Below, in pieces: positions 1 through 64,000 of a DNA stretch of 64,000 bases. The notes under the pieces are model-generated. The model did no database searches, was not told the DNA's origin, and saw nothing but the letters and a program-made list of their open reading frames with translations. Each line of letters opens with the position of its first letter. The first letter of the stretch is position 1. A program made the translations under genes and the position numbers. The stretch comes from Sphingomicrobium marinum (GTDB taxonomy: Bacteria; Pseudomonadota; Alphaproteobacteria; Sphingomonadales; Sphingomonadaceae), in the NCBI RefSeq assembly GCF_026157105.1, contig NZ_JANPVQ010000001.1:675501-739500 (forward strand), given 5' to 3'.

Positions 1-43
1 CGAGCGCTAGCCGCGGCCGCGATTGCGCGGGGAGGGGCTTGCC

Positions 44-490
44 TCAGCCCCGGCCACGATAGCCCGCGACGCCTTGGTCGGGCAGCCACAATCCTTCAGG
101 CGGCGCGCCCGTTTGCCAGAATACGTCGATCGGAATGCCGCCACGCGGATACCAATAGCCGCCGATACGCAGCCACTTGGGCTTCATCTCGTCGGCGAGC
201 CGTTTGCCGATGCCCACCGTGCAATCTTCGTGGAAGGCCCGGTGGTTGCGAAAGCTGCCGAGGAAGAGCTTGAGGCTCTTCGATTCGACGATGGTGTCGC
301 CCGGCGCATAGTCGATCACGAGATGCGCGAAATCGGGCTGCGCGGTGACCGGGCAGAGCGACGTAAATTCGGGCGCGGTGAAGCGCACCAGGTAAAGCTC
401 ACCCGCTCGCGGGTTGGCGACATAGTCTAGCGCTGCCTCCTCGGGCGATGCGGGTAGCGGGCTGTCCTGGCCGAGAAATTTGGGTTCCAT
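44..490 (-). CDS. queF: NADPH-dependent 7-cyano-7-deazaguanine reductase QueF
   Basis: Reduces the nitrile preQ0 to the amine preQ1 in queuosine tRNA-modification biosynthesis; cytoplasmic. The 148-residue protein matches the short, single-domain QueF type. The expected nucleophile is Cys46 in TSLCPVT with Asp53 just after it, followed by the substrate/NADPH motif ESKSLK (69-74) and a His-Glu pair (87-88). I start at the ATG at 490: the open frame continues upstream to 835 but runs into the oppositely oriented DUF2945 gene and its leader, and family homology begins here. No other queuosine gene is visible, so it looks like a stand-alone gene. The 43 bases downstream to the window edge hold nothing I recognise. 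Confidence 0.93.
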
Positions 491-565
491 GGGCGGCGCT
501 CTAGCAGCGCGCGCGGTGCAAGCAAATATCCGGTCTTTGCGCGGCCTCCTCTGGCCGCACCGCGC

Positions 566-591
566 GGAACGTGCGCCCGATCCCACGCATT
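566..591 (+). promoter_or_regulatory. Possible EcfG (general stress sigma) promoter for the DUF2945 gene
   Basis: GGAAC at 566-570 is followed after exactly 17 bases by CATT at 588-591. The alphaproteobacterial EcfG consensus is GGAAC, 16-17 bases, CGTT, so one base of the -10 differs. The site lies 23 bases before the start codon. The match is by eye, and the gene family is a plausible but not proven stress-regulon member. Confidence 0.35.
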
Positions 592-613
592 CTAGGAAGC
601 AAAGGAGAAAATC

Positions 614-841
614 ATGAGCAATTCTAACAGTTTCCAGACCAACCAGCACGTCAAATGGGATTGGGGCAATGGCACCGCCAAGGGCCAGATCGAAGAACGC
701 TTCGAACGCGAGGTCACGCGCACGCTGCAGGGCAATGAGGTGACGCGCGACGGCAGCGAAGATAATCCCGCCTACCTGATCAAGCAGGAAGATGGCGACG
801 AGGTCCTGAAACTCGGGTCGGAGCTTGAGGCGCAAAACTGA
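614..841 (+). CDS. DUF2945 (HVA1/TUDOR-like) small protein
   Basis: A 75-residue hydrophilic cytoplasmic protein. It resembles the DUF2945 family (hypervirulence-associated protein, TUDOR-like fold): an N-terminal [15 protein letters not shown] strand pattern, then a charged loop and a closing strand pair near [15 protein letters not shown]. Function is unknown in the family; the SH3/Tudor-like fold suggests a small binding module. A strong Shine-Dalgarno (AAAGGAG) lies 7-8 bases before the ATG. It is monocistronic, with a possible EcfG-type promoter in front and a hairpin terminator behind, which would fit stress induction (inference). Confidence 0.8.
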
Positions 842-864
842 TAGTCACCCGCATGAACGAACTG

Positions 865-897
865 AGGGGAAGCCCGGTATCGCCGCGCTTCCCCTTT
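865..897 (+). terminator. Intrinsic terminator after the DUF2945 gene
   Basis: A nine-base stem, AGGGGAAGC (865-873) pairing with GCTTCCCCT (887-895), with a 13-base loop. Only a short T run follows (895-897), so efficiency may be modest. It ends 54 bases before the sulfurtransferase start. Confidence 0.55.
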
Positions 898-950
898 GAC
901 GTTTGCGGGCAGGCGCGCCACGATGGGCAAACCATCAAGGGAAGGCGGCG

Positions 951-1769
951 ATGGACGAATTGGTGACCACCAAGTGGCTGGCCGAACATCTGGGCGAACC
1001 CGATCTCAAGATCGTCGATGCAAGCTTTCACCTGCCCACCAGCGAGCGTGATGCGCGCGCCGAATTTCTCGAAGCGCACATTCCGGGCGCCGTCTTTATG
1101 GACATCAAAGAGATCGCCGATCCCGAAAAATTGGCGCCGCACATGTTGCCGCCCGCCTCGCAAGCAGGGCCCATGCTCGGGGCGCTCGGGCTCAAGCGCG
1201 ATGACCGCATCGTCGTCTATGACGCAAGCCCGTTTCACAGCGCGGCGCGCGGCTGGTTCACACTACGCCATTATGGCGCGCAGAACGTCGCCATCCTCGA
1301 CGGCGGGCTGCCCAAATGGCAGCGCGAACGCCGCGCGATCGAAAGCGGGAAGCCCGTGATCGTCCCGACCACGTTCGATGCTGTGGAAGGCGCAAAGGTA
1401 GTCGACAAGCAGGAGGTGATGGCCAGCCGTCTGATCGTCGATGCACGCGGCAGCGAGCGGTTCAAGGGCAGCACCCCCGAACCGCGTGAGGGCATGGCGG
1501 CGGGACACATTCCGGGGGCCAAGAACGTCCCTTATGCATCGCTCTACGAAGAGGATGGCACCTATAAGACGGGTGCCGCGCTGGCACGCGCATTCGAGGA
1601 AGCCGGCGTTGATCCCGAAAAGCCGTTTACGGCTACCTGCGGATCGGGCGTCACCGCGTGCGGGCTGATCTTTGCAGCGCGCCTGCTCGGCAATCGCGAC
1701 ACGCGGCTGTACGATGGCAGCTGGGCGGAATGGGGCGCGGATCCCGCGACACCAAAGGAAAAGAACTAG
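951..1769 (+). CDS. sseA: 3-mercaptopyruvate sulfurtransferase (tandem rhodanese, SseA type)
   Basis: Transfers sulfane sulfur from 3-mercaptopyruvate (or thiosulfate) to thiol acceptors in cysteine and sulfur metabolism. The 272-residue protein has two rhodanese domains. The N-terminal one (about 1-135) is non-catalytic, with YDASPFHSAARG in place of a Cys loop. The C-terminal one (about 150-265) carries Cys230 in the loop CGSGVTA, the signature of mercaptopyruvate rather than thiosulfate enzymes. I start at the ATG at 951, preceded by AAGGCGG, rather than at an in-frame start 48 bases upstream that would add residues outside the family. Single gene, convergent with the small gene at 1773. 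Confidence 0.9.
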   Translation: MDELVTTKWLAEHLGEPDLKIVDASFHLPTSERDARAEFLEAHIPGAVFMDIKEIADPEKLAPHMLPPASQAGPMLGALGLKRDDRIVVYDASPFHSAARGWFTLRHYGAQNVAILDGGLPKWQRERRAIESGKPVIVPTTFDAVEGAKVVDKQEVMASRLIVDARGSERFKGSTPEPREGMAAGHIPGAKNVPYASLYEEDGTYKTGAALARAFEEAGVDPEKPFTATCGSGVTACGLIFAARLLGNRDTRLYDGSWAEWGADPATPKEKN

Positions 1770-1772
1770 GCC

Positions 1773-2090
1773 TTACAGGCTGAGGATGCGGTGCAGGTCG
1801 ACACCGGTGGCGCGCAGGCTGTCGGCCAGCGTAGTGGCGCGCTTGCCGTCGACGCGCGCGGCGAGCGTTATCGCGGCCAGACCGTCGCGGGCCGCGGCTT
1901 CCATCGCCTCTGCATAGGCCAGCTTGTCGGCTACCGATGCGCTCGGCACCTGACCGGGCATATCGCGTACTTCCAGACTGTCCGGGTCGATCGCCTCGAC
2001 ACTGGCGCGCAGCGCGCCCAGGCGGTCGAGTGCTTCGGTGTAAGGATCGTGCAACGGGGCACGCGGCTCGGTGGTTAGGAAGCTGATCAT
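1773..2090 (-). CDS. Conserved hypothetical protein, 105 residues
   Basis: No family recognised. The product is soluble, without signal peptide, membrane segment or cysteines, rich in Ala, Leu and Asp, and probably mostly helical. It ends three bases from the convergent sulfurtransferase gene. A CtrA-like winged-helix gene on the same strand ends 47 bases upstream, so co-transcription is possible. Codon use is like the neighbours, which supports a real gene. An overlapping plus-strand frame of similar length has an implausible composition and was discarded. Confidence 0.6.
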   Translation of the reverse strand: MISFLTTEPRAPLHDPYTEALDRLGALRASVEAIDPDSLEVRDMPGQVPSASVADKLAYAEAMEAAARDGLAAITLAARVDGKRATTLADSLRATGVDLHRILSL

Positions 2091-2137
2091 GCTTCCGGCC
2101 TAAAGCGCGATGGTAAACGAAACGTTACGCGGCGGAC

Positions 2138-2686
2138 TTAATTTTCGAGGCTGTCCGCATCGCGCAGGATCCAGCCGCGCTGCGGGATGGTTTCGATGAA
2201 TTCCGCACCGCCCGAGGCCGAGCGCAATTTCTTGCGCAGCTTGGAGATGAAGACGTCGATAATCTTGGGCTGCGGCTGGTCGTCGGCACGGCGATAGAGG
2301 TGCTTTAAGAGCATGTTGCGCGTGACGACATTGTTGCGCGCATAAGCGAGCAGTTCGAGCACGCGATATTCCATCTCGGTAATGCCGATGGGATTGCCGT
2401 CGATGCGGATGAGGCGCTGCATCGGGTCGACCGCCATGCGCCCGTCGCACAGCGTTTCGGGCATCTCGTTGCCCTGCGCCTTCAGGCTGGTGAGCATCTG
2501 GCTGGCGGCTTCGTCGCTGTCTTCCTGGCTCACCGATGTGGGCGAACCCAAGACCTGGCTCTGGATATCGGCAAGCGCGGTCTGTGCCTGGTTGACCAGG
2601 TCGAGCCCGTCTTCCAGCCGCTTTTTCGCGCGATCGAGCTGGCTTTCGAGATCGACCAGCTTCGTCTGGATTCCGTCCTGCGCCAT
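2138..2686 (-). CDS. Orphan CtrA-like winged-helix DNA-binding protein with N-terminal coiled coil, no receiver domain
   Basis: A 182-residue putative transcription factor. Residues about 1-50 form a charged heptad-rich helix, followed by an acidic linker (about 50-75). Residues about 80-180 are an OmpR/PhoB-type winged helix. The core KIIDVFISKLRKKL, with the flanking EMEYRVLELL and RGWILRD, is close to what I know of the output domain of the cell-cycle regulator CtrA (KIIDVFICKLRKKL). The receiver domain that would carry the phosphorylated Asp is absent and the coiled coil takes its place, so it cannot be a classical response regulator. It could bind CtrA-type sites, dimerise, or compete with CtrA (inference). 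Stand-alone gene between bamF and the small hypothetical gene. Confidence 0.85.
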   Translation of the reverse strand: MAQDGIQTKLVDLESQLDRAKKRLEDGLDLVNQAQTALADIQSQVLGSPTSVSQEDSDEAASQMLTSLKAQGNEMPETLCDGRMAVDPMQRLIRIDGNPIGITEMEYRVLELLAYARNNVVTRNMLLKHLYRRADDQPQPKIIDVFISKLRKKLRSASGGAEFIETIPQRGWILRDADSLEN

Positions 2687-2712
2687 GCCTTAGCCCCCAA
2701 TTAGCTCTTCTA

Positions 2713-3108
2713 TTATTGCGGCGCGTCGCTCGACGACGTCTGCGAGTCGCTTTCCGGCGCGGTAATGATCGTCGAGGTGTCGGCGCCCTTGTCGACGACG
2801 CGGGTCTGCGGATCACCGGCCTGGCTGCGCGTGCCGATCGTGCCGCCGCCTTCACCGGCCGCGTCAATCACGGCGCGTTCGCTGGCCGCGCGCGGTGCCG
2901 CGCCGCCAAACAGCGCTTCGATCGCCTGCGCCTGGCTCGACTGCGCGCTCGAGGACACGGTCCCTGCCGCGGGCGGCGTCAGCGTGTAATCGGGCGGGAT
3001 CACCAGTGGCGCATTGCGCTGCACGGCAAATTCATCGAGCGAGCCGCCGCTGCCGCAGGCGGCCAGCGCCAGCGGAGCCAACAGGATCAGGGCCTTATGC
3101 ATGTTCAT
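2713..3108 (-). CDS. bamF: BamF-type (DUF3035) outer-membrane lipoprotein
   Basis: A 131-residue lipoprotein: signal peptide with a lipobox ending in LAAC (Cys18), then the DUF3035 signature DEFAVQRNAPLVIPPDYTLTPP. The C-terminal half is low-complexity Ser/Ala/Gly/Asp. The family is described as a subunit of the alphaproteobacterial beta-barrel assembly machine. The start overlaps the end of lspA by 14 bases. The order ileS-lspA-bamF recurs in alphaproteobacteria and is fitting, because LspA processes lipoproteins such as this one. The BamF role is known from Caulobacter; here it is assigned by family. Confidence 0.82.
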   Translation of the reverse strand: MNMHKALILLAPLALAACGSGGSLDEFAVQRNAPLVIPPDYTLTPPAAGTVSSSAQSSQAQAIEALFGGAAPRAASERAVIDAAGEGGGTIGTRSQAGDPQTRVVDKGADTSTIITAPESDSQTSSSDAPQ

Positions 3109-3586
3109 TCTCCTTGGGGCCGCTCGCGAAGAAAAAGGCCCGGATCAATAATATAACGACGCCTACGCTAATCGCTGCGTCGGCAATGTTGAAGACGAAA
3201 AAGGGACGAAACGTGCCGAAATGCAGGTCGAGAAAGTCGACCACATAGCCAAATCGCACCCGATCGACGATATTTCCCAGCGCCCCGCCCAGAATCATCG
3301 CGAGCCCGATGCGGTCCCAGCGATGCTCTTCCTTGGTTATCCAGTAGCCGACACCCGCCGCGATCAGCGCCGTCGCGCCGGTCAGCAGCCAGCGCCCAAG
3401 CTCGCTGTCTGCCTGTAACAGTCCCATCGAGATGCCGCGATTTTCGACCCACGTGAGATCGAAGATGGGCAGCAGCTCGATATTGCGTACGTTGTAGAGG
3501 TCGATCGGATTGATGATCATCCACTTGGTGACCTGGTCGGCAACGAAGATGAAAATGGCGAACAGATACGCCGCACGCAGGGTCAT
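3095..3586 (-). CDS. lspA: Lipoprotein signal peptidase (signal peptidase II)
   Basis: Inner-membrane aspartyl protease that cleaves the signal peptide of diacylated prolipoproteins. The 163-residue protein has four hydrophobic segments and the two catalytic-Asp motifs GNIVDR and FNIADAAI. The ATG at 3586 overlaps the ileS stop in an ATGA arrangement, so translation is probably coupled. I did not use the upstream in-frame extension to 3664, because it lies in the ileS 3' end and adds a basic, non-homologous stretch. Confidence 0.95.
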   Translation of the reverse strand: MTLRAAYLFAIFIFVADQVTKWMIINPIDLYNVRNIELLPIFDLTWVENRGISMGLLQADSELGRWLLTGATALIAAGVGYWITKEEHRWDRIGLAMILGGALGNIVDRVRFGYVVDFLDLHFGTFRPFFVFNIADAAISVGVVILLIRAFFFASGPKENEHA

Positions 3587-6534
3587 TCGACGACCTCCGC
3601 GCAGCGATCGCACAGGTCGCCGTCTTCTTTCACTTCGGGAAGGTGGCGCCAGCAGCGGCCGCATTTTGCATTGTCGGTAACGGTCACGCTGACCTCATCG
3701 GATTTCGTCACTGTCGAGGTGATGAACAGCTCCGCGAGGAAGTCCGCATCCTCGTCGCTCGGCACGCTTACTTCGGCGGCGAGGCTGGACCGGATCGTCT
3801 TTTCCTTGCGATAGGGTTCGATCGCCTCGGTCACCTTTTCGCGCAGCATGCGAAGGCCCTCGAACCGCTCGGCAAGCGCATCGTCCAGCCACGCTTCCGG
3901 CATGTCTTCCAGCTCCAGCAAGTGCACGCTGCCGCGATCGGGGAAGCGGTGGCCCCAGGCTTCTTCGCTGGTGAACACCAGCACCGGCGCGGCATAGCGC
4001 ACCATCGCGTGGAACAGCACGTCGAGGACGGTGCGGTAGCTCTTGCGCTTCAGCCCTTCGGGATCGTCGCAATAGAGGCAGTCCTTGCGGATATCGAAGA
4101 AGAAGGCGCTCAGATCCTCGTTCGCGAAATCGACCAGCGCGCGCGTGTAGCTGTTATAGTCGAAATCCTCGATCGCATGGCGCAGCTTCGTATCGAGCCG
4201 CTTGAGGCGGTCGAGCATGTAGCGCTCGAGCTCGGGCATTTCGCCATGTTCGACCTTTTCAGCATCGGTGAAGCCGTCGAGCGCGCCGAGCAGGTAACGG
4301 AAGGTGTTGCGCAGGCGGCGATACTGGTCGGCGACGCCTTTCAGGATCTCGTCACCGATGCGGTGATCCTCGGTATAGTCGACCGAAAGCGCCCACAGGC
4401 GGATGATATCCGCGCCATAGGTCTCCATGACCTTGAGCGGATCGACCGTGTTGCCGAGGCTCTTCGACATCTTCTTGCCCTTGGCATCCATGCTGAAACC
4501 GTGGGTAAGCACGGCCTCATAAGGCGCGCGGCCGCGGGTGCCGCAGCTTTCGAGCAGCGAGGACTGGAACCAGCCGCGATGCTGGTCAGACCCTTCGAGA
4601 TAAAGATCGGCGGGCCAGCGCTGTTCGGGCCAGTCGCCGATTTCCAGCACGAAAGCGTGCGTGCTGCCACTGTCGAACCAGACGTCGAGAATGTCGGTGA
4701 CCATCTCGTAATCGTCGGGGTTGCGACCTTCGCCGAGAAATTCGCCGGCGCGCGCTTCGTCCCAGGCATCGACGCCCTCTTCGCGCATCGCCGCGACGAT
4801 GCGTTCGTTGACCGCCTTGTCGACCAGCAGTTCGCCCGTCTTCTTCTCGACGAACAAAGCGATGGGCACGCCCCAGGCGCGCTGGCGGCTGATCAGCCAG
4901 TCGGGGCGGCCTTCGACCATCGACTGGATACGACGGCGGCCCTTTTCGGGGACGAAGCGCACGCGGTCGATCTCGTCCAATGCCACTTCGCGCAGCGTCG
5001 GGAAGTCGTCGACGACATGGCCGTTATCGTTGGTCTCGCCACCTTCGTCTTCCCATCGCTCCTCCGCGGGCGTCTTGGGGTCGAGATGGTGGAGGTGCTT
5101 ATCGATCGCGATGAACCATTGCGGGGTGCAGCGGTAGATGACCTTGGCCTTCGACCGCCAGCTATGCGGGTAGCTGTGCGCATAATCGGCGCTGGCCGAC
5201 AGCAATGCGCCCGCATCGCGCAGGTCCGAGCAGATCGGGCCGTCGGGCGAGTTGAAGGGCTTGTTGATGACGCTGCGGCGGCGCTCATCGTCCCCGCCGA
5301 GCCATTCCCAATCGTCGCGATAGCGCCCGTCGGCCATAACCGCGAATTCGGGGTTGAGGCCATTGGCCTTGCACAGATCGAAATCGTCCTCGCCATGATC
5401 GGGCGCCATATGGACGAGCCCGGTGCCGCTGTCGGTGGTGACGAAGTCGCCTGCAAGGAAGGGGCGCGGGCGGGCATAGAAGCCGCCAAGATGATGCATG
5501 GGGTGGCGGGCGACGGTGCCGGCGAGGTCTTTGCCCCTAACATGCAGGAAACCGCCATCATGCTCCGCCGTATCAAACAAGAAGTCATCGATCTCAACGA
5601 TGGGGGATTCACGATCCCAACCCTCTGCGGACGGTAGCGAACGAACATACCGATCAAGCCGACGGCTAAATTCTTCGATCAAATCATTCGCAATGAGAAT
5701 GCGTTTTCCGGTAATACCTGGAGCATCCACGTGAGCTGTCAGCTCAAGTAGGTCGTACTGAACCTCCGGCCCATATGCCAAAGCCTGATTGACCGGGATG
5801 GTCCACGGCGTCGTTGTCCAGATTACCGCGTGCGCGCCGACCAGCTCAGGAACCGGGCTCTCGACAATCTCGAACGCGACATCGATCTGCGGGCTGTCGG
5901 TCAGGTCCTCATATTCGACCTCGGCCTCGGCCAATGCGGTTTCCTCGACCGGGCTCCACATGACCGGGCGCGCGCCGCGATAGAGCTGGCCTGTCTCGGC
6001 GAACTTGAACAGCTCGGCGACGATCTGGGCTTCGGCCTCTGGACGCATGGTGAGGTACGGGCGGTCATAGTCGCCGATATTGCCGAGGCGGCGGAACTGG
6101 CCCGTCTGCGTGTCGACCCATTTTTGCGCATAAGCGCGGCACTCGGCGCGAAATTCCTTCGGCGCGACGGCATTCTTGTCGCGCTTCTTCTTGCGGTAGA
6201 GCTCTTCGATCTTCCACTCGATCGGCAGCCCGTGGCAGTCCCAGCCGGGCACGTAGGGCACGTCCTTGCCGAGCAGCGACTGCGAGCGCACCACCATATC
6301 CTTCAGCGTCTTGTTGAGCGCATGGCCGATATGGATGTCGCCATTGGCATATGGCGGGCCATCATGAAGGATGAATTTCTCGCGCCCTTTACGGCTTTCG
6401 CGAAGCTGCCGGTAAATATCGTCCTTTTCCCACTGCTCGAGGATCTTCGGCTCCTTCTGCGGGAGACCGGCCTTCATGGGAAAATCGGTCTTGGGCAGGA
6501 AGACCGTGTCTTTATAGTTCGGCTTGTCGGACAT
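3583..6534 (-). CDS. ileS: Isoleucyl-tRNA synthetase
   Basis: Class I aminoacyl-tRNA synthetase charging tRNA-Ile, 983 residues, within the usual length. HIGH is at 68-71 and KMSKS near residue 688 (GKKMSKSLGN). The CP1 editing domain lies between them, with the DHGEDDF element. The C-terminal zinc finger has two Cys pairs (CGRC and CDRC) within the last 30 residues. I start at the ATG at 6534; an in-frame extension to 6594 would overlap ribF. Middle gene of ribF-ileS-lspA-bamF: 10 bases after ribF, 4-base overlap with lspA. A stretch of the editing domain (about 5580-5760) is clearly lower in GC than the flanks. Confidence 0.97.
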   Translation of the reverse strand: MSDKPNYKDTVFLPKTDFPMKAGLPQKEPKILEQWEKDDIYRQLRESRKGREKFILHDGPPYANGDIHIGHALNKTLKDMVVRSQSLLGKDVPYVPGWDCHGLPIEWKIEELYRKKKRDKNAVAPKEFRAECRAYAQKWVDTQTGQFRRLGNIGDYDRPYLTMRPEAEAQIVAELFKFAETGQLYRGARPVMWSPVEETALAEAEVEYEDLTDSPQIDVAFEIVESPVPELVGAHAVIWTTTPWTIPVNQALAYGPEVQYDLLELTAHVDAPGITGKRILIANDLIEEFSRRLDRYVRSLPSAEGWDRESPIVEIDDFLFDTAEHDGGFLHVRGKDLAGTVARHPMHHLGGFYARPRPFLAGDFVTTDSGTGLVHMAPDHGEDDFDLCKANGLNPEFAVMADGRYRDDWEWLGGDDERRRSVINKPFNSPDGPICSDLRDAGALLSASADYAHSYPHSWRSKAKVIYRCTPQWFIAIDKHLHHLDPKTPAEERWEDEGGETNDNGHVVDDFPTLREVALDEIDRVRFVPEKGRRRIQSMVEGRPDWLISRQRAWGVPIALFVEKKTGELLVDKAVNERIVAAMREEGVDAWDEARAGEFLGEGRNPDDYEMVTDILDVWFDSGSTHAFVLEIGDWPEQRWPADLYLEGSDQHRGWFQSSLLESCGTRGRAPYEAVLTHGFSMDAKGKKMSKSLGNTVDPLKVMETYGADIIRLWALSVDYTEDHRIGDEILKGVADQYRRLRNTFRYLLGALDGFTDAEKVEHGEMPELERYMLDRLKRLDTKLRHAIEDFDYNSYTRALVDFANEDLSAFFFDIRKDCLYCDDPEGLKRKSYRTVLDVLFHAMVRYAAPVLVFTSEEAWGHRFPDRGSVHLLELEDMPEAWLDDALAERFEGLRMLREKVTEAIEPYRKEKTIRSSLAAEVSVPSDEDADFLAELFITSTVTKSDEVSVTVTDNAKCGRCWRHLPEVKEDGDLCDRCAEVVE

Positions 6535-6544
6535 TCGGGCGGCC

Positions 6545-7486
6545 TTAAGGGGTGGTGGCCCCTGCTGCAAGCAATCGTCGCGCTTCGGCTTCATCTTCGG
6601 CGATCTGGCGCTTGAGCGCGTCGATATCGTGGAAGGCGGCTTCGGGGCGGATATAATGCATCAGCGCGACCTCGATCTCCTGGTCGTAGAGGTCGCCTTC
6701 CCAGTCGAAAATATAGGTTTCGAGCAGCTCCTTGGGCGGATCGAACATGGGTCGCACACCAAGGTTGGCGACGCCGTCATGTTCGCTGCCGTCGGGAAGC
6801 GTCACGCGCACCGCGTAGATGCCGTAGGCCGGGCGCACATAGCTGCCCATATCCATATTGGCGGTCGGCCAGCCAAGCTCACGACCGCGCTTGTCGCCAT
6901 GAATGATGGCCCCGCGCACCGCAAAGGGGCGGGTGAGGAGGCGCGTCGCCGTATGCGGATCGCCCGCCTGCAAGGCTTCGCGAATGCGGCTGGAGGAAAC
7001 GGTGGCGTCTTCGAGCGCGACGGGCGCGACTGCTTCGGCGTCGATGCCGTGCTGGGCGCCTTCTTCGCGCAGCACATCGGCATTGCCGCCGCGGCCGTTG
7101 CCGAAGGTGAAGTCTTCGCCGGTGACCACGGCTGCGGCACCGAGCCGATCGGCCAGCATGACCTTGATGAAGTCTTCCGCGCTCATCGAGGCGAGCGCGC
7201 CATCGAAGCGGAACACGAACATCGCGTCCGCGCCGGCATGCGCGAACAATTCCTCGCGCTGGTCGATCGTGGTCAGCCGAAAGGGCGGGGCATCGGGGCG
7301 AAAGTGGCGCACCGGATGCGGATCGAAGGTCGCGACGATCGCCGGGCGCCGTTCGTGCGCCGCCCGCGCGATGGCGCGGCCCACCACCGCCTGGTGCCCG
7401 AAATGGAAGCCGTCGAAATTGCCCAGCGCGATCACCGCGCCGCGCAAGTTGTCAGGAATGGGCGTGTCGAGGGTCAGCCGCTGCAT
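6545..7486 (-). CDS. ribF: Bifunctional riboflavin kinase / FAD synthetase
   Basis: Makes FMN from riboflavin and then FAD. The 313-residue protein has two domains. The N-terminal adenylyltransferase (about 1-165) has the nucleotide-binding motif GNFDGFHFGH and a later SSSRIREAL (the usual SSTxIR position). The C-terminal flavokinase (about 180-305) has the motif RGRELGWPTANM. First gene of the run toward ileS, 10 bases before it. No FMN riboswitch-like leader is seen in the 38 bases between it and the next gene upstream. An antisense frame across this gene is a shadow. Confidence 0.95.
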   Translation of the reverse strand: MQRLTLDTPIPDNLRGAVIALGNFDGFHFGHQAVVGRAIARAAHERRPAIVATFDPHPVRHFRPDAPPFRLTTIDQREELFAHAGADAMFVFRFDGALASMSAEDFIKVMLADRLGAAAVVTGEDFTFGNGRGGNADVLREEGAQHGIDAEAVAPVALEDATVSSSRIREALQAGDPHTATRLLTRPFAVRGAIIHGDKRGRELGWPTANMDMGSYVRPAYGIYAVRVTLPDGSEHDGVANLGVRPMFDPPKELLETYIFDWEGDLYDQEIEVALMHYIRPEAAFHDIDALKRQIAEDEAEARRLLAAGATTP

Positions 7487-7524
7487 GTGAAATGCCTTAA
7501 CGTCTCGGGCCGGGCAGGCAAGCC

Positions 7525-8556
7525 TCAGACAATTTCGTGCTCGTCGAGCATGACGCCCGAGAGGCGTTCCTCGGTTTCGGGATCGAGTTCGCCTTCATCT
7601 TCGCCGAGCTGGGCGATGTGGAGCAGTGCATCGCCGCGATTGGCGACGCCGTGGCGACTGTCGCCGATTACCAGGCCGCTGATGGGCGACAGGATCGCGG
7701 ATTCGTCGCTGCGCACCGGATCGGCAATCTTGCCCAGCAGTTCGTTGCGCTCGACCCTCGATCCCGAAGCGACCCGGAGCGCCACCATTCCCGCGCGCGG
7801 CGCACGCACCCACATCGAGCGCGTCGCTTCGAGGGGGGGCAGGATCGAGCGCTTGCGCGGCTTGAGTTCGAGCATGCCCATCGCTTCCATCGTGCGCAGG
7901 ATGCCGTTGACGCCGATGCGGGTCGAAAAACTGTCGAGGCGTAGCGCCTCGCCAGCCTCATAGAGCAGCATTTCCACGCCCGCTTCCATCGCCAGCGCAC
8001 GCAGCGAATTTTCCCGCAGCGGGGAGTGGATGACGATCGGCGGGGAGAAAGCGCGCGCCAGTTCCACCGCGCGTTTGGCATCCGGGCTCACCCGGATCTG
8101 CGGCAGATTGTAGCGGTGGATCGCGGCCGAATGCAGGTCGATGGCGAAATCGGCGCGTTCGAGCACTTCGGTGCGAAAGAGATAGGCCAGCCGGCTGGCG
8201 AGTGGGCCCTGCTCGCGCCCGGGAAAGCTGCGGTTAAGATCGCGGCGATCGGGCAGATAGCGGCTACCCGCGACGAACCCGAAGAGGTTGACGACGGGCA
8301 CGATCAGCAGGGTGCCGGCAAGTTTCGATGCCTTGACCTTGCGCGCCAGTCGCCGCGCGATTTCGACCCCGCTGATTTCGTCGCCATGGATCGCGGCGCT
8401 GATCGCCAGCACGGGACCATCCGACTTGCCATGGAAGACGTGGACGGGGAGCATTTGCATCTGTCCCGCGACGCTGCGCGCGACGGGAATTTCGATGAGG
8501 GCCTGCTTGCCCGGCGCCACTGCGGTATCGAGTAAGGTATAAGGTGAACGGCTCAT
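7525..8556 (-). CDS. Succinylglutamate desuccinylase/aspartoacylase-family metallohydrolase
   Basis: A 343-residue zinc-dependent deacylase of the AstE/AspA clan (M14-like). The zinc motif HGDEISG and a second ligand motif DLHSAA are present in the first half. The C-terminal third (about 265-330) is a beta-rich, lipoyl-like module common in this subgroup. The substrate cannot be read from sequence; no arginine-succinylation genes surround it. I start at the ATG at 8556 (MSRSPYT); the next start upstream (8598) would run into the rpsM promoter. Divergent from the rpsM operon. Confidence 0.82.
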   Translation of the reverse strand: MSRSPYTLLDTAVAPGKQALIEIPVARSVAGQMQMLPVHVFHGKSDGPVLAISAAIHGDEISGVEIARRLARKVKASKLAGTLLIVPVVNLFGFVAGSRYLPDRRDLNRSFPGREQGPLASRLAYLFRTEVLERADFAIDLHSAAIHRYNLPQIRVSPDAKRAVELARAFSPPIVIHSPLRENSLRALAMEAGVEMLLYEAGEALRLDSFSTRIGVNGILRTMEAMGMLELKPRKRSILPPLEATRSMWVRAPRAGMVALRVASGSRVERNELLGKIADPVRSDESAILSPISGLVIGDSRHGVANRGDALLHIAQLGEDEGELDPETEERLSGVMLDEHEIV

Positions 8557-8602
8557 CCGCACTGCACTAGCGGATTTTGGGCAAAATGCACCCGCCAAGG
8601 TG

Positions 8603-8631
8603 TTGACTCTTCAGGAGGGCAAACCTAGATA
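8603..8631 (+). promoter_or_regulatory. Sigma-70 promoter of the rpsM-rpsK-rpoA-rplQ operon
   Basis: TTGACT (8603-8608), a 17-base spacer, then TAGATA (8626-8631): one mismatch from consensus in each hexamer and ideal spacing. Transcription would start near 8638, giving a leader of about 130 bases before rpsM. The position behind a divergent gene implies this operon is transcribed independently of the other ribosomal-protein operons. Confidence 0.75.
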
Positions 8632-8644
8632 GCGCGCATCCCGA

Positions 8645-8685
8645 CGGACGTGGAACCGGCGGCGCAGCTTTGCGTCCGCCTTTTT
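8645..8685 (+). promoter_or_regulatory. Terminator-like hairpin with a competing pairing in the rpsM leader
   Basis: Inside the predicted leader, GGCGG plus CGCA (8658-8666) can pair with TGCG plus CCGCC (8671-8680) around a GCTT loop, with one bulged T, followed directly by TTTTT (8681-8685). This looks like an intrinsic terminator. CGGACG (8645-8650) can instead pair with CGTCCG (8673-8678), which would break the terminator stem. The arrangement is what an attenuator would look like; no function has been shown. Confidence 0.45.
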
Positions 8686-8766
8686 GCGTTTGAAACGGGG
8701 CAACGCTTTGAGATGGGGCTGCCACATTGTGCCGGACGCCCTGTGGAGCCGAGGAGACTTTGTTTT

Positions 8767-9135
8767 ATGGCACGTATTGCCGGGGTAAACATCCCGACCA
8801 ACAAGCGCGTTGAAATCGCGCTGACGTACATCCATGGCATCGGTCACACGACCGCCAAGGAAATCACCAAGAAGCTGAAGATCAAGCCGGAAACCCGCGT
8901 TTCGGACCTGACGGACCAGGAAATCCTGCACATCCGTGAGACGATCGACGCGGATCATACCGTCGAAGGCGATCTTCGTCGCGAACACGCGATGAACATC
9001 AAGCGCCTGATGGATCTCGCCTGCTACCGCGGCCTGCGTCATCGCAAGGGCCTGCCGGTTCGTGGCCAGCGCACGCACACCAATGCGCGCACCCGCAAGG
9101 GCAAGGCCAAGCCGATCGCTGGCAAGAAGAAGTAA
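8767..9135 (+). CDS. rpsM: 30S ribosomal protein S13
   Basis: Component of the small-subunit head that contacts the P-site tRNA and helps form the intersubunit bridge. The 122-residue product begins [10 protein letters not shown] and ends in the basic tail typical of S13. I use the ATG at 8767; the upstream in-frame extension lies inside the leader. A GAGGAGA Shine-Dalgarno precedes it. First gene of rpsM-rpsK-rpoA-rplQ; the adk/secY genes that often precede it in related genomes are absent here, replaced by a divergent hydrolase gene. Confidence 0.98.
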
Positions 9136-9176
9136 GCGCTCCGCCGCTTCAGCTTTTTTAGAAGGATTTCTTTATT

Positions 9177-9566
9177 ATGGCACGTGAACCGCAACGCGTT
9201 CGTCGCCGGGAACGTAAAAATATCACGGCTGGCGTCGCGCATGTGAACGCCTCGTTCAACAACACCATGATCACCATCACCGATGCGCAGGGCAATGCGA
9301 TCAGCTGGTCGAGCGCCGGCATGATGGGCTTCAAGGGCTCGCGCAAGTCGACCCCCTATGCCGCGCAGGTTGCCGCCGAAGATGCCGGCAAGAAGGCGCA
9401 GGAACATGGTGTTCGCACGCTGGAAGTCGAAGTGAAGGGCCCCGGTTCGGGTCGCGAAAGCGCGCTGCGCGCGCTGCAGGCGGTGGGTTTCACCATCACC
9501 TCGATCCGCGACGTGACGCCGATTCCGCACAACGGTGTTCGTCCGTCCAAGCGTCGCCGCGTCTAA
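9177..9566 (+). CDS. rpsK: 30S ribosomal protein S11
   Basis: Small-subunit platform protein that binds 16S rRNA near the E site. The 129-residue protein has the core [15 protein letters not shown] and the C-terminal motif [19 protein letters not shown], both typical of S11. It lies 41 bases after rpsM and 100 before rpoA. The Shine-Dalgarno AGAAGG is well placed. Confidence 0.98.
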
Positions 9567-9630
9567 GCGCTGATATCCGCCAGCAGGGCCAAACGTCGGC
9601 CTTGTTGGTCTGAAAAGTTAGAGACATCAC

Positions 9631-9648
9631 GGCGGGGGACGCCCCGCC
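9631..9648 (+). promoter_or_regulatory. GC-rich hairpin in the rpsK-rpoA spacer
   Basis: GGCGGGG (9631-9637) pairs perfectly with CCCCGCC (9642-9648) around a GACG loop. It ends a few bases before the rpoA Shine-Dalgarno. No T run follows, so it is not an intrinsic terminator; mRNA stability, processing or translational tuning of rpoA are possible roles. Confidence 0.4.
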
Positions 9649-9666
9649 ACCAAGGTAAGGAAACCT

Positions 9667-10719
9667 ATGTCGATCAACGCGAAAAACTGGCAGGAACTCA
9701 AGAAGCCCAACGGTCTGGAGCGCAAGCCCGGGACCGATGCGAAGCGCAAAGCTACCTTCGTCGCCGAACCGCTCGAGCGCGGCTTTGGCATGACGCTGGG
9801 CAACTCGCTGCGCCGCGTGCTTCTGTCCAGCCTGCAGGGTGCCGCCGTCACCTCGATCAAGATCGAAGGCGTGCTGCATGAATTTTCCTCGCTCGCCGGT
9901 GTGCGCGAGGACGTGACCGATATCGTCATCAACGTGAAGCAGATCGCACTCAAGATGGAAGGCGAAGGCCCCAAGCGGCTGCAGCTTTCGGCGACGGGTC
10001 CGGGTGAAGTCACCGCGGGCCAGATCGCGGTCACCGGTGACATCGAAGTCACCAACCCCGATCTCGTCATCTGCCATCTCGACGAAGGCGCGACGCTCAA
10101 CATGGAACTGACTGCTGACGTCGGCTCGGGCTATGTCCCGGCAGCGATGAACCGTCCGGCCGATGCGCCGATCGGCCTCATCCCCGTCGACAGCCTGTTC
10201 TCGCCGATCAAGCAGGTCGCCTACAAGGTCGAGAACACCCGCGTCGGGCAGGAGCTCGATTACGACAAGCTCTCGCTCACCATCGAAACCGATGGCACGG
10301 TGACCCCGGAAGACGCGGCGGCCTATGCCGCGCGCATCCTCCAAGACCAGCTCCAGCTGTTCGTCCACTTCGACGACAGCGCGATCGCGCCGGCGCCGGC
10401 CCCGCAGCAGGGCGGCGCGGAAGGTGGCCAGGACACCAACCAGCTCAACCGTTACCTCCTCAAGAAGGTGGACGAGCTGGAACTTTCGGTGCGCAGCGCC
10501 AACTGCCTCAAGAACGACAATATCATCTATATTGGCGATCTCGTGCAGAAGACCGAAGCCGAGATGCTCCGCACGCCGAACTTCGGCCGCAAGAGCCTCA
10601 ACGAGATCAAGGAAGTCCTTGCCTCGATGGGCCTGCGCCTTGGCATGGAAATCCCGGGCTGGCCGCCGGAGAACATTGAAGAGATGGCGAAGAAGCTGGA
10701 GCAGGAACTGCTCGGCTAA
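9667..10719 (+). CDS. rpoA: DNA-directed RNA polymerase subunit alpha
   Basis: Scaffold for polymerase assembly and target of activators and UP elements. The 350-residue protein has an N-terminal dimerisation domain (about 1-235, with [18 protein letters not shown] near residue 40), a linker with an Ala/Pro/Gln-rich stretch (about 240-255), and a C-terminal domain (about 262-335) with the helix-hairpin-helix pattern [18 protein letters not shown]. It follows rpsK and precedes rplQ, as in most bacteria. Confidence 0.98.
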
Positions 10720-10737
10720 CACGCCAAATGGGGTATG

Positions 10738-10760
10738 GGCGGCGCCCCTTTATCGCCGCC
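10738..10760 (+). promoter_or_regulatory. GC-rich hairpin in the rpoA-rplQ spacer
   Basis: GGCGGCG (10738-10744) is complementary to CGCCGCC (10754-10760) with a nine-base loop. There is no T run behind it. It is similar in size and placement to the hairpin before rpoA, suggesting a shared role in processing or stability of the operon mRNA (inference). Confidence 0.35.
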
Positions 10761-10809
10761 TGGGACGGGGTACCTCACACGGCCCCGCCACGAACTGAAG
10801 GAAAAGATT

Positions 10810-11226
10810 ATGCGCCATCGTGTTGGCCATCGTAAATTGCAGCGGACTTCGACCCATCGTGCGGCGCTTTTGCGCAACATGAGCGCGGCGCTGATCAAGC
10901 ATGAGCAGATCAAGACCACGCTCGCCAAGGCGAAGGAACTGCGTCCCTACACCGAGAAGCTGGTGACCCTTGCCAAGAAGGGTGGCCTTTCCAACCGCCG
11001 CCTCGCGCATGGCAAGATCATGGACGAGACGCAGGAAAAGAAGCTCTTCGAAGTGCTCGCCGAGCGCTACAAGGACCGTGACGGCGGCTATTGCCGCGTG
11101 ATCAAGGCGGGCATCCGCAAGTCGGACGCGGCGCAGATGGCGATCATCGAATTCGTCGATCGCGACGTCGATGCCAAGGGCCAGGATTCGGGTCCGGTGG
11201 AAATGGACGAAGAAGCGGACGCCTAA
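10810..11226 (+). CDS. rplQ: 50S ribosomal protein L17
   Basis: Large-subunit protein near the exit-tunnel region. The 138-residue protein begins [20 protein letters not shown], the standard L17 N-terminus, and ends in an acidic tail. I use the ATG at 10810 with the GAAGGAAAAG Shine-Dalgarno; the in-frame start at 10735 lies in the spacer hairpin. Last gene of the operon, followed by a strong terminator. Confidence 0.98.
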
Positions 11227-11250
11227 GGCTCGCGACTTCGGATAAGTAAA

Positions 11251-11286
11251 GGGCGCCGCGGGGATCACCTGCGGCGCCCTTTTTCT
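11251..11286 (+). terminator. Intrinsic terminator of the rpsM operon
   Basis: GGGCGCCGC (11251-11259) pairs with GCGGCGCCC (11271-11279) around an 11-base loop, followed by TTTTTCTTT. The convergent adhesin gene ends at 11293. Confidence 0.9.
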
Positions 11287-11292
11287 TTGTCG

Positions 11293-14200
11293 TCAGAGGC
11301 CGATCGAGACGCCGACCTTCGCGGTGACCTTGCCGTCGCCGGTATTGGCGGCGACACCCGCGCCTAGCCCGATGCGGTCCGACAGGCGGCCGCCGATGGT
11401 GCCTGCGACGCCCTGCTGGCCCCCATGCGAGGCTGCGCCGATATTGAGCACCAGCGGCTGGTCCGGAAGCGCGACGATCGGAGCGAGCGCGGCCGCCGCA
11501 GCGATGCCGCCATCGATCCCGTCAAGCTCGCCTTCGAGGAAGGCGACACGCTGATCGAGCGCGGCGAGATCGGCTTCGTGCGCGAGCATGGTGCCCTGGA
11601 AGGCGAGGCTCATCCGGTCGACCGACGCCGCCGACGCTGCTGCACCGCGACCCAGCGTGCCGTTGGCATCGACGGTCACGACATCGACAGGGCCGACCTG
11701 CGCGGCGGTGGAGGCATCGATATCACCGATCGCCACCGAGCTGCCCGCGCCGCCGATCATGACCTGCTTGTCGCGCGTGGTTGTGGCGTTGGCGCCGATG
11801 GCGGTCGACACCGCGTGCGTGACGTTGGCCTGGAAGCCAATCGCAGTACTTTGGCTGCGCGTAACGACTGCGCTTCGCCCCACGGCCGTGGAGCCTTCGC
11901 CGCCCGACTGGGCGTTGGAGCCCACAGCCACCGCCGCGATGTTGGTCGCCTGCGCGACTTCGCCGATGGCGGTGGCATTGGTAGCGCTGGCAATCGAGCC
12001 GCGGCCGATCGACATCGAATTCACGCCGGTGGCCTTGGCCGAAGAGCCGATCGCGGTGGCGCGGAAGACGGTCGCTTCGGTGCGGCGGCCGAGCGCCAGC
12101 CCTTCCGCGCCGGTTGCCGAGGCAAGGAAGCCGATAACGGTCGATTCGGTGCCCGATGCCGAAGCCCCAATGGCAAGCGCTGTCGAACGCGCGCCGCTGG
12201 CATTGGTGTCGACGCCCAGCGCGAGGGCATATTCACCGCTCGCCTGAGCGCCCAAATTATTTGCGTCGGCAAAGGCATCGGTCTCGACACTGTCACCGCC
12301 AATGGCGATGCCGCCTTTGCCTGTAGCCCGCGACGAGTAGCCGATTGCGCTCGACCGAGTGCCGGTCGCGTCGGCGTCGAGGCCGAAGGCGGACGAACCT
12401 TCGCCACCTGCATCGGAAGCAAAACCCACCGCAACCGAGTTCAGCGCGACTGCCTGTGCAGCAAGGCCGATGGCGATAGCGTTGCCTGCCGACGCTTCCG
12501 CCGAGCGGCCGAGCGCTACGGTGTTGTTGCCTTGCGCAGACGCCAGCTGGCCGATGCTGACGCTGCTGCTGCCGTTGGCGGTCGTGTTAGCACCGACGGC
12601 AAGCGAGCCGCCCCCGCTTGAATTGGCGAGGAAGCCGAGCGCCATTGACGAGGTGTCATTAGCGACTGCATCGGCACCGATGGCAATCGAAAGCGATCCG
12701 ATAGCGTTGGCACCGACATTGTCAGCATCATTCACCGTGTCGCTGCCGATAGCGATAGAGCGTTCGCCCTGCGCTCCGGCCTGCGCGCCCAGGGCCGTGG
12801 CATAGAGCCCGCTGGCATTGGCGCTTTCGCCGAGTGCCGAAGCGCCCTCAAGCACCGCGTTGCTATTTGACCCAAGCGCTACGGAGAAGCCGCCGCCTGC
12901 GTTGGCGCTGGTGCCGAGCGCGGTTGCGAGTTGTGAGGAAGCGGCTGCACCGTCACCAAGAGCGACGGACCGCGTCCCGCTGGCGCTGGCGTTGTTGCCG
13001 GCCGCAAGCGACTGCTGACCACCTGCGCTGGCGTTAGAACCGAGCGCGGCTGCGAATTGGCCGGCTGCTTGCGAGAGATACCCGACAGCTGTCGCTTGTT
13101 CGCCAGTCACGGTGGTGAAGTGACCGATCGCGATGGCATCGAAACCGCTTGCTGCGCTATCGCCGCCAATCGCGATGGCCCCGCCGACGGCGGTTGCGCC
13201 CGTGCCGTTGAGATCGCCATCGCCCCCGATCGCAACCGATACGAAACCAGCGGCGCTACCCAAACCGATGGCGACACCTGATTCGCCCGACGCGTTCGAA
13301 GATTCGCCAATGGCGATGGCGTCGGTGCCTGTCGCACTTGCGACGGGACCGTCCGAATTGATGTCGATATAGTCGGTGGTGGCCTCGATCGTTGCGACAT
13401 TGGAGGCAACCGCATCGACGTAGGCTTTGTTGGCAGCATCCGTGGCGTTGAGGGGCGCATCGACGTTGGTGATACGGCGTTCGCTGCCGACGCTGCCGAC
13501 CGATACCGTGTTGGCTTCCGTCGCTACCGAGCTTGCACCAAGCGCTACCGAGTTGAAGGCCGTCGTTGAGGCGCCGTAGCCCACGGCAGTGCTGAAATCG
13601 ACCGAAGCCGATGCGCCGTTGCCGACCGCTGTGCCGCCGATGAAGGCCGTCGCATTTCGTCCTATCGCCGCGCCATCCATGGTTGCGCTGGCGCTTTCGC
13701 CGACGGCTAGTCCCGCATCGCCGGCAGACGCGTTCATGCCGATGGCAATGGCAGTGATCGGCCCCGGACCGTTAAAGCCGGTCGCGCTAGCATTCTGGCC
13801 AATGGCGATCGAGGCATCACTGCCGGTACTGGCATTGTCGCCGAGCGAGACTGCGCCGTTTCCGAGGCTCTGTGCGCCGGTGCCTAGCGCAACGGAAGAT
13901 ACACCGCTCGCTTGCGCGTCCGAACCGACCGCAACCGCATTCGTCGCCGTGGCAAAAGCTCCGTCCGTGTCGATATCGCCTCCATCTGCGCCAATGGCGA
14001 TTGCACCGATCGCACCAGCGTCGGCTCCAGCGCCGAGGGCAACAGATCGTCTCGATGTCGCTTGTGCGCCCTCACCTACGGCCGTTGCCGCATCGGCTGA
14101 AGCGTTGGCGCTAGCGCCGAGCGCGGTGCTCCCTGTGCCGACCGCGCTGGTGAGCGAGCCAATTGCGGTGCCACTTGCACCGCTCGCGACTGCGCCGTTA

Positions 14201-14775
14201 CCCATCGCCGAACTATTCGGACCGCCTGCTAGCGCGACGTTACCGACGGCGGTGGCACCATCGCTGCCGGCTGACGAGTTGGCGCCGATCGCGATGCCGC
14301 TGCTGCCGCTAGCCGCCGCGAAACCGCCGATGGCGATCGATTGATCACTGGTGGCCTGCGCCGAATAGCCCATGGCAACGGCGAAGATGGCGGTGGCGTC
14401 GCTGAAGGCGCCGATCGAGGTGGCGCTCGTCGCGGTGGCGCCGGCCTGGTAGCCGAGCGCGGTGGTGCCGCCGTGGGTGGCCTGCGCGAGGCTGCCGATG
14501 GCGCTGGCGCCGATCTGCCCCGTGCGGTCGAAATCGGTGTCGTCCCCGGCCTGTGCTTGATAGCCGATCGCAACGGTGTGATTGTCTTCGGCCTTGGCAT
14601 CGGTGCTGCAGGCAAGCGCGGTGTCGTCACCCAAGCTCACGGCGCCCCCGGTGCCGTCCAGCAATCCGTTACCATTTATATCCAGCAAGCAATCTTCGGC
14701 CGCCGCAGGGGTGGCAAGGGCAGTCGAAAGGGCAATCGCGCCAATGGCGGCGCTCGAAAGATACAGTTTGCGCAT
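11293..14775 (-). CDS. YadA-like trimeric autotransporter adhesin
   Basis: Surface adhesin of the type V secretion class, 1160 residues. There is a Sec signal peptide (MRKLYLSSAAIGAIALS, cut after PAAAE or nearby). Residues about 60-425 and again about 480-1000 consist of 14-residue head repeats of the form A-IG--A-A-G--S-A-G. Around 425-450 a neck-like motif (RRITNV...TDAANKAYVD) separates the two heads. Residues about 1045-1085 form a short coiled-coil stalk, and the last 70 residues match the trimeric beta-barrel anchor (VLNIGAASHGGQQGVA, then GGRLSDRIGLGAG). The stalk is very short for so large a head. The ATG at 14775 has GAGGAG before it; the frame extends to 14838 without support. Confidence 0.9.
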   Translation of the reverse strand: MRKLYLSSAAIGAIALSTALATPAAAEDCLLDINGNGLLDGTGGAVSLGDDTALACSTDAKAEDNHTVAIGYQAQAGDDTDFDRTGQIGASAIGSLAQATHGGTTALGYQAGATATSATSIGAFSDATAIFAVAMGYSAQATSDQSIAIGGFAAASGSSGIAIGANSSAGSDGATAVGNVALAGGPNSSAMGNGAVASGASGTAIGSLTSAVGTGSTALGASANASADAATAVGEGAQATSRRSVALGAGADAGAIGAIAIGADGGDIDTDGAFATATNAVAVGSDAQASGVSSVALGTGAQSLGNGAVSLGDNASTGSDASIAIGQNASATGFNGPGPITAIAIGMNASAGDAGLAVGESASATMDGAAIGRNATAFIGGTAVGNGASASVDFSTAVGYGASTTAFNSVALGASSVATEANTVSVGSVGSERRITNVDAPLNATDAANKAYVDAVASNVATIEATTDYIDINSDGPVASATGTDAIAIGESSNASGESGVAIGLGSAAGFVSVAIGGDGDLNGTGATAVGGAIAIGGDSAASGFDAIAIGHFTTVTGEQATAVGYLSQAAGQFAAALGSNASAGGQQSLAAGNNASASGTRSVALGDGAAASSQLATALGTSANAGGGFSVALGSNSNAVLEGASALGESANASGLYATALGAQAGAQGERSIAIGSDTVNDADNVGANAIGSLSIAIGADAVANDTSSMALGFLANSSGGGSLAVGANTTANGSSSVSIGQLASAQGNNTVALGRSAEASAGNAIAIGLAAQAVALNSVAVGFASDAGGEGSSAFGLDADATGTRSSAIGYSSRATGKGGIAIGGDSVETDAFADANNLGAQASGEYALALGVDTNASGARSTALAIGASASGTESTVIGFLASATGAEGLALGRRTEATVFRATAIGSSAKATGVNSMSIGRGSIASATNATAIGEVAQATNIAAVAVGSNAQSGGEGSTAVGRSAVVTRSQSTAIGFQANVTHAVSTAIGANATTTRDKQVMIGGAGSSVAIGDIDASTAAQVGPVDVVTVDANGTLGRGAAASAASVDRMSLAFQGTMLAHEADLAALDQRVAFLEGELDGIDGGIAAAAALAPIVALPDQPLVLNIGAASHGGQQGVAGTIGGRLSDRIGLGAGVAANTGDGKVTAKVGVSIGL

Positions 14776-15041
14776 GAGATACTCCTCACACGGCGGTCGG
14801 GCCATCCGCCTTTTCAAAGGTGCGAGGAGACGGCACACCCCCCAGCCCGTTGGCGGACAGCCTTGCGCATGGGTCCGAAACGGACAAGTTGCATTGGATC
14901 AATCTCTCACTTTAATTTTGGTCTTGTTGCATGATCACCACATGTGCGCGGCGCGTCTGATCGCCACGATCGACTGGGTGGACAAGCGCACTGCACCTGC
15001 GCCACATCGTCTTCAATTCATTGAAGATTGGAGTAATTCGC
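14776..15041. promoter_or_regulatory. Divergent control region between the adhesin and S9 peptidase genes
   Basis: A 266-base gap with an AT-richer core (about 14885-14945). It holds two copies of a GTTGCAT-GATCA element in the same orientation: GTTGCATTGGATCA at 14888-14901 and GTTGCATGATCA at 14926-14937, starting 38 bases apart. It also holds a perfect inverted repeat CTTCAAT-TC-ATTGAAG at 15011-15026 just before the peptidase Shine-Dalgarno. No convincing -35/-10 pair was identified for either gene. The repeats may be operators. Confidence 0.35.
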
Positions 15042-17285
15042 ATGCGTATCGTCCGTTCCGCTGTAGTCCTTTCCCTCCTGAGCACCGCTGCCTGTGTCGA
15101 GCAACGCATCGAGCCTGCATCGCAACTGCCGGATGGTGATCCATTGGCAAGCGCAAAGACTACCGCGCACGCGCCCGACGCCGAGCCCGCTGCGGACCTG
15201 GTGCAGGCCGATGGCGACATGATCGGCATCGTATATCCGCAGACGCGCAAGGGCGACGTCGTCGAGACGATCCACGGTGTGACCGTCGCCGATCCGTATC
15301 GCTGGCTCGAAAATGACGTGCGCGAGGACGCCGAGGTCGCCCAGTGGGTCGACGCGCAAAACGAGGTTTCGGGCGCGTTCCTTGACGCGCTGCCGGGGAC
15401 GCAGTGGTTCAAGGAGCGGATGACCGCGCTTTATGATTACGAGCGCATCGGCGTGCCGACCAGCCGCGAGGGCGAGTATTTCTATTCCAAGAATGACGGG
15501 CTGCAGCCGCAATCGGTGCTCTATGTCCGCCGCGGGCTCGATGGCGATGAGCGGGTGCTAATTGATCCCAATACATGGAGCGATGACGGGGCGACCGCAC
15601 TGGCCGAATATGTACCGAGCGAGGATGGCAGCAAGCTGCTCTACGCGATCCAGGATGGCGGGTCCGACTGGCGCACACTCAAAGTCCTCGACGTCGCGAC
15701 GGGCGAGATCCTGGACGACACGATCGAGTGGGTGAAGTTCTCCAGCCTCGATTGGGCTAAGGACGGGTCGGGCTTTTACTACAGCCGTTTCCCCGCGAGC
15801 GAGGAGGGCGGCAAGTTCATCGGGCTCAACACCAACCAGGCGGTCTATTTCCACCGGCTGGGTACGAGCCAGGATGATGACCAGCTGGTCTTTGCGCGGC
15901 CCGACAATCCTGATCTCAACAACACCGCGACCGTTTCGGATGACGGGCGCTACCTGATCACCTCGTCCTCCACCGGAACCGATGGTTGGGAAACCGCCGT
16001 CATCGATCTCGCCACTCACCGGATGAAGGCGGTCGTGATCGAACCGGGCGTGGATTACGAAACCAGCTATGTCGGCAATGACGGCTCGACCTTCTTTTTC
16101 CAGACCAATCGCGATGCCCAGCGCGGCGGTATCTTCAAGGTCGACATCGACGATCCCGAGCTGGCCCGCACGTGGGTGATCCCCGAAGATCAGGCGGTGT
16201 TGATCGATGCCGATCATGTCGGCGGCCGATTGATCGCGCAGTATCTGGTCGATGTGAAATCGGAAGCGCGCATCTACGACATGAATGGCACGATGCTGCG
16301 CACGGTTGACCTGCCGGGCATCGGCAGCGCGGGCGGCTTTGGCGGATCTCCCGATAAGCCGGAGACGTTCTACAGCTTCTCGAGCTTCGGACGGCCATCG
16401 ACGATCTATCGCTACGATATCGACAGCGGGACCAGCGAAGTTTGGGCGGCTCCTGAAGTTGCTTTCGATCCCGACAATTATGTCACCGAACAAGTGTTCT
16501 ACACGAGCAAGGATGGCACGCGCATCCCGATGTTCATCACGAAGCGGGCCGACGTGACGGGGCCGGTCCCGACCCTGCTCTACGGCTATGGCGGCTTCAA
16601 CATTTCGGTGCGGCCGGGCTTTTCGCCGACGCGGATTGCCTGGATGGATGCGGGCGGCGCCTATGCCGTGGCGAACATCCGCGGCGGCGGCGAATATGGC
16701 AAGGCGTGGCACGATGGCGGGCGGCGCTTCAACAAGCAGAACGTGTTCGACGATTTCGCGGCGGCGGGCGAATGGCTCAAGGCCAATGGCGTGACGACGG
16801 CCGACGGTCTGGCGATCGAAGGGCGCTCGAACGGTGGCCTGCTCGTTGGTGCCTCGATCAACCAGCGCCCCGACCTGTTCGATGCGGGTCACGCGGCGGT
16901 TGGCGTCATGGACATGGTGCGTTTCGACCAGTTTACCGCCGGGCGCTACTGGGTCGACGATTATAATTACCCCGCCAAAGAGCAGGACTTCAAACACAAC
17001 CTGACCTTTTCGCCCTATCATAATGTGAAGGCGCAGATCGATTATCCGGCGGTGCTGGTGACGACCGCTGACACCGATGATCGCGTCGTTCCGGGGCACA
17101 GCTTCAAATATGTCGCGATGCTGCAGGAAAAAGCCGGCCCGGGCGACGAGCCGCTGCTGATCCGGATCGAGACGCGCGCCGGCCATGGCTCGGGCAAGCC
17201 GACCGACAAGATCATCGAGGAAGCCGCCGACGTGGCGGCGTTCCTGGCGCATTTCACCGGGCTGAAGACCCCGCAAGGCGAATAG
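15042..17285 (+). CDS. Prolyl oligopeptidase family (S9) serine peptidase, predicted lipoprotein
   Basis: Cleaves short peptides, typically after proline. The 747-residue protein has an N-terminal signal ending in STAAC (Cys18), suggesting lipid attachment, although Thr at -3 is not ideal. A seven-bladed propeller region spans about 60-480. The alpha/beta hydrolase domain follows, with Ser596 in GRSNGG, Asp residues in DTDDRVVP (677-680) and His715 in RAGHGSGKP. The ATG at 15042 has GGAG eight bases before it; a TTG at 15021 in frame lies inside an inverted repeat and was not chosen. Monocistronic with its own terminator. Confidence 0.92.
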   Translation: MRIVRSAVVLSLLSTAACVEQRIEPASQLPDGDPLASAKTTAHAPDAEPAADLVQADGDMIGIVYPQTRKGDVVETIHGVTVADPYRWLENDVREDAEVAQWVDAQNEVSGAFLDALPGTQWFKERMTALYDYERIGVPTSREGEYFYSKNDGLQPQSVLYVRRGLDGDERVLIDPNTWSDDGATALAEYVPSEDGSKLLYAIQDGGSDWRTLKVLDVATGEILDDTIEWVKFSSLDWAKDGSGFYYSRFPASEEGGKFIGLNTNQAVYFHRLGTSQDDDQLVFARPDNPDLNNTATVSDDGRYLITSSSTGTDGWETAVIDLATHRMKAVVIEPGVDYETSYVGNDGSTFFFQTNRDAQRGGIFKVDIDDPELARTWVIPEDQAVLIDADHVGGRLIAQYLVDVKSEARIYDMNGTMLRTVDLPGIGSAGGFGGSPDKPETFYSFSSFGRPSTIYRYDIDSGTSEVWAAPEVAFDPDNYVTEQVFYTSKDGTRIPMFITKRADVTGPVPTLLYGYGGFNISVRPGFSPTRIAWMDAGGAYAVANIRGGGEYGKAWHDGGRRFNKQNVFDDFAAAGEWLKANGVTTADGLAIEGRSNGGLLVGASINQRPDLFDAGHAAVGVMDMVRFDQFTAGRYWVDDYNYPAKEQDFKHNLTFSPYHNVKAQIDYPAVLVTTADTDDRVVPGHSFKYVAMLQEKAGPGDEPLLIRIETRAGHGSGKPTDKIIEEAADVAAFLAHFTGLKTPQGE

Positions 17286-17305
17286 GCCAGCGAGTTTTCG
17301 CAATG

Positions 17306-17337
17306 AAGCGTCGGCGCGATGGCGTCGGCGCTTTTTT
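17306..17337 (+). terminator. Intrinsic terminator after the S9 peptidase gene
   Basis: AAGCGTCGGCGC (17306-17317) pairs with GCGTCGGCGCTT (17322-17333), including two G-U wobbles, around a four-base loop and followed by a T run to 17337. Confidence 0.8.
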
Positions 17338-17475
17338 GCGTGTGCAATCCTGAACATTTCCCAACCCGTGCGTTCAGCATGACCTCAGTCGCTATCTGGT
17401 AGAACAGCATCAACACTGGCGGAAAACGTGGATTTTTTCGCGATTCGCCGGGCGTCACGGACAAGGAGAAGCAAC

Positions 17476-18081
17476 ATGGCAAACACGAAGATCAAGCTGG
17501 CCGCGATAGGTGCCGCGACCATGGCAGCGGCAGGCTTTGCCGCGACGCCCGCGCAGGCGCAATGGCGCAACGGGCCGAGCATCGAGGAAGTCGTCATCGG
17601 CACCATCATCAGGGGTGTCCTGGGATCGGGCAATTACGGACAGTATCCGTACGGCAACTATGGTTATGACCGGAACGACCGGTACGACCGTTATGGCGGC
17701 CGCTACGGGCTGAGCAACAACCAGCTGGTCGATCGCTGCGCAGCGGCCGTCGAGCAGAGGCTTAACCGTTATGCCTATAACGATCGTTATGACCGCTACA
17801 ATCAGTACGATCGCTATGACCGGTATGACCGCCGCGACCGTTATGATCGTCGCTACGACAATCGCTATCAGGGCCAGGCCCGCGTTGCGGGGATCACCGA
17901 GGTCAAGCGCACGGGTTACGGGCTGAGCGTCGACGGTGTGGCCATGTCGGGCCGCTACGCGACCCAGTACAATCGCTACAATCGCAACGGCTACGGCTAT
18001 TCGCAGCGTCCGGACATCAAGTTCGACTGCGATATCGAACGCAACGGCCGGATCCGCGATCTCGATATCGATCGCCGCTGA
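17476..18081 (+). CDS. Secreted Tyr/Arg/Asp-rich low-complexity protein
   Basis: No named family recognised. The 201-residue product has a clear Sec signal peptide (hydrophobic core, cleavage after PAQAQ near residue 30). A short conserved-looking segment follows (IEEVVIGTIIRGVLG), then two tracts of YDR/DRY repeats (about 52-70 and 97-135) with a Cys-containing helix between them (NNQLVDRCAAAVEQRL). The C-terminal domain of about 60 residues has a second Cys (KFDCDIERNGRI). Proteins of this style are common in sphingomonads. The ATG at 17476 has AAGGAG seven bases upstream. A spaced inverted repeat, CTGAAC (17350-17355) and GTTCAG (17372-17377), lies in the upstream gap. A periplasmic or cell-surface location is inferred. 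Confidence 0.75.
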   Translation: MANTKIKLAAIGAATMAAAGFAATPAQAQWRNGPSIEEVVIGTIIRGVLGSGNYGQYPYGNYGYDRNDRYDRYGGRYGLSNNQLVDRCAAAVEQRLNRYAYNDRYDRYNQYDRYDRYDRRDRYDRRYDNRYQGQARVAGITEVKRTGYGLSVDGVAMSGRYATQYNRYNRNGYGYSQRPDIKFDCDIERNGRIRDLDIDRR

Positions 18082-18104
18082 TCAGCACTCTTTGCGGTGA
18101 TTGA

Positions 18105-18151
18105 GGAAGGGCGTGGGCGCTGCAATGCAGTGCCCGCGCCCTTCTTCTTTT
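18105..18151 (+). terminator. Intrinsic terminator after the YDR-repeat gene
   Basis: GAAGGGCGTGGGC (from 18106) pairs with GCCCGCGCCCTTC (to 18144) with one G-U pair; the loop region is partly self-complementary. A T-rich run to 18151 follows. It touches the stop codon of the convergent receiver gene. Confidence 0.8.
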
Positions 18152-18536
18152 ACGAAACGCGCATGCGCAGCGCGTGCTGGCCGAGCAGCGATTCCACGCG
18201 GATCGCAAGTTCATCCGGATCGAACGGTTTGCGCAAATAATCGTCGGCGCCGGCTTTGTAGGCGAGTGCTTCGTCATCGCGGCTCGTCCGGCCGGTCAGC
18301 ATCAGCACCGGCAACGACCAGCCCAGCGTGGCGCGCACCTCGCGCAGGGCTTCAAGCCCGCTTTTGTTGGGCATCGAGGCATCGAGGATCAGCAAGTCGG
18401 GCTGTTTTGTCGCGGCGACTTCGAGAACGCGGCTGCCATCGGGCAGGATACCGACGATGTGGCCACGATTTTCAAGCGCGGCGCGCGCCAAATAAGCGCT
18501 GACTTCATCGTCTTCGGCAAGGATGATACGGGACAT
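18150..18536 (-). CDS. Single-domain response regulator (CheY-like receiver)
   Basis: A 128-residue phosphoacceptor protein with no output domain. The receiver signature is complete: acidic pocket Glu8/Asp9/Asp10, phosphorylated Asp52 (LLILDASMP), Thr81 (LMLTGR) and Lys103 (LRKPF). It may shuttle phosphate in a relay or act by protein contact. No histidine kinase lies nearby; a lone Hpt protein is encoded 12 kb away. Divergent from guaA, with 145 bases between the start codons. Confidence 0.9.
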   Translation of the reverse strand: MSRIILAEDDEVSAYLARAALENRGHIVGILPDGSRVLEVAATKQPDLLILDASMPNKSGLEALREVRATLGWSLPVLMLTGRTSRDDEALAYKAGADDYLRKPFDPDELAIRVESLLGQHALRMRVS

Positions 18537-18681
18537 GGAGCGATGCTAGCGCCAACATAGTAAATGCTGGCCTGCAACATGGTCCGATCCGGTGAAATCA
18601 TCGCGGCACGCCGCTGCCTGTGGACATGCAAGCGGTGCCCTCCTATCGCTCCGACAACATCCGCGCGCAGAAAGACCCATA

Positions 18682-20256
18682 ATGACCGAACTGGCCCATG
18701 ACGAAACCATCCTTATCGTGGATTTCGGCAGCCAGGTGACGCAGCTGATCGCGCGGCGCGTGCGCGAAGCGGGGGTTTACTGCGAAATCGCGCCATTCAC
18801 GATGGCCGAAGCAGCGTTCGAGCGGTTGCAGCCCAAGGGCATCATCCTGTCGGGCAGCCCGCGCGGCGTGCCCGAACCCGATAGCCCGCGCGCGCCCGAC
18901 ATCGTTTTCGAAAGCGGGCTGCCGATCCTTGGCATCTGCTACGGCCAGCAGGTCATGACCCACCAGCTCGGCGGCACGGTCGAGACCGGCCACGGCACCG
19001 CCGAAGGCGGCGAATTCGGCCGCGCGTTCCTGACCGTGACCAAGGCTTGCGCCTTGTTCGACGGGATGTGGGAAGTCGGCGAGCGCCACCAGGTGTGGAT
19101 GAGCCACGGCGACAAGGTGACGAAGTTTGCCGACGGGTTCGATATCGTCGCGACGTCGGACGGCGCGCCCTTTGCCGTGATTGCCGACGAAAAGCGTGCT
19201 TATTACGGAACGCAGTTTCACCCCGAGGTCGTGCATACGCCCGACGGGGCGCGGCTCATCAGCAATTTCGTTCGGCATATCTGCGGCTGTTCGGGCGAAT
19301 GGACGATGGGCGCTTATCGCGATGCGCAAATCAAGGCGATCCGTGAACAGGTGGGCGACGGCAAGGTCATCTGCGGCCTGTCGGGTGGTGTCGATTCAGC
19401 GGTCGCTGCGGTGCTGATCCACGAAGCGATCGGCGACCAATTGACCTGCGTTTTCGTCGATCACGGACTGATGCGCATGGCCGAGGCCGAACAGGTCGTC
19501 GGCCTGTTCCGTGGGCATTACAACATTCCGCTCGTTCATGTGGACGCCGAGGACCTGTTCCTGTCCGGCCTCGCCGGGCTCGACGACCCTGAAATGAAGC
19601 GCAAGTTCATCGGCAAGACCTTCATCGAGGTGTTCGAGGAGGAAGCGGGCAATATCGGCGGCGCGGACTTTTTGGCGCAGGGCACGCTGTATCCCGACGT
19701 GATCGAGAGTGTGAGCTTCACCGGCGGGCCGTCGGTGACCATCAAGTCGCACCATAATGTCGGCGGCTTGCCCGAGCGCATGAACATGGAGCTGGTCGAG
19801 CCGCTGCGCGAACTGTTCAAGGACGAGGTGCGCGAGCTGGGGCGCGAGCTTGGCCTGCCCGACGCCTTCGTTGGCCGGCATCCGTTTCCGGGACCCGGGC
19901 TAGCCATCCGCATCCCGGGCGAGGTTACCAAGGAAAAGTGCGATATCCTGCGCAAGGCCGACGCCATCTATCTTGAAGAAATCCGCAATGCGGGGCTGTA
20001 CGATGCCATCTGGCAAGCCTTCGCGGTGCTGTTGCCGGTGCGTACCGTCGGCGTGATGGGCGATGCGCGCACCTACGACAGCGTTTGCGGATTGCGCGCG
20101 GTCACCAGCGTCGACGGGATGACGGCCGACGTCTACCCGTTCGAAAGCGCTTTCCTGCAAAACGTCGCGACGCGGATTATCAATGAAGTGAAGGGCATCA
20201 ACCGCGTGGTGTACGACTACACCTCGAAGCCGCCGGGCACGATCGAGTGGGAGTAG
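18682..20256 (+). CDS. guaA: GMP synthase (glutamine-hydrolysing)
   Basis: Converts XMP to GMP using glutamine and ATP, the last step of guanine nucleotide synthesis. The 524-residue protein has an N-terminal class I glutamine amidotransferase with the catalytic Cys86 in GICYGQQ, an ATP-pyrophosphatase domain with the P-loop SGGVDS at 234-239, and a C-terminal dimerisation domain ending in PPGTIEWE. The ATG at 18682 gives the family N-terminus; the Shine-Dalgarno is weak (GAAAG). The in-frame extension to 18592 lies in the promoter region. Confidence 0.97.
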
Positions 20257-20353
20257 GCGCCGCCGGCCGCAATCCGGTCGGACGGAACGACGTACCCATT
20301 TCATGAATTATCTCCCCTGGCCCCCGAAACCAGGGTCAAGAGGGAGAGAAGTT

Positions 20354-20803
20354 ATGCGTGCAATGAAAATATTAGCGCCGATCGCGGCGAGCAGCGCCTT
20401 ATTGGCTGGCTGCGCGACAATCGAGGAAACCGTTACCGAACAGCTGGCCGAAACCTATACGGCCTATCTGGTGGGCGCAGAAGTGCCCGGCGGCGGCGAT
20501 CCCGACGGCTATGCCCGCGCCGAAGTCACCATTTCCGACAATTTCGACCGCATCTGCTGGGAGATTGACGAGGTTCGCGGCGTCGTTCCGACCAGCGCCC
20601 ATATCCACATGGGTGCGCGCGGCACCAATGGTCCCGTCGTCATGGCGCTTGAAGGCGAGGACGGCAGCTGGACCGCTTGCCGCGATGGCGGCGAATGGCG
20701 CGAAAACCGGATCGAGGGCAATCCGTCGATGTTCTACGTCCAGATCCACACCGCCGAATATCCGAACGGCGCTATCCGCGGCCAACTTTACGATCGCGAT
20801 TGA
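20354..20803 (+). CDS. CHRD-domain lipoprotein
   Basis: A 149-residue protein. A signal peptide with lipobox LLAGC (Cys20) is followed by a CHRD domain (about 35-145) with the usual TSAHIHMGARGTNGPVV and C-terminal YPNGAIRGQL. CHRD domains occur in chordin and in many bacterial surface proteins of unknown role. It lies between guaA and a convergent permease gene and has its own terminator. A GGGAGAGA Shine-Dalgarno precedes the ATG. The leader holds a small CCCTGG/CCAGGG hairpin (20315-20335). Confidence 0.85.
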   Translation: MRAMKILAPIAASSALLAGCATIEETVTEQLAETYTAYLVGAEVPGGGDPDGYARAEVTISDNFDRICWEIDEVRGVVPTSAHIHMGARGTNGPVVMALEGEDGSWTACRDGGEWRENRIEGNPSMFYVQIHTAEYPNGAIRGQLYDRD

Positions 20804-20824
20804 TCGCAAGCCTGACCGACAAGA

Positions 20825-20855
20825 AGGGGCCGGCGTTCAGCGTCGGCCCTTTTTC
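20825..20855 (+). terminator. Intrinsic terminator after the CHRD lipoprotein gene
   Basis: AGGGGCCGGCG pairs with CGTCGGCCCT (one G-U wobble) around a short TTCAG loop, followed by TTTTT at 20850-20854. It abuts the stop of the convergent permease gene. Confidence 0.82.
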
Positions 20856-21916
20856 TATACCGCAGCAGGCTCTTCCTCTTTTGGCGTCTCCTCGGGCAGG
20901 CAGCCCGGCACTTTTACGTCGTGACCCAGGGCATCGCGGCTCCAGAGCATGCTGACGAGCGTGTAGATCACGACTGTGAGCGGCGCGGCCAGGACGACGC
21001 CGATTAGCCCGAACAGCGCGCCTAACGCGGCGAGCGCGAAGATCAGCAAGGCCGGCGGGATGGAGACGGCGCGCTGCTGCACCAGCGGGGTCAGCACGTT
21101 GCCCTCGATCTGCTGCGCGACGAGATAGACCGCGACCGCATACCAGAACAGCTCGGGCGTTGCGCTGAAGGCGATGATGAGCCCCGGGATGGCGCCGATG
21201 AAAGGACCGATCAGCGGAATGAAATTCGCCAGCCCGACCATGATGCCAAGCGCCGCGGCCGAGGGCACGCCGACGATCGACAGGCCAATCCCGACCATCA
21301 GGCCCACCAGGGTCATCGTGGCGAGCTGACCGACAAGATAGCGCTTCAAGGCGACGCCGGAGGCGTCCATCGCTTCGATGACCTTGTCTGACTTGCTCTT
21401 GGGAAAGAGTTTGGCGGTGCCGTGCGCATAGACGCGCGGCTCCAGCGCGAAATAGACCGCGCCGACGATCACCAGCACAAGGTTGGTGATGAGGCCCAGA
21501 AAGCCGAAGGCAAAACCCAAGGCCTGCCCGGCGAGGCCCTGGAAGTCGGGCGTGGAAGAGGCGAGCTGGCCGAACAATGGGAGTTCGGAAAGGCGGTCGC
21601 GGACAACCGGAAAGGCCTCGGTCAGCTGCGCCTGCAGCGCTGCAAACTGTCCCGACAGCTGCGCGCCGAATAGCCAGCCGGCCAAACCGATGATTACGAA
21701 GATCGTCAACAGGCCGAGAAGGACCGAAATTCCGTCGGATAGTCCGATCATACGGAACGGAGTGCCTGCCGCGCGGATTAGGACAGCAATGAGGACGGCA
21801 CCGAAGATCAGCAGCAGCGTGGAAGCTAGCGGGACCAGCAATAGCCCAAGCCCGACGAGCAGCAGCACGATCAAGGTGCGCTTCGCCAGGTGCCCAAGGT
21901 CTCGGCTGTCGTCCAT
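20855..21916 (-). CDS. AI-2E family (PerM-type) transporter
   Basis: A 353-residue inner-membrane protein with about eight predicted helices in the family pattern: paired N-terminal helices, a soluble stretch near 70-130, then the conserved ALGIMVGLANFIPLIGPFIGAIPGL. The family includes the putative autoinducer-2 exporter TqsA as well as ion and metabolite transporters, so the substrate is open. I prefer the ATG at 21916 (MDDSRDLG), which has GGGGG ten bases upstream, over one nine codons earlier. It is divergent from purT; the charged C-terminal tail is rich in Pro and Glu. Confidence 0.85.
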   Translation of the reverse strand: MDDSRDLGHLAKRTLIVLLLVGLGLLLVPLASTLLLIFGAVLIAVLIRAAGTPFRMIGLSDGISVLLGLLTIFVIIGLAGWLFGAQLSGQFAALQAQLTEAFPVVRDRLSELPLFGQLASSTPDFQGLAGQALGFAFGFLGLITNLVLVIVGAVYFALEPRVYAHGTAKLFPKSKSDKVIEAMDASGVALKRYLVGQLATMTLVGLMVGIGLSIVGVPSAAALGIMVGLANFIPLIGPFIGAIPGLIIAFSATPELFWYAVAVYLVAQQIEGNVLTPLVQQRAVSIPPALLIFALAALGALFGLIGVVLAAPLTVVIYTLVSMLWSRDALGHDVKVPGCLPEETPKEEEPAAV

Positions 21917-21999
21917 CTTGTTCCCCCAAAACTGCTGCTGCATTGGTGGCTTGATGCGTTCGCAATGGCAAGCCGCGTGAAGATAGAAAGATCATCCGC

Positions 22000-23181
22000 A
22001 TGACCCCTACCGCCAAAATCCTGCTGCTCGGCTCCGGTGAGCTCGGCAAGGAATTCGTCATCAGCTGCCAGCGGCTCGGCTGCCATGTGGTTGCCTGCGA
22101 CAGCTATGACGGCGCGCCCGCCATGCAGGTCGCGGACGATCGCGAGGTGTTCTCGATGCTCGACGGCAAGGCGCTGCAGAACGCGGTGCAGAAGCACCGG
22201 CCCGATTATATCGTGCCCGAGATCGAGGCGATCCGCACCGAAACGCTGGCCAAGCTGGAAAAGCAGCTCGAAGTGGTCGTGGTACCGACGGCGAAAGCCG
22301 CGCAGATGACGATGAACCGCGATGCCATTCGCGATCTCGCGAGCGATGACCTGGGCATCGAGACCTCGCCCTATCGCTATGCCGAAAGCCTCGAAGAGCT
22401 GCGAAAAGGCGCCGAAGAAGTCGGCTTCCCGGTGGTGGTGAAGCCGGTCATGTCGTCATCGGGCAAGGGTCAGTCGACGGCGCAGAACGAGGCCGAACTG
22501 GAAGGCGCGTGGGAATATGCCACGAGCGGTATGCGCGGCGACCGGGTCCGCGTGATCGTCGAAGGCTTCATCCATTTCGACTATGAAATCACGCTGCTGA
22601 CGGTCTCGCACAAGGACGGCATCACCTTTTGCCCGCCCATCGGCCATCGGCAGGAAAACGGCGATTATCGCGAAAGCTGGCAACCGGCAGACGTGTCGGT
22701 CGCAGTGCTGACCAAGATGGAACAGACCGCACGAAAGATCGTGAAGGCACTAGGCGGCCATGGTGTCTTCGGGGTCGAATTTTTCGTGCGCGGGGGTGAC
22801 GTGATCTTTTCCGAGCTCAGCCCGCGACCGCATGACACCGGTATGGTCACGCTGGTCAGTCAGGAGTTGAGCGAATTCGACCTGCACGCGCGCGCCATCC
22901 TCGGACTGCCAGTGTCGCTGGTCGAAGCCAACGGCACGAGCGCGAGCGCGGTGATCCTCGCCGATCGCGATGCCGAGGAGTTTGCCTTCGAAGGGCTGGC
23001 CGAAGCGCTCGAGCAGCCCGATAGCGCGCATGTCGATGTCCGCATTTTCGGCAAGCCCGTGACGCGGCCGAACCGCCGCATGGGCGTGGCTCTGGCGCGG
23101 GTCAGCCAGGGCGGCATCCGCCGGGCGCGGCAACTGGCGGTCGCCGCGGCGGAGAAAATCCGCATCGTCTATGACGATTAG
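22000..23181 (+). CDS. purT: Formate-dependent phosphoribosylglycinamide formyltransferase
   Basis: ATP-grasp enzyme making formylglycinamide ribotide from GAR, formate and ATP, the folate-independent alternative to PurN in purine synthesis. The 393-residue protein has an N-terminal Rossmann part ([14 protein letters not shown]), the central ATP-grasp fold with [15 protein letters not shown], and [12 protein letters not shown] near the metal site, all characteristic of PurT. purL lies 11 kb away in the same window. The next gene, a MATE exporter, starts 70 bases downstream. Confidence 0.96.
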
Positions 23182-23251
23182 ACGGCCTGGCATCATGCGG
23201 GCCTTGCCGCTTGCCGGAACGAAACACCGCGCCTAACGCTTGGGCCCGCAC

Positions 23252-24616
23252 ATGGCCTCCTCTTCCTCCCACAAAGCGAAACTGACCCAGGGTTCCATCA
23301 GGGGCCATCTGGTAACGCAAACATTGCCGATGATGGTCGGCGGCGCGGCGCTAATGAGCATCGGCATCATCGATGCCTATTTCGTCGGGCAACTGGGCGC
23401 GGACGCGTTGGCGGCGATCAGCTTCATCTTCCCGATCACCGTGGCCTTGTCGTCGCTCGGCGTCGGGGTGATCGCGGGTATCAGTTCGGTGACGAGCCGC
23501 GCCCTTGGCGAAGGCGACCCCGGTCACGCGCGGCGGCGGGCCAATGTCGGAATCGTCCTTGCCACGATGTTCGGCATCGCGGTCGGTGCGACGCTGTTCG
23601 CGCTGCGGGGACCCTTGTTCAGGTTGATGGGCGCAAGCGACACGCTGCTGCCGCTGATCGACGCCTATATGACGCCCTTCGCGCTTGGTTTCCCGTTGCT
23701 GCTGGTTGGCATGGGCATCAACGGTTGCCTACGCGGGCAAGGACTGGCGAAGCGAAGTTCGACGGTGCTGATCGCGATGGCGATCGCCAACTGGATCCTC
23801 GATCCCATACTCATTACCGGCGCGTTCGGGTTCAAAGGCTTCGGCATGGCGGGCGCCGCCTACGCGACGATCGGCGGCTGGGTGCTGGCGCTCGCGATGG
23901 GGTTTTTCTTCCTGCAGGGCAGCCAATTGAAGCTCGACATCGGCGCCCTGCCGCAATGCGACTGGTCTGGCGCAACGCGCGCGATCGGAAGGGTGGCAGG
24001 ACCGGCAGCATTTTCGAACGCCATCAACCCGATCGGGCTGTCGGTGCTGACGGGGCTTCTGGCAATGGTGGGGCAGGACGCGGTGGCGGGTTTTGGCGCG
24101 GGAGGACGCCTGCAGGCCTTTGCGGTGGTTCCGCTGCTGGGTCTGTCCGCCTCGATCGGGCCGATCGTGGGGCAGAATTTTGGGGCAGGGGCGCATGACC
24201 GGGTGCGCGATGCGCTCAAATATGCCGGGCTGTTCTGCATCGGCTACGGGCTCTTGATCGGCGCGTTGCTGGTGGCGACCCGCGAGCCGTTGGCAGCGCT
24301 GTTCAGCGATGATGCGACAGTGCGCGCCGAGATCGCGCGCTACCTTGCCATTTCCGCCTGGGGCTATGCCGGGTTCGGCTTGCTGATCATGGCCAACGGC
24401 GCGCTCAATGCCGTCGACCGCGCGGGCACCGCGCTTGGCCAATCGCTGTTCAGGGTGCTCGCCGTCATGGTCCCGGTAGGACTGCTGCTGCGCGCCGAAT
24501 GGGGCGCCGAAGGTGTCTATGTGGCGGAACTGGCGGCGAACCTGGTTGGCGGACTAGTGGCTGCGGTGTCGCTGTGGTGGGTATTCTGGCGCTCAACCGG
24601 GCAACAAGGGAATTAA
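23252..24616 (+). CDS. MATE family efflux transporter
   Basis: A 454-residue inner-membrane antiporter with about 12 hydrophobic helices in two similar halves, expected to export drugs or metabolites in exchange for Na+ or H+. Family marks include LPMMVGGAALMSIGIIDAYFVGQLG near the N-terminus, with Gly/Pro-rich helices at the start of each half. I use the ATG at 23252; a TTG at 23240 is in frame but less likely. A loose GGAAC-N16-CGCT element (23216-23240) is upstream but not convincing. The substrate cannot be inferred. Confidence 0.88.
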   Translation: MASSSSHKAKLTQGSIRGHLVTQTLPMMVGGAALMSIGIIDAYFVGQLGADALAAISFIFPITVALSSLGVGVIAGISSVTSRALGEGDPGHARRRANVGIVLATMFGIAVGATLFALRGPLFRLMGASDTLLPLIDAYMTPFALGFPLLLVGMGINGCLRGQGLAKRSSTVLIAMAIANWILDPILITGAFGFKGFGMAGAAYATIGGWVLALAMGFFFLQGSQLKLDIGALPQCDWSGATRAIGRVAGPAAFSNAINPIGLSVLTGLLAMVGQDAVAGFGAGGRLQAFAVVPLLGLSASIGPIVGQNFGAGAHDRVRDALKYAGLFCIGYGLLIGALLVATREPLAALFSDDATVRAEIARYLAISAWGYAGFGLLIMANGALNAVDRAGTALGQSLFRVLAVMVPVGLLLRAEWGAEGVYVAELAANLVGGLVAAVSLWWVFWRSTGQQGN

Positions 24617-24657
24617 CAGCTATTGAAGACGCAGGCGTCCCCCGCTAGATGCCGCGC

Positions 24658-25011
24658 ATGGCTGAGATCACCCTTTACGGCATTCCCAACTGCGACACCG
24701 TCAAGAAGACGCGTCAGTGGTTCGAGAAGCGCGGCATCGTCTATTCCTTCCACGACTACAAGAAGTCGGGGATCGACAAGGAAATGCTCGAGCTGTGGGT
24801 GCTCGAAAAGGGATGGGAGCCGATCCTCAACAAGCGCGGCACGACGTTCCGCCAGCTGCCCGATGTGCTCAAAGAGGATATCGATGGCGACAAGGCGATC
24901 ATGCTGATGGTCGCGCATCCCTCGATGATCAAACGCCCCATCGTCGACATCGATGGCGAGGTCATCATCGGTTACGACAGCACCGCTTACGAGACCTTGC
25001 TGGGCCTGTAG
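24658..25011 (+). CDS. ArsC/Spx-like thioredoxin-fold protein (YffB type)
   Basis: A 117-residue cytoplasmic protein of the arsenate reductase/Spx superfamily. The N-terminal strand-loop ITLYGIPNCDTVKKTRQW carries the single redox Cys, and the ending KRPIVDIDGEVIIGYD is the family's cis-Pro region. It lacks the second Cys of the Spx CxxC motif, which places it closer to YffB/ArsC-like reductases of uncertain substrate. I start at the ATG at 24658 (MAEITLYG); another ATG three codons earlier is possible. A DUF427 gene follows 50 bases later in the same direction. Confidence 0.85.
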   Translation: MAEITLYGIPNCDTVKKTRQWFEKRGIVYSFHDYKKSGIDKEMLELWVLEKGWEPILNKRGTTFRQLPDVLKEDIDGDKAIMLMVAHPSMIKRPIVDIDGEVIIGYDSTAYETLLGL

Positions 25012-25061
25012 CCGGGAACGCTTGGCCGCCTTTCGCCGTTCAGGCTGAAAGGAGTTTGCAG

Positions 25062-25343
25062 ATGGTCAAAGCAACGTGGAATGGCGAGACGATCGCCGAG
25101 AGCGACGACACGGTCGTGGTCGAAGACAATCATTATTTCCCGCGCGACGCGGTGAAGATGGATCGGCTGGTGCCATCCGACACGCAGACGCATTGCCCGT
25201 GGAAGGGCGAAGCGACCTATTTCTCGGTCAAGGCTGGTGAGAACACCAATGCCGATGCAGCCTGGAGCTATGAAGATCCAAAACCCGCAGCGTCAGAAAT
25301 CAGAGGCCGCATCGCATTCTGGAAGGGTGTCGAAGTCGGTTAG
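25062..25343 (+). CDS. DUF427 domain protein
   Basis: A 93-residue soluble protein matching DUF427: ATWNGETIAESDDTVVVEDNHYFP, then THCPWKGEATYFSV and WSYEDP. The fold is a small beta-tent; the function is unknown, though some relatives sit beside nucleotide or cofactor enzymes. The Shine-Dalgarno AAAGGAG lies about seven bases before the ATG. It overlaps the convergent small secreted protein gene by four bases. Confidence 0.9.
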   Translation: MVKATWNGETIAESDDTVVVEDNHYFPRDAVKMDRLVPSDTQTHCPWKGEATYFSVKAGENTNADAAWSYEDPKPAASEIRGRIAFWKGVEVG

Positions 25344-25585
25344 AAAAACGGCGCGCCATAGGCGCGGTCGATCGGGCCGGCCGACGGCGTTTCTCCGCGC
25401 ACCGGAACATTGGGCCTGCATTTCGCCTTGTCGGATTCGCGCTTGAGCTTGCATTGCCGCGCTTGCTCGCGTTCCTCGGCAGCTTCGCGTTCGCTCTTGC
25501 TCGGGGTCGACTTTTCCTTGCCATCCGCCAGAGCAGGGGCGGAGAAAAGCCCGCTGACGGCCAGTCCGATCAAAATCTTGCGCAC
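25340..25585 (-). CDS. Small secreted Lys/Glu-rich protein (GTG start)
   Basis: An 81-residue protein read from a GTG at 25585, preceded by AAAGGGG at good spacing. It has a Sec signal peptide (about 1-20, ending APALA), then a highly charged helix (about 21-55) and a Pro/Gly tail; a Cys pair sits at QCKLKRESDKAKC. No family recognised. A longer frame on the same strand reading from 26005 is a shadow of the methyltransferase gene. Tail-to-tail with DUF427. Confidence 0.65.
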   Translation of the reverse strand: MRKILIGLAVSGLFSAPALADGKEKSTPSKSEREAAEEREQARQCKLKRESDKAKCRPNVPVRGETPSAGPIDRAYGAPFF

Positions 25586-25650
25586 CGAAATCCCCTTTCG
25601 ATGGTGCATGGCATAGCATGCCAATCTGACGTTAGCATGAATAACATATG

Positions 25651-26145
25651 TCAAATCCAGCGGCGGCTGGTGGCGAGCAGCGCGCGGTAGGGTTCGCCGA
25701 ATTTGCGTTCGAGATAGGCTTCCTCGCGCGCGATGACATAGCGGTCGATCACGAACAGCGTGGGGATCAGCAGCGCCAGCATGAAGAGGCATCCCGCGAT
25801 CACCGCGATACCGAAGAAGATGAGCGCCATGCCCAGATACATCGGATTGCGGGTGACGCGGTAGATGCCGCCAGTGACGAGCGCGGTCGTTTCTTCCCAT
25901 GGCTCGGGCGGCGTTTCGGCGCGGCGAAACTTCAGCAGCGCAAGCACGATAAAGGTAGCGCCGAGCACGACGAACGCGGCGCCGCCAAAGGCACGCACCG
26001 GCCACGACAGCATGTGCTGGGGAATGTCGAAGGCGTGGAAGCTTTCGTGAAACACGAGCCCGGCGATCAACGGCACGCCGAGAATCAGCGGCGGCGGGGC
26101 AAGCACGTGGGCAATGTCCTTGGGAGCGGTAGACTTGTCTTTCAT
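25651..26145 (-). CDS. Isoprenylcysteine carboxyl methyltransferase (ICMT)-like membrane protein
   Basis: A 164-residue integral membrane protein with four hydrophobic segments and the family C-terminal signature [16 protein letters not shown], then [18 protein letters not shown]. These residues bind S-adenosylmethionine in ICMT/PEMT-type enzymes. The bacterial substrate is unknown; phospholipids or small molecules are possible. It begins 96 bases from panB, on the opposite strand. Confidence 0.85.
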
Positions 26146-26241
26146 CGCCGCTGTTCTATCGAGCTAAGACGCCTTTGTCGCCAGTCGCTTTCGACGAGCG
26201 GCCCATGGCGCTTTGCCAGCGGCCTCGCTAAAACGAGCCCC

Positions 26242-27114
26242 ATGTCCAAGATCACGATCGATACCGATACCAGCCGCGCCACGCCCAACCCCAGGCCGGG
26301 CAAGCGCATGACCGTGCCCAAGATCCGCTCGATGAAGCGGGGGCCGGGGATTGCGCAGGAGCCGCTGGTGATGCTGACGGCCTACACCACGCGCACCGCG
26401 CAGCTGCTCGATCCGCATTGCGACATGTTGCTGGTGGGGGACAGCCTCGGCAATGTGATCTACGGGCTCGATAGCACGGTGCCGGTCACGCTCGACATGA
26501 TGATCGCGCATGGCGCGGCGGTGGTGCGCGGGTCGTGGCATGCGCAGGTGACGGTCGACATGCCGTTCGGCAGCTATGAGGAAAGCCCGCAGCAGGCGTA
26601 TCGCTCGGCGGCGCGGATTCTGAAGGAGACCGGCGCCTCCGCGGTGAAGCTGGAAGGCGGGGAGGCGATGGCCGAAACCATCCACTTCCTCACCAATCGC
26701 GGCATCCCGGTGATCGGCCATGTCGGGCTCACCCCGCAGGCGATTAACGTGCTCGGCGGCTACCGCGCGCGCGGCCGCGACGATGCGGAGGCGGACAAGA
26801 TCAAGCGCGATGCCAAGGCAGTGGACGAGGCGGGGGCATTTGCCATCGTTCTGGAAGGTGTGATGGAAGAAATCGCCAGCGAGATCACCCGCAGCGTCTC
26901 GGCGCCGACCATTGGCATCGGCGCATCGAAGGATTGCGACGGGCAGGTGCTGGTGACCGAAGACATGCTCGGCCTGTTCGAGCGCACCCCGCGGTTCGTA
27001 AAGGTCTATCACAACCTTGCCGACCAGATCAGCGCGGCGGTCGAAGAATATGCCAACGAGGTGCGCTCCAACAGCTTCCCCACCGACGAACAGACATATC
27101 GGCCCAAGGGCTGA
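26242..27114 (+). CDS. panB: 3-methyl-2-oxobutanoate hydroxymethyltransferase
   Basis: First committed step of pantothenate synthesis: transfers a hydroxymethyl group from methylene-tetrahydrofolate to alpha-ketoisovalerate. The 290-residue TIM-barrel enzyme shows the metal and substrate motifs [34 protein letters not shown] and the late [15 protein letters not shown] use the ATG at 26242 (MSKITIDTD); a long in-frame extension to 25648 runs antisense through the methyltransferase gene and is not real. panC is not in the window. Confidence 0.97.
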
Positions 27115-27218
27115 CTCCCTTTGCCTTTGCAATTCGCCTCCGCTAGAGGCTAGCCAGCTAATGTTCATGCGGGGTGGGGAAAGCGATTTCCGCCCCCTTT
27201 TTGAAAAACGAGGTGACC

Positions 27219-27932
27219 GTGGCGCTCGGCCCCGACGACGATAAACTCAACGAGCAGTTCCAGCGCGAAGTCGACGAGAAAATGCGCGAAGACCAGATGG
27301 CGGACTTCATGAAGAAGTACGGCACCTGGATCACGCTTGGCGTGATCGCCTTCCTTGCCGCGATCGGCGGATATTTGTTCTGGCAAAGCGACAAGGAAGC
27401 CAAGGCCGCCGAAGCGAGCGAACAGCTTGCGCTGGCGATCCGCGATGTCGGCAACGGCGATCTCGATGGCGTGCCCGAGCGGCTCGATGCAATTGCCGCG
27501 GACTCGACCGAGGCGACCAAGGCGAGCGCCTTGCTGACCCGCGCCGCGGTGGCGCTCCAGCAGGGCGACCGCACAAAGGCAATCGAGACCTATGCCGCGG
27601 TCGTCGCCGACGACAGCATTCCCGAGGCTTACCGCGACATCGCGCTCATCCGCCAGACGATGCTCGAATATGACCGCATGGAGCCCGATGCCATCATCGC
27701 CCGGCTTCAGCCGATGGCCCAGCCGGGCCACGCCTTTTACGGCACCGCCGCCGAACTGACCGCGATCGCGATGATGCGCGCGGATCGAAACGACGAAGCC
27801 GGACGCCTGTTCGCTGCCATCGCGGCGGACGAGACCGTGCCCGAAACTTTGCGCAGCCGCGCCGGCCAGGTTGCCGGCACGCTTGGCGTCGACGCCAGCG
27901 ATGCGCTTATCCCCGAGGAAGACGAAGAATGA
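27219..27932 (+). CDS. YfgM-like TPR membrane protein
   Basis: A 237-residue protein with a cytoplasmic N-terminus (about 1-35), one transmembrane helix (about 36-55, TLGVIAFLAAIGGYLFW) and a periplasmic tetratricopeptide-like region (TPR_21 style). In enterobacteria YfgM is an ancillary SecYEG partner linked to periplasmic chaperones and, as here, lies directly before bamB. I chose the GTG at 27219 with GAGGTGA just upstream; a GTG at 27174 is also in frame, so the start is uncertain. It overlaps bamB by four bases (ATGA), implying coupled translation. Confidence 0.85.
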   Translation: MALGPDDDKLNEQFQREVDEKMREDQMADFMKKYGTWITLGVIAFLAAIGGYLFWQSDKEAKAAEASEQLALAIRDVGNGDLDGVPERLDAIAADSTEATKASALLTRAAVALQQGDRTKAIETYAAVVADDSIPEAYRDIALIRQTMLEYDRMEPDAIIARLQPMAQPGHAFYGTAAELTAIAMMRADRNDEAGRLFAAIAADETVPETLRSRAGQVAGTLGVDASDALIPEEDEE

Positions 27933-29248
27933 AAAAAGTTGCGATCGTAGCGGCCTCGTGCGCGCTGGCCGGGTGCAGCCTGTTTGGCGGCGGCACCGAT
28001 TCCACGCCGGTGCTGGGCGAACGCCAGTCGGTGCTGGGGACAGAGCTTGAAATTAGCGTCGATCCGGCGACAGCCGCGATTCCGCTGACGCTGCCTGCTG
28101 CGCAGGTCAACGCCGAATGGTCGCAGCCTGGCGGTAACGCTTCGAAGTCGATGGGCCACCTGGCGTTCAATGCGGCAGATGGCCTCAACCCCGTCTGGAC
28201 TGCCTCGATCGGTGCAGGCAACACCCGCGCCGCGCGCCTCATCAGCGCGCCGGTAGTCGCCGAGGGACGCGTCTATACCATCGATACGCAGGCCAACGTG
28301 CGCGCTTTCGATCTCAACAGCGGTGCGACCATCTGGTCGGCGCGCATCGGGGGCGGCGAGGGTGATCGATCCTCGCTGTTCGGCGGCGGTGTCGCGTATG
28401 ACGCTGGCCGTATCTACGCCACCAACGGGCTTGGCCAGGTTGCAGCACTCGACGCGGCGACCGGCGCCATCGCCTGGACGACGCAGCCGGCAGGTCCGCT
28501 GCGCGGATCGCCCTCGGTGCAGGGCGACACGATCTACGTGATCACCCAGGACAACCAGATCTTCGCGCTCAACAAGACAACGGGCGAGCGCCGCTGGAAC
28601 CAGAATGCGACGTTGGAAATCGCGGGCGTGTTCGGGGCTTCCGCACCGGCAATTGCGCGCGGGACGGTGGTTGCGGGCTTCAGCTCGGGCGAACTCAATG
28701 CCTATCGCTATGAAAATGGCCGCGTCGTCTGGTCGGACACGCTGTCGCGCACCTCGATCAGCCGCTCGGTCAGCTCGATCAGCGATATCGATGCCGAACC
28801 GGTGATCGATGGCAATCAGGTCTTCGCGATCGGCAATGGCGGGCGCATGGTCAGCCTCGACCTGATCACCGGCCAGCGCCAGTGGGAGCTCAACATCGCC
28901 GGCGCCAATACGCCGTGGGTAGCGGGCGACTGGGTGTTCGTGCTGACCGACGACGCCAAGGTGCTTGCGGTCAAGCGCGACACCGGACGCGTCAAATGGA
29001 TGGCCGAACTGCCCGAATATCGCAGTCCCAAGAACCGCAAGGGCAGGATCCGCTATACCGGCCCCGTGCTCGCGGGCGATCGGCTGATCGTGGCGGGCTT
29101 CAACGGCATGCTCTATTCGCTCAGTCCGGTCGACGGGTCGATCGTGACGCAGCAGGAAATGGGCGATGGCACCGGCCTGTCGCCGGTGGTGGCCAATAAC
29201 ACGCTGCTGATCCTCGACGGTCGCGGTCGTCTCAAGGCTTTCCGGTAA
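27929..29248 (+). CDS. bamB: Outer membrane protein assembly factor BamB
   Basis: A 439-residue lipoprotein (lipobox ALAGC, Cys16) folding into an eight-bladed PQQ-type propeller that assists BamA in outer-membrane protein insertion. Repeated blade motifs are visible, such as VAALDAATGAIAWTTQPAG, FALNKTTGERRWNQ and VSLDLITGQRQWEL. Preceded by the YfgM-like gene with an ATGA overlap and followed 41 bases later by der: the yfgM-bamB-der order is widespread. The bamB-der gap has a CTGCCC/GGGCAG hairpin without a T run. bamF is also in this window. Confidence 0.95.
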   Translation: MKKVAIVAASCALAGCSLFGGGTDSTPVLGERQSVLGTELEISVDPATAAIPLTLPAAQVNAEWSQPGGNASKSMGHLAFNAADGLNPVWTASIGAGNTRAARLISAPVVAEGRVYTIDTQANVRAFDLNSGATIWSARIGGGEGDRSSLFGGGVAYDAGRIYATNGLGQVAALDAATGAIAWTTQPAGPLRGSPSVQGDTIYVITQDNQIFALNKTTGERRWNQNATLEIAGVFGASAPAIARGTVVAGFSSGELNAYRYENGRVVWSDTLSRTSISRSVSSISDIDAEPVIDGNQVFAIGNGGRMVSLDLITGQRQWELNIAGANTPWVAGDWVFVLTDDAKVLAVKRDTGRVKWMAELPEYRSPKNRKGRIRYTGPVLAGDRLIVAGFNGMLYSLSPVDGSIVTQQEMGDGTGLSPVVANNTLLILDGRGRLKAFR

Positions 29249-29289
29249 TTCTTGACCGCTGCCCGGCTTACGGGCAGGGGCGGCGCGTC

Positions 29290-30630
29290 ATGAAACGTCC
29301 TACCGTAGCCATTGTCGGCCGACCCAATGTCGGCAAATCCACGCTGTTCAATCGGCTGGTGGGCAAGCGCATCGCGCTGGTCGACGACCGGCCGGGGGTG
29401 ACGCGCGACCGCCGCGAAGGCGATGGCATCCTGCTCGGCATGGAATTCAAGGTCATCGATACCGCAGGCTTCGAGACCGAGGACCCTGAGACGCTGCCCG
29501 GCCGCATGCGCGCGCAAACCGAGGCCGCAGTGCGCGAGGCGGACGTGGCGCTGTTCCTGATCGACGGGCGCGCCGGGCTGACGCCGCTCGACGAGGAAAT
29601 TGCCGGGTGGCTGCGCTCGAGCAGCACGCCGATCGTCGTCGCCGCCAACAAGGCGGAAGGCAATGCGGGCGAGGCCGGGCGGCTGGAGGCGTACGGGCTC
29701 GGGCTCGGCGAACCGTTCGCGCTGTCAGCTGAACATGGCGAAGGCATTGTCGACCTGTTCGATGCGCTGCGCCCCTTCCTCGAGCGCGAAGCCGTGGAGG
29801 AAGACGTCGATCCCGAGGGCGGGCCGCTCAAGCTGGCCATCGTCGGGCGCCCCAATGCGGGCAAGTCGACGCTGATCAACAAGATTCTCGACGAAGAGCG
29901 GCTGATCACGGGACCGGAAGCCGGGATCACGCGCGACAGCATCAGCATCGACTGGGACTATAAGGGCCAGAAGGTGCGGCTGATCGACACGGCGGGACTG
30001 CGCAAGCGCGCCAAGGTCGACGACAAGCTGGAGAAGCTTTCGGCAGCCGACACGAAACGCTCTATCGACTTTGCCGAGGTCGTCGTGCTGCTGCTCGATG
30101 CGACACGCGGGCTCGAAGCGCAGGACCTTCGCATCGCCGACCAGGTCCTGGAAGAAGGCCGCGCGCTGATGATCGTCATCAACAAGTGGGACGTGGCGGA
30201 ACATGCCTCCAGCCTGTTCAACGGGATCAAGGCCGCGCTTGCCGATGGGCTCAGCCAGGTTGCGGGCGTGCCGCTGCTGACCGTATCGGCCAAGACGGGC
30301 AAGGGGATCGACGCGATCCTCGACGCCGCGCTCAAGCTGCGCGACCAATGGTCGATCCGCGTGCCGACGGGCGAGCTTAACCGCTGGTTCGATCATGCTA
30401 TCGACCAGCACCCGCCGCCCGCACCCAAGGGCAAGCGCGTGAAGCTCAGATATATCACGCAGGTCACGACCCGCCCGCCGACCTTCGTGATCTTCGGGAC
30501 GCGCGTGGATACGCTGCCTGATAGCTATCGGCGCTATCTGGTCAACGCGATGCGGCGTGATCTCGGGCTCGGCCCGGTGCCGGTGCGCATCAATTTGCGC
30601 AGCCCCAAAAACCCCTACGCCAAGCGCTGA
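29290..30630 (+). CDS. der: Ribosome biogenesis GTPase Der
   Basis: Tandem GTPase needed for 50S maturation, 446 residues. The first G domain has GRPNVGKST (about 9-17) and DTAGFE; the second has GRPNAGKST (about 187) with DTAGLRKRAK and NKWD. The C-terminal KH-like domain ends in INLRSPKNPYAKR. It follows bamB in the conserved gene order. Confidence 0.97.
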   Translation: MKRPTVAIVGRPNVGKSTLFNRLVGKRIALVDDRPGVTRDRREGDGILLGMEFKVIDTAGFETEDPETLPGRMRAQTEAAVREADVALFLIDGRAGLTPLDEEIAGWLRSSSTPIVVAANKAEGNAGEAGRLEAYGLGLGEPFALSAEHGEGIVDLFDALRPFLEREAVEEDVDPEGGPLKLAIVGRPNAGKSTLINKILDEERLITGPEAGITRDSISIDWDYKGQKVRLIDTAGLRKRAKVDDKLEKLSAADTKRSIDFAEVVVLLLDATRGLEAQDLRIADQVLEEGRALMIVINKWDVAEHASSLFNGIKAALADGLSQVAGVPLLTVSAKTGKGIDAILDAALKLRDQWSIRVPTGELNRWFDHAIDQHPPPAPKGKRVKLRYITQVTTRPPTFVIFGTRVDTLPDSYRRYLVNAMRRDLGLGPVPVRINLRSPKNPYAKR

Positions 30631-30728
30631 CGCGCGGCGGGTTCATCAACCCAAATTTTACCATCTCGCATTAGGTCGGGAGCTGTGTGGAACCGTCGCG
30701 AGTGCACGCGCGACTGTCGGAGAGGTTG

Positions 30729-31157
30729 ATGAACCAGGCAACGAACGTCGTCGATTGGCGCTATTTTGAAGAAGCGCGCGTCGAACTGGGCGACGCTTTC
30801 CTCAAGATTCTGGGCTATTTTCGCGAAGATGGCGTCAAGAGCATCGAGCAGATCGAGCAGGCGATGCGCACGCAGGATACCGCGGCGCTGGTGATTCCCG
30901 CGCACACGCTGAAAGGCGAATCGCGCCAGTTCGGTGCCGAAATGCTCGCCGATTGTGCCGAAGAAATCGAAATGGCGGCGCGCCGCTGCATCGAGATCGG
31001 CGAGTTCCCCGACAACCTCATCCCCGATGTCGTCAAGCTGCGCGAACTGTGGGCCAGCACCATCGAGGCGTTCGATGAAGAACTCAGCCCGCTGATGAAG
31101 CGTAAGCCTGCCGGCGATGACGCCGCGCAAGGTGGTTTCGGGCGCGCTGGCTACTAG
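30729..31157 (+). CDS. Histidine phosphotransfer (Hpt) domain protein
   Basis: A 142-residue, mostly helical protein. The phosphorylatable His59 lies in the motif PAHTLKGESRQFGA, the standard Hpt signature. The four-helix bundle covers about 10-125, followed by a short disordered tail. It could pass phosphate between a hybrid kinase and a response regulator; no kinase is nearby, but a single-domain receiver gene exists at 18.2 kb. Start ATG at 30729 with GGAGAGG just upstream. Convergent with the DUF418 gene, overlapping by four bases. Confidence 0.88.
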   Translation: MNQATNVVDWRYFEEARVELGDAFLKILGYFREDGVKSIEQIEQAMRTQDTAALVIPAHTLKGESRQFGAEMLADCAEEIEMAARRCIEIGEFPDNLIPDVVKLRELWASTIEAFDEELSPLMKRKPAGDDAAQGGFGRAGY

Positions 31158-32398
31158 GCGGTTTTCAGCATCGGCTGCGGGCTGAAGCGCGATAGGGTGC
31201 GCCAGATCCATTCAAGCGGGCCGTAGTGGAAGCGGTCGAGCCAGGGCTTCGACCAAAGCAGCATCAGCGCCCACATCCCGAACACGAAGGGTAGCAACGC
31301 GGCCCTTCCGAACTGGCCGAACAATCCAAGTCCATAGCCGTAGAAGATCGTCGTCATGACGATTGATGTCACCAGATAGTTGGTAAAGGCCATGCGACCG
31401 GTCGCCGCCAGTCTTCCCGCAAGTGGCTGTCCAAGATTTTGCTTGGCCCAAAGCGTGATGAGCGCTGCCCACCCGATTGCCATCAGGATATCGAAAGGCA
31501 CCGAGTAAAGCATCGTCGAATTTATGATGGTCAGCGCATCGAACCCGGATTGCACCTGGAGCCACAACAGGTAGCTGTTGCCGACAAGACCGATGCCCAA
31601 ACAGGTCGCCGCCCATTTGCGATAGCGTTCGCGAGGCCAGCCGCCCGTTAGGAAGCCGGTTTTGAAAAGCGCCATCCCAATCAGAAAGAGCCCGAGAGTT
31701 TCAGGCCCGAGAAACAGTGCGTTGAAGAGCGGCTTGGTGCGTTGTTCGACAAACCGTTTTTGCAAGATCGGCTCATACGGCCCCTGGTAGAGCGAGAGGT
31801 CTTCGGCGATTTTTTCTTCATCACGGCCAAAGAAACGCTCGACCATGTCCATCTGCTGTTCGGCGGCTGCCTGCAACTCTGGACTGGGATCCGGGTTTGC
31901 GACGATCGAGGCCGAGACATTGAAGCTGTTCACGACAAATGCGGCATACGCAAAGCAGGCGAGGGCGGCCATGATAAGCCACCTGATGGGTAACTTGTGG
32001 AAAGCAAAGGCGACCAAGCCGACAAGGCCGTATAGCGCCAGGATATCGCCAGCCCAAATGAACCAATAGTGCGCAAGCCCGATCAGGATGAGCCAACCCA
32101 TCCTGCTGAAGTGGCGCAGCGCTGGGCTTTGTCGTTTGGCAGACGCCAATTCGATCACCAAAAGGGTCGAAGCCCCGAACATGATGGAAAACAGGCTTCG
32201 AAATTTGGACTCGAAGAAGAGGAACTCGAAAGCCCAGACAAGCCAATCAAGTCCGTTCGGACTGCCATAAGCAGTGGGGTTCGAATACATCGAGAAGGGC
32301 GCGGCAAACGCATAGATGTTCATCGTGAGGATGCCCATCACCGCGACGCCCCGTATGATGTCGAGAGTTTCGATGCGCGGTCGCGATGTCGTAGCCAT
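31154..32398 (-). CDS. DUF418 family membrane protein
   Basis: A 414-residue integral membrane protein with about ten helices. The N-terminal motif RIETLDIIRGVAVMGILTMNI and the C-terminal domain (TGRMAFTNYLVTSIV and FGMWALMLLWSKPWL) match DUF418 proteins, which resemble acyltransferase-3-like membrane proteins. Function unknown. The GC content is noticeably lower than that of its neighbours, and the codon use includes more A/T-ending codons, which hints at horizontal acquisition. Confidence 0.85.
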   Translation of the reverse strand: MATTSRPRIETLDIIRGVAVMGILTMNIYAFAAPFSMYSNPTAYGSPNGLDWLVWAFEFLFFESKFRSLFSIMFGASTLLVIELASAKRQSPALRHFSRMGWLILIGLAHYWFIWAGDILALYGLVGLVAFAFHKLPIRWLIMAALACFAYAAFVVNSFNVSASIVANPDPSPELQAAAEQQMDMVERFFGRDEEKIAEDLSLYQGPYEPILQKRFVEQRTKPLFNALFLGPETLGLFLIGMALFKTGFLTGGWPRERYRKWAATCLGIGLVGNSYLLWLQVQSGFDALTIINSTMLYSVPFDILMAIGWAALITLWAKQNLGQPLAGRLAATGRMAFTNYLVTSIVMTTIFYGYGLGLFGQFGRAALLPFVFGMWALMLLWSKPWLDRFHYGPLEWIWRTLSRFSPQPMLKTA

Positions 32399-32424
32399 TT
32401 TCCAATCCCCCCGAGAGATTCAGG

Positions 32425-33099
32425 CTAGAGCCAACTGGTGATCTGGTCGAGCGGCTTCTTTTTAATGGCGTGCTCGGGCACCGTTGCGTCCGCGCTGGGC
32501 AGGCCCGCGACGATGATCATCACCGGCTTTTCGTGCGCGGGGCGGCCGCATATCTCGCGCAGGAAGCCCATCGGCGAGGGGGTGTGGGTCAGCGTGGCGA
32601 GGCCCGCCTTGTGGAGCGCGGTGAGTAGGAGCCCGCAGGCGAGCCCTACGCTCTCGGTCACGTAGTAATTCTGCTTCATGTCGCCCGGTTCGATCCCGCC
32701 CTTGCGCTGGCCGAATACGACGATGAGGTAGGGAGCGATGGTGAGAAATTCCTTGTCGGCATCGGTGCCGATGGGGGCCAGCGCATCGAGCCAGTCGTCG
32801 CCCGCCTTGCCGTCGTAGAACTTGCGCTCTTCCTCTTCGGCGGCGGCACGGATCCTGGCCTTGATGTCGGCGCTCTCGATCACGGCGAAATGCCAGGGCT
32901 GGTGGTTGGCGCCGTTAGGGGCGCTACCGGCAGCGCGGATCGCATGCTCGATCACCTCGCGCGGCACCGGCGTATCGGTGAACATCCGGCACGAGCGGCG
33001 ATCCTTGATCTCGTCATAAAAACGCGCCGCGGCGGCGATGCGTTCTTCATTGCTAAGATAGGGCAGGTCGGTGTAGGGGACCGAAGGGACGTTGTGCAT
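32425..33099 (-). CDS. Nitroreductase-superfamily flavoprotein of the iodotyrosine deiodinase subgroup
   Basis: A 224-residue FMN enzyme. FMN-binding marks are RRSCRMF (34-40) and SAPNGANHQPWHF (59-71), and late in the sequence TLTHTPSPMGFL. Three residues that clamp the substrate in human iodotyrosine deiodinase (Glu157, Tyr161, Lys182) have exact counterparts at Glu91, Tyr95 and Lys116 with the same 4- and 21-residue spacing. This places it in the deiodinase branch rather than among generic nitroreductases. In bacteria the physiological substrate is unclear; halotyrosine dehalogenation is the family-based expectation. Single gene, low spacing to the DUF418 gene downstream. Confidence 0.85.
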   Translation of the reverse strand: MHNVPSVPYTDLPYLSNEERIAAAARFYDEIKDRRSCRMFTDTPVPREVIEHAIRAAGSAPNGANHQPWHFAVIESADIKARIRAAAEEEERKFYDGKAGDDWLDALAPIGTDADKEFLTIAPYLIVVFGQRKGGIEPGDMKQNYYVTESVGLACGLLLTALHKAGLATLTHTPSPMGFLREICGRPAHEKPVMIIVAGLPSADATVPEHAIKKKPLDQITSWL

Positions 33100-33152
33100 G
33101 CGGATGTATTCGCGCGAAGCGCGATCAGGTTACAACCCCCAAACGAAAAATC

Positions 33153-33638
33153 CTAAGCGCCCTCGTCCGCCGGTTTGGACTGGAGCTGGCAGTAATTCTG
33201 CAAGCCCATCGCGGCGATCATGTCGAACTGGGTCTCGATATAATCGATATGCTCTTCCTCGGCGTCGAGGATCGAGGTGAAGAGCTGGCGGCTGACATAA
33301 TCCTGCACCTCTTCGCAATAGGCGATGGCGCGCTTGAGCTGATCGACCGCTTCGAGTTCGACCGCGAGGTCGGCATTGAGGATTTCCTGGACATTTTCGC
33401 CGATGCGCAGCTGGCCCAATTTCTGGAAATTGGGCATGCCGTCGAGCATCAGGATGCGCTCGGCCAGCTCATCGGCGTGCTTCATCTCCTCGATCGATTC
33501 ATGCTTTTCATGATCGGCAAGGCGGGTCAGGCCCCAATCGTCGAGGAGGCGGTAGTGCAGCCAATACTGGTTGACCGCGGTCAGCTCGTTCTTGAGCGTC
33601 TCGTTGAGCAGTTCGATGACTTTCGCGTCACCCTTCAT
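33153..33638 (-). CDS. bfr: Bacterioferritin
   Basis: Iron-storage cage protein, 161 residues. The ferroxidase residues Glu18, Glu51 and His54 are present at the same numbering as in the Escherichia coli protein, and Met52 is the expected haem ligand between subunits. The motif ILDAEEEHIDYIETQ supplies the second-half ligands. The Shine-Dalgarno AAAGGAA precedes the ATG. It lies downstream of bfd on the same strand, separated by 125 bases that contain a Fur-like box. Confidence 0.96.
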   Translation of the reverse strand: MKGDAKVIELLNETLKNELTAVNQYWLHYRLLDDWGLTRLADHEKHESIEEMKHADELAERILMLDGMPNFQKLGQLRIGENVQEILNADLAVELEAVDQLKRAIAYCEEVQDYVSRQLFTSILDAEEEHIDYIETQFDMIAAMGLQNYCQLQSKPADEGA

Positions 33639-33730
33639 CGCAAATTCCTTTGAGGCATCCTTGCGTGAAATCCTTACGCCTGATGCGCAGGATATTCAAT
33701 GGAAAAATGGCGGAAAAGCGGGATTTTTAT

Positions 33731-33749
33731 GCGAATGCGAGTGATTAGC
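33731..33749 (-). promoter_or_regulatory. Fur-like box between bfd and bfr
   Basis: GCGAATGCGAGTGATTAGC is a 19-base element with symmetrical ends of the form GCnAAT-N7-ATTnGC, similar to the classic 9-1-9 Fur arrangement. It lies 93 bases upstream of the bfr start and just behind the bfd stop. The binding regulator is inferred. Confidence 0.45.
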
Positions 33750-33763
33750 AGTCGCGCAAGATT

Positions 33764-33958
33764 TCAGGCGGCGCTCTTGTCCACGCTGATCATGTTTTCG
33801 CGCTCATCCTCGACCAGGAATTCGGCGAGGTCTTCGCAGCTGGCGCAATCGAAATCGCAGCCCATCGAGGCATAGGCAGCCTTGGCATCGCGGCAGCCAC
33901 GCCGGGCCGCGGCGCGAATGTCATGCTCTCGAATCACGTTGCAGCTGCAGATGATCAT
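33764..33958 (-). CDS. bfd: Bacterioferritin-associated ferredoxin (BFD-like [2Fe-2S])
   Basis: A 64-residue redox protein that in characterised systems donates electrons to bacterioferritin for iron release. The four cluster cysteines occur as CSC near the N-terminus (Cys4, Cys6) and a CxxC (CASC) about 33 residues later, followed by an acidic tail. It lies upstream of bfr in the same direction. No Shine-Dalgarno is visible; a promoter-like TTGCAA-N16-TACATT ends seven bases before the ATG, so the transcript may be leaderless. Confidence 0.9.
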   Translation of the reverse strand: MIICSCNVIREHDIRAAARRGCRDAKAAYASMGCDFDCASCEDLAEFLVEDERENMISVDKSAA

Positions 33959-33964
33959 GCAACC

Positions 33965-33993
33965 AAATGTACGCTATTGCGAATGATTTGCAA
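33965..33993 (-). promoter_or_regulatory. bfd promoter with overlapping Fur-like box
   Basis: On the minus strand TTGCAA, 16 bases, TACATT forms a sigma-70-like promoter. Over it lies a 7-1-7 palindrome at 33977-33993 (TTGC-GAAT-G-ATTT-GCAA on the plus strand, one mismatch). The palindrome covers the -35 and spacer, which fits iron-dependent repression by Fur. Predicted transcription would begin at or next to the bfd start codon. Confidence 0.5.
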
Positions 33994-34014
33994 GTAGGCG
34001 CAGTCTTGGCGCGA

Positions 34015-36219
<2,205 letters not shown>

Positions 36220-36244
36220 GGGTCGGCATTAGTCTTGAGCCGCC

Positions 36245-36280
36245 CATAAAAAAACCCCCGGCGTGGTGCCGGGGGTTTGG
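36245..36280 (-). terminator. Intrinsic terminator between the small lipoprotein gene and purL
   Basis: A perfect 11-base stem, AAACCCCCGGC (36252-36262) with GCCGGGGGTTT (36268-36278), loop of five. On the minus strand it is followed by a run of seven T, ending the transcript of the lipoprotein gene before purL. A shorter T run on the plus side may allow some bidirectional activity. Confidence 0.9.
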
Positions 36281-36302
36281 TTTTTCAGACCTGCGTCCAG
36301 CG

Positions 36303-36674
36303 CTAGCGGGTGCAGGACGCGCCGTTGAAGGTGATCGTATCGCTTTCGGGCGTGCCGTTGAGGCTGTTGCCTTCGGACGTATACACGCCGGGCGAGGTTT
36401 CGGTGAGCGTCGCGCCGTCGCCGCCGGCGGGCGTTACGCGCGCCGTCATCTGGTCGCCGGTGCGGATGAAATCGATGCGCAGTAGCAGGTTGCTACCCGA
36501 GCAGCGATAATCGTCGGAGCCGACAGCCATGGGGACGCTGTTGATGTCCACGGGTGCCGCATTGGCAAGATCGTCTGCCATCGGATCATATTGTTCGACG
36601 ACCTCGGGTTCGGACTGCTGGCAGGCGGCGATCATGGGGGCCGCGACCAGCGCGATAAGGAGCTGCTTCTTCAT
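36303..36674 (-). CDS. Predicted lipoprotein of unknown function
   Basis: A 123-residue protein: signal peptide MKKQLLIALVAAPMIAAC with Cys18 as lipid site, an acidic linker, then a small beta-rich domain with two Cys residues (DDYRC near 60 and the penultimate-region GASC), probably a disulfide. No family recognised. I start at the ATG at 36674; an ATG nine codons earlier is possible. It ends in a strong terminator before purL and so is likely monocistronic. Confidence 0.65.
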   Translation of the reverse strand: MKKQLLIALVAAPMIAACQQSEPEVVEQYDPMADDLANAAPVDINSVPMAVGSDDYRCSGSNLLLRIDFIRTGDQMTARVTPAGGDGATLTETSPGVYTSEGNSLNGTPESDTITFNGASCTR

Positions 36675-36756
36675 GGGGGCGGCTTTTCGCGATTGCAGCA
36701 TTGAAAATCAAGCCTAATATCGGTGGACGTCCCACCGTGGAGCAGAAGAAGGTGTC

Positions 36757-37071
36757 ATGACCGCCAGCCAGGAACGCAACCAGCGCATTCGCATCGGTAT
36801 CACCGGGCTGGCGTTCGTCTTCCTGCTGGTAATCCTTGGCACTGCCTTGACGGAGCAAGGGCGCGACGCTGCCGATCCGGTCGAGGAAAAGCTGGCCGAC
36901 GAAGCAGCGCCGCCGGCCGATCCGCTGGAGGAAATCGGTGCCGCGCCGCGCCAGGCCCCGGCCCCGACCGAGCCTGACAAGGCTGTCGACGAAAAGGACG
37001 GCGCGCTGACCGACGCGCTGCGCGACGATCTTGCCGAAGGCGGCGCACGCGAGGGTATCGTCGAAGAGTGA
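36757..37071 (+). CDS. Small single-pass membrane protein with acidic/Pro-rich periplasmic tail
   Basis: A 104-residue protein: a basic N-terminus (about 1-13), one transmembrane helix (about 14-31, GITGLAFVFLLVILGTAL) and then an Ala/Pro/Glu/Asp-rich tail. No family recognised. The stop overlaps the GTG of the next gene in a GTGA arrangement, so the two are probably translated together and may act in one complex. Confidence 0.65.
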   Translation: MTASQERNQRIRIGITGLAFVFLLVILGTALTEQGRDAADPVEEKLADEAAPPADPLEEIGAAPRQAPAPTEPDKAVDEKDGALTDALRDDLAEGGAREGIVEE

Positions 37072-37781
37072 GAGTAATTGCCGCCTTGTTGCTGGCGCTC
37101 GCAGGGTGCGATGCGCCGCCTGCCGAAGATTCGCAGCCAGCAGCGACCAACGTCGAGGCCGAAGCGCCGACACTTGCCTTGCTGACCAGCCTGCCGCTGG
37201 CCTTTCCCGAAGATGGTTTTTCGCTCGAGTCGAGTGGTTCACCGGTGCTGGATGCGCTGGAGACGCGATACGCGGTGCGACTGATCGCAGCGGCAGATGC
37301 GACCAGTCTCGATGGCGCGGATGTGCTGCTGATGGCGCATGCGCCCGCGCAGACTGCCGAGGGACTGGTCGAGCTTGACGAATGGGTCAGGGCAGGCGGC
37401 CGCGTCCTGCTGCTCGCCGATCCGCGTTTGTTGTGGGAATCCGCCTTACCGCTGGGCGACCGGCGGCGACCGCTCTTTGCGTTCCCGGACACCGGGCTGC
37501 TCGGTCACTGGGGCGTTATGCTGGAAGGCCCCGACACAACGGGCCCCGAATTGATGGGTGACGGGGACAGCGCGGTCCTGTTCGGCGCGCGTGGGCGATT
37601 GACAGCGACCAGGGAGGCTTGCGGCGTCGAATGCGACGGGCTCGTCGCGCTGTGCTCGATTGGCGAGGGCACGGCGCTGATCATTGCCGATGCGGACTTC
37701 ATCATGGTCGGCGAAGGCGGGCTCGATGGGCCGATCGAGGGTAATATTCCCTTCCTTATGGCGCAACTCGCCCGGCTCTAG
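37068..37781 (+). CDS. Predicted lipoprotein with a GldG/DUF4350-like domain
   Basis: A 237-residue protein from a GTG start overlapping the previous stop. The signal peptide ends in LALAGC (Cys14). The body resembles the extracytoplasmic domain of ABC-type uncharacterised transport proteins (GldG-like): a segment LDALETRYAVRLI, then DVLLMAHAPAQTAEGLVELDEWVRAGGRVLLLADPRL with the Gly-Gly-Arg strand, and a late GEGTALIIADADFI. Two Cys (ACGVEC) may form a disulfide. No ABC transporter genes are adjacent, so its role here is unknown. Confidence 0.65.
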   Translation: MRVIAALLLALAGCDAPPAEDSQPAATNVEAEAPTLALLTSLPLAFPEDGFSLESSGSPVLDALETRYAVRLIAAADATSLDGADVLLMAHAPAQTAEGLVELDEWVRAGGRVLLLADPRLLWESALPLGDRRRPLFAFPDTGLLGHWGVMLEGPDTTGPELMGDGDSAVLFGARGRLTATREACGVECDGLVALCSIGEGTALIIADADFIMVGEGGLDGPIEGNIPFLMAQLARL

Positions 37782-38087
37782 TCCCGGCTCACGCCGAGTC
37801 GCGGCAATTTTTCTTTCCAACAGAGTTATCCACAGGGTTCTCAACCGGTTGAACGGGCACGCACGCCCCATTTTGGGCCCGCCAAAAGGCGCAGAAAACC
37901 GCCAAGAGTCACGAAAACCCACAAAATGGCATGAAATGGCATTGAAATCCGCGGCAACGTGGGTTACTCACATTCCGTTGGAAGCGCGGGGCAATCCGTT
38001 TCTCGATGAATGGGTTCGGTTCGGGCGGCGATGCCGCTCACCCGGAGACAGGGAAGCTTTGCCTTGCGCCCGAAGCGGGGAGAGCAA
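37782..38087 (+). promoter_or_regulatory. 306-base control region before mraZ (dcw operon)
   Basis: No gene in this stretch. It holds, in order: a perfect DnaA box TTATCCACA (37826-37834); a 12-base palindrome TCAACCGGTTGA (37841-37852) overlapping a GTTC-N10-GAAC inverted repeat (37837-37854); a CCCA-TTT-TGGG hairpin near 37868; and a tandem ten-base repeat AAATGGCATg/AAATGGCATt (37924-37943). Two GANTC sites lie at 37796-37800 and 37906-37910. A weak promoter candidate TTGAAA (37942-37947), 17 bases, TACTCA follows. The ten-base period recalls the repeated operators bound by MraZ in other bacteria, although the repeat sequence differs from the known GTGGG element. Confidence 0.45.
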
Positions 38088-38573
38088 GTGGACCATCTGT
38101 TCCAGGGAAGTGCGCTTAACGCAGTAGACGCCAAAGGGCGCGTCTCACTGCCTGCCTTCCTGCGCAGTGTGGTCGAGCGTCGCGGCGATGCCCGCGCCAT
38201 CGTTCTTGCCAAGCACGCACTGCTGCCCTGCCTTGAAGCTTACGATCCCGGCCACGCTGCCACCAAGCACGCCAAGATGGAGCGCCGCGCCGAAAAGACC
38301 GAAACCGCGATCGGCTCCGACCTCGATACTGCCATGGCCAACATGATGGCCTTTGGCGCAAGCGAGGACGTCTCTTATGACAAGTCGGGTCGCATCGTGA
38401 TCCCGCCGATGATGAAGATGAAGGGCAAGATCGAGGATCTCGCGCTCTTCGTCGGCACCGGCGAAACCTTCCTGATCTGGAATCCCACCCTTTTCCTCGA
38501 GGACGAACGCATCCCCGAGGATATGAAGGACATCGCCCGTTTCCGCATGAGCGAACGGGGGATTACCGAATGA
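38088..38573 (+). CDS. mraZ: Transcriptional regulator MraZ
   Basis: AbrB-like DNA-binding protein, first gene of the dcw cluster; in other bacteria it represses its own operon. The 161-residue protein has two tandem domains with the family marks NAVDAKGRVSLPAFLR and, in the second, VSYDKSGRIVIPP. I use the GTG at 38088 with GGGGAGAG before it; this gives the usual start (DHLFQGSALN), whereas the ATG at 38010 adds unrelated residues. The stop overlaps the rsmH start (ATGA). Confidence 0.93.
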   Translation: MDHLFQGSALNAVDAKGRVSLPAFLRSVVERRGDARAIVLAKHALLPCLEAYDPGHAATKHAKMERRAEKTETAIGSDLDTAMANMMAFGASEDVSYDKSGRIVIPPMMKMKGKIEDLALFVGTGETFLIWNPTLFLEDERIPEDMKDIARFRMSERGITE

Positions 38574-39505
38574 GCGTCCGGCCACCACATATCCCTGTGC
38601 TTCTCGACCCGGTGGTCCGGGCGCTCTCCCCTATCGAAGACGCTGTAATCGTGGACGGCACATTTGGTGCCGGCGGTTACACGAAGGAGCTCCTCGGAGC
38701 GGGGGCGGGACGCGTGATCGGCTTGGATCGAGACCCTGCAGCGATTGAAGCAGGCCGTTCGCGCGTCCCCAGTGACCAGCTCGATCTGATCCAGATCGAA
38801 TTTTCGCGCATGGATGAGGCGGTCGACGAAAAGGTCGACGGCGTGGTGCTCGATATCGGCGTATCCTCGATGCAGATCGACGAAGCCGATCGCGGCTTCT
38901 CCTTCAGGGAAGACGGGCCGCTCGACATGCGCATGAGCCAGGCCGGCGAAACCGCCGCCGATTTTCTCAACCATGCCGACGAGGCCGAGATCGCCCGCGT
39001 CATCAAGACCTATGGCGAAGAGCCGCGCGCGCGCCGCGTTGCCGGGGCGATCGTGCGCGCCCGCCCGCTGACGCGGACCAGCGAGCTTGCCGATGTCGTC
39101 CGCAAGGCGCTGGGTCACCATCCGGGCATGAAGACCGACCCGGCGACCCGCACGTTCCAGGCCATCCGCATCCACCTGAACGCCGAGCTCGACGAGCTCG
39201 AGGCGGGGCTGCGCGCGGCCGAACGCATTTTGAAGCCCGGTGGTCGCCTGGCCGTCGTGACCTTCCATTCCCTTGAAGACCGAATCGTAAAGCGGTTCCT
39301 GCAAGCCCGCAGCGGGAACCTGCCCCAGGGGTCGCGGCATCGTCCCGCCGCGACCCCCGGGCCCACGCCAAGCTTCAAGCAAGTTGCCAAGCCCGTCTCC
39401 CCCGACGCAGACGAGCTGGCCCGCAACCCGCGCGCGCGATCGGCGCGACTGCGTAGCGCAGTCCGCACCGATGCGCCCGCGTGGGACCAGAAGGAGGCGG
39501 CGTGA
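38570..39505 (+). CDS. rsmH: 16S rRNA (cytosine(1402)-N4)-methyltransferase
   Basis: Methylates C1402 of 16S rRNA at the P site. The 311-residue protein shows the SAM-binding start VDGTFGAGGYTKELL, VLDIGVSSMQID, and GGRLAVVTFHSLEDRIVK, all typical of RsmH/MraW. It starts at an ATGA overlap with mraZ and ends one base into ftsL (TGATG), placing it firmly in the coupled dcw run. Confidence 0.97.
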   Translation: MSVRPPHIPVLLDPVVRALSPIEDAVIVDGTFGAGGYTKELLGAGAGRVIGLDRDPAAIEAGRSRVPSDQLDLIQIEFSRMDEAVDEKVDGVVLDIGVSSMQIDEADRGFSFREDGPLDMRMSQAGETAADFLNHADEAEIARVIKTYGEEPRARRVAGAIVRARPLTRTSELADVVRKALGHHPGMKTDPATRTFQAIRIHLNAELDELEAGLRAAERILKPGGRLAVVTFHSLEDRIVKRFLQARSGNLPQGSRHRPAATPGPTPSFKQVAKPVSPDADELARNPRARSARLRSAVRTDAPAWDQKEAA

Positions 39506-40041
39506 TGCGCGGCTTCGGTCCCATCCTGTGGACGGGCGGTGTGCTCGCCGCCGCACTGTCCTGCTACCTCGTGTCGCTGCAGGTCGCGTCCGAACGCGCC
39601 CAGCTCGAACGGATCGAGCGCGACATCGCGATGGTCACCCGCGATATCCGCGAGCTCGAGACCGAGATCGGGACGCGCGGCCGCCTGTCGCAGCTGGAAA
39701 AATGGAACGCCGGTTTCCTCCAGCTCGAAGCGCCGGACGCCGACCAGTTTCTCGACGGCAGCTTCCAGCTCGCCACGCTGATCAAGCCGCGCAAGGATAT
39801 TGCGCCCGACGCGCCGGTCATTCTCGCCTCGGCGCGCAAGCCCGACGTCGACGAGGATAATGGACGCGGTCTTCAGGACATGGTCGTGCAGGCGTCGCTT
39901 GACGACCGGAAGCTGTCGCCGCGGCCGGTCAAGACGGCAAGGCTCGCCGAACCCGCCGATCCGCTGGCACCCTTGCCAAGCAGCAAGGTCGACGACGGCT
40001 TTGACTTCATCACGCCTGGGGAAGAACCGACGCAGCCATGA
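39505..40041 (+). CDS. ftsL: Cell division protein FtsL (divergent)
   Basis: A 178-residue single-pass protein: short cytoplasmic end, transmembrane helix (about 7-25), then a periplasmic coiled coil (about 26-70). Size, topology and position between rsmH and ftsI identify FtsL, which with FtsQ and FtsB links the divisome to septal synthesis. It is longer than the usual 90-120 residues because of a C-terminal Pro/Asp-rich tail (about 100-178). AAGGAGG precedes the start. Assignment rests more on context than on strong identity. Confidence 0.82.
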   Translation: MRGFGPILWTGGVLAAALSCYLVSLQVASERAQLERIERDIAMVTRDIRELETEIGTRGRLSQLEKWNAGFLQLEAPDADQFLDGSFQLATLIKPRKDIAPDAPVILASARKPDVDEDNGRGLQDMVVQASLDDRKLSPRPVKTARLAEPADPLAPLPSSKVDDGFDFITPGEEPTQP

Positions 40042-41741
40042 ACGCGCCGATGCCCGCCCTTGTCGCGAGCCCTGAGAGACTGCAGCTAGTCGGGCAGAAG
40101 CGGCGGGTGCTGGCCGTGTTGCACCAAAGGCTGATGATCGGACTGATCCTGTTCGCAGCCTGCATCGCAGCCATCGTGCTGCGGATCGGCTGGCTGGCTG
40201 TGTTCGACGACGGTGCCAATGGCGCGGGCGGACCGCAGGCTTACATCCCGGCGCGCGGCGACATCGTCGATCGCGATGGTGAGACGCTGGCCCGCACCAT
40301 CGATGCGTGGACGATCGCCATCCAGCCGCCCCGCGTGATCGGTAACAAGCTTGACCTTGCCCGCGAACTCGCGCGCCTCATGCCCGAACGCGACGAAGCG
40401 GATTATTACGAGCTGCTCACGGGCGACAAGAAGTTCGTCTATCTGCGCCGCCGCGCCAGCCCCGGTATCGTCGAGGCGGTCAATGCGCTGGGCGAACCCG
40501 GCGTCCAACTGACCCGCGAGCCCGATCGCCTTTACCCGCAAACCGCGCTCGCTGCGCACGTCATCGGCTATACCGACGTCGACGGCAACGGCGTCGCCGG
40601 CGCCGAGCGCGCGTTCGACGATTACCTGACCGACGCCAAGACACGCGGCGCGCCTCTAGAACTGTCGGTTTCGAGCCGCATCCAGCAGGCGCTCAAGGCC
40701 GAACTGGCCGGCGCGATGGAAAAATATTCGGCCATCGGCGCCGCCGGCGTCATCATGGATATCCATTCTGGCGAAGTGCTGGCGCTGACATCGCTGCCCC
40801 AGCTCAACCCCAATGTGGCGGGTGAGGGCAGCCCGGATGAGCGCTTCAATCGCGCCAGCCTTGGCGTCTACGAACTTGGCTCGACCTTCAAACCGTTCAC
40901 CGTCGCCATGGCGATGGATGCGGGTATCGTGAAGGGCTTCGGGCAGATGTATCCGTGCCCCAAGAAATTGCAGGTCGGCAACCGATCGATCGGCGATACG
41001 CACCCGTTCGGGCGCGCCTGTTCGGTCGCTGAAATCATGCAGGAAAGCTCCAACGTGGGCACCGCGCAAATCGCGATGCAACTGGGTGCCGAGCGGCAGC
41101 GCGCCTTCCTCGACAAGATGGGCTTCCTCGATCGCCTTGGCCATGAGCTGCCCGAGCAGGGTCGCACGCTCTATCCCAAGGAATGGACCGAGATGGACAC
41201 CGCGACAGTAGGCTTTGGCCACTCGATCGCGGTAACGCCGTTGCATCTGGCGGCGGGCTATGCAGCCTTGCTCAATGGCGGCATCCACCGCCAGCCGACG
41301 ATCCTGAAGGTCGGTCCCCAGCATCCGGTGGCCGATGGCACGCGCGTTTTCAGCGAGGACACCAGCTACAAAATGCGCGCGCTGCTGCGCATGGTCGTGA
41401 CCGAGGGCACGGGGCGCAAGGCCGATGCGCCCGGATATCGCGTTGGCGGCAAAACCGGTTCGGCTGAAAAGCTCATCAACGGGCGCTATTCCAAAACGAC
41501 CGTTATCACGACGTTCGCAGGCGTTTTCCCGATGGATGAACCGCGCTATGTGATCGTGGTGATGCTCGATGAACCCAAAGGCACCAAGGAAACGTTCGGC
41601 TTCCGTACGGCGGGTTGGAATGTTGCGCCCGTGGTGAGCGGTACTATCAGCCGGATCGCACCGATGCTCGGGGTGCGGCCTGACGAGAATCGCGAACCCG
41701 ATCTCGACAGCGTTCTGCCTTTCCTCTTTTCCGAGGAGTAA
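40038..41741 (+). CDS. ftsI: Peptidoglycan D,D-transpeptidase FtsI (PBP3)
   Basis: Septal class B penicillin-binding protein, 567 residues. One transmembrane helix (about 35-55) is followed by the dimerisation/pedestal domain (about 65-240). The transpeptidase has all three active-site motifs: Ser282 in STFK, SSN at 337-339 and KTG at 472-474. It crosslinks septal peptidoglycan with FtsW. ATGA overlap with ftsL; murE starts four bases after its stop. Confidence 0.97.
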   Translation: MNAPMPALVASPERLQLVGQKRRVLAVLHQRLMIGLILFAACIAAIVLRIGWLAVFDDGANGAGGPQAYIPARGDIVDRDGETLARTIDAWTIAIQPPRVIGNKLDLARELARLMPERDEADYYELLTGDKKFVYLRRRASPGIVEAVNALGEPGVQLTREPDRLYPQTALAAHVIGYTDVDGNGVAGAERAFDDYLTDAKTRGAPLELSVSSRIQQALKAELAGAMEKYSAIGAAGVIMDIHSGEVLALTSLPQLNPNVAGEGSPDERFNRASLGVYELGSTFKPFTVAMAMDAGIVKGFGQMYPCPKKLQVGNRSIGDTHPFGRACSVAEIMQESSNVGTAQIAMQLGAERQRAFLDKMGFLDRLGHELPEQGRTLYPKEWTEMDTATVGFGHSIAVTPLHLAAGYAALLNGGIHRQPTILKVGPQHPVADGTRVFSEDTSYKMRALLRMVVTEGTGRKADAPGYRVGGKTGSAEKLINGRYSKTTVITTFAGVFPMDEPRYVIVVMLDEPKGTKETFGFRTAGWNVAPVVSGTISRIAPMLGVRPDENREPDLDSVLPFLFSEE

Positions 41742-41745
41742 CAAT

Positions 41746-43161
41746 TTGAAACTGCACGACCTCGTCCGGCGAGGGAGCGACGTAACTGTAACCGGCTTTG
41801 CCATCGATCATCGCAAGGTGACCGAAGGCAATATCTTCGGCGCCTTCCGCGGGGCCAAGTTCAACGGCGAAGACTTCATCGAAGAAGCGGTCAAGCGCGG
41901 CGCGGTCGCCGTGGTAACGCGTAAGCACGTGCCCACCGGCAAGGCGTTTCGCATCGAAAGCGACAATGTTCGTAAGACCTTCGCCGAACTGGCGGCAAGA
42001 TATTACGCGCCCTATCCCGAGACGGTCGCCGCGGTAACGGGGACCAACGGCAAGACGTCGACGGTGGAAATGAGCCGCCAGATCTGGCGCATGTGCGGGT
42101 ATCGCGCCGCCTCGATCGGAACGCTGGGCGTGACGACGGGCGAGGACCAGGTGAAGACCGGGCTGACGACGCCCGATATCGTTACCTTCCTCAACAATGT
42201 TGCGGGGCTCAAGCGCATGGGCATCTCGCACCTTGCCTATGAAGCGTCATCGCACGGTCTCGACCAGTATCGCGCCGAAGGGGTGCCGGTGCAGGTCGCG
42301 GCCTTCACCAATTTCTCGCGCGATCACCTAGATTATCATGGCGACATGGAGTCCTATTTCGCGGCCAAGATGCGTCTGTTCGACGAGGTCGTGGACGTCG
42401 ATGGCTCGGCCGTCGTATGGACCGACGATCCCAAGTCCGATGAAGTCATCGCCCGCGCCAAGCAGCGCGGCCTCAAGCTGTTCACTGTGGGTGAGCGCGG
42501 CGACACCATACGGCTCGGCGAACGGCGTTCGACGCCGCTCGGGCAGGCGCTCAGCATTACCCATGACGGGATCCAGCATTTGCTCAAACTGCCGCTCATT
42601 GGCGCGTACCAGGCCAATAATGTCATGGTCGCCGCGGGGATCGCGCTGGCGGCGGGTGGTCGCTGGGACAAGATCTTTTCGGCGATGGGACGCGTGTCGC
42701 CGGTGCGCGGCCGGCTCGAGCGCGCTGTCATCACGCGTAAGGGTGCGCCCGTCTATGTCGATTACGCCCACACGCCCGACGCGCTTGAGGCTGCGATTGC
42801 GGCGCTGCGTCCGCATGTTGAAGGGCGGCTGATCACCGTCTTCGGCGCGGGCGGCGACCGCGATATCGGCAAACGCGCGCCGATGGGTGAAGTGGCCGCC
42901 GAAGGTTCGGACCTCGTCATCGTCACCGACGACAATCCGCGCGGCGAGGATCCCGCGACGATCCGCGCGCAGGTCATGCAGGGTGCGCCTGATGCCACTG
43001 AGATCGGTGGCCGGCGTGAAGCGATTGCCGCGGCCATCCACGAGGCACGCGCGGGCGACATCGTGTTGCTGGCGGGCAAGGGGCATGAACAGGGCCAGAT
43101 CATCGGCGATCGAACGCTGCCCTTCGACGATGTCGAAGTGGCGCGGGAGGAAGCGGCGTGA
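41746..43161 (+). CDS. murE: UDP-MurNAc-tripeptide synthetase, meso-diaminopimelate adding
   Basis: Adds the third stem residue in cytoplasmic peptidoglycan synthesis. The 471-residue ligase has the ATP loop AVTGTNGKTST and the substrate-choice motif DDNPRGEDP; the DNPR form indicates meso-diaminopimelate rather than lysine. The start is a TTG at 41746 with GAGGAG ten bases upstream, giving the normal N-terminus MKLHDLV. Four bases separate it from ftsI; the stop overlaps murF (GTGA). Confidence 0.96.
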   Translation: MKLHDLVRRGSDVTVTGFAIDHRKVTEGNIFGAFRGAKFNGEDFIEEAVKRGAVAVVTRKHVPTGKAFRIESDNVRKTFAELAARYYAPYPETVAAVTGTNGKTSTVEMSRQIWRMCGYRAASIGTLGVTTGEDQVKTGLTTPDIVTFLNNVAGLKRMGISHLAYEASSHGLDQYRAEGVPVQVAAFTNFSRDHLDYHGDMESYFAAKMRLFDEVVDVDGSAVVWTDDPKSDEVIARAKQRGLKLFTVGERGDTIRLGERRSTPLGQALSITHDGIQHLLKLPLIGAYQANNVMVAAGIALAAGGRWDKIFSAMGRVSPVRGRLERAVITRKGAPVYVDYAHTPDALEAAIAALRPHVEGRLITVFGAGGDRDIGKRAPMGEVAAEGSDLVIVTDDNPRGEDPATIRAQVMQGAPDATEIGGRREAIAAAIHEARAGDIVLLAGKGHEQGQIIGDRTLPFDDVEVAREEAA

Positions 43162-44531
43162 CGCTGTGGACCGCCGCCGAGATCGCCCAAGCCACGGGCG
43201 GCACCGTCCATGGCGACTTCGTGGTCGATGGCGCGACCTTCGACAGCCGCGAAGTCGAGCCGGGCGACCTGTTTATTGCGATGCCGGGCACCGCGCATGA
43301 CGGGCATGATTTCGTCGCAGGCGCTTTCGAAAAGGGCGCGCACGGCGCGCTGGTATCAAAAACTGTCGACGGGCCCCATGTGCTGGTCGTCGATGTCACG
43401 ACAGCACTCGATGCGCTGGCCAGCGCAGCGCGCGACCGGCTCTCTGATGATGCGGTAGTGATCGGTGTCACCGGGTCGGTCGGCAAGACCTCGACCAAGG
43501 AAGCGCTTTACGCGGCACTCGATCGAAGCAGCCGCGGCAAGGCGCATCGCTCGGTCAAAAGCTACAACAATCATACGGGCGTGCCGCTGAGCCTCGTTCG
43601 ATGCCCGCGCGACGTGAAATTCGCCGTATTCGAAATGGGAATGAACCATTCGGGCGAGATCGCTGCTCTGACACGCCTTGCCCGCCCGCACATCGCGCTA
43701 ATCACCGCGATCGCGCCCGCCCATATCGAGAATCTGGGCTCGATGGAGGCGATCGCCGACGCCAAGGCAGAAATCTTCGAGGGTCTCGTGGGTGACGGCG
43801 TTGCCATCATTCCCGAAGACACGCCCTATAGCGACCAGCTCATCAAAAAAGCCAAGCGCCATGCCCGCACCATCATGACCTTCGGGTCGGGCGAGGCCGA
43901 TGTCGCGCCGCTCAACCAGGCCCCGGCAAGCGGCGGGGGCACGCTGATCACCGCGCGGCTGCGCGGCGGCAGGCTGACCTACACGATGCGCCAGCCGGGC
44001 GATCACTGGGTAACCAACTCGCTAGCCGTTCTCGCGGCGGTTGAGGCGGCGGGCGGCGATGTTGCGGTGGCTGGCCTCGCGCTGGCTGAACTTGGCGGGC
44101 TGAAAGGCCGCGGTGCGCGGCATAGGATCAAGGTCGGCGAAGGCGAGGCGCTGCTGATCGATGAAAGCTACAACGCCAATTCGGCCAGCATGGCAGCGAC
44201 GCTCAAAAGCCTTGCCAGCGAACAGGGCCGCAAGGTCGCGATCCTCGGCACGATGAAGGAATTGGGCGAACAAAGCGCGCGATTGCATGCCGAACTCGCC
44301 GCCCATGTGATCGCAGCAGGCGTTGAAAAGGCAATTCTGGTCGGCGCGGAAACGGCGCCGCTGTTCGCCGCGCTCGATGGCCAGATCACGGTCCACCATG
44401 TCGAAAATACCGACGCCGCCATCGGATTAACGGAAACGGTGATCCGGCCCGGCGATGCGATACTCGTCAAGGCCTCCAATTCCATGGGGCTTGGCAAACT
44501 AGTCGATAAGCTGGCAGGGGGCAGCGCATAA
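43158..44531 (+). CDS. murF: UDP-MurNAc-tripeptide--D-alanyl-D-alanine ligase
   Basis: Adds the D-Ala-D-Ala dipeptide made by Ddl. The 457-residue protein has the ATP loop [15 protein letters not shown] (near residue 110), the metal/ATP motif [10 protein letters not shown] and the late INDES-like [14 protein letters not shown]. Start GTG overlapping the murE stop (GTGA); the last base of the stop is the first of the mraY ATG. Confidence 0.96.
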
Positions 44532-45601
44532 TGCTCTACATACTTGCCGAATGGCTGGACTTCGTCGGCCCGCTCAACCTCATCCGCTACATCACGTTTC
44601 GTGCCGGTGCCGCGACGGGGACGGCATTGCTCATCGGGCTGCTGCTGGGTCCACGATTCATCAACTGGCTGCGCAAGAAGCAGGGCAAGGGCCAGCCGAT
44701 CCGCGCCGACGGGCCGCAGTCGCACCTTGCCAAGCGCGGGACGCCGACGATGGGCGGCTTGCTGATCCTGATCAGCGTGACCGTTTCGGTGCTGCTGTGG
44801 ATGGACCTGTCCAATCCCTATGTCTGGGCCTGCCTGCTGGTGATGCTGGGGTTTGCCGCGATCGGCTTCATGGACGACTATGACAAGGTCAAGAAGGCCA
44901 GCCACAAGGGCGTATCGGCAAAGATGCGGCTGGTGCTGGAATTCGCCATTGCGGGTTTTGCCACCTGGGCGATGACGCGCATCAGCGGAACGGAGCTTTA
45001 TTTGCCGTTCGTGCAGGGGCCGGTGATCGATCTTGGATGGGGCTATATCGCATTCGGCGCCTTCGTGATCGTGGCGTTCGGCAATGCGGTGAACCTGACC
45101 GACGGGCTCGACGGGTTGGCGACAATGCCGGTCATCATCGCCTGCATGGCTTTCTCGCTGATCGCGTACCTTGTGGGCAACGCTATTTTCGCCGAATATC
45201 TTGGCATCCCCAACGTGCTGGGCGTTGGCGACCTGACCGTATTGCTGCTGGCCATCGTCGGCGCAGGGCTCGCATTCCTATGGTTCAACGCGCCGCCGGC
45301 GGCCGTCTTCATGGGCGATACGGGTAGCCTTGCGCTGGGCGGTGCCATCGGCGCGGTCGCGGTGGCGACGCACCACGAATTCGTGCTCGCCATAATCGGC
45401 GGGCTGTTCGTGCTCGAAGCGGTTAGCGTTATCCTGCAGGTCTTCTTTTACAAGCGGACCGGGCGGCGCATTTTCAAGATGGCGCCGATCCACCATCATT
45501 TCGAACAGATGGGTTGGTCCGAACCCACCGTCGTCATCCGCTTCTGGATCATCAGCTTCGTGCTGGCGCTGGCGGGTCTCAGCACCCTCAAGCTGCGGTG
45601 A
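44531..45601 (+). CDS. mraY: Phospho-MurNAc-pentapeptide translocase
   Basis: Inner-membrane enzyme forming lipid I from UDP-MurNAc-pentapeptide and undecaprenyl phosphate. The 356-residue protein has about ten helices and the family's cytoplasmic loop motifs: [20 protein letters not shown] and the HHHFE sequence in the last loop. One-base overlap with murF at the start, four-base overlap (GTGA) with murD at the end. Confidence 0.97.
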
Positions 45602-46833
45602 TTGCCTGCACCGCCTGGCGGGGCAGACGCTATGCGGTGTACGGGCTCGCGCGCTCGGGGCTGGCGAGTGTCGATGCGCTGGTCAAGGCGGGCTGCGAGG
45701 TGGCCTGCTGGGACGATAATGAAGACGCGCGTGCAAAGGCGAACCCCTTCGCCCAGCGCATCGATTTCGTGAAACAGGGGCTGGAGGGCTACGATAGCCT
45801 TGTCGTCTCCCCCGGCGTTCCCATCAACCGTCATCCCATCGCCGAGAAGGCACGCGTGGCAGGCGCCGAGATTATCGGCGATGTGGAATTGTTCGCCCGT
45901 TGCCGCGATGCGCTGCCGGGCCATGCCGTCGTCGGTATTACCGGCACCAACGGCAAGTCGACGACGACAGCGCTGATCGATCATGTCTTGCGCGAGGCCG
46001 GCGTGCCGAGCATCGCGGCCGGCAATATCGGCGAACCCATCCTCTCGATCGACCCGCTCCCCGAAGGCGGGGTCTATGTGCTCGAACTGTCGAGCTACCA
46101 GATCGACATCACGCAGAGCCTCGATTGCGAGGTGGCGGTATTGCTCAACATCACGCCCGACCATCTCGATCGGTATGACGGTGATTTTGAAAAGTACCGC
46201 GCCTCCAAGATGCGCCTGTTCGAGATGCAATCAAAGGGAGTGGCCATCGAAGGGCCTGACGTCGAGGCAGAACCCTACCGAGATTTCGTCAGGTGGCAGG
46301 AGCATTTTCCGGCGCTCCAGGGCCCGCATAATGCGCAGAATGCCATCGCCGCCGTCATGGCATGCTCGGCGCTTGGGCTGGAGCGGGGACAGATCGAACA
46401 GGGCCTGGCAAGCTTTCCCGGCCTGCCGCATCGCATGGAGATTGTCGCCGAGAAGGATGGCGTGCTGTTCGTCAACGATTCAAAGGGCACCAATCCGGCG
46501 GCCAGTGCGCCCGCACTGGCGGCCTATGAGAATATCCGCTGGATCGTGGGCGGGCAGGCGAAGACCGAAACACTCGATGAACTCGAGGCGCAGCTCGGCC
46601 ATGTCACCAAGGCCTATCTGATCGGCGAAAGTGCTGAATTGTTTGAAAGACTCTTGTCCGGAAAGGTCGAGACTCTACAGTGTGAGACCGTGGGCAACGC
46701 AGTGAAATTGGCGGCACAAGATGCGAAGGAAGGAGATGTCGTGCTCCTCTCGCCCGCGTGCGCCAGCTTCGACCAGTTTTCCGACTTCGAGAAGCGCGGC
46801 GAAGCCTTCCGCGCTGCGGTGGAGGCGCTATGA
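45598..46833 (+). CDS. murD: UDP-MurNAc-L-alanine--D-glutamate ligase
   Basis: Adds D-Glu as the second stem residue. The 411-residue protein has the ATP loop [15 protein letters not shown] (about residue 105) and the Mur ligase motif [18 protein letters not shown] lies in the C-terminal part. It is shorter than many MurD (about 440-450). I chose the GTG at 45598, which overlaps the mraY stop; the open frame extends further up inside mraY but without homology. The stop overlaps ftsW. Confidence 0.95.
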
Positions 46834-47996
46834 AATTCGCCCCGCCCAAGACGCGTTATGGCCGCGCCGACCGCTCCGAACTGGGGCGATGGTTCTGGGA
46901 GGTCGACAAGGTCCTCCTGCTGATGCTGGCGGCGCTGATCGGCATTGGACTGATCGCGGTGGCGGCGGCATCGCCGGCGGCGGCGGAACGCTATTCGGGC
47001 GGCGATGTGCGCGTGCCCGAACTCTACTTCTTTACGCGCCAGCTGATGTGGCTGGCGGTGAGCATTCCGATCATGCTGATCGTATCGATGATGAGCCGTG
47101 AAAAAGCCAAGCGCTGGAGCCTGATTGGCGCAGGCATCCTGTTCGTCGCGTTGGCGCTGGTGCCGTTTATCGGATCAGAGACCAACGGCGCGCAGCGCTG
47201 GCTCGACCTTGGCATATCGCGCTTCCAGCCGTCGGAGTTTCTCAAGGCCTTCTACATCGTCGCCATCGCCTGGATATTCAGTCTCAAAAAGGTGCCCGGC
47301 GCGCTCATCACCGGAGCGTGGCTGGCGGTCATTTGCGCCTTGCTTATGATGCAGCCCGATTTCGGGACAACCGTTTTGTTTGCTGCCGTCTGGGTCGCGT
47401 TGTTCGCGCTGTCGGGTGCCAACGTGCGCATCCTTGGCGCGTTGGCCGTGCTCGGCGTCGTGGGCATCATCGCGGCCTATTTCTTCTACGATGTCGCGAC
47501 CGCGCGTATCGATGCCTTCCTGTTCGGCGAGGGCGACAATTTCCAGACAAGCAACGCCATGGCGACGCTCACCGCGGGCGGGCTGTTCGGGCTCGGGCCG
47601 GGGGCGGGGACACGCAAGTTCACGCTGCCCGAACCGCAGACCGATTATATTTTCAGCGTAATCGGCGAAGAATTTGGGCTGATCGCCTGCCTGATCATCG
47701 CACTGCTTTACCTCGGCATCGTCGCCCGGGTGCTGATCAAACTGCTCGATGAGGACGATCGCTTCACCATCCTCGCGGCCTCGGGCCTCGTCATCATGTT
47801 CGGACTGCAGGCTTTCATCAACATGGCGGTCAACGTGCAGATCGCCCCGTCGAAAGGCATGACGCTGCCCTTCATTTCCTATGGCGGTTCGTCCATGATC
47901 GCGCTGTCGATCATGATGGGGCTGTTGCTCGCCTTCACGCGCGCCAATCCCTATCTCAACCGCAGTCCCTATGTCGTGAAATGGAGCGCCACATGA
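46830..47996 (+). CDS. ftsW: Peptidoglycan glycosyltransferase FtsW (SEDS family)
   Basis: Polymerises septal glycan strands together with FtsI. The 388-residue SEDS protein has about ten helices, the family motif [10 protein letters not shown] in the first half, a periplasmic loop with [24 protein letters not shown] and the late [16 protein letters not shown] overlaps at both ends (murD before, murG after). Confidence 0.96.
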
Positions 47997-49138
47997 ATGT
48001 CACCCTCGCCGCCGGCGGAACGGGCGGACATATGGTCCCGGCGCATGCGCTCGCCGAAGAGCTCAAGCGACGCGGGCACGGCGTGATGCTGGTCACCGAC
48101 AAGCGCGGCGCGCAGATCCCGGGCATCTTCGACGATGTCGAGGTGCGCGTGCTGCCCGCGGGGCGCCTCGAAGGCGGGCTGCTGGGACCGATCAAGACGC
48201 TGTGGGGCGTCTACAAGGGCACCAAGGCGGCCAAGGCGCTGTACGAGGAATTTCCGCCCGATGTGGTCGTGGGGTTTGGCGGTTATCCGGCGATGCCGGG
48301 CTGCCTTGCCGCCAACCGTATCGGCGTGCCGACCCTGCTGCACGAACAGAATGCAGTGCTCGGCCGCGTGAACCGGGCGCTGGCGCGCAAGGCCAAGGCG
48401 GTCGCGACCGCCTACAAAAACGTGCAGCGGCTCGATCCCAAGAAGGCAGTGCTGGTGGGCAACCCTGTACGCGTCGAAGTGCAGCGGCTGGGCGAGATCG
48501 CTTATCCCACGGTCGAAGAAGGCGGGCCGCTTCACCTGCTGATCACCGGCGGCAGCCAGGGCGCGTCGATCCTTGGCGAATTCATTCCGCGCGCGCTCGG
48601 CGAAATGGACGAGGCACTGCGCCACCGGTTGAACGTAGTGCACCAGTGCCGTCCCGAAGACCTCGAAGCCGTCCGGCAGGCCTATGTCGATCTCGACATT
48701 CCGGCCGAAGTGATGACCTATATCGAGGACATGCCCAAGCGGATCGGCGATGCGCATCTCATCATCGCGCGCGCCGGTGCCTCGACGATCGCCGAGCTGG
48801 CGGTGGCGGGACGGCCTGCGATCCTCATTCCGCTCCCGACCGCAGCCGACGATCACCAGACCGCGAACGCGATGGAAATGGCGAAAGCGGGCGGCGCACG
48901 CATGATCAGGCAGGCCGACCTTACGCCGGGCGTATTGGCGCGCCAGATCGCGGAAGTCGTGACCGATCCCGAAACGCTTTCGACCGCTGCAGGCCGCGCG
49001 CTGTCGGTGGGGCGGCCGCATGCGACCAAGGACCTTGCCGATCTCGTCGAGCGCGTCGGTGCCGGCGACAATCCGCTGCCGACCGATCCCGTCGTGTCGC
49101 CGCAGCGTCCGGTGCCGTCGCGCGGAGTGCCCGCATGA
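47993..49138 (+). CDS. murG: UDP-GlcNAc:undecaprenyl-PP-MurNAc-pentapeptide GlcNAc transferase
   Basis: Converts lipid I to lipid II at the inner face of the membrane. The 381-residue GT-B enzyme has the N-terminal loop [13 protein letters not shown], the central GNPVR and [12 protein letters not shown] loops, and [11 protein letters not shown] of the UDP-GlcNAc site. Start chosen at 47993, which overlaps the ftsW stop; an ATG four codons earlier is less consistent with the cluster's pattern. ATGA overlap with murC. Confidence 0.97.
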
Positions 49139-50559
49139 AGGCGCTCGGACGCGAAATCGGGACGATCCACTTCGTCGGCATCGGCGGCATCGGCATGTCG
49201 GGGATTGCCGAGGTGATGCACCAGCTCGGCTATTCGGTGCAGGGCAGCGACATCAAGGAAAGCCCGGTGATCGAGAAGCTTCGATCCAAGGGGATCGAAG
49301 TGGCGATCGGGCAAAAGGCCGAAAATCTCGGCGATGCGGCGGTGGTGGTCTGCTCGACCGCGATCTCGCGCGGCAATCCCGAGGTCGAGGCGGCGATCGA
49401 AAAGCGCCTGCCGCTGGTCAAACGCTCCGAGATGCTGGCCGAACTGATGCGCATGCAGGCGACCGTCGCGGTCGCGGGTACGCACGGCAAGACGACCACT
49501 ACGTCGATGATCGCGGCGATGCTCGATCATGGCGGCATCGAGCCCACCGTCATCAATGGCGGGATCATCAATCGCTATGGATCGAACGCGCGGCTCGGCA
49601 AATCCGACTGGATGGTGGTCGAGGCCGACGAGAGCGACGGCAGTTTCTTGCGATTGGACGGCACCGTGGCGGTGGTGACCAACATCGATCCCGAACATCT
49701 CGAACATTATGGCAGCTTCGACGCGGTGAAGGATGCCTTCGCACAGTTCATCGAGAATGTGCCCTTTTACGGGCTTGCGGTGATGTGCATCGATCATTCC
49801 GAAGTGCAGAACGTGATCAGCCGGATCAAGGATCGCCGTATCCAGACCTATGGCTTTTCCGCGCAGGCCGACGTTCGCGCCGAAAACGTGCGCACGTCGG
49901 GCGGCCATTCGACCTTTGACGTGGTGGTGACCGATCGCGACGGGAATTCGCGCACGATCGCGGACGTCGAACTGCCGATGCCGGGCAAGCATAATGTGCA
50001 AAACGCGCTGGCCGCGATCGCGGTGGGCATGGAGCTGGGCATGAGCGATGCCGCGGTGGCCTCGGGGTTCGAGACGTTCGATGGCGTCAAGCGCCGCTTC
50101 ACCAAGGTCGGCGAGGTCGATGGCGCGATCATCATCGATGATTATGCGCACCATCCGGTGGAAATCACCGCAGTGCTCAAGGCGGCGCGCGAGGCGGTGT
50201 CTGGACAGGATGAAGGCCGCGTCATCGCGGTCATGCAGCCGCACCGTTATTCGCGCCTCCACGACCTGATGGACGATTTCCAGAACGCCTTCAACGAGGC
50301 CGATATCGTGATGGTCACGCCTGTCTACGAGGCTGGCGAAGAGCCGATCGAAGGCGTCGATGCCGCAGCGCTTGCCGATGGGATCAAGGCGCGCGGGCAC
50401 CGCATGGTGCACACCGTGGAGGATGAGGCCGACCTCGCGCTCGCCTTGCGCGATATTGCCGCGAAGGGCGATATCGTCCTGTGCATGGGCGCGGGCGACA
50501 TTACGCGCTGGGCGGCGAACCTCGAGGCCGGAATCAAGGAGGCACGCGCGTCCAAATGA
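49135..50559 (+). CDS. murC: UDP-MurNAc--L-alanine ligase
   Basis: First amino-acid addition in peptidoglycan precursor synthesis. The 474-residue protein opens with the nucleotide loop [15 protein letters not shown], has the ATP loop [13 protein letters not shown] (near 120) and the EADESDGSF motif. The frame is open upstream through murG, but the real start is the ATG at 49135 (ATGA overlap). Followed by murB with the same overlap. Confidence 0.97.
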
Positions 50560-51440
50560 GTATGCCCAAGGTACGCGGCAAGCTGACGCAGGATGCGCCG
50601 CTCAAGAAACTGGTGTGGTTTAAGTCGGGCGGCAATGCCGACTGGCTATTCGAGCCCGCGGACCTCGACGATCTGCGCGCTTTCTTGCGCGAACTCGATT
50701 CCGATGTGCCGGTCATGGGATTGGGGCTGGGGTCCAACATGATCATTCGCGACGGCGGAGTGCCGGGCGTGGTGGTCAAGCTTGGCAAGGCTTTTGCGCA
50801 GGTCGAGCTAATCGACGATGTCACGCTGCGTTGCGGTGCCGGAGCGCACGGGGTGCTGGTGTCGTCCAAGGCCCGCGATGCGGGGATCGCGGGGTTGGAA
50901 TTCCTGCGCTCGATCCCGGGTACGGTTGGCGGCTTCGTGCGCATGAACGGCGGCGCTTACGGGCGCGAGACTTGCGAGATCCTCGTCGAGGCCGACATCG
51001 TCACGCGGGACGGCGAGCTGTCGACCTGGAACAATCAGCAATTCGGCTATTCCTATCGCCACAGCGAACTGCCCGAAGGCGCGATCGTGGTAAGCGCGGT
51101 GTTTCGCGGCGAACCGGGCGAGCCCGACGCCATCCAGGCGGAGATGGATCGCATCCAGGAAGCGCGAGAGAATTCGCAGCCGGTGCGCACCAAGACCGGT
51201 GGTTCGACCTTCAAGAACCCGCCCGAGGGCAAGGCCTGGGAGCAGGTCGATGCGGCGGGCTGCCGCGGGCTGATGAAGGGCGGCGCGCAGGTCAGCGAGA
51301 AACATTGCAACTTCCTCATCAACACCGGCGATGCAACGAGCGCCGACATTGAAGGGCTTGGCGAGGAAGTGCGCGAACGCGTGAAGAAACATTCGGGCGT
51401 CGAGCTCGAATGGGAAATCCAGAGGGTGGGACGCAAGTGA
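50556..51440 (+). CDS. murB: UDP-N-acetylenolpyruvoylglucosamine reductase
   Basis: FAD enzyme that reduces enolpyruvyl-UDP-GlcNAc to UDP-MurNAc. The 294-residue type II MurB has the FAD-binding stretch [39 protein letters not shown] and the catalytic Ser region [10 protein letters not shown], ending with the usual ISEKHCNF-like [11 protein letters not shown]. Start ATG at the murC stop; stop overlaps ddl (GTGA). murA is not in the window. Confidence 0.97.
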
Positions 51441-52363
51441 ACAAGGACATTCATGTCGTCGTCCTGATGGGCGGCTGGTCGGCCGAACGCGAAGTTTCGC
51501 TGTCGAGCGGCAAGGGTGTCGTGAAGGCGCTGGAAGAGCGCGGCTATACTAATGTCACCGGTCTCGACATGGATCGCGATGTCGCGGCCAAGCTTGCCGA
51601 GCTCAAACCCGATGTCGTGTTCAATGCCTTGCACGGGACGCCGGGCGAAGACGGGAGCGTGCAGGGCATGCTCGACCTGATGGGCATCTCCTATACGCAT
51701 TCGGGCTGCACGACGTCGGCGGTCGCCATCGACAAGCAGCTCACCAAGGCGGTGCTCGAGCCGCACGGCATTCCGATGCCGCCGGGCAAGCTGGTGGAGA
51801 GCGCCAGCCTTTATGAAGGCGACCCGTTGCCGCGCCCTTATGTGCTCAAACCCGCCAATGAAGGCAGCTCGGTCGGTGTCGCGATCGTCACCGAGGACAG
51901 CAATTACGGCCAGCCCATTTCACCCCAGGCCAAGGGCCCGTGGCAGGAATTTGATCGGCTGATGGCGGAGGAATTCATCGCGGGGCGCGAGCTGACGGTC
52001 GCGGTGCTGGGCGATGAAGCCTTGTGCGTGACCGAACTGGTCATCGACAATGGCTGGTACGACTACGACCATAAATATACCGACGGCCAGACCACGCATA
52101 TCTGTCCCGCCGAAGTTTCCGATGACATTGCGCAGCGCATGATGGACCTCGCGCTCGAAGCGCACCGCGTGCTTGGCTGCAAAGGCTGCTCGCGTTCCGA
52201 CTTCCGCTGGGACGAGACACGCGGCATGGACGGGCTGTTCCTGCTCGAAACCAACACGCAGCCTGGCATGACACCGCTCAGCCTCGTGCCCGAGCAGGCC
52301 GCGGCCAAGGGCATCAGCTATGGTGAACTGGTCGAGCGACTGATCGAAGAGGCGCTGGGGTGA
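51437..52363 (+). CDS. ddl: D-alanine--D-alanine ligase
   Basis: ATP-grasp enzyme making the D-Ala-D-Ala dipeptide used by MurF. The 308-residue protein has the N-terminal motif MGGWSAEREVSLSSG, a central lysine/ATP region VLKPANEGSSVGVAIV, and the metal motif LLETNTQPGMT. GTG start overlapping the murB stop; its stop overlaps ftsQ in the same way. Confidence 0.97.
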   Translation: MNKDIHVVVLMGGWSAEREVSLSSGKGVVKALEERGYTNVTGLDMDRDVAAKLAELKPDVVFNALHGTPGEDGSVQGMLDLMGISYTHSGCTTSAVAIDKQLTKAVLEPHGIPMPPGKLVESASLYEGDPLPRPYVLKPANEGSSVGVAIVTEDSNYGQPISPQAKGPWQEFDRLMAEEFIAGRELTVAVLGDEALCVTELVIDNGWYDYDHKYTDGQTTHICPAEVSDDIAQRMMDLALEAHRVLGCKGCSRSDFRWDETRGMDGLFLLETNTQPGMTPLSLVPEQAAAKGISYGELVERLIEEALG

Positions 52364-53205
52364 GCGCAAGGAAGGTCAAACGAGGTGCCATGGGGCGCAA
52401 GCCCACGCGCAAGAAGAAGGTGCAGCCCAAGGGGCCTGCGGACAAGCTGCTGCGCGGCTCGATCATTGCATTTTTCATCATTTTCGGCGTGGCGATCCTG
52501 TTCGTGCTGGGCGTGCCGCAAAGCGCGGCGCGCAGTGTCGGCGCGGCGCTTGGTGGGCTGGGCTTTCGGGTGAACAATGTCGACGTTGTCGGCATCGACG
52601 CGATGGATCCCGATCCTGTCTATCGCATCGCCCTTGAAGAACGCGAAACCGCGCTGCCGTTGGTCGATGTCGAAGGCGTGCGCGACCAGCTGATGGACTT
52701 TGGCTACGTCCGCGATGCGCGCGTCTCGCGCCGCTATCCCGATACGCTGGTGATCGATATTGTCGAACGCACACCCAAGGCCTTGTGGCAGGATGGCGAG
52801 CGGTTGATGCTGGTCGACGAGGAAGGCGTAGTGCTGGGCCGTGTCCCGGTCGCCGAAATGCCCGACCTGCCCTTGTTGTTGGGGCCGGGCGCCAATCGTA
52901 ACTATCCGCAATTGCAACGTATCTTGGACCGCGAGCCTGCATTGGCAAGCCAGCTCGCCTCGGCGCGGTGGGTCGGCGCGCGGCGCTGGGATCTCAATGT
53001 GGCCACCGGCGAAATCCTTGCCTTGCCCGAAGGAGAAAAGGCCGCCTCCGATGCGCTTGCCGCTTTCATGCGCAACGACCGCGCCAATCCGCTGCTCGGC
53101 ATCGGGGTGAAACGCTACGACCTCAGGATCGAAGGGCAGGCGATCGCGCGCATGCCCGAACCCGTCGACACCTATCGGGAAGAGGGCGCCAATGGCAGTC
53201 AGTGA
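52360..53205 (+). CDS. ftsQ: Cell division protein FtsQ
   Basis: Divisome scaffold that binds FtsL/FtsB. The 281-residue protein has a very basic cytoplasmic tail (about 1-27), one transmembrane helix (about 30-48), a POTRA domain beginning FRVNNVDVVGI (about 68-135) and the C-terminal FtsQ domain. GTG start overlaps the ddl stop. Its last 14 bases overlap the start of ftsA. Confidence 0.94.
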   Translation: MSARKVKRGAMGRKPTRKKKVQPKGPADKLLRGSIIAFFIIFGVAILFVLGVPQSAARSVGAALGGLGFRVNNVDVVGIDAMDPDPVYRIALEERETALPLVDVEGVRDQLMDFGYVRDARVSRRYPDTLVIDIVERTPKALWQDGERLMLVDEEGVVLGRVPVAEMPDLPLLLGPGANRNYPQLQRILDREPALASQLASARWVGARRWDLNVATGEILALPEGEKAASDALAAFMRNDRANPLLGIGVKRYDLRIEGQAIARMPEPVDTYREEGANGSQ

Positions 53206-54427
53206 CGCGCAGCTCTTCGCCGCGCTCGATATCGGGTCATCGAAGGTTTCCGCGCTGGTCGTGCGGCGGCATGACGACGGTCGGCTCGAGGTGCTCGGCT
53301 CGGGCCAGCGCGAAGGCCGCGGGGTCAAGCGCGGCTACATCACCGACATGGACCTGAGCGAAACCGCGGTGCGCGAAGCCGTCGACCTTGCCGAGCGCAT
53401 GAGCGGGGTGAATGTCGAGGAAGTCTGGGCGAGCTTTGCCGCGGGCGGGCTGGTGAGCGACGTCGCGACCGTCGAAGTCGAACTTGGCGGCCATCCGGTC
53501 GAGGACAGCGATATCAAGCAATTGCTCGATGCCGGGCGCGGCGCGATCGATCGCGAAGGGCAGGTCGTGCTCCACGCGCATCCCGCGCTCTATACGATTG
53601 ACGGGGTGCAGGGCGTGAAGAACCCGCGCGGTCTCCATGCCAGCAGGCTGGGGGTCGATATCCACGTCATCGCCGCGGACGAGGCGCCGCTGCGCAATCT
53701 CGATACCGTGATCCGGTCAGCGCATCTTGGCGTGGGCGCGATTGTCGCGGCCCCGGTCGCGGCAGCGGCGGCCGTGTTGACCGACGACGAACAGGATCTG
53801 GGCGTCGCATTGGTCGAACTGGGTGCGGATGTCACCAATGTTTCGCTGCATCTGGGCGGGATGCTGGTCGGCTTGCGGTCGATCCCGCTTGGCGCGCGCG
53901 ACATCACCGAGGATATCGCGATGGCGTTCGGCGTGCCGCGCCGCGATGCCGAGCGCATGAAGTGTTTCTATGGTTCGGCGATGCAGAGCCCGCGCGACAA
54001 TCACGAAATGATCGACGCCGAACGCGGCGCAGGATCGCAGAAGATCAGCCGCGCGCAGCTCGTCACAGTCATTCGCGGCCGGATCGAGGAGATCGCCACC
54101 GAGGTCGATACGGCCTTAAAGGCGCTCGGTTTTTCGGGGCCTGTCGGCGGGCAGGTCGTGATTACCGGCGGCGGTGCGGAACTCAAGAACCTCGACGACT
54201 ATATGCAAGGCGTGCTCGGGCGCAGCGTGCGGTTCGGCAAGCCCAAAACGATGTCCGGGCTGCCCGACGCATTGGCGGGGCCGGCGTCGGCGACGCTGGT
54301 GGGGCTGGCGCAACTTGCCGGTCGCGGCACGGGGCATGACGGCGACCTTGCACTGGGCGAGATTACGCGGCGCAAATCGCGCGGTGGCCTGCTGTCACGG
54401 CTCATTTCGGCATTGCGCGAAGGGTAA
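53192..54427 (+). CDS. ftsA: Cell division protein FtsA
   Basis: Actin-like ATPase tethering FtsZ to the membrane. The 411-residue protein begins FAALDIGSSKVSALVV (phosphate-1 loop), has the 1C domain in the first half and TGGGAEL of the adenosine motif near 330. The C-terminal membrane helix is the amphipathic RGGLLSRLISALREG. It ends the overlapping run; a 198-base regulatory gap separates it from ftsZ. Confidence 0.97.
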   Translation: MAVSDAQLFAALDIGSSKVSALVVRRHDDGRLEVLGSGQREGRGVKRGYITDMDLSETAVREAVDLAERMSGVNVEEVWASFAAGGLVSDVATVEVELGGHPVEDSDIKQLLDAGRGAIDREGQVVLHAHPALYTIDGVQGVKNPRGLHASRLGVDIHVIAADEAPLRNLDTVIRSAHLGVGAIVAAPVAAAAAVLTDDEQDLGVALVELGADVTNVSLHLGGMLVGLRSIPLGARDITEDIAMAFGVPRRDAERMKCFYGSAMQSPRDNHEMIDAERGAGSQKISRAQLVTVIRGRIEEIATEVDTALKALGFSGPVGGQVVITGGGAELKNLDDYMQGVLGRSVRFGKPKTMSGLPDALAGPASATLVGLAQLAGRGTGHDGDLALGEITRRKSRGGLLSRLISALREG

Positions 54428-54625
54428 TATGCAAAAGTGAAAAACGTGTCCGCGGGGCTACTAACCTTTGTTAAATTGTGGCTAATTGGACTCAGGTCAG
54501 TCCCATTATGAATCAAATCTTCACTTTTTTGGGGCGCGGACTATTTTTTCCTTGGGCCAGAGTCCGTGCTGTGCAAAGATTCATCCAAGAGAGTCAGACG
54601 CTTGCAATGAAAGAGGGGCTTCCAA
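54428..54625 (+). promoter_or_regulatory. ftsZ control region with five GANTC methylation sites and a CtrA-like site
   Basis: AT-richer than the rest of the window. GANTC (CcrM target) sites occur at 54489-54493, 54510-54514, 54560-54564, 54578-54582 and 54591-54595: five in 107 bases, where one per 256 bases is expected by chance at even composition. A CtrA-like TTAA-N7-CTAA (54471-54485; consensus TTAA-N7-TTAA) precedes them. A plausible core promoter is TTGGAC (54487-54492) with a -10 near TATGAA (54508-54513), though spacing is short. The layout suggests cell-cycle control of ftsZ by CtrA and DNA methylation. Confidence 0.65.
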
Positions 54626-56062
54626 ATGAGCTTTGACCTGATGCGACCCGAAGTGGACGAGCTGCGTCCCAGAATCAGCGTGATCGGTGTCGGGGGCGCC
54701 GGTGGCAATGCGGTGGCGAACATGATGCAGGCGGACGTCCAGGGCGTCGAATTTCTCGTCGCCAATACGGATGCGCAGGCGCTGAATGCCAGCGAGGCCG
54801 ACACGCGCATCCAGCTCGGTCTCAAGATCACCCAGGGTCTTGGTGCAGGGTCGCGTCCGGAGATCGGCCGCGCGGCGGCCGAAGAATCGCTCGAGGAAAT
54901 CGACAAGCTGCTCGAAGGTGCGCACATGTGCTTCATCGCTGCGGGCATGGGCGGCGGCACCGGCACCGGTGCGGCGCCCGTCATCGCCAAGCAGGCGCGC
55001 GGCAAGGGCATCCTGACCGTTGGCGTGGTGACCAAGCCGTTCGCGTTCGAAGGGTCGCGCCGCATGCGGTCGGCCGACGCGGGCATCGAGGAATTGCAGC
55101 AGCACGTCGACACGCTGATCGTCATCCCGAACCAGAATCTGTTCCGTCTCGCCAACGCCGACACGACGTTCAAGGAAGCGTTCGAGATGGCGGACGAGGT
55201 CTTGAAGCAGGGCGTTCGCGGCATCACCGATCTCATGGTCATGCCGGGCCTTATCAACCTCGACTTTGCCGATGTGCGCTCGGTGATGGGCGAAATGGGC
55301 AAGGCGATGATGGGCACGGGCGAAGCTTCGGGCGACAACCGCGCCATCGAAGCCGCCGAAAAGGCCATTTCCAACCCGCTGCTCGACGGTGTCAGCATGA
55401 AGGGCGCCAAGGGCGTGATCATCTCGATCGTCGGCGGCGAAGACATGAAGCTGATGGAGGTCGACGAGGCTGCAAGCCACATCAAGGAACTGGTCGACGA
55501 CGACGCCAACATCATCTGGGGCAGCGCGTTCAACCAGGACATGGACGGCCAGATCCGCGTCAGTGTGGTTGCCACGGGTATCGACGGCGAAGAGGCGGCC
55601 ATGCCCAAACCCGCGGCAACGGCGACCACGGCGTCGACGCAGCCGGGCAAGGTCTTCACCTTCCCGACGCCCAAGACCGCGCCAACCGGACCCGACGATA
55701 CGCCGACGCAGGTCAGCGTCCCTGAAACCGCCAACGAGGAAGAGGAAATCCTCGACCTTACGGCTGAAGACGAGGCCGACGAACTGGTGCTCGACAATGA
55801 AGACGTGCTGACCCCGCCGGTCACCAAACCGCCTTTCGTTGCGCCGGCCACGGACGACCTGTTGGACGACGAAGATGTCGAAGGCGAAGTGACGGCCGAA
55901 AAGCCTGCCGCTGGCGCCGCGTCGGGTGGCACGCTGTTCGAACGGATGAGCAATATCGCCAAGGGAGCAGGTGAAACCGAATCGCGCGCTGCCGAAGGTC
56001 CCGGTTTCCGCCGCGAACCGATTGATATCCCTAGCTTTCTCAATCGACAGAATAACCAGTAA
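54626..56062 (+). CDS. ftsZ: Cell division protein FtsZ
   Basis: Tubulin-like GTPase forming the division ring. The 478-residue protein has the GTPase core (about 15-325) with [13 protein letters not shown], the tubulin signature [10 protein letters not shown] and the NxxFAD region. A long acidic linker (about 325-460, unusually rich in Asp/Glu/Thr/Pro) follows. The conserved C-terminal peptide that binds FtsA is [13 protein letters not shown]. Separately promoted from the rest of dcw. AGAGGGG Shine-Dalgarno. Confidence 0.98.
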
Positions 56063-56071
56063 AACCATGAT

Positions 56072-56098
56072 AGGGACGGGCCTCGGCTCGTCCCTTTC
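56072..56098 (+). terminator. Intrinsic terminator after ftsZ
   Basis: AGGGACGGGC (56072-56081) pairs with GCTCGTCCCT (56085-56094; one G-U), short loop, followed by a brief T run. It closes the division cluster before the SPOR-protein gene. Confidence 0.7.
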
Positions 56099-56167
56099 GT
56101 CACACGGGCCGGCGTTACCGGCCATTTGGTCATCCCATGGACAGCAAGCATCTGGCATGAGCACGCG

Positions 56168-57781
56168 ATGCATAAAATGACCTTCCCCTATCTTGCCGGC
56201 GCCGCATTAGCCGCGCTCCTCCCGGCCACGACGTTCACCGTTCCTGCCGCTGCGGTCACTCAACAGCAGAGCGCGCCCGATGCGCTGAAGGAAGCGTTGC
56301 AGGTGCTGGCGTCGAATCCGCGCGATTTCGATGCGCTGCTGAAGGCGGGTCAGGCATCGGTAACGCTGGGCGATTTGCAGGCTGCGGGCGGCTTTTTCGG
56401 CCGCGCCGCCGATCTCAGGCCCGATGACCCCAGGCCGCAGGCCGGCATGGGTGCCGCGATGGCGCAGGCAGGCGAGGCCGAGCGAGCGCTGGCCTATTTT
56501 GCCGCCGCCGAGGAACGCGGTGGGACACCCACGCAATTCGGCGTTGATCGCGGGCTCGCCTACGATCTCCAGGGAAATTTGAAGGCCGCCGAGGCCGAGT
56601 ACCGCGCGAGTCTTGGGCGCGAGCGTGATGCCGATGCACGGCGTCGACTAGCGCTGAACCTGGCCATGCAGGGCGAGCGCACCGCCGCAATCGCCTTCCT
56701 GCAGCCATTGTTGAACCAGGGCGATAGCGGGGCGCAGCGGAGCCGCGCTTTCGTGCTTGCGCTCACAGGCGACCTCGACGGTGCGCGCCGTGCCATCGAC
56801 TATGCCATGCCGGGCACGGGCGACCAGATCGATCCCTTCTTGCGGATGCTCCCTTCGCTGGGCAGCGCGCAAAAGGCTGCCGCCGTGCATCTCGGTCGCT
56901 TCCCGACGAGCGCCGATCGCAGCAACGCGCCGACGCCAACGTCGCCGCCGCAGCGGACGGAGACGCGCGTTGCGGAAGCGACGCCGACCCCGCCCCCTGC
57001 ACCCCGCCGCAGTGCGCCGACGCGCGCGCCCCAGCGGACAGCCGAACGCAGCGACCCGCCGGCGCAGACGTCATCGACGCCCCCTCGCCGTGTCTTCAAG
57101 CAGGTCACGATCGAGCGGCCGACGCCGCACGGGATCGATCGGCGTTACGAATTGGTGGAAATTACCGACGCCGGGAAGCCTGAAGAGCCGGGCAATTCGC
57201 GTGATTCGCTGGCACCGCGCCCGTCGGTGAGCGAGCGCACCGCTGCCTCGCGCCAGGCCGAAGAACCCGGGTTCAGCCTACCGTCGGTTGATACGGCGCG
57301 CGAAAGCCGCGTCGACCGGGTCGACCTGCCGCCGGCTGCCGAACCCGCGCTGGAGGCCGAAGCCGGCGCCGAAGAGACGCGGCTGGCCAGCATCGACGAA
57401 ACCCTGTCGAAGCTGCCGCCGCCCGCGCCGCGACCCAAATATGAGGCGCCGCCAGCGCCCAAGCCCAAGTTCGAGACCGCGCCGCCGCAACGCGCCGCCG
57501 CGCCCGACATCGGCGTTGCGGGCACCCACTGGGTACAGCTTGCCGGTGGCCGTCAGGATGCGATGTCCTATGAATGGCGCCGTCTGCGCCGCGCCGCCAA
57601 TGGCGCGCTCGACGGGCAGAAGGGGCACGTGACGCAGGGCGTCGATTTCTTTCGCCTGCTGGTCGGCCCGTTCGACAATCGCGCACAGGCGCAGGAGATG
57701 GTCAACAAGCTGCGCGCGCAGGGCGTCGACAGCTTTACGTGGCAGCGAAACCCGGCGCGTCTGAAGATCGAAGAATTGTAA
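56168..57781 (+). CDS. TPR and SPOR domain protein (predicted periplasmic)
   Basis: A 537-residue protein with a signal peptide (about 1-28, cleaved near VPAAAV). TPR-like helices (about 33-240) are followed by a long Pro/Arg/Thr-rich disordered linker (about 255-440), and the C-terminal SPOR domain (about 455-535, with WVQLAGGRQDAMSYEW and FFRLLVGPFDNRAQAQEMV). SPOR domains bind peptidoglycan stripped of stem peptides at division sites. Placement next to ftsZ supports a division role (inference). The start is uncertain: ATG at 56168 or 56177, with no clear Shine-Dalgarno. Confidence 0.82.
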   Translation: MHKMTFPYLAGAALAALLPATTFTVPAAAVTQQQSAPDALKEALQVLASNPRDFDALLKAGQASVTLGDLQAAGGFFGRAADLRPDDPRPQAGMGAAMAQAGEAERALAYFAAAEERGGTPTQFGVDRGLAYDLQGNLKAAEAEYRASLGRERDADARRRLALNLAMQGERTAAIAFLQPLLNQGDSGAQRSRAFVLALTGDLDGARRAIDYAMPGTGDQIDPFLRMLPSLGSAQKAAAVHLGRFPTSADRSNAPTPTSPPQRTETRVAEATPTPPPAPRRSAPTRAPQRTAERSDPPAQTSSTPPRRVFKQVTIERPTPHGIDRRYELVEITDAGKPEEPGNSRDSLAPRPSVSERTAASRQAEEPGFSLPSVDTARESRVDRVDLPPAAEPALEAEAGAEETRLASIDETLSKLPPPAPRPKYEAPPAPKPKFETAPPQRAAAPDIGVAGTHWVQLAGGRQDAMSYEWRRLRRAANGALDGQKGHVTQGVDFFRLLVGPFDNRAQAQEMVNKLRAQGVDSFTWQRNPARLKIEEL

Positions 57782-57783
57782 CA

Positions 57784-58941
57784 GTGGCGCTGGGGGGGCT
57801 GGCGTCCGATCCCGCGGCATCGCGCGGGCGCCTTCATTGCGAAGACGATCGCGGGCCCCGTGGGCCGCGCGATGCATTCCAGCGCGATCGCGACCGGATC
57901 ATCCATTCGGCCAGCTTTCGCCGCTTGCGCCACAAGACGCAGGTGTTCGTTGCGCCCGACGGCGACCATTATCGTGTCCGCCTGACCCACAGCCTCGAAG
58001 TCGCGCAGATTGGCCGCGCCATGGCGCGCGCGCTGGGCCTCAACGAGGATCTGACCGAAGCGCTGTGCCTTGCCCACGATCTCGGCCATCCGCCGTTCGG
58101 ACATGCTGGCGAAGACGCGCTCGAAGAGAAGCTCGCCGCGGTCGGCGGGTTCGACCATAATGCGCATTCGATCCGGCTGCTGAGCCTGCTCGAATGCCCG
58201 TATCCCGGTTTCGATGGGCTCAACCTGTCGTGGGAGATGCTCGAGGGCCTCGCCAAGCATAACGGACCCGTCATCATCCCGCATTGGGCGCTTGCCGAAG
58301 CCGACGCGGCGTTCCCGCTCGATCTGCAGAACTGGCCCAGCCTCGAGGCGCAGGTGGCAGCGATCGCCGACGATATCGCCTACGACAATCACGACATCGA
58401 CGACGGCCTGCGTGCGGGTATCCTCGATCTTGATGCGCTGCTCGAACTGCCGCTGGCGAGGCGCCACTGGGATACACTCGAAGCGCGTCATCCGGGGCTG
58501 GACATGGATCGCAAGCGCGCCGCGCTGGTGCGGGACATGATCGGCACGATGGTCGGCGACGTGCTGGCAGAAACGCGTCGACGCGTGACGGAAGCGGGCG
58601 TGGAAACCGCCGCCGACGTGCGCGAAGCGGGCCGTCAGCTGGCCGGCTTCTCGGCAGAGATGCGCGACGAGGAGCGGGCGCTCAAGCGCCATCTTTACGC
58701 CAACCTCTACGACAGCGCACCGCTCAAGCCGGTACGCGTGGAAGCGCACCGCATCATCGCGAACCTCGCCGATCATCTCATCGCGAACCCCGCCGATCTC
58801 CCCGAAGGCTGGCAGCGCGGCGAAGGGGAGGAGGCTCGTCTTCGCGGAATCATCGACTATATAGCCGGCATGACGGACCCATTCGCCATCGCCCGCCACG
58901 AAGAATGGATCGGCAAGACCGATCTGGAGGACCGGTTCTAG
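57784..58941 (+). CDS. Deoxyguanosinetriphosphate triphosphohydrolase-like protein
   Basis: HD-domain dNTP triphosphohydrolase family, 385 residues. The metal site is visible as RLTHSLEVAQIGR, then AHDLGHPPFGH (the HD pair), with later family motifs DDIAYDNHDIDDG. The gene starts two bases after the previous stop with a GTG at 57784, so it is probably co-transcribed with the SPOR gene. Substrate choice (dGTP or other dNTPs) cannot be read from sequence. A TIP30-like reductase gene follows immediately. Confidence 0.93.
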   Translation: MALGGLASDPAASRGRLHCEDDRGPRGPRDAFQRDRDRIIHSASFRRLRHKTQVFVAPDGDHYRVRLTHSLEVAQIGRAMARALGLNEDLTEALCLAHDLGHPPFGHAGEDALEEKLAAVGGFDHNAHSIRLLSLLECPYPGFDGLNLSWEMLEGLAKHNGPVIIPHWALAEADAAFPLDLQNWPSLEAQVAAIADDIAYDNHDIDDGLRAGILDLDALLELPLARRHWDTLEARHPGLDMDRKRAALVRDMIGTMVGDVLAETRRRVTEAGVETAADVREAGRQLAGFSAEMRDEERALKRHLYANLYDSAPLKPVRVEAHRIIANLADHLIANPADLPEGWQRGEGEEARLRGIIDYIAGMTDPFAIARHEEWIGKTDLEDRF

Positions 58942-58942
58942 G

Positions 58943-59611
58943 ATGCGCATCGCGTTGATCGGTGCTTCGGGTCTGATCGGCTCGCACCTGCTTGGCCATC
59001 TTGGCAAGCATGAGGTGTTGAGCCTGTCGCGCAGTGCGGCATTGCCCGAACACGAAGGCTGGCGCGAGAAATTGGGCGAGATGGAGGAATGGCCGGCGCT
59101 ACTCGCGGGCGAGCGCGTCGATGCGGCTATTGCGACTATCGGGACGACTTGGGCCAAGACGCCCGAATGGGAGGCGTATGAGGCGATCGATCGTCACGCG
59201 GTGGTAAACTTCGCCCGCGCAGCCAAGGCAGCTGGGGCACGGCACTTGATCGTGGTGTCTTCGAGCATGGCAAATGCGGATTCCTCCAATCGCTATCTGA
59301 AGATCAAGGGACTGATGGAGGAGGATGTGAAGGCGCTCGGGTTCGAGCGGCTCGACATCGTCCGGCCCGGCCTGCTGCGCGGAGATCGCGGGTCGGAGCG
59401 GCGCTTCAAGGAGAGGTTGGGGATCATGATCTCGCCAGTGACGAACTTGTTGCTGCGCGGCCCGCTGGCGAAATTCCAGGCGATTGATGCTTCGGTCGTC
59501 GCCGAGGCGATGGCCAAGATGCTGAGCTGGAGCAAGCCGGGGACACGGGTGCACCACAACCGCGATCTTCGAGCCCGCGCTGCCAAGCCGGCGAGGGTCA
59601 ACGGGGTATGA
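58943..59611 (+). CDS. NAD(P)-binding Rossmann protein (TIP30/HTATIP2-like reductase)
   Basis: A 222-residue atypical short-chain reductase with the glycine loop IGASGLIGSHLL at 6-17 and an active-site-like SSSMANADSSNRYLKIKGLMEE (Tyr-x3-Lys present as YLKIK). C-terminal segment with RPGLLRGDRG, as in TIP30/YbjT-type proteins. Substrate unknown. Start ATG is one base after the dGTPase stop, with GGAGG upstream; it overlaps the following membrane protein gene in an ATGA junction. Confidence 0.85.
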   Translation: MRIALIGASGLIGSHLLGHLGKHEVLSLSRSAALPEHEGWREKLGEMEEWPALLAGERVDAAIATIGTTWAKTPEWEAYEAIDRHAVVNFARAAKAAGARHLIVVSSSMANADSSNRYLKIKGLMEEDVKALGFERLDIVRPGLLRGDRGSERRFKERLGIMISPVTNLLLRGPLAKFQAIDASVVAEAMAKMLSWSKPGTRVHHNRDLRARAAKPARVNGV

Positions 59612-60105
59612 CCCGGCCCTTTTCCGCCAAGCGTCCAATCATCATGGCCGCGATGGCCGGCAGCTTCCTTGGATCGGCGATCTGGCTTGGCACCGCCATG
59701 CTGAGCGGCACGTTTTTCTTTGGCGGCCCGGCGGGGATCGCGCTCGGTTATCTGGTGGCCGCTGCCTTCCTTACGCCCATCGCGGCGCTGGGGATCGTCC
59801 TGTTCGGCCTGCCCGCAGCCGAAGCGGTAGGCGACAGCTGGCGCGCCTGGTGGGTGCCCATTGCCGCCATCATCATGGGCGCGATTGCCGGTCGCATTCT
59901 CTATTCGATGTTACTCTTCCTGTTGTGGCAGCGGTTGATGCCGCCGGGCGGTTTCGTGTGGGCCGATCCCGGGGTGATCATCGGCGCCTCGGTCGGCCTC
60001 GCCTTCTGGTGGTTCGAGCGGCAGTGGCGCATCGTCGATGGTGCGCGGCGCGCCGCCGAGGGCGAGTGGGACGAGCGCACCGGCCCTGATGGCGACATTT
60101 TGTGA
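59608..60105 (+). CDS. Hypothetical inner-membrane protein
   Basis: A 165-residue protein with four hydrophobic segments (about 10-30, 37-63, 74-105, 118-135) and a polar C-terminal tail. No family recognised. The ATG overlaps the stop of the Rossmann-protein gene, so it belongs to the run that begins after ftsZ. The next gene starts 62 bases later. Confidence 0.7.
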   Translation: MTRPFSAKRPIIMAAMAGSFLGSAIWLGTAMLSGTFFFGGPAGIALGYLVAAAFLTPIAALGIVLFGLPAAEAVGDSWRAWWVPIAAIIMGAIAGRILYSMLLFLLWQRLMPPGGFVWADPGVIIGASVGLAFWWFERQWRIVDGARRAAEGEWDERTGPDGDIL

Positions 60106-60167
60106 CAGGTTGAAACTGGCGGTAAACAGCCATTTCCAATCATAGTCGCGGCAACGAGGAGACGACA

Positions 60168-61568
60168 ATGTCCGAGTTGCACCATGCGATGGCCCGTTTC
60201 GGGCTCGGCGCCCGCGGCGATGAAGAGGCCAGCGGCGATGCCCGTGAATGGCTCGCCGCGCAGCTCGACTGGTTCGACCCCGCCGTTCCGGCCAATCCGC
60301 CAAACCGGCGACAGGTCGCGGACAAGATTTCGAGCTTCTACGCGACGCTGCAACGCCTCCGCCAAGACCGTGAAAGCGGAATGGCGATGGAAGACCCCGA
60401 GCAGGTCGTGCGCCGACAAGCGCGGCAGACCATGTTGACCGATGGCATGGCGCTCATCGCAAGTCGCACCGGTTCGGCGCTGACCACGCAGACGCCGTTC
60501 GTCGAACGGCTGGTGCACTTCTGGTCGAACCATTTCGCGACCTCGGCGCGCAAAGTCGGCGTTTTCGGCATGGCAGGGGTGATGGAGTTCGAAGCCATCC
60601 GCCCCAATGTCCTGGGGCGCTTCGAGGATCTGCTGCTGGCGGCGCAGCAACATCCGGCGATGTTGATTTACCTCGACCAGTCATTTTCGCTCGGTCCCAA
60701 CAGCCGGTTCGCACGCTTTGCGCGCCGACGCGGGCAAGAACGTGGGCTCAACGAAAATCTGGCGCGCGAAATCCTCGAACTGCATACGCTGGGCGTCCGG
60801 TCGGGGTACAGCCAGGAAGACGTGACCGAGCTCGCGCGAGCGCTGACCGGGTGGACGGTGGCAGGGCTGCTGCGCGGTCCGCTGCAACGCTTCGCCAAGG
60901 GTGAGCCCGGCGATTTCGCCTTCATTTCCGGCATGCACGAACCCGGCGCGCGCACCCTGCTTGGGAAACGCTACGCGAGTGGCGGGCGCGAACAGGGTGA
61001 GGCGATGCTCAAGATGCTGGCGCGTCACCCCGCGACGGCGAGGCATATCGCGACCAAGCTGGCGCGGCACTTCGCTGCCGATGATCCGCCGCCCGCCATG
61101 GTGGCACGATTGGAGCGCGCCTTCCTCGAAAGCGACGGGGATCTGCCAACCGTCTACCGGGCAATCATCGATAGTCCCGAAGCCTGGGATGCCGAACAAT
61201 CCAAGTTCCGCGATCCGTGGGACTGGACGATCGCATCGCTGCGCGCGGTGGGCGCGCGCGACATCGAAGGACAGGTGATGTTCGGGGCGTTGAACGAACT
61301 CGCCCAACCCGTCTGGCAGCCACCCAGCCCGGCCGGCTGGGACGACAAGGCTGCAGCATGGGCAGCGCCCGATGCACTCGTGCGGCGCGTCGAAGTCGCA
61401 CAGCGAGTGGCCGATCGCGCCGCCAGAGGGGTCGATGCACGCCAGCTCGCGCCTGCCATTTTGGGCGATAGGCTGAGCGAGAAGAGCGCCCAAGCCATTC
61501 GCCGCGCCGAGAGCCCCGCCACCGGCCTCGCCCTATTTCTTGCAAGCCCAGAAATGTTGCGGAGATGA
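60168..61568 (+). CDS. DUF1800 family protein
   Basis: A 466-residue protein of the DUF1800 family: N-terminal MARFGLGARGDE, a central HFWSNHFATSARK motif, then ARELLELHTLGVRSGYSQEDVTELARALTGWTV-like sequence (here NLAREILELHTLGV and so on), and GKRY near the middle. The function is unknown; members are nearly always beside a DUF1501 gene, as here, two bases downstream. No signal peptide is obvious. GAGGAGA Shine-Dalgarno before the ATG. Confidence 0.92.
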   Translation: MSELHHAMARFGLGARGDEEASGDAREWLAAQLDWFDPAVPANPPNRRQVADKISSFYATLQRLRQDRESGMAMEDPEQVVRRQARQTMLTDGMALIASRTGSALTTQTPFVERLVHFWSNHFATSARKVGVFGMAGVMEFEAIRPNVLGRFEDLLLAAQQHPAMLIYLDQSFSLGPNSRFARFARRRGQERGLNENLAREILELHTLGVRSGYSQEDVTELARALTGWTVAGLLRGPLQRFAKGEPGDFAFISGMHEPGARTLLGKRYASGGREQGEAMLKMLARHPATARHIATKLARHFAADDPPPAMVARLERAFLESDGDLPTVYRAIIDSPEAWDAEQSKFRDPWDWTIASLRAVGARDIEGQVMFGALNELAQPVWQPPSPAGWDDKAAAWAAPDALVRRVEVAQRVADRAARGVDARQLAPAILGDRLSEKSAQAIRRAESPATGLALFLASPEMLRR

Positions 61569-61569
61569 A

Positions 61570-62706
61570 ATGTTGAACCGTAGAACGATACTCAAGAGCG
61601 GAGCGGTCGGGCTCGGTGCATTTGCTTTGCCAGGCCTTGCTCTTGCCGGCAGTGCCAACGCCGATGCCAACAAGCGGTTCGTGTTTATCCTGCAGCGCGG
61701 CGCCGCCGATGGCCTGGCTACGCTGGCACCGGTCACCGACCCGCGCTGGACGACCTTGCGACGCGACCAGGGCGAAGCGGCGATGGGTGGTCACAAGGTC
61801 GATGCCAATTTCCGCCTCCATACGGCGATGACCAATGTCGCCGCGCTCAGCGATGTCGGTCAGGCGCTGTTCGTGCCGGCAGTGGCGACGCCTTACCGTG
61901 ACCGATCGCACTTCGATGCGCAGAATGTCATCGAAACGGGCGGTGCCAAGGCGTACCAGTTGAAGGATGGCTGGTTGAACCGGCTGGTAGGCCTGCTGGG
62001 CGGGCGCGGGCTTGCCTTGGCGCCCACGGTGCCGCTGGCGCTGCGCGGCGATGTGCCGGTAGCAAGCTTCGCGCCCTCAAATTTGCCCGATGCCAGTTAC
62101 GATCTCATGAGCCGGATCGGCGATCTTTACGCCGAAGACGCGCAATTGGGACCGCTGTGGGCCGAAGCGAAGATGGCGCGCGAGATGGCAGGAGACGCGT
62201 CTGCGGCGCGCAATGGCGCTGCGCTGGGCGACCTCGCGGCGCGGATGCTCGCGGGCCCGGATGGCGCGAAGGTCTTGATGATCGAAAGCGATGGCTGGGA
62301 CACGCATTTCGCGCAGCCCGGTCGCCTCAACGGCCAACTTGGACAAATCGATGCGCTTATCGGCGCGCTGCAGGCAGGGCTTGGCCAGGAGTGGTCAAAC
62401 ACGCTCGTGATGATCGCGACCGAATTCGGGCGGACAGCGGCGCTGAACGGCACCAATGGCACCGATCATGGCACCGGCGCGCTGGCGATGCTGCTGGGCG
62501 GCGGCGTGAAGGGTGGCCGCGTGGGCGGCGACTGGCCCGGCCTGTCGCGGCTCTACCAGGATCGCGACGTCTTGCCGACGACCGGGCTCGACGCGTTGGC
62601 GTCGACCGCAATCGGCCAGCATTTCGATCTCGATCCGGTGCGTGCGGGCGCGATTCTCTTCCCTGAAACGGCTCCCCTGGCTCTTAACGGGACACTGGTT
62701 GGCTGA
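61570..62706 (+). CDS. DUF1501 family protein, Tat-type signal
   Basis: A 378-residue protein with an N-terminal twin-arginine signal (NRRTILKSGAVGLGAFALPGL), so probably exported folded to the periplasm. The body resembles the sulfatase/alkaline-phosphatase-like fold of DUF1501: FVFILQRGAADGL near the start, DRSHFDAQNVIETG, and late ATEFGRTAALNGTNGTDHG with the metal-like Asp-His. It starts one base after the DUF1800 stop and is surely co-transcribed. Reaction unknown. Confidence 0.92.
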   Translation: MLNRRTILKSGAVGLGAFALPGLALAGSANADANKRFVFILQRGAADGLATLAPVTDPRWTTLRRDQGEAAMGGHKVDANFRLHTAMTNVAALSDVGQALFVPAVATPYRDRSHFDAQNVIETGGAKAYQLKDGWLNRLVGLLGGRGLALAPTVPLALRGDVPVASFAPSNLPDASYDLMSRIGDLYAEDAQLGPLWAEAKMAREMAGDASAARNGAALGDLAARMLAGPDGAKVLMIESDGWDTHFAQPGRLNGQLGQIDALIGALQAGLGQEWSNTLVMIATEFGRTAALNGTNGTDHGTGALAMLLGGGVKGGRVGGDWPGLSRLYQDRDVLPTTGLDALASTAIGQHFDLDPVRAGAILFPETAPLALNGTLVG

Positions 62707-62732
62707 GAGGGTTTCCCGAATCGGTTAACTTA

Positions 62733-62757
62733 TATTATACAGGTACCGCTAAAGCGG
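62733..62757 (+). promoter_or_regulatory. -10 element and Shine-Dalgarno-sequestering hairpin before the M15 peptidase gene
   Basis: TATTAT (62733-62738) in an AT-rich stretch is a good -10, with a poor -35 (GGTTTC). A perfect hairpin CCGCT-AA-AGCGG (62746-62757) follows, and its right arm overlaps the start of the Shine-Dalgarno AGCGGAGG. Folding could reduce translation of the peptidase gene. Confidence 0.4.
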
Positions 62758-62765
62758 AGGGGCAT

Positions 62766-63290
62766 ATGCGCGCGATTCTCGCGATTATGGCGACGATTGG
62801 AATGGCCGGATCGGCAGCGGCGCAGGAAGCGCCAGCACAGCGGTCGACCGATTTCGGGATACGTACCGTCGATGGCGGCCGCATGACCGACAGCAATCTC
62901 AAGATCGTGACGCCGATGCGCGATGCCGCCTTCGAGATCGACGGCGCCGTTTCGATCGCGCGCCAATATGGACTCGTGACGTCGACCTTCCGCAGCCCCG
63001 CGCATAACCGCCGCGTTGGCGGGGCACGCAACAGTTACCACCTTCGCAACCGCGCCATAGATGTGGTGCTGCGCCCCGGCGTGTCACACCGCCAGGTAGA
63101 TCGCGCCTTCCGTGCCGCCGGCTACCGGCTGGTCGAAAGCCTTAACGAAGGCGATCACAGCCACTTCGCCTTTGGTAGCGGCCTTGCCGTCGATCCCAAT
63201 CCGACCGAGACGCGGCCCGCCATCCAGATGGTGACGACGGGCCCGCGCCCGACCGATTTCCGCATCGTGACGGTCGGCGCCTCGAATTAG
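62766..63290 (+). CDS. Peptidase M15-like (D-Ala-D-Ala carboxypeptidase type) exported protein
   Basis: A 174-residue protein with a signal peptide (about 1-19, ending GSAAAQ). The M15_3 zinc-peptidase core is at about 60-140: STFRSPAHNRRVGGARNSYHLRNRAIDV, with the first His and Asp of the zinc site, and DHSHFAFG with the last His. Expected to trim peptidoglycan stem peptides. It is the gene after the DUF1501 protein, with its own promoter elements, and convergent with the DUF6768-like gene (four-base overlap). Confidence 0.85.
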   Translation: MRAILAIMATIGMAGSAAAQEAPAQRSTDFGIRTVDGGRMTDSNLKIVTPMRDAAFEIDGAVSIARQYGLVTSTFRSPAHNRRVGGARNSYHLRNRAIDVVLRPGVSHRQVDRAFRAAGYRLVESLNEGDHSHFAFGSGLAVDPNPTETRPAIQMVTTGPRPTDFRIVTVGASN

Positions 63291-63655
63291 TTCTTGCGCA
63301 AGCGAACGACCTGAAGTTCGATCCGTTTGAGCTCCTGCGACAGGCGCTGGATGTGGATTTGCGGCCAGAAGGCCATCTTCACGATCAATGCCATCAGGAT
63401 GAGCGTTGCGGCGGGTAGCCCCCACCGCAATGCTTCGAGCGGGCTCGCGGCATCGAAGAATCGCAGCGCCATCCACACCCCGGCGATGAACATCAGCAGT
63501 TGCACCACGACCAGCACGGCCGAGGCCCATCCCGTCTTGCCGCGAAAAATGCCGAAAACCTGTGTGAAATAGTCGGGTTCATCGCCGATTCGGTGCATCA
63601 GGTCGCGCTCTTCGGCATCGAGCGCGTCATCGATCAGCTTGTCGATATCGCTCAT
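63287..63655 (-). CDS. DUF6768-like membrane protein paired with an ECF sigma factor
   Basis: A 122-residue protein: soluble acidic N-terminus (about 1-42, DEPDYFTQVFGIFRGKTGW), two transmembrane helices (about 43-66 and 76-98), and a C-terminal amphipathic coil (about 100-122). It matches what I know as the DUF6768 family, often found beside sigma factors. The start overlaps the stop of the sigma-factor gene (ATGA), a typical sigma/anti-sigma arrangement, but no zinc-binding anti-sigma motif is visible. Role as an anti-sigma or regulator is inferred. Confidence 0.7.
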   Translation of the reverse strand: MSDIDKLIDDALDAEERDLMHRIGDEPDYFTQVFGIFRGKTGWASAVLVVVQLLMFIAGVWMALRFFDAASPLEALRWGLPAATLILMALIVKMAFWPQIHIQRLSQELKRIELQVVRLRKN

Positions 63656-64000
63656 TCTTCGTCTCCTTCGTAAAAAGCGCGCAACTTGGCGCGCGCATGC
63701 ATGAGTCGGGTCTTCGCCGTCCCGGCAGGAATGGAGAGGGCGACGGCGGTTTCGGCCACGGTCAGGCCCTCGAAATAATGTAGCGCGATGGCGGCGCGCT
63801 GGCCGGCGGGAAGCGCGCGAATGGCGCGGCGCAGTTCGGCATGCTGGCTGGCCTCCTCGGGGCCGTCACCTTCATCCTCTACCTCGACGTCGAGCGCGGC
63901 CACCGGCATTTGGCGTCCGGCCTGCCGACCGGCGGCGCGCGTCACGATGCGGTACGCCCAGGGCGCGAACGCGTTCTCATCGCGCAAATTCGCGATGCCC
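63652..64000 (-). CDS. ECF RNA polymerase sigma factor, cut by the window edge
   Basis: Partial; the start lies beyond position 64000. The visible 115 residues contain the end of region 2 (DENAFAPWAYRIVTR), an acidic linker (about EVEDEGDGPEE) and a complete region 4 (LPAGQRAAIALHYFEGLTVAETAVALSIPAGTAKTRLMHARAKLR), which recognises the -35 element. Overlaps the DUF6768-like gene by four bases. The promoter it recognises and its signal are unknown. Confidence 0.88.
   Translation of the reverse strand, partial: GIANLRDENAFAPWAYRIVTRAAGRQAGRQMPVAALDVEVEDEGDGPEEASQHAELRRAIRALPAGQRAAIALHYFEGLTVAETAVALSIPAGTAKTRLMHARAKLRAFYEGDEE

Follow-up and report, generated by a model that had tools for sequence, protein, structure and literature searches.

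The intergenic region between ftsA and ftsZ in the window (the whole stretch of 64,000 nucleotides that we analysed) carries five GANTC sites. On the sequences compared here, this array is real, conserved and enriched in the lineage of its host: 3 to 6 GANTC were found in the 200 bp before ftsZ in each of 64 upstream regions of the same genus (64/64), all of them distinct sequences. We hold with moderate confidence that CcrM methylates the region and that the ftsZ promoter within it responds to this methylation, the one site of the Caulobacter promoter being here extended to several; activation mediated by GcrA would be the most likely mode of action.

The array and its genomic background

In the 198 bp that separate ftsA from ftsZ (54428–54625), the sequence itself gives GANTC at 54489, 54510, 54560, 54578 and 54591, which are exactly the coordinates of the original prediction; a sixth site lies within ftsZ, at 54672. 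The offsets used below are counted from a conserved T-run followed by CTTGG, which served as anchor for the 64 genus upstreams; CTTGG is the most conserved block other than GANTC in the 59 upstreams that were profiled.

53192–54427, + strand: ftsA, upstream neighbour (TIGR01174, 293.6 bits, cut-off 175.85)
54428–54625, + strand: intergenic control region with the GANTC array (sequence, five GANTC, shuffles)
54471–54485, + strand: TTAA-N7-CTAA, CtrA-like, probably not a functional CtrA site (exact match, not conserved)
54489–54493, + strand: GACTC of the upstream group, offset -61 (site at -63 to -61 in 31 of 64; N is A in 18, C in 12, T in 1)
54504–54509, + strand: CATTAT, speculative candidate for the -10 of a promoter further upstream (sequence, alignment by eye)
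54510–54514, + strand: GAATC of the upstream group, offset -40 (site at -42 to -40 in 20 of 64)
54551–54556, + strand: CTTGGG following the T-run, proposed -35 of an ftsZ-proximal promoter (from the conserved block)
54560–54564, + strand: GAGTC in the proposed -35/-10 spacer (site at +10 to +12 in 51 of 64; N is C in 32, G in 14, A in 5)
54574–54580, + strand: CAAAGAT, candidate -10 region sharing bases with the GANTC listed below (from the alignment, weak match)
54578–54582, + strand: GATTC over the proposed -10 (site at +28 to +30 in 60 of 64; N is T in 58, A in 2)
54591–54595, + strand: GAGTC shortly after the proposed start (site at +41 to +43 in 9 of 64)
54613–54618, + strand: GAGGGG, likely ribosome-binding site (sequence)
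54626–56062, + strand: ftsZ (TIGR00065, 416.9 bits, cut-off 295.2)

A scan of the region with the sigma-70 consensus returned no promoter match, the proposed -10s included. It is with respect to this candidate promoter, devoid of a consensus match, that a GANTC is placed between -35 and -10 in 51 of the 64 upstreams.

Chance was predicted to provide fewer than one site, and dinucleotide shuffles of the 198 bp indeed contain 0.66 GANTC on average; at least five were reached in 3 shuffles of 20,000. The genome otherwise avoids GANTC: the whole window has 71 where dinucleotide shuffles lead to expect 312, and a sample of 464 kb (the window together with twenty 20-kb stretches, roughly one fifth of the 2.24 Mb) has 456, or 0.98 per kb. 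Nowhere else in this sample are GANTC packed so densely over a short distance as before ftsZ, and ftsZ with its 5 sites comes joint first among the 187 genes having an intergenic upstream region of their own, 133 of which show none at all. Only two sites had been noted before mraZ; they are found at 37796 and 37906, ahead of an mraZ-like open reading frame. The unusual density that had been claimed holds for the 464 kb examined, but it is not unique genome-wide: outside the sample, 7 GANTC precede ccrM within 142 bp, and a pntAA-like gene exceeds the density of ftsZ at its 3' end, where 6 GANTC are packed into 116 bp and five of these into 75 bp. In this last cluster (L001:1406–1521), four GANTC fall in 21 bp (G000:C1:1057786–1057806), adjoining TTTTTAACTTTTTGG. 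As L001 was met through an arbitrary pattern, other dense clusters may exist in the unsampled four fifths of the genome.

Conservation and preferred positions

Judged by FtsZ, the nearest named contig belongs to a Sphingomonas MAG, at 95% identity; next come Sphingomicrobium nitratireducens (77%) and S. lutaoense (80%), each recognised in the same-genus set by an identical upstream sequence. The ftsZ upstream of S. lutaoense DSM 24194 (L005) has three sites. A match to ftsZ was obtained in 68 of the 71 same-genus genomes searched; setting aside the 3 without match, 3 without N-terminus and one more (G224), 64 upstreams were retained. Three sites were found in 10 of them, four in 28, five in 18 and six in 8, that is a mean of 4.38 GANTC in 200 bp against 0.94 after shuffling, although same-genus relatives are non-independent observations. 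Seven control pentamers of the same make-up had means of 0.23 to 0.72 in these upstreams.

Since all 64 genus upstreams are enriched, a lack of enrichment in relatives, which would have spoken against the original prediction, is not what we found within the genus. Order-wide the enrichment is weaker: the 85 distinct upstreams of other Sphingomonadales have a mean of 1.42 against 0.75 shuffled, 19 of the 85 having none and 15 at least three, so that the observed/shuffled ratio drops from 4.7 within the genus to 1.9 beyond it. Before ftsZ, the mean is 1.2 in 20 further genomes from other Sphingomonadales families and 0.93 in 40 genomes from the rest of the alphaproteobacteria, hand-picked among 114 with a match and representing 39 families (one of them, f10, twice). 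In an FtsZ tree, built by a quick method from 118 of the 149 distinct rows, a branch with support 99 separates the genus from the remaining rows; outside the genus the rows with at least three sites are scattered (12 rows, 10 changes). Being genus-wide, and elsewhere modest and scattered on the tree, the array is thus typical of the genus rather than of the order. One family of the same order, f8, has 4 to 6 GANTC before ftsZ in the five genomes examined (G008, G015, G027, G054, G060), with positions near -82 and -36 common to several members; as far as these upstreams go, this suggests a separate gain.

Such an array might be a by-product of composition, an AT-rich intergenic region escaping GANTC avoidance and gathering a cluster by drift. 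Intergenic GANTC are about twice as frequent here as coding ones (1.73 versus 0.88 per kb in the sample, with rough gene calls), and intergenic enrichment, against an overall depletion of GANTC, is reported to be general in alphaproteobacteria (PMC3973325). However, most intergenic upstreams of this genome (133/187) are devoid of GANTC, shuffles of the region seldom attain five, the ratio to shuffles differs between the genus and the outside, and the positions recur. This explanation, already disfavoured, is in our view highly improbable; chance and composition were rejected on the shuffles, on the control pentamers and on the counts in the 187 background upstreams.

The conservation of the array and the positions of its sites are direct observations. 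Besides the positions listed above, a site at -53 to -51 occurs in 43 of 64 upstreams, as an alternative to the one at -42 to -40 in most other members, and a site at +20 to +22 in 44 of 64 (N is T in 35, A in 7, C in 2). The window has the -61, -40, +10, +28 and +41 sites and is without those at +21 and -53. In the spacer the pentamer is kept while its N varies, so that selection more likely acts on GANTC as such; at +28 to +30 N is T in 58 of 60, which points to a further constraint there, perhaps the -10.

Other motifs accompany the sites. Past the proposed start and ahead of the ribosome-binding site, a CAACGCG block is present in 37 of 64 genus upstreams and in 3 of 85 outside; its palindromic form, CAACGCGTTG, is found in 16 of 64, and the window copy, at about 54591–54605, is degenerate. 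DnaA boxes were considered and rejected, TTATCCACA occurring in only 4 of 64 genus upstreams and being absent from the window; a perfect DnaA box, TGTGGATAA, stands directly 5' of a GANTC in L013, L144, L148 and L151 (4/64).

One may ask whether some GANTC are parts of the site of another regulator, e.g. GATTCA-N2-GATTCA, common in the genus, methylation being then incidental. The nearly fixed T at +28 to +30, which recognition of GANTC alone leaves unexplained, and the palindrome-like block just downstream (CAACGCG, 37/64 versus 3/85 outside) would fit such a regulator. Against it, N is nearly fixed at one site only and varies between C, G and A in the spacer, the upstream sites shift between members while the total stays at 3 to 6, and the control pentamers are not raised. 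We consider this explanation unlikely.

The methylation machinery and the region upstream of ccrM

CcrM had been invoked from its role in Caulobacter, and its relevance to this host is supported by the presence of CcrM- and GcrA-family genes in the genome. The CcrM-like protein scores above both Pfam cut-offs (N6_N4_Mtase 227.9 bits, RAMA 59.3 bits) but below the NCBIfam CcrM equivalog cut-off (626 versus 830 bits); likewise the GcrA-like protein is well above the cut-off of PF07750 (149.8 bits, cut-off 26.9) but below that of NCBIfam GcrA (139.5 versus 280 bits). Falling below the equivalog cut-offs, both have their function assigned by family. The GC skew of the sampled stretches places the origin at about 0.24–0.35 Mb and the terminus at about 1.23–1.34 Mb; ftsZ, at 0.73 Mb, lies about 40% along the origin–terminus arm and ccrM, at 1.05 Mb, about 75%. 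In the part of the chromosome where the GC skew flips sign, near a ParA-like match at 239061, five GANTC in about 200 bp precede a small lipoprotein-like gene beside leuS (L175:5147–5342; G000:C1:245147–245342).

YGAKTCK is the GcrA consensus of Caulobacter (PMC7987155). None of the five sites of the window array fits it, and the 54672 site inside ftsZ does. A fit is present in 37 of 64 genus upstreams versus 17.5% of mono-nucleotide shuffles, a weaker control than dinucleotide ones.

The original prediction also placed a CtrA-like element before the array. The string is there, exactly at 54471–54485, and is the only TTAA-N7-YTAA of the window; as a CtrA element it is not supported, since TTAA-N7-YTAA occurs in 1 of 64 genus upstreams, the window alone, and the nearest relative (L112, 96% identical) reads TTAA-N7-CTCA. 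TTAA-N7-TTAA occurs in 0 of 64. CtrA control was rejected as the main reading because the string is unconserved and lost in L112. Some backing for the view that CtrA nevertheless governs this promoter as it does in Caulobacter, by way of the TTAA-N7-CTAA at 54471, might be found in the encoded CtrA, above the cut-off of NCBIfam NF045991 (419 versus 350 bits), and in TTAAC, which could be a CtrA half-site: it is present in 46 of 64 genus upstreams versus 22% of shuffles (again mono-nucleotide, the weaker control), immediately ahead of the -35-like block. However, TTAAC is frequent outside the genus too (48/85) and absent from the window's own region, and CtrA of Sphingomonas melonis is reported to be dispensable (PMC8116508). 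Together with the lack of conservation of the full motif, these observations make CtrA control very unlikely.

The array before ftsZ has an unexpected and larger counterpart at ccrM. In 200 bp upstream, this genome has 7 GANTC at ccrM, 5 at ftsZ, 2 at ctrA and none at mipZ and gcrA; the ccrM array (L132:487–628, G000:C1) lies 5' of ccrM, at 1051060. In the same genus all 30 loci sampled (L266–L295, out of 54 genomes matched) have 5 to 10 GANTC before ccrM, with a mean of 7.63 versus 1.38 shuffled. Among 40 loci hand-picked (L296–L335) out of 97 other genomes matched, the 20 from other genera of the family have 3 to 8 (mean 5.70 versus 1.02 shuffled) and the 20 from other Sphingomonadales families 4 to 8 (mean 5.75 versus 1.20). 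Start codons of ccrM were set by rule in these counts, and L285 and L315 have no start codon at the assumed place. These order-wide arrays suggest an autoregulation of CcrM in Sphingomonadales. In the portions of text returned by full-text literature searches on GANTC in the ccrM promoter and on ccrM autoregulation, we found no report of the array or of such a control.

Adjacent spacings in the ccrM array are often near 10, 20 and 30 bp. Helical phasing was tried as an account of them and is retained as no more than an idea: for ccrM the mean resultant at period 10 is 0.58 versus 0.32 at random (30 loci), with similar values at 10.5 and 10.75 (0.55 and 0.53); the loci are related, hence non-independent, and shared ancestry is inseparable from phasing; the arrays of other families are spaced differently; and for ftsZ a period of 9 scores as well as 10–10.5. 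Several genus ccrM upstreams (L268, L274, L277, L289, L290 and others) contain an inverted repeat, ACCACAAG..TTGAGTC / GACTCAACATCTTGTGGT, overlapping GANTC; its arms are matched in 19 and 20 of the 30 genus loci, and it could be an operator.

How the ftsZ array may be read

CcrM is essential in fast-growing Caulobacter because ftsZ is activated by CcrM. As the original prediction had it, the control of ftsZ by CcrM is established in Caulobacter, where activation goes through the methylation of a conserved CGACTC (PMC3708114); the idea is therefore not new, and it is the number of sites that is. Our case resembles the Caulobacter ftsZ and mipZ promoters in that a CcrM is encoded and, at the same gene, GANTC lies in the promoter region; and CGACTC is found in the spacer of many genus members, N being C in 32 of the 51 spacer sites (PMC3708114). 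The window's own spacer site, by contrast, reads AGAGTCC. Moreover Caulobacter has one CGACTC per promoter, whose importance was shown by mutation, whereas here we see from the sequence 3 to 6 GANTC in two groups; and mipZ, regulated by CcrM in Caulobacter, has no GANTC in its 200 bp upstream here (PMC3708114). More sites per promoter does not by itself show control by methylation (PMC2877005).

GcrA is reported to prefer methylated GANTC and to bind RNA polymerase (PMC3667746), and a GANTC between -10 and -35 marks Caulobacter promoters turning on at 40–60 min (PMC4287350). The region shares with these GcrA–sigma-70 promoters a GANTC in the proposed -10/-35 interval and a GcrA-like protein encoded in the genome; it differs by the sequence of the window sites, which do not fit YGAKTCK, and by a start site that is here a proposed one (PMC3667746; PMC4287350). 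ftsZ is likely under GcrA in some orders (PMC7987155). The link between CcrM and ftsZ is, on the other hand, described as weak or different in Agrobacterium and Brevundimonas (PMC11514494, PMC7987155).

The promoter, its methylation and the way this methylation would be read are what we infer. When the replication fork passes ftsZ, the GANTC sites would become hemimethylated, and with the accumulation of CcrM they would be fully methylated again. GcrA and the sigma-70 RNA polymerase would read the methyl marks, ftsZ being best transcribed with the core sites methylated; the extra GANTC sites might steepen or stabilise the response, and CtrA would not be needed. The 3 to 6 sites of all genus upstreams, with low control pentamers, count for such a methylation-read promoter, as do the CcrM-like and GcrA-like proteins encoded; the variable N of the spacer and the mixed N of the +21 site are expected if GANTC is the selected unit. 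The missing sigma-70 match, the five window sites that do not fit YGAKTCK, the missing +21 site in the window and the scores of the CcrM-like and GcrA-like proteins below the equivalog cut-offs count against it.

The sign of the effect could also be opposite, since in Agrobacterium gcrA is repressed by methylation and ftsZ is hardly responsive to CcrM (PMC11514494). In Agrobacterium tumefaciens 6 GANTC fall within 250 bp at gcrA, like ours a dense array before a cell-cycle gene, and methylation weakens this promoter even in E. coli; but the gene is another one, and gcrA has no GANTC in 200 bp here (PMC11514494). The main rival to our reading follows from this likeness: methylated GANTC in and around the core promoter would hinder RNA polymerase, and ftsZ would be released when hemimethylated after the passage of the fork. 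Consistent with silencing, the proposed -10 is covered by two preferred positions and followed by a third, and those Caulobacter promoters that have their GANTC elsewhere than in the -10/-35 interval reach their minimum at 40–60 min (PMC4287350). However, methylation acts as an activator at the ftsZ promoter studied in most depth (PMC3708114), and the spacer site, the one linked with activation, is kept in 51 of 64 upstreams. Silencing seems to us improbable, though to be kept in mind.

Multiple sites before a cell-cycle gene have a precedent in the same order, the ctrA promoters of Sphingomonadales having up to five GANTC in 300 bp (PMC8116508); the count there covers ctrA only, and ctrA of this genome has two in 200 bp. 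The arrays of ccrM and ftsZ lead us to a wider proposal, made with considerable reserve, in which both would form a linked pair of array promoters, CcrM acting as a self-controlled timer that fixes the timing of FtsZ without CtrA. Helically spaced GANTC (5 to 10 at ccrM, 3 to 6 at ftsZ) would then give a steep multi-site reading of methylation, and the fork passing ftsZ and then ccrM would set off the timer. Of the two arrays, the one at ccrM would be order-wide and the more ancient, and ftsZ would have been drawn in within the genus and, separately, in f8.

Returning to the methylation-read ftsZ promoter that we favour, a clade with multiplied ftsZ sites beside near relatives with 0 to 2 offers a natural series in which the number of sites may be related to the timing or the strength of methylation control.
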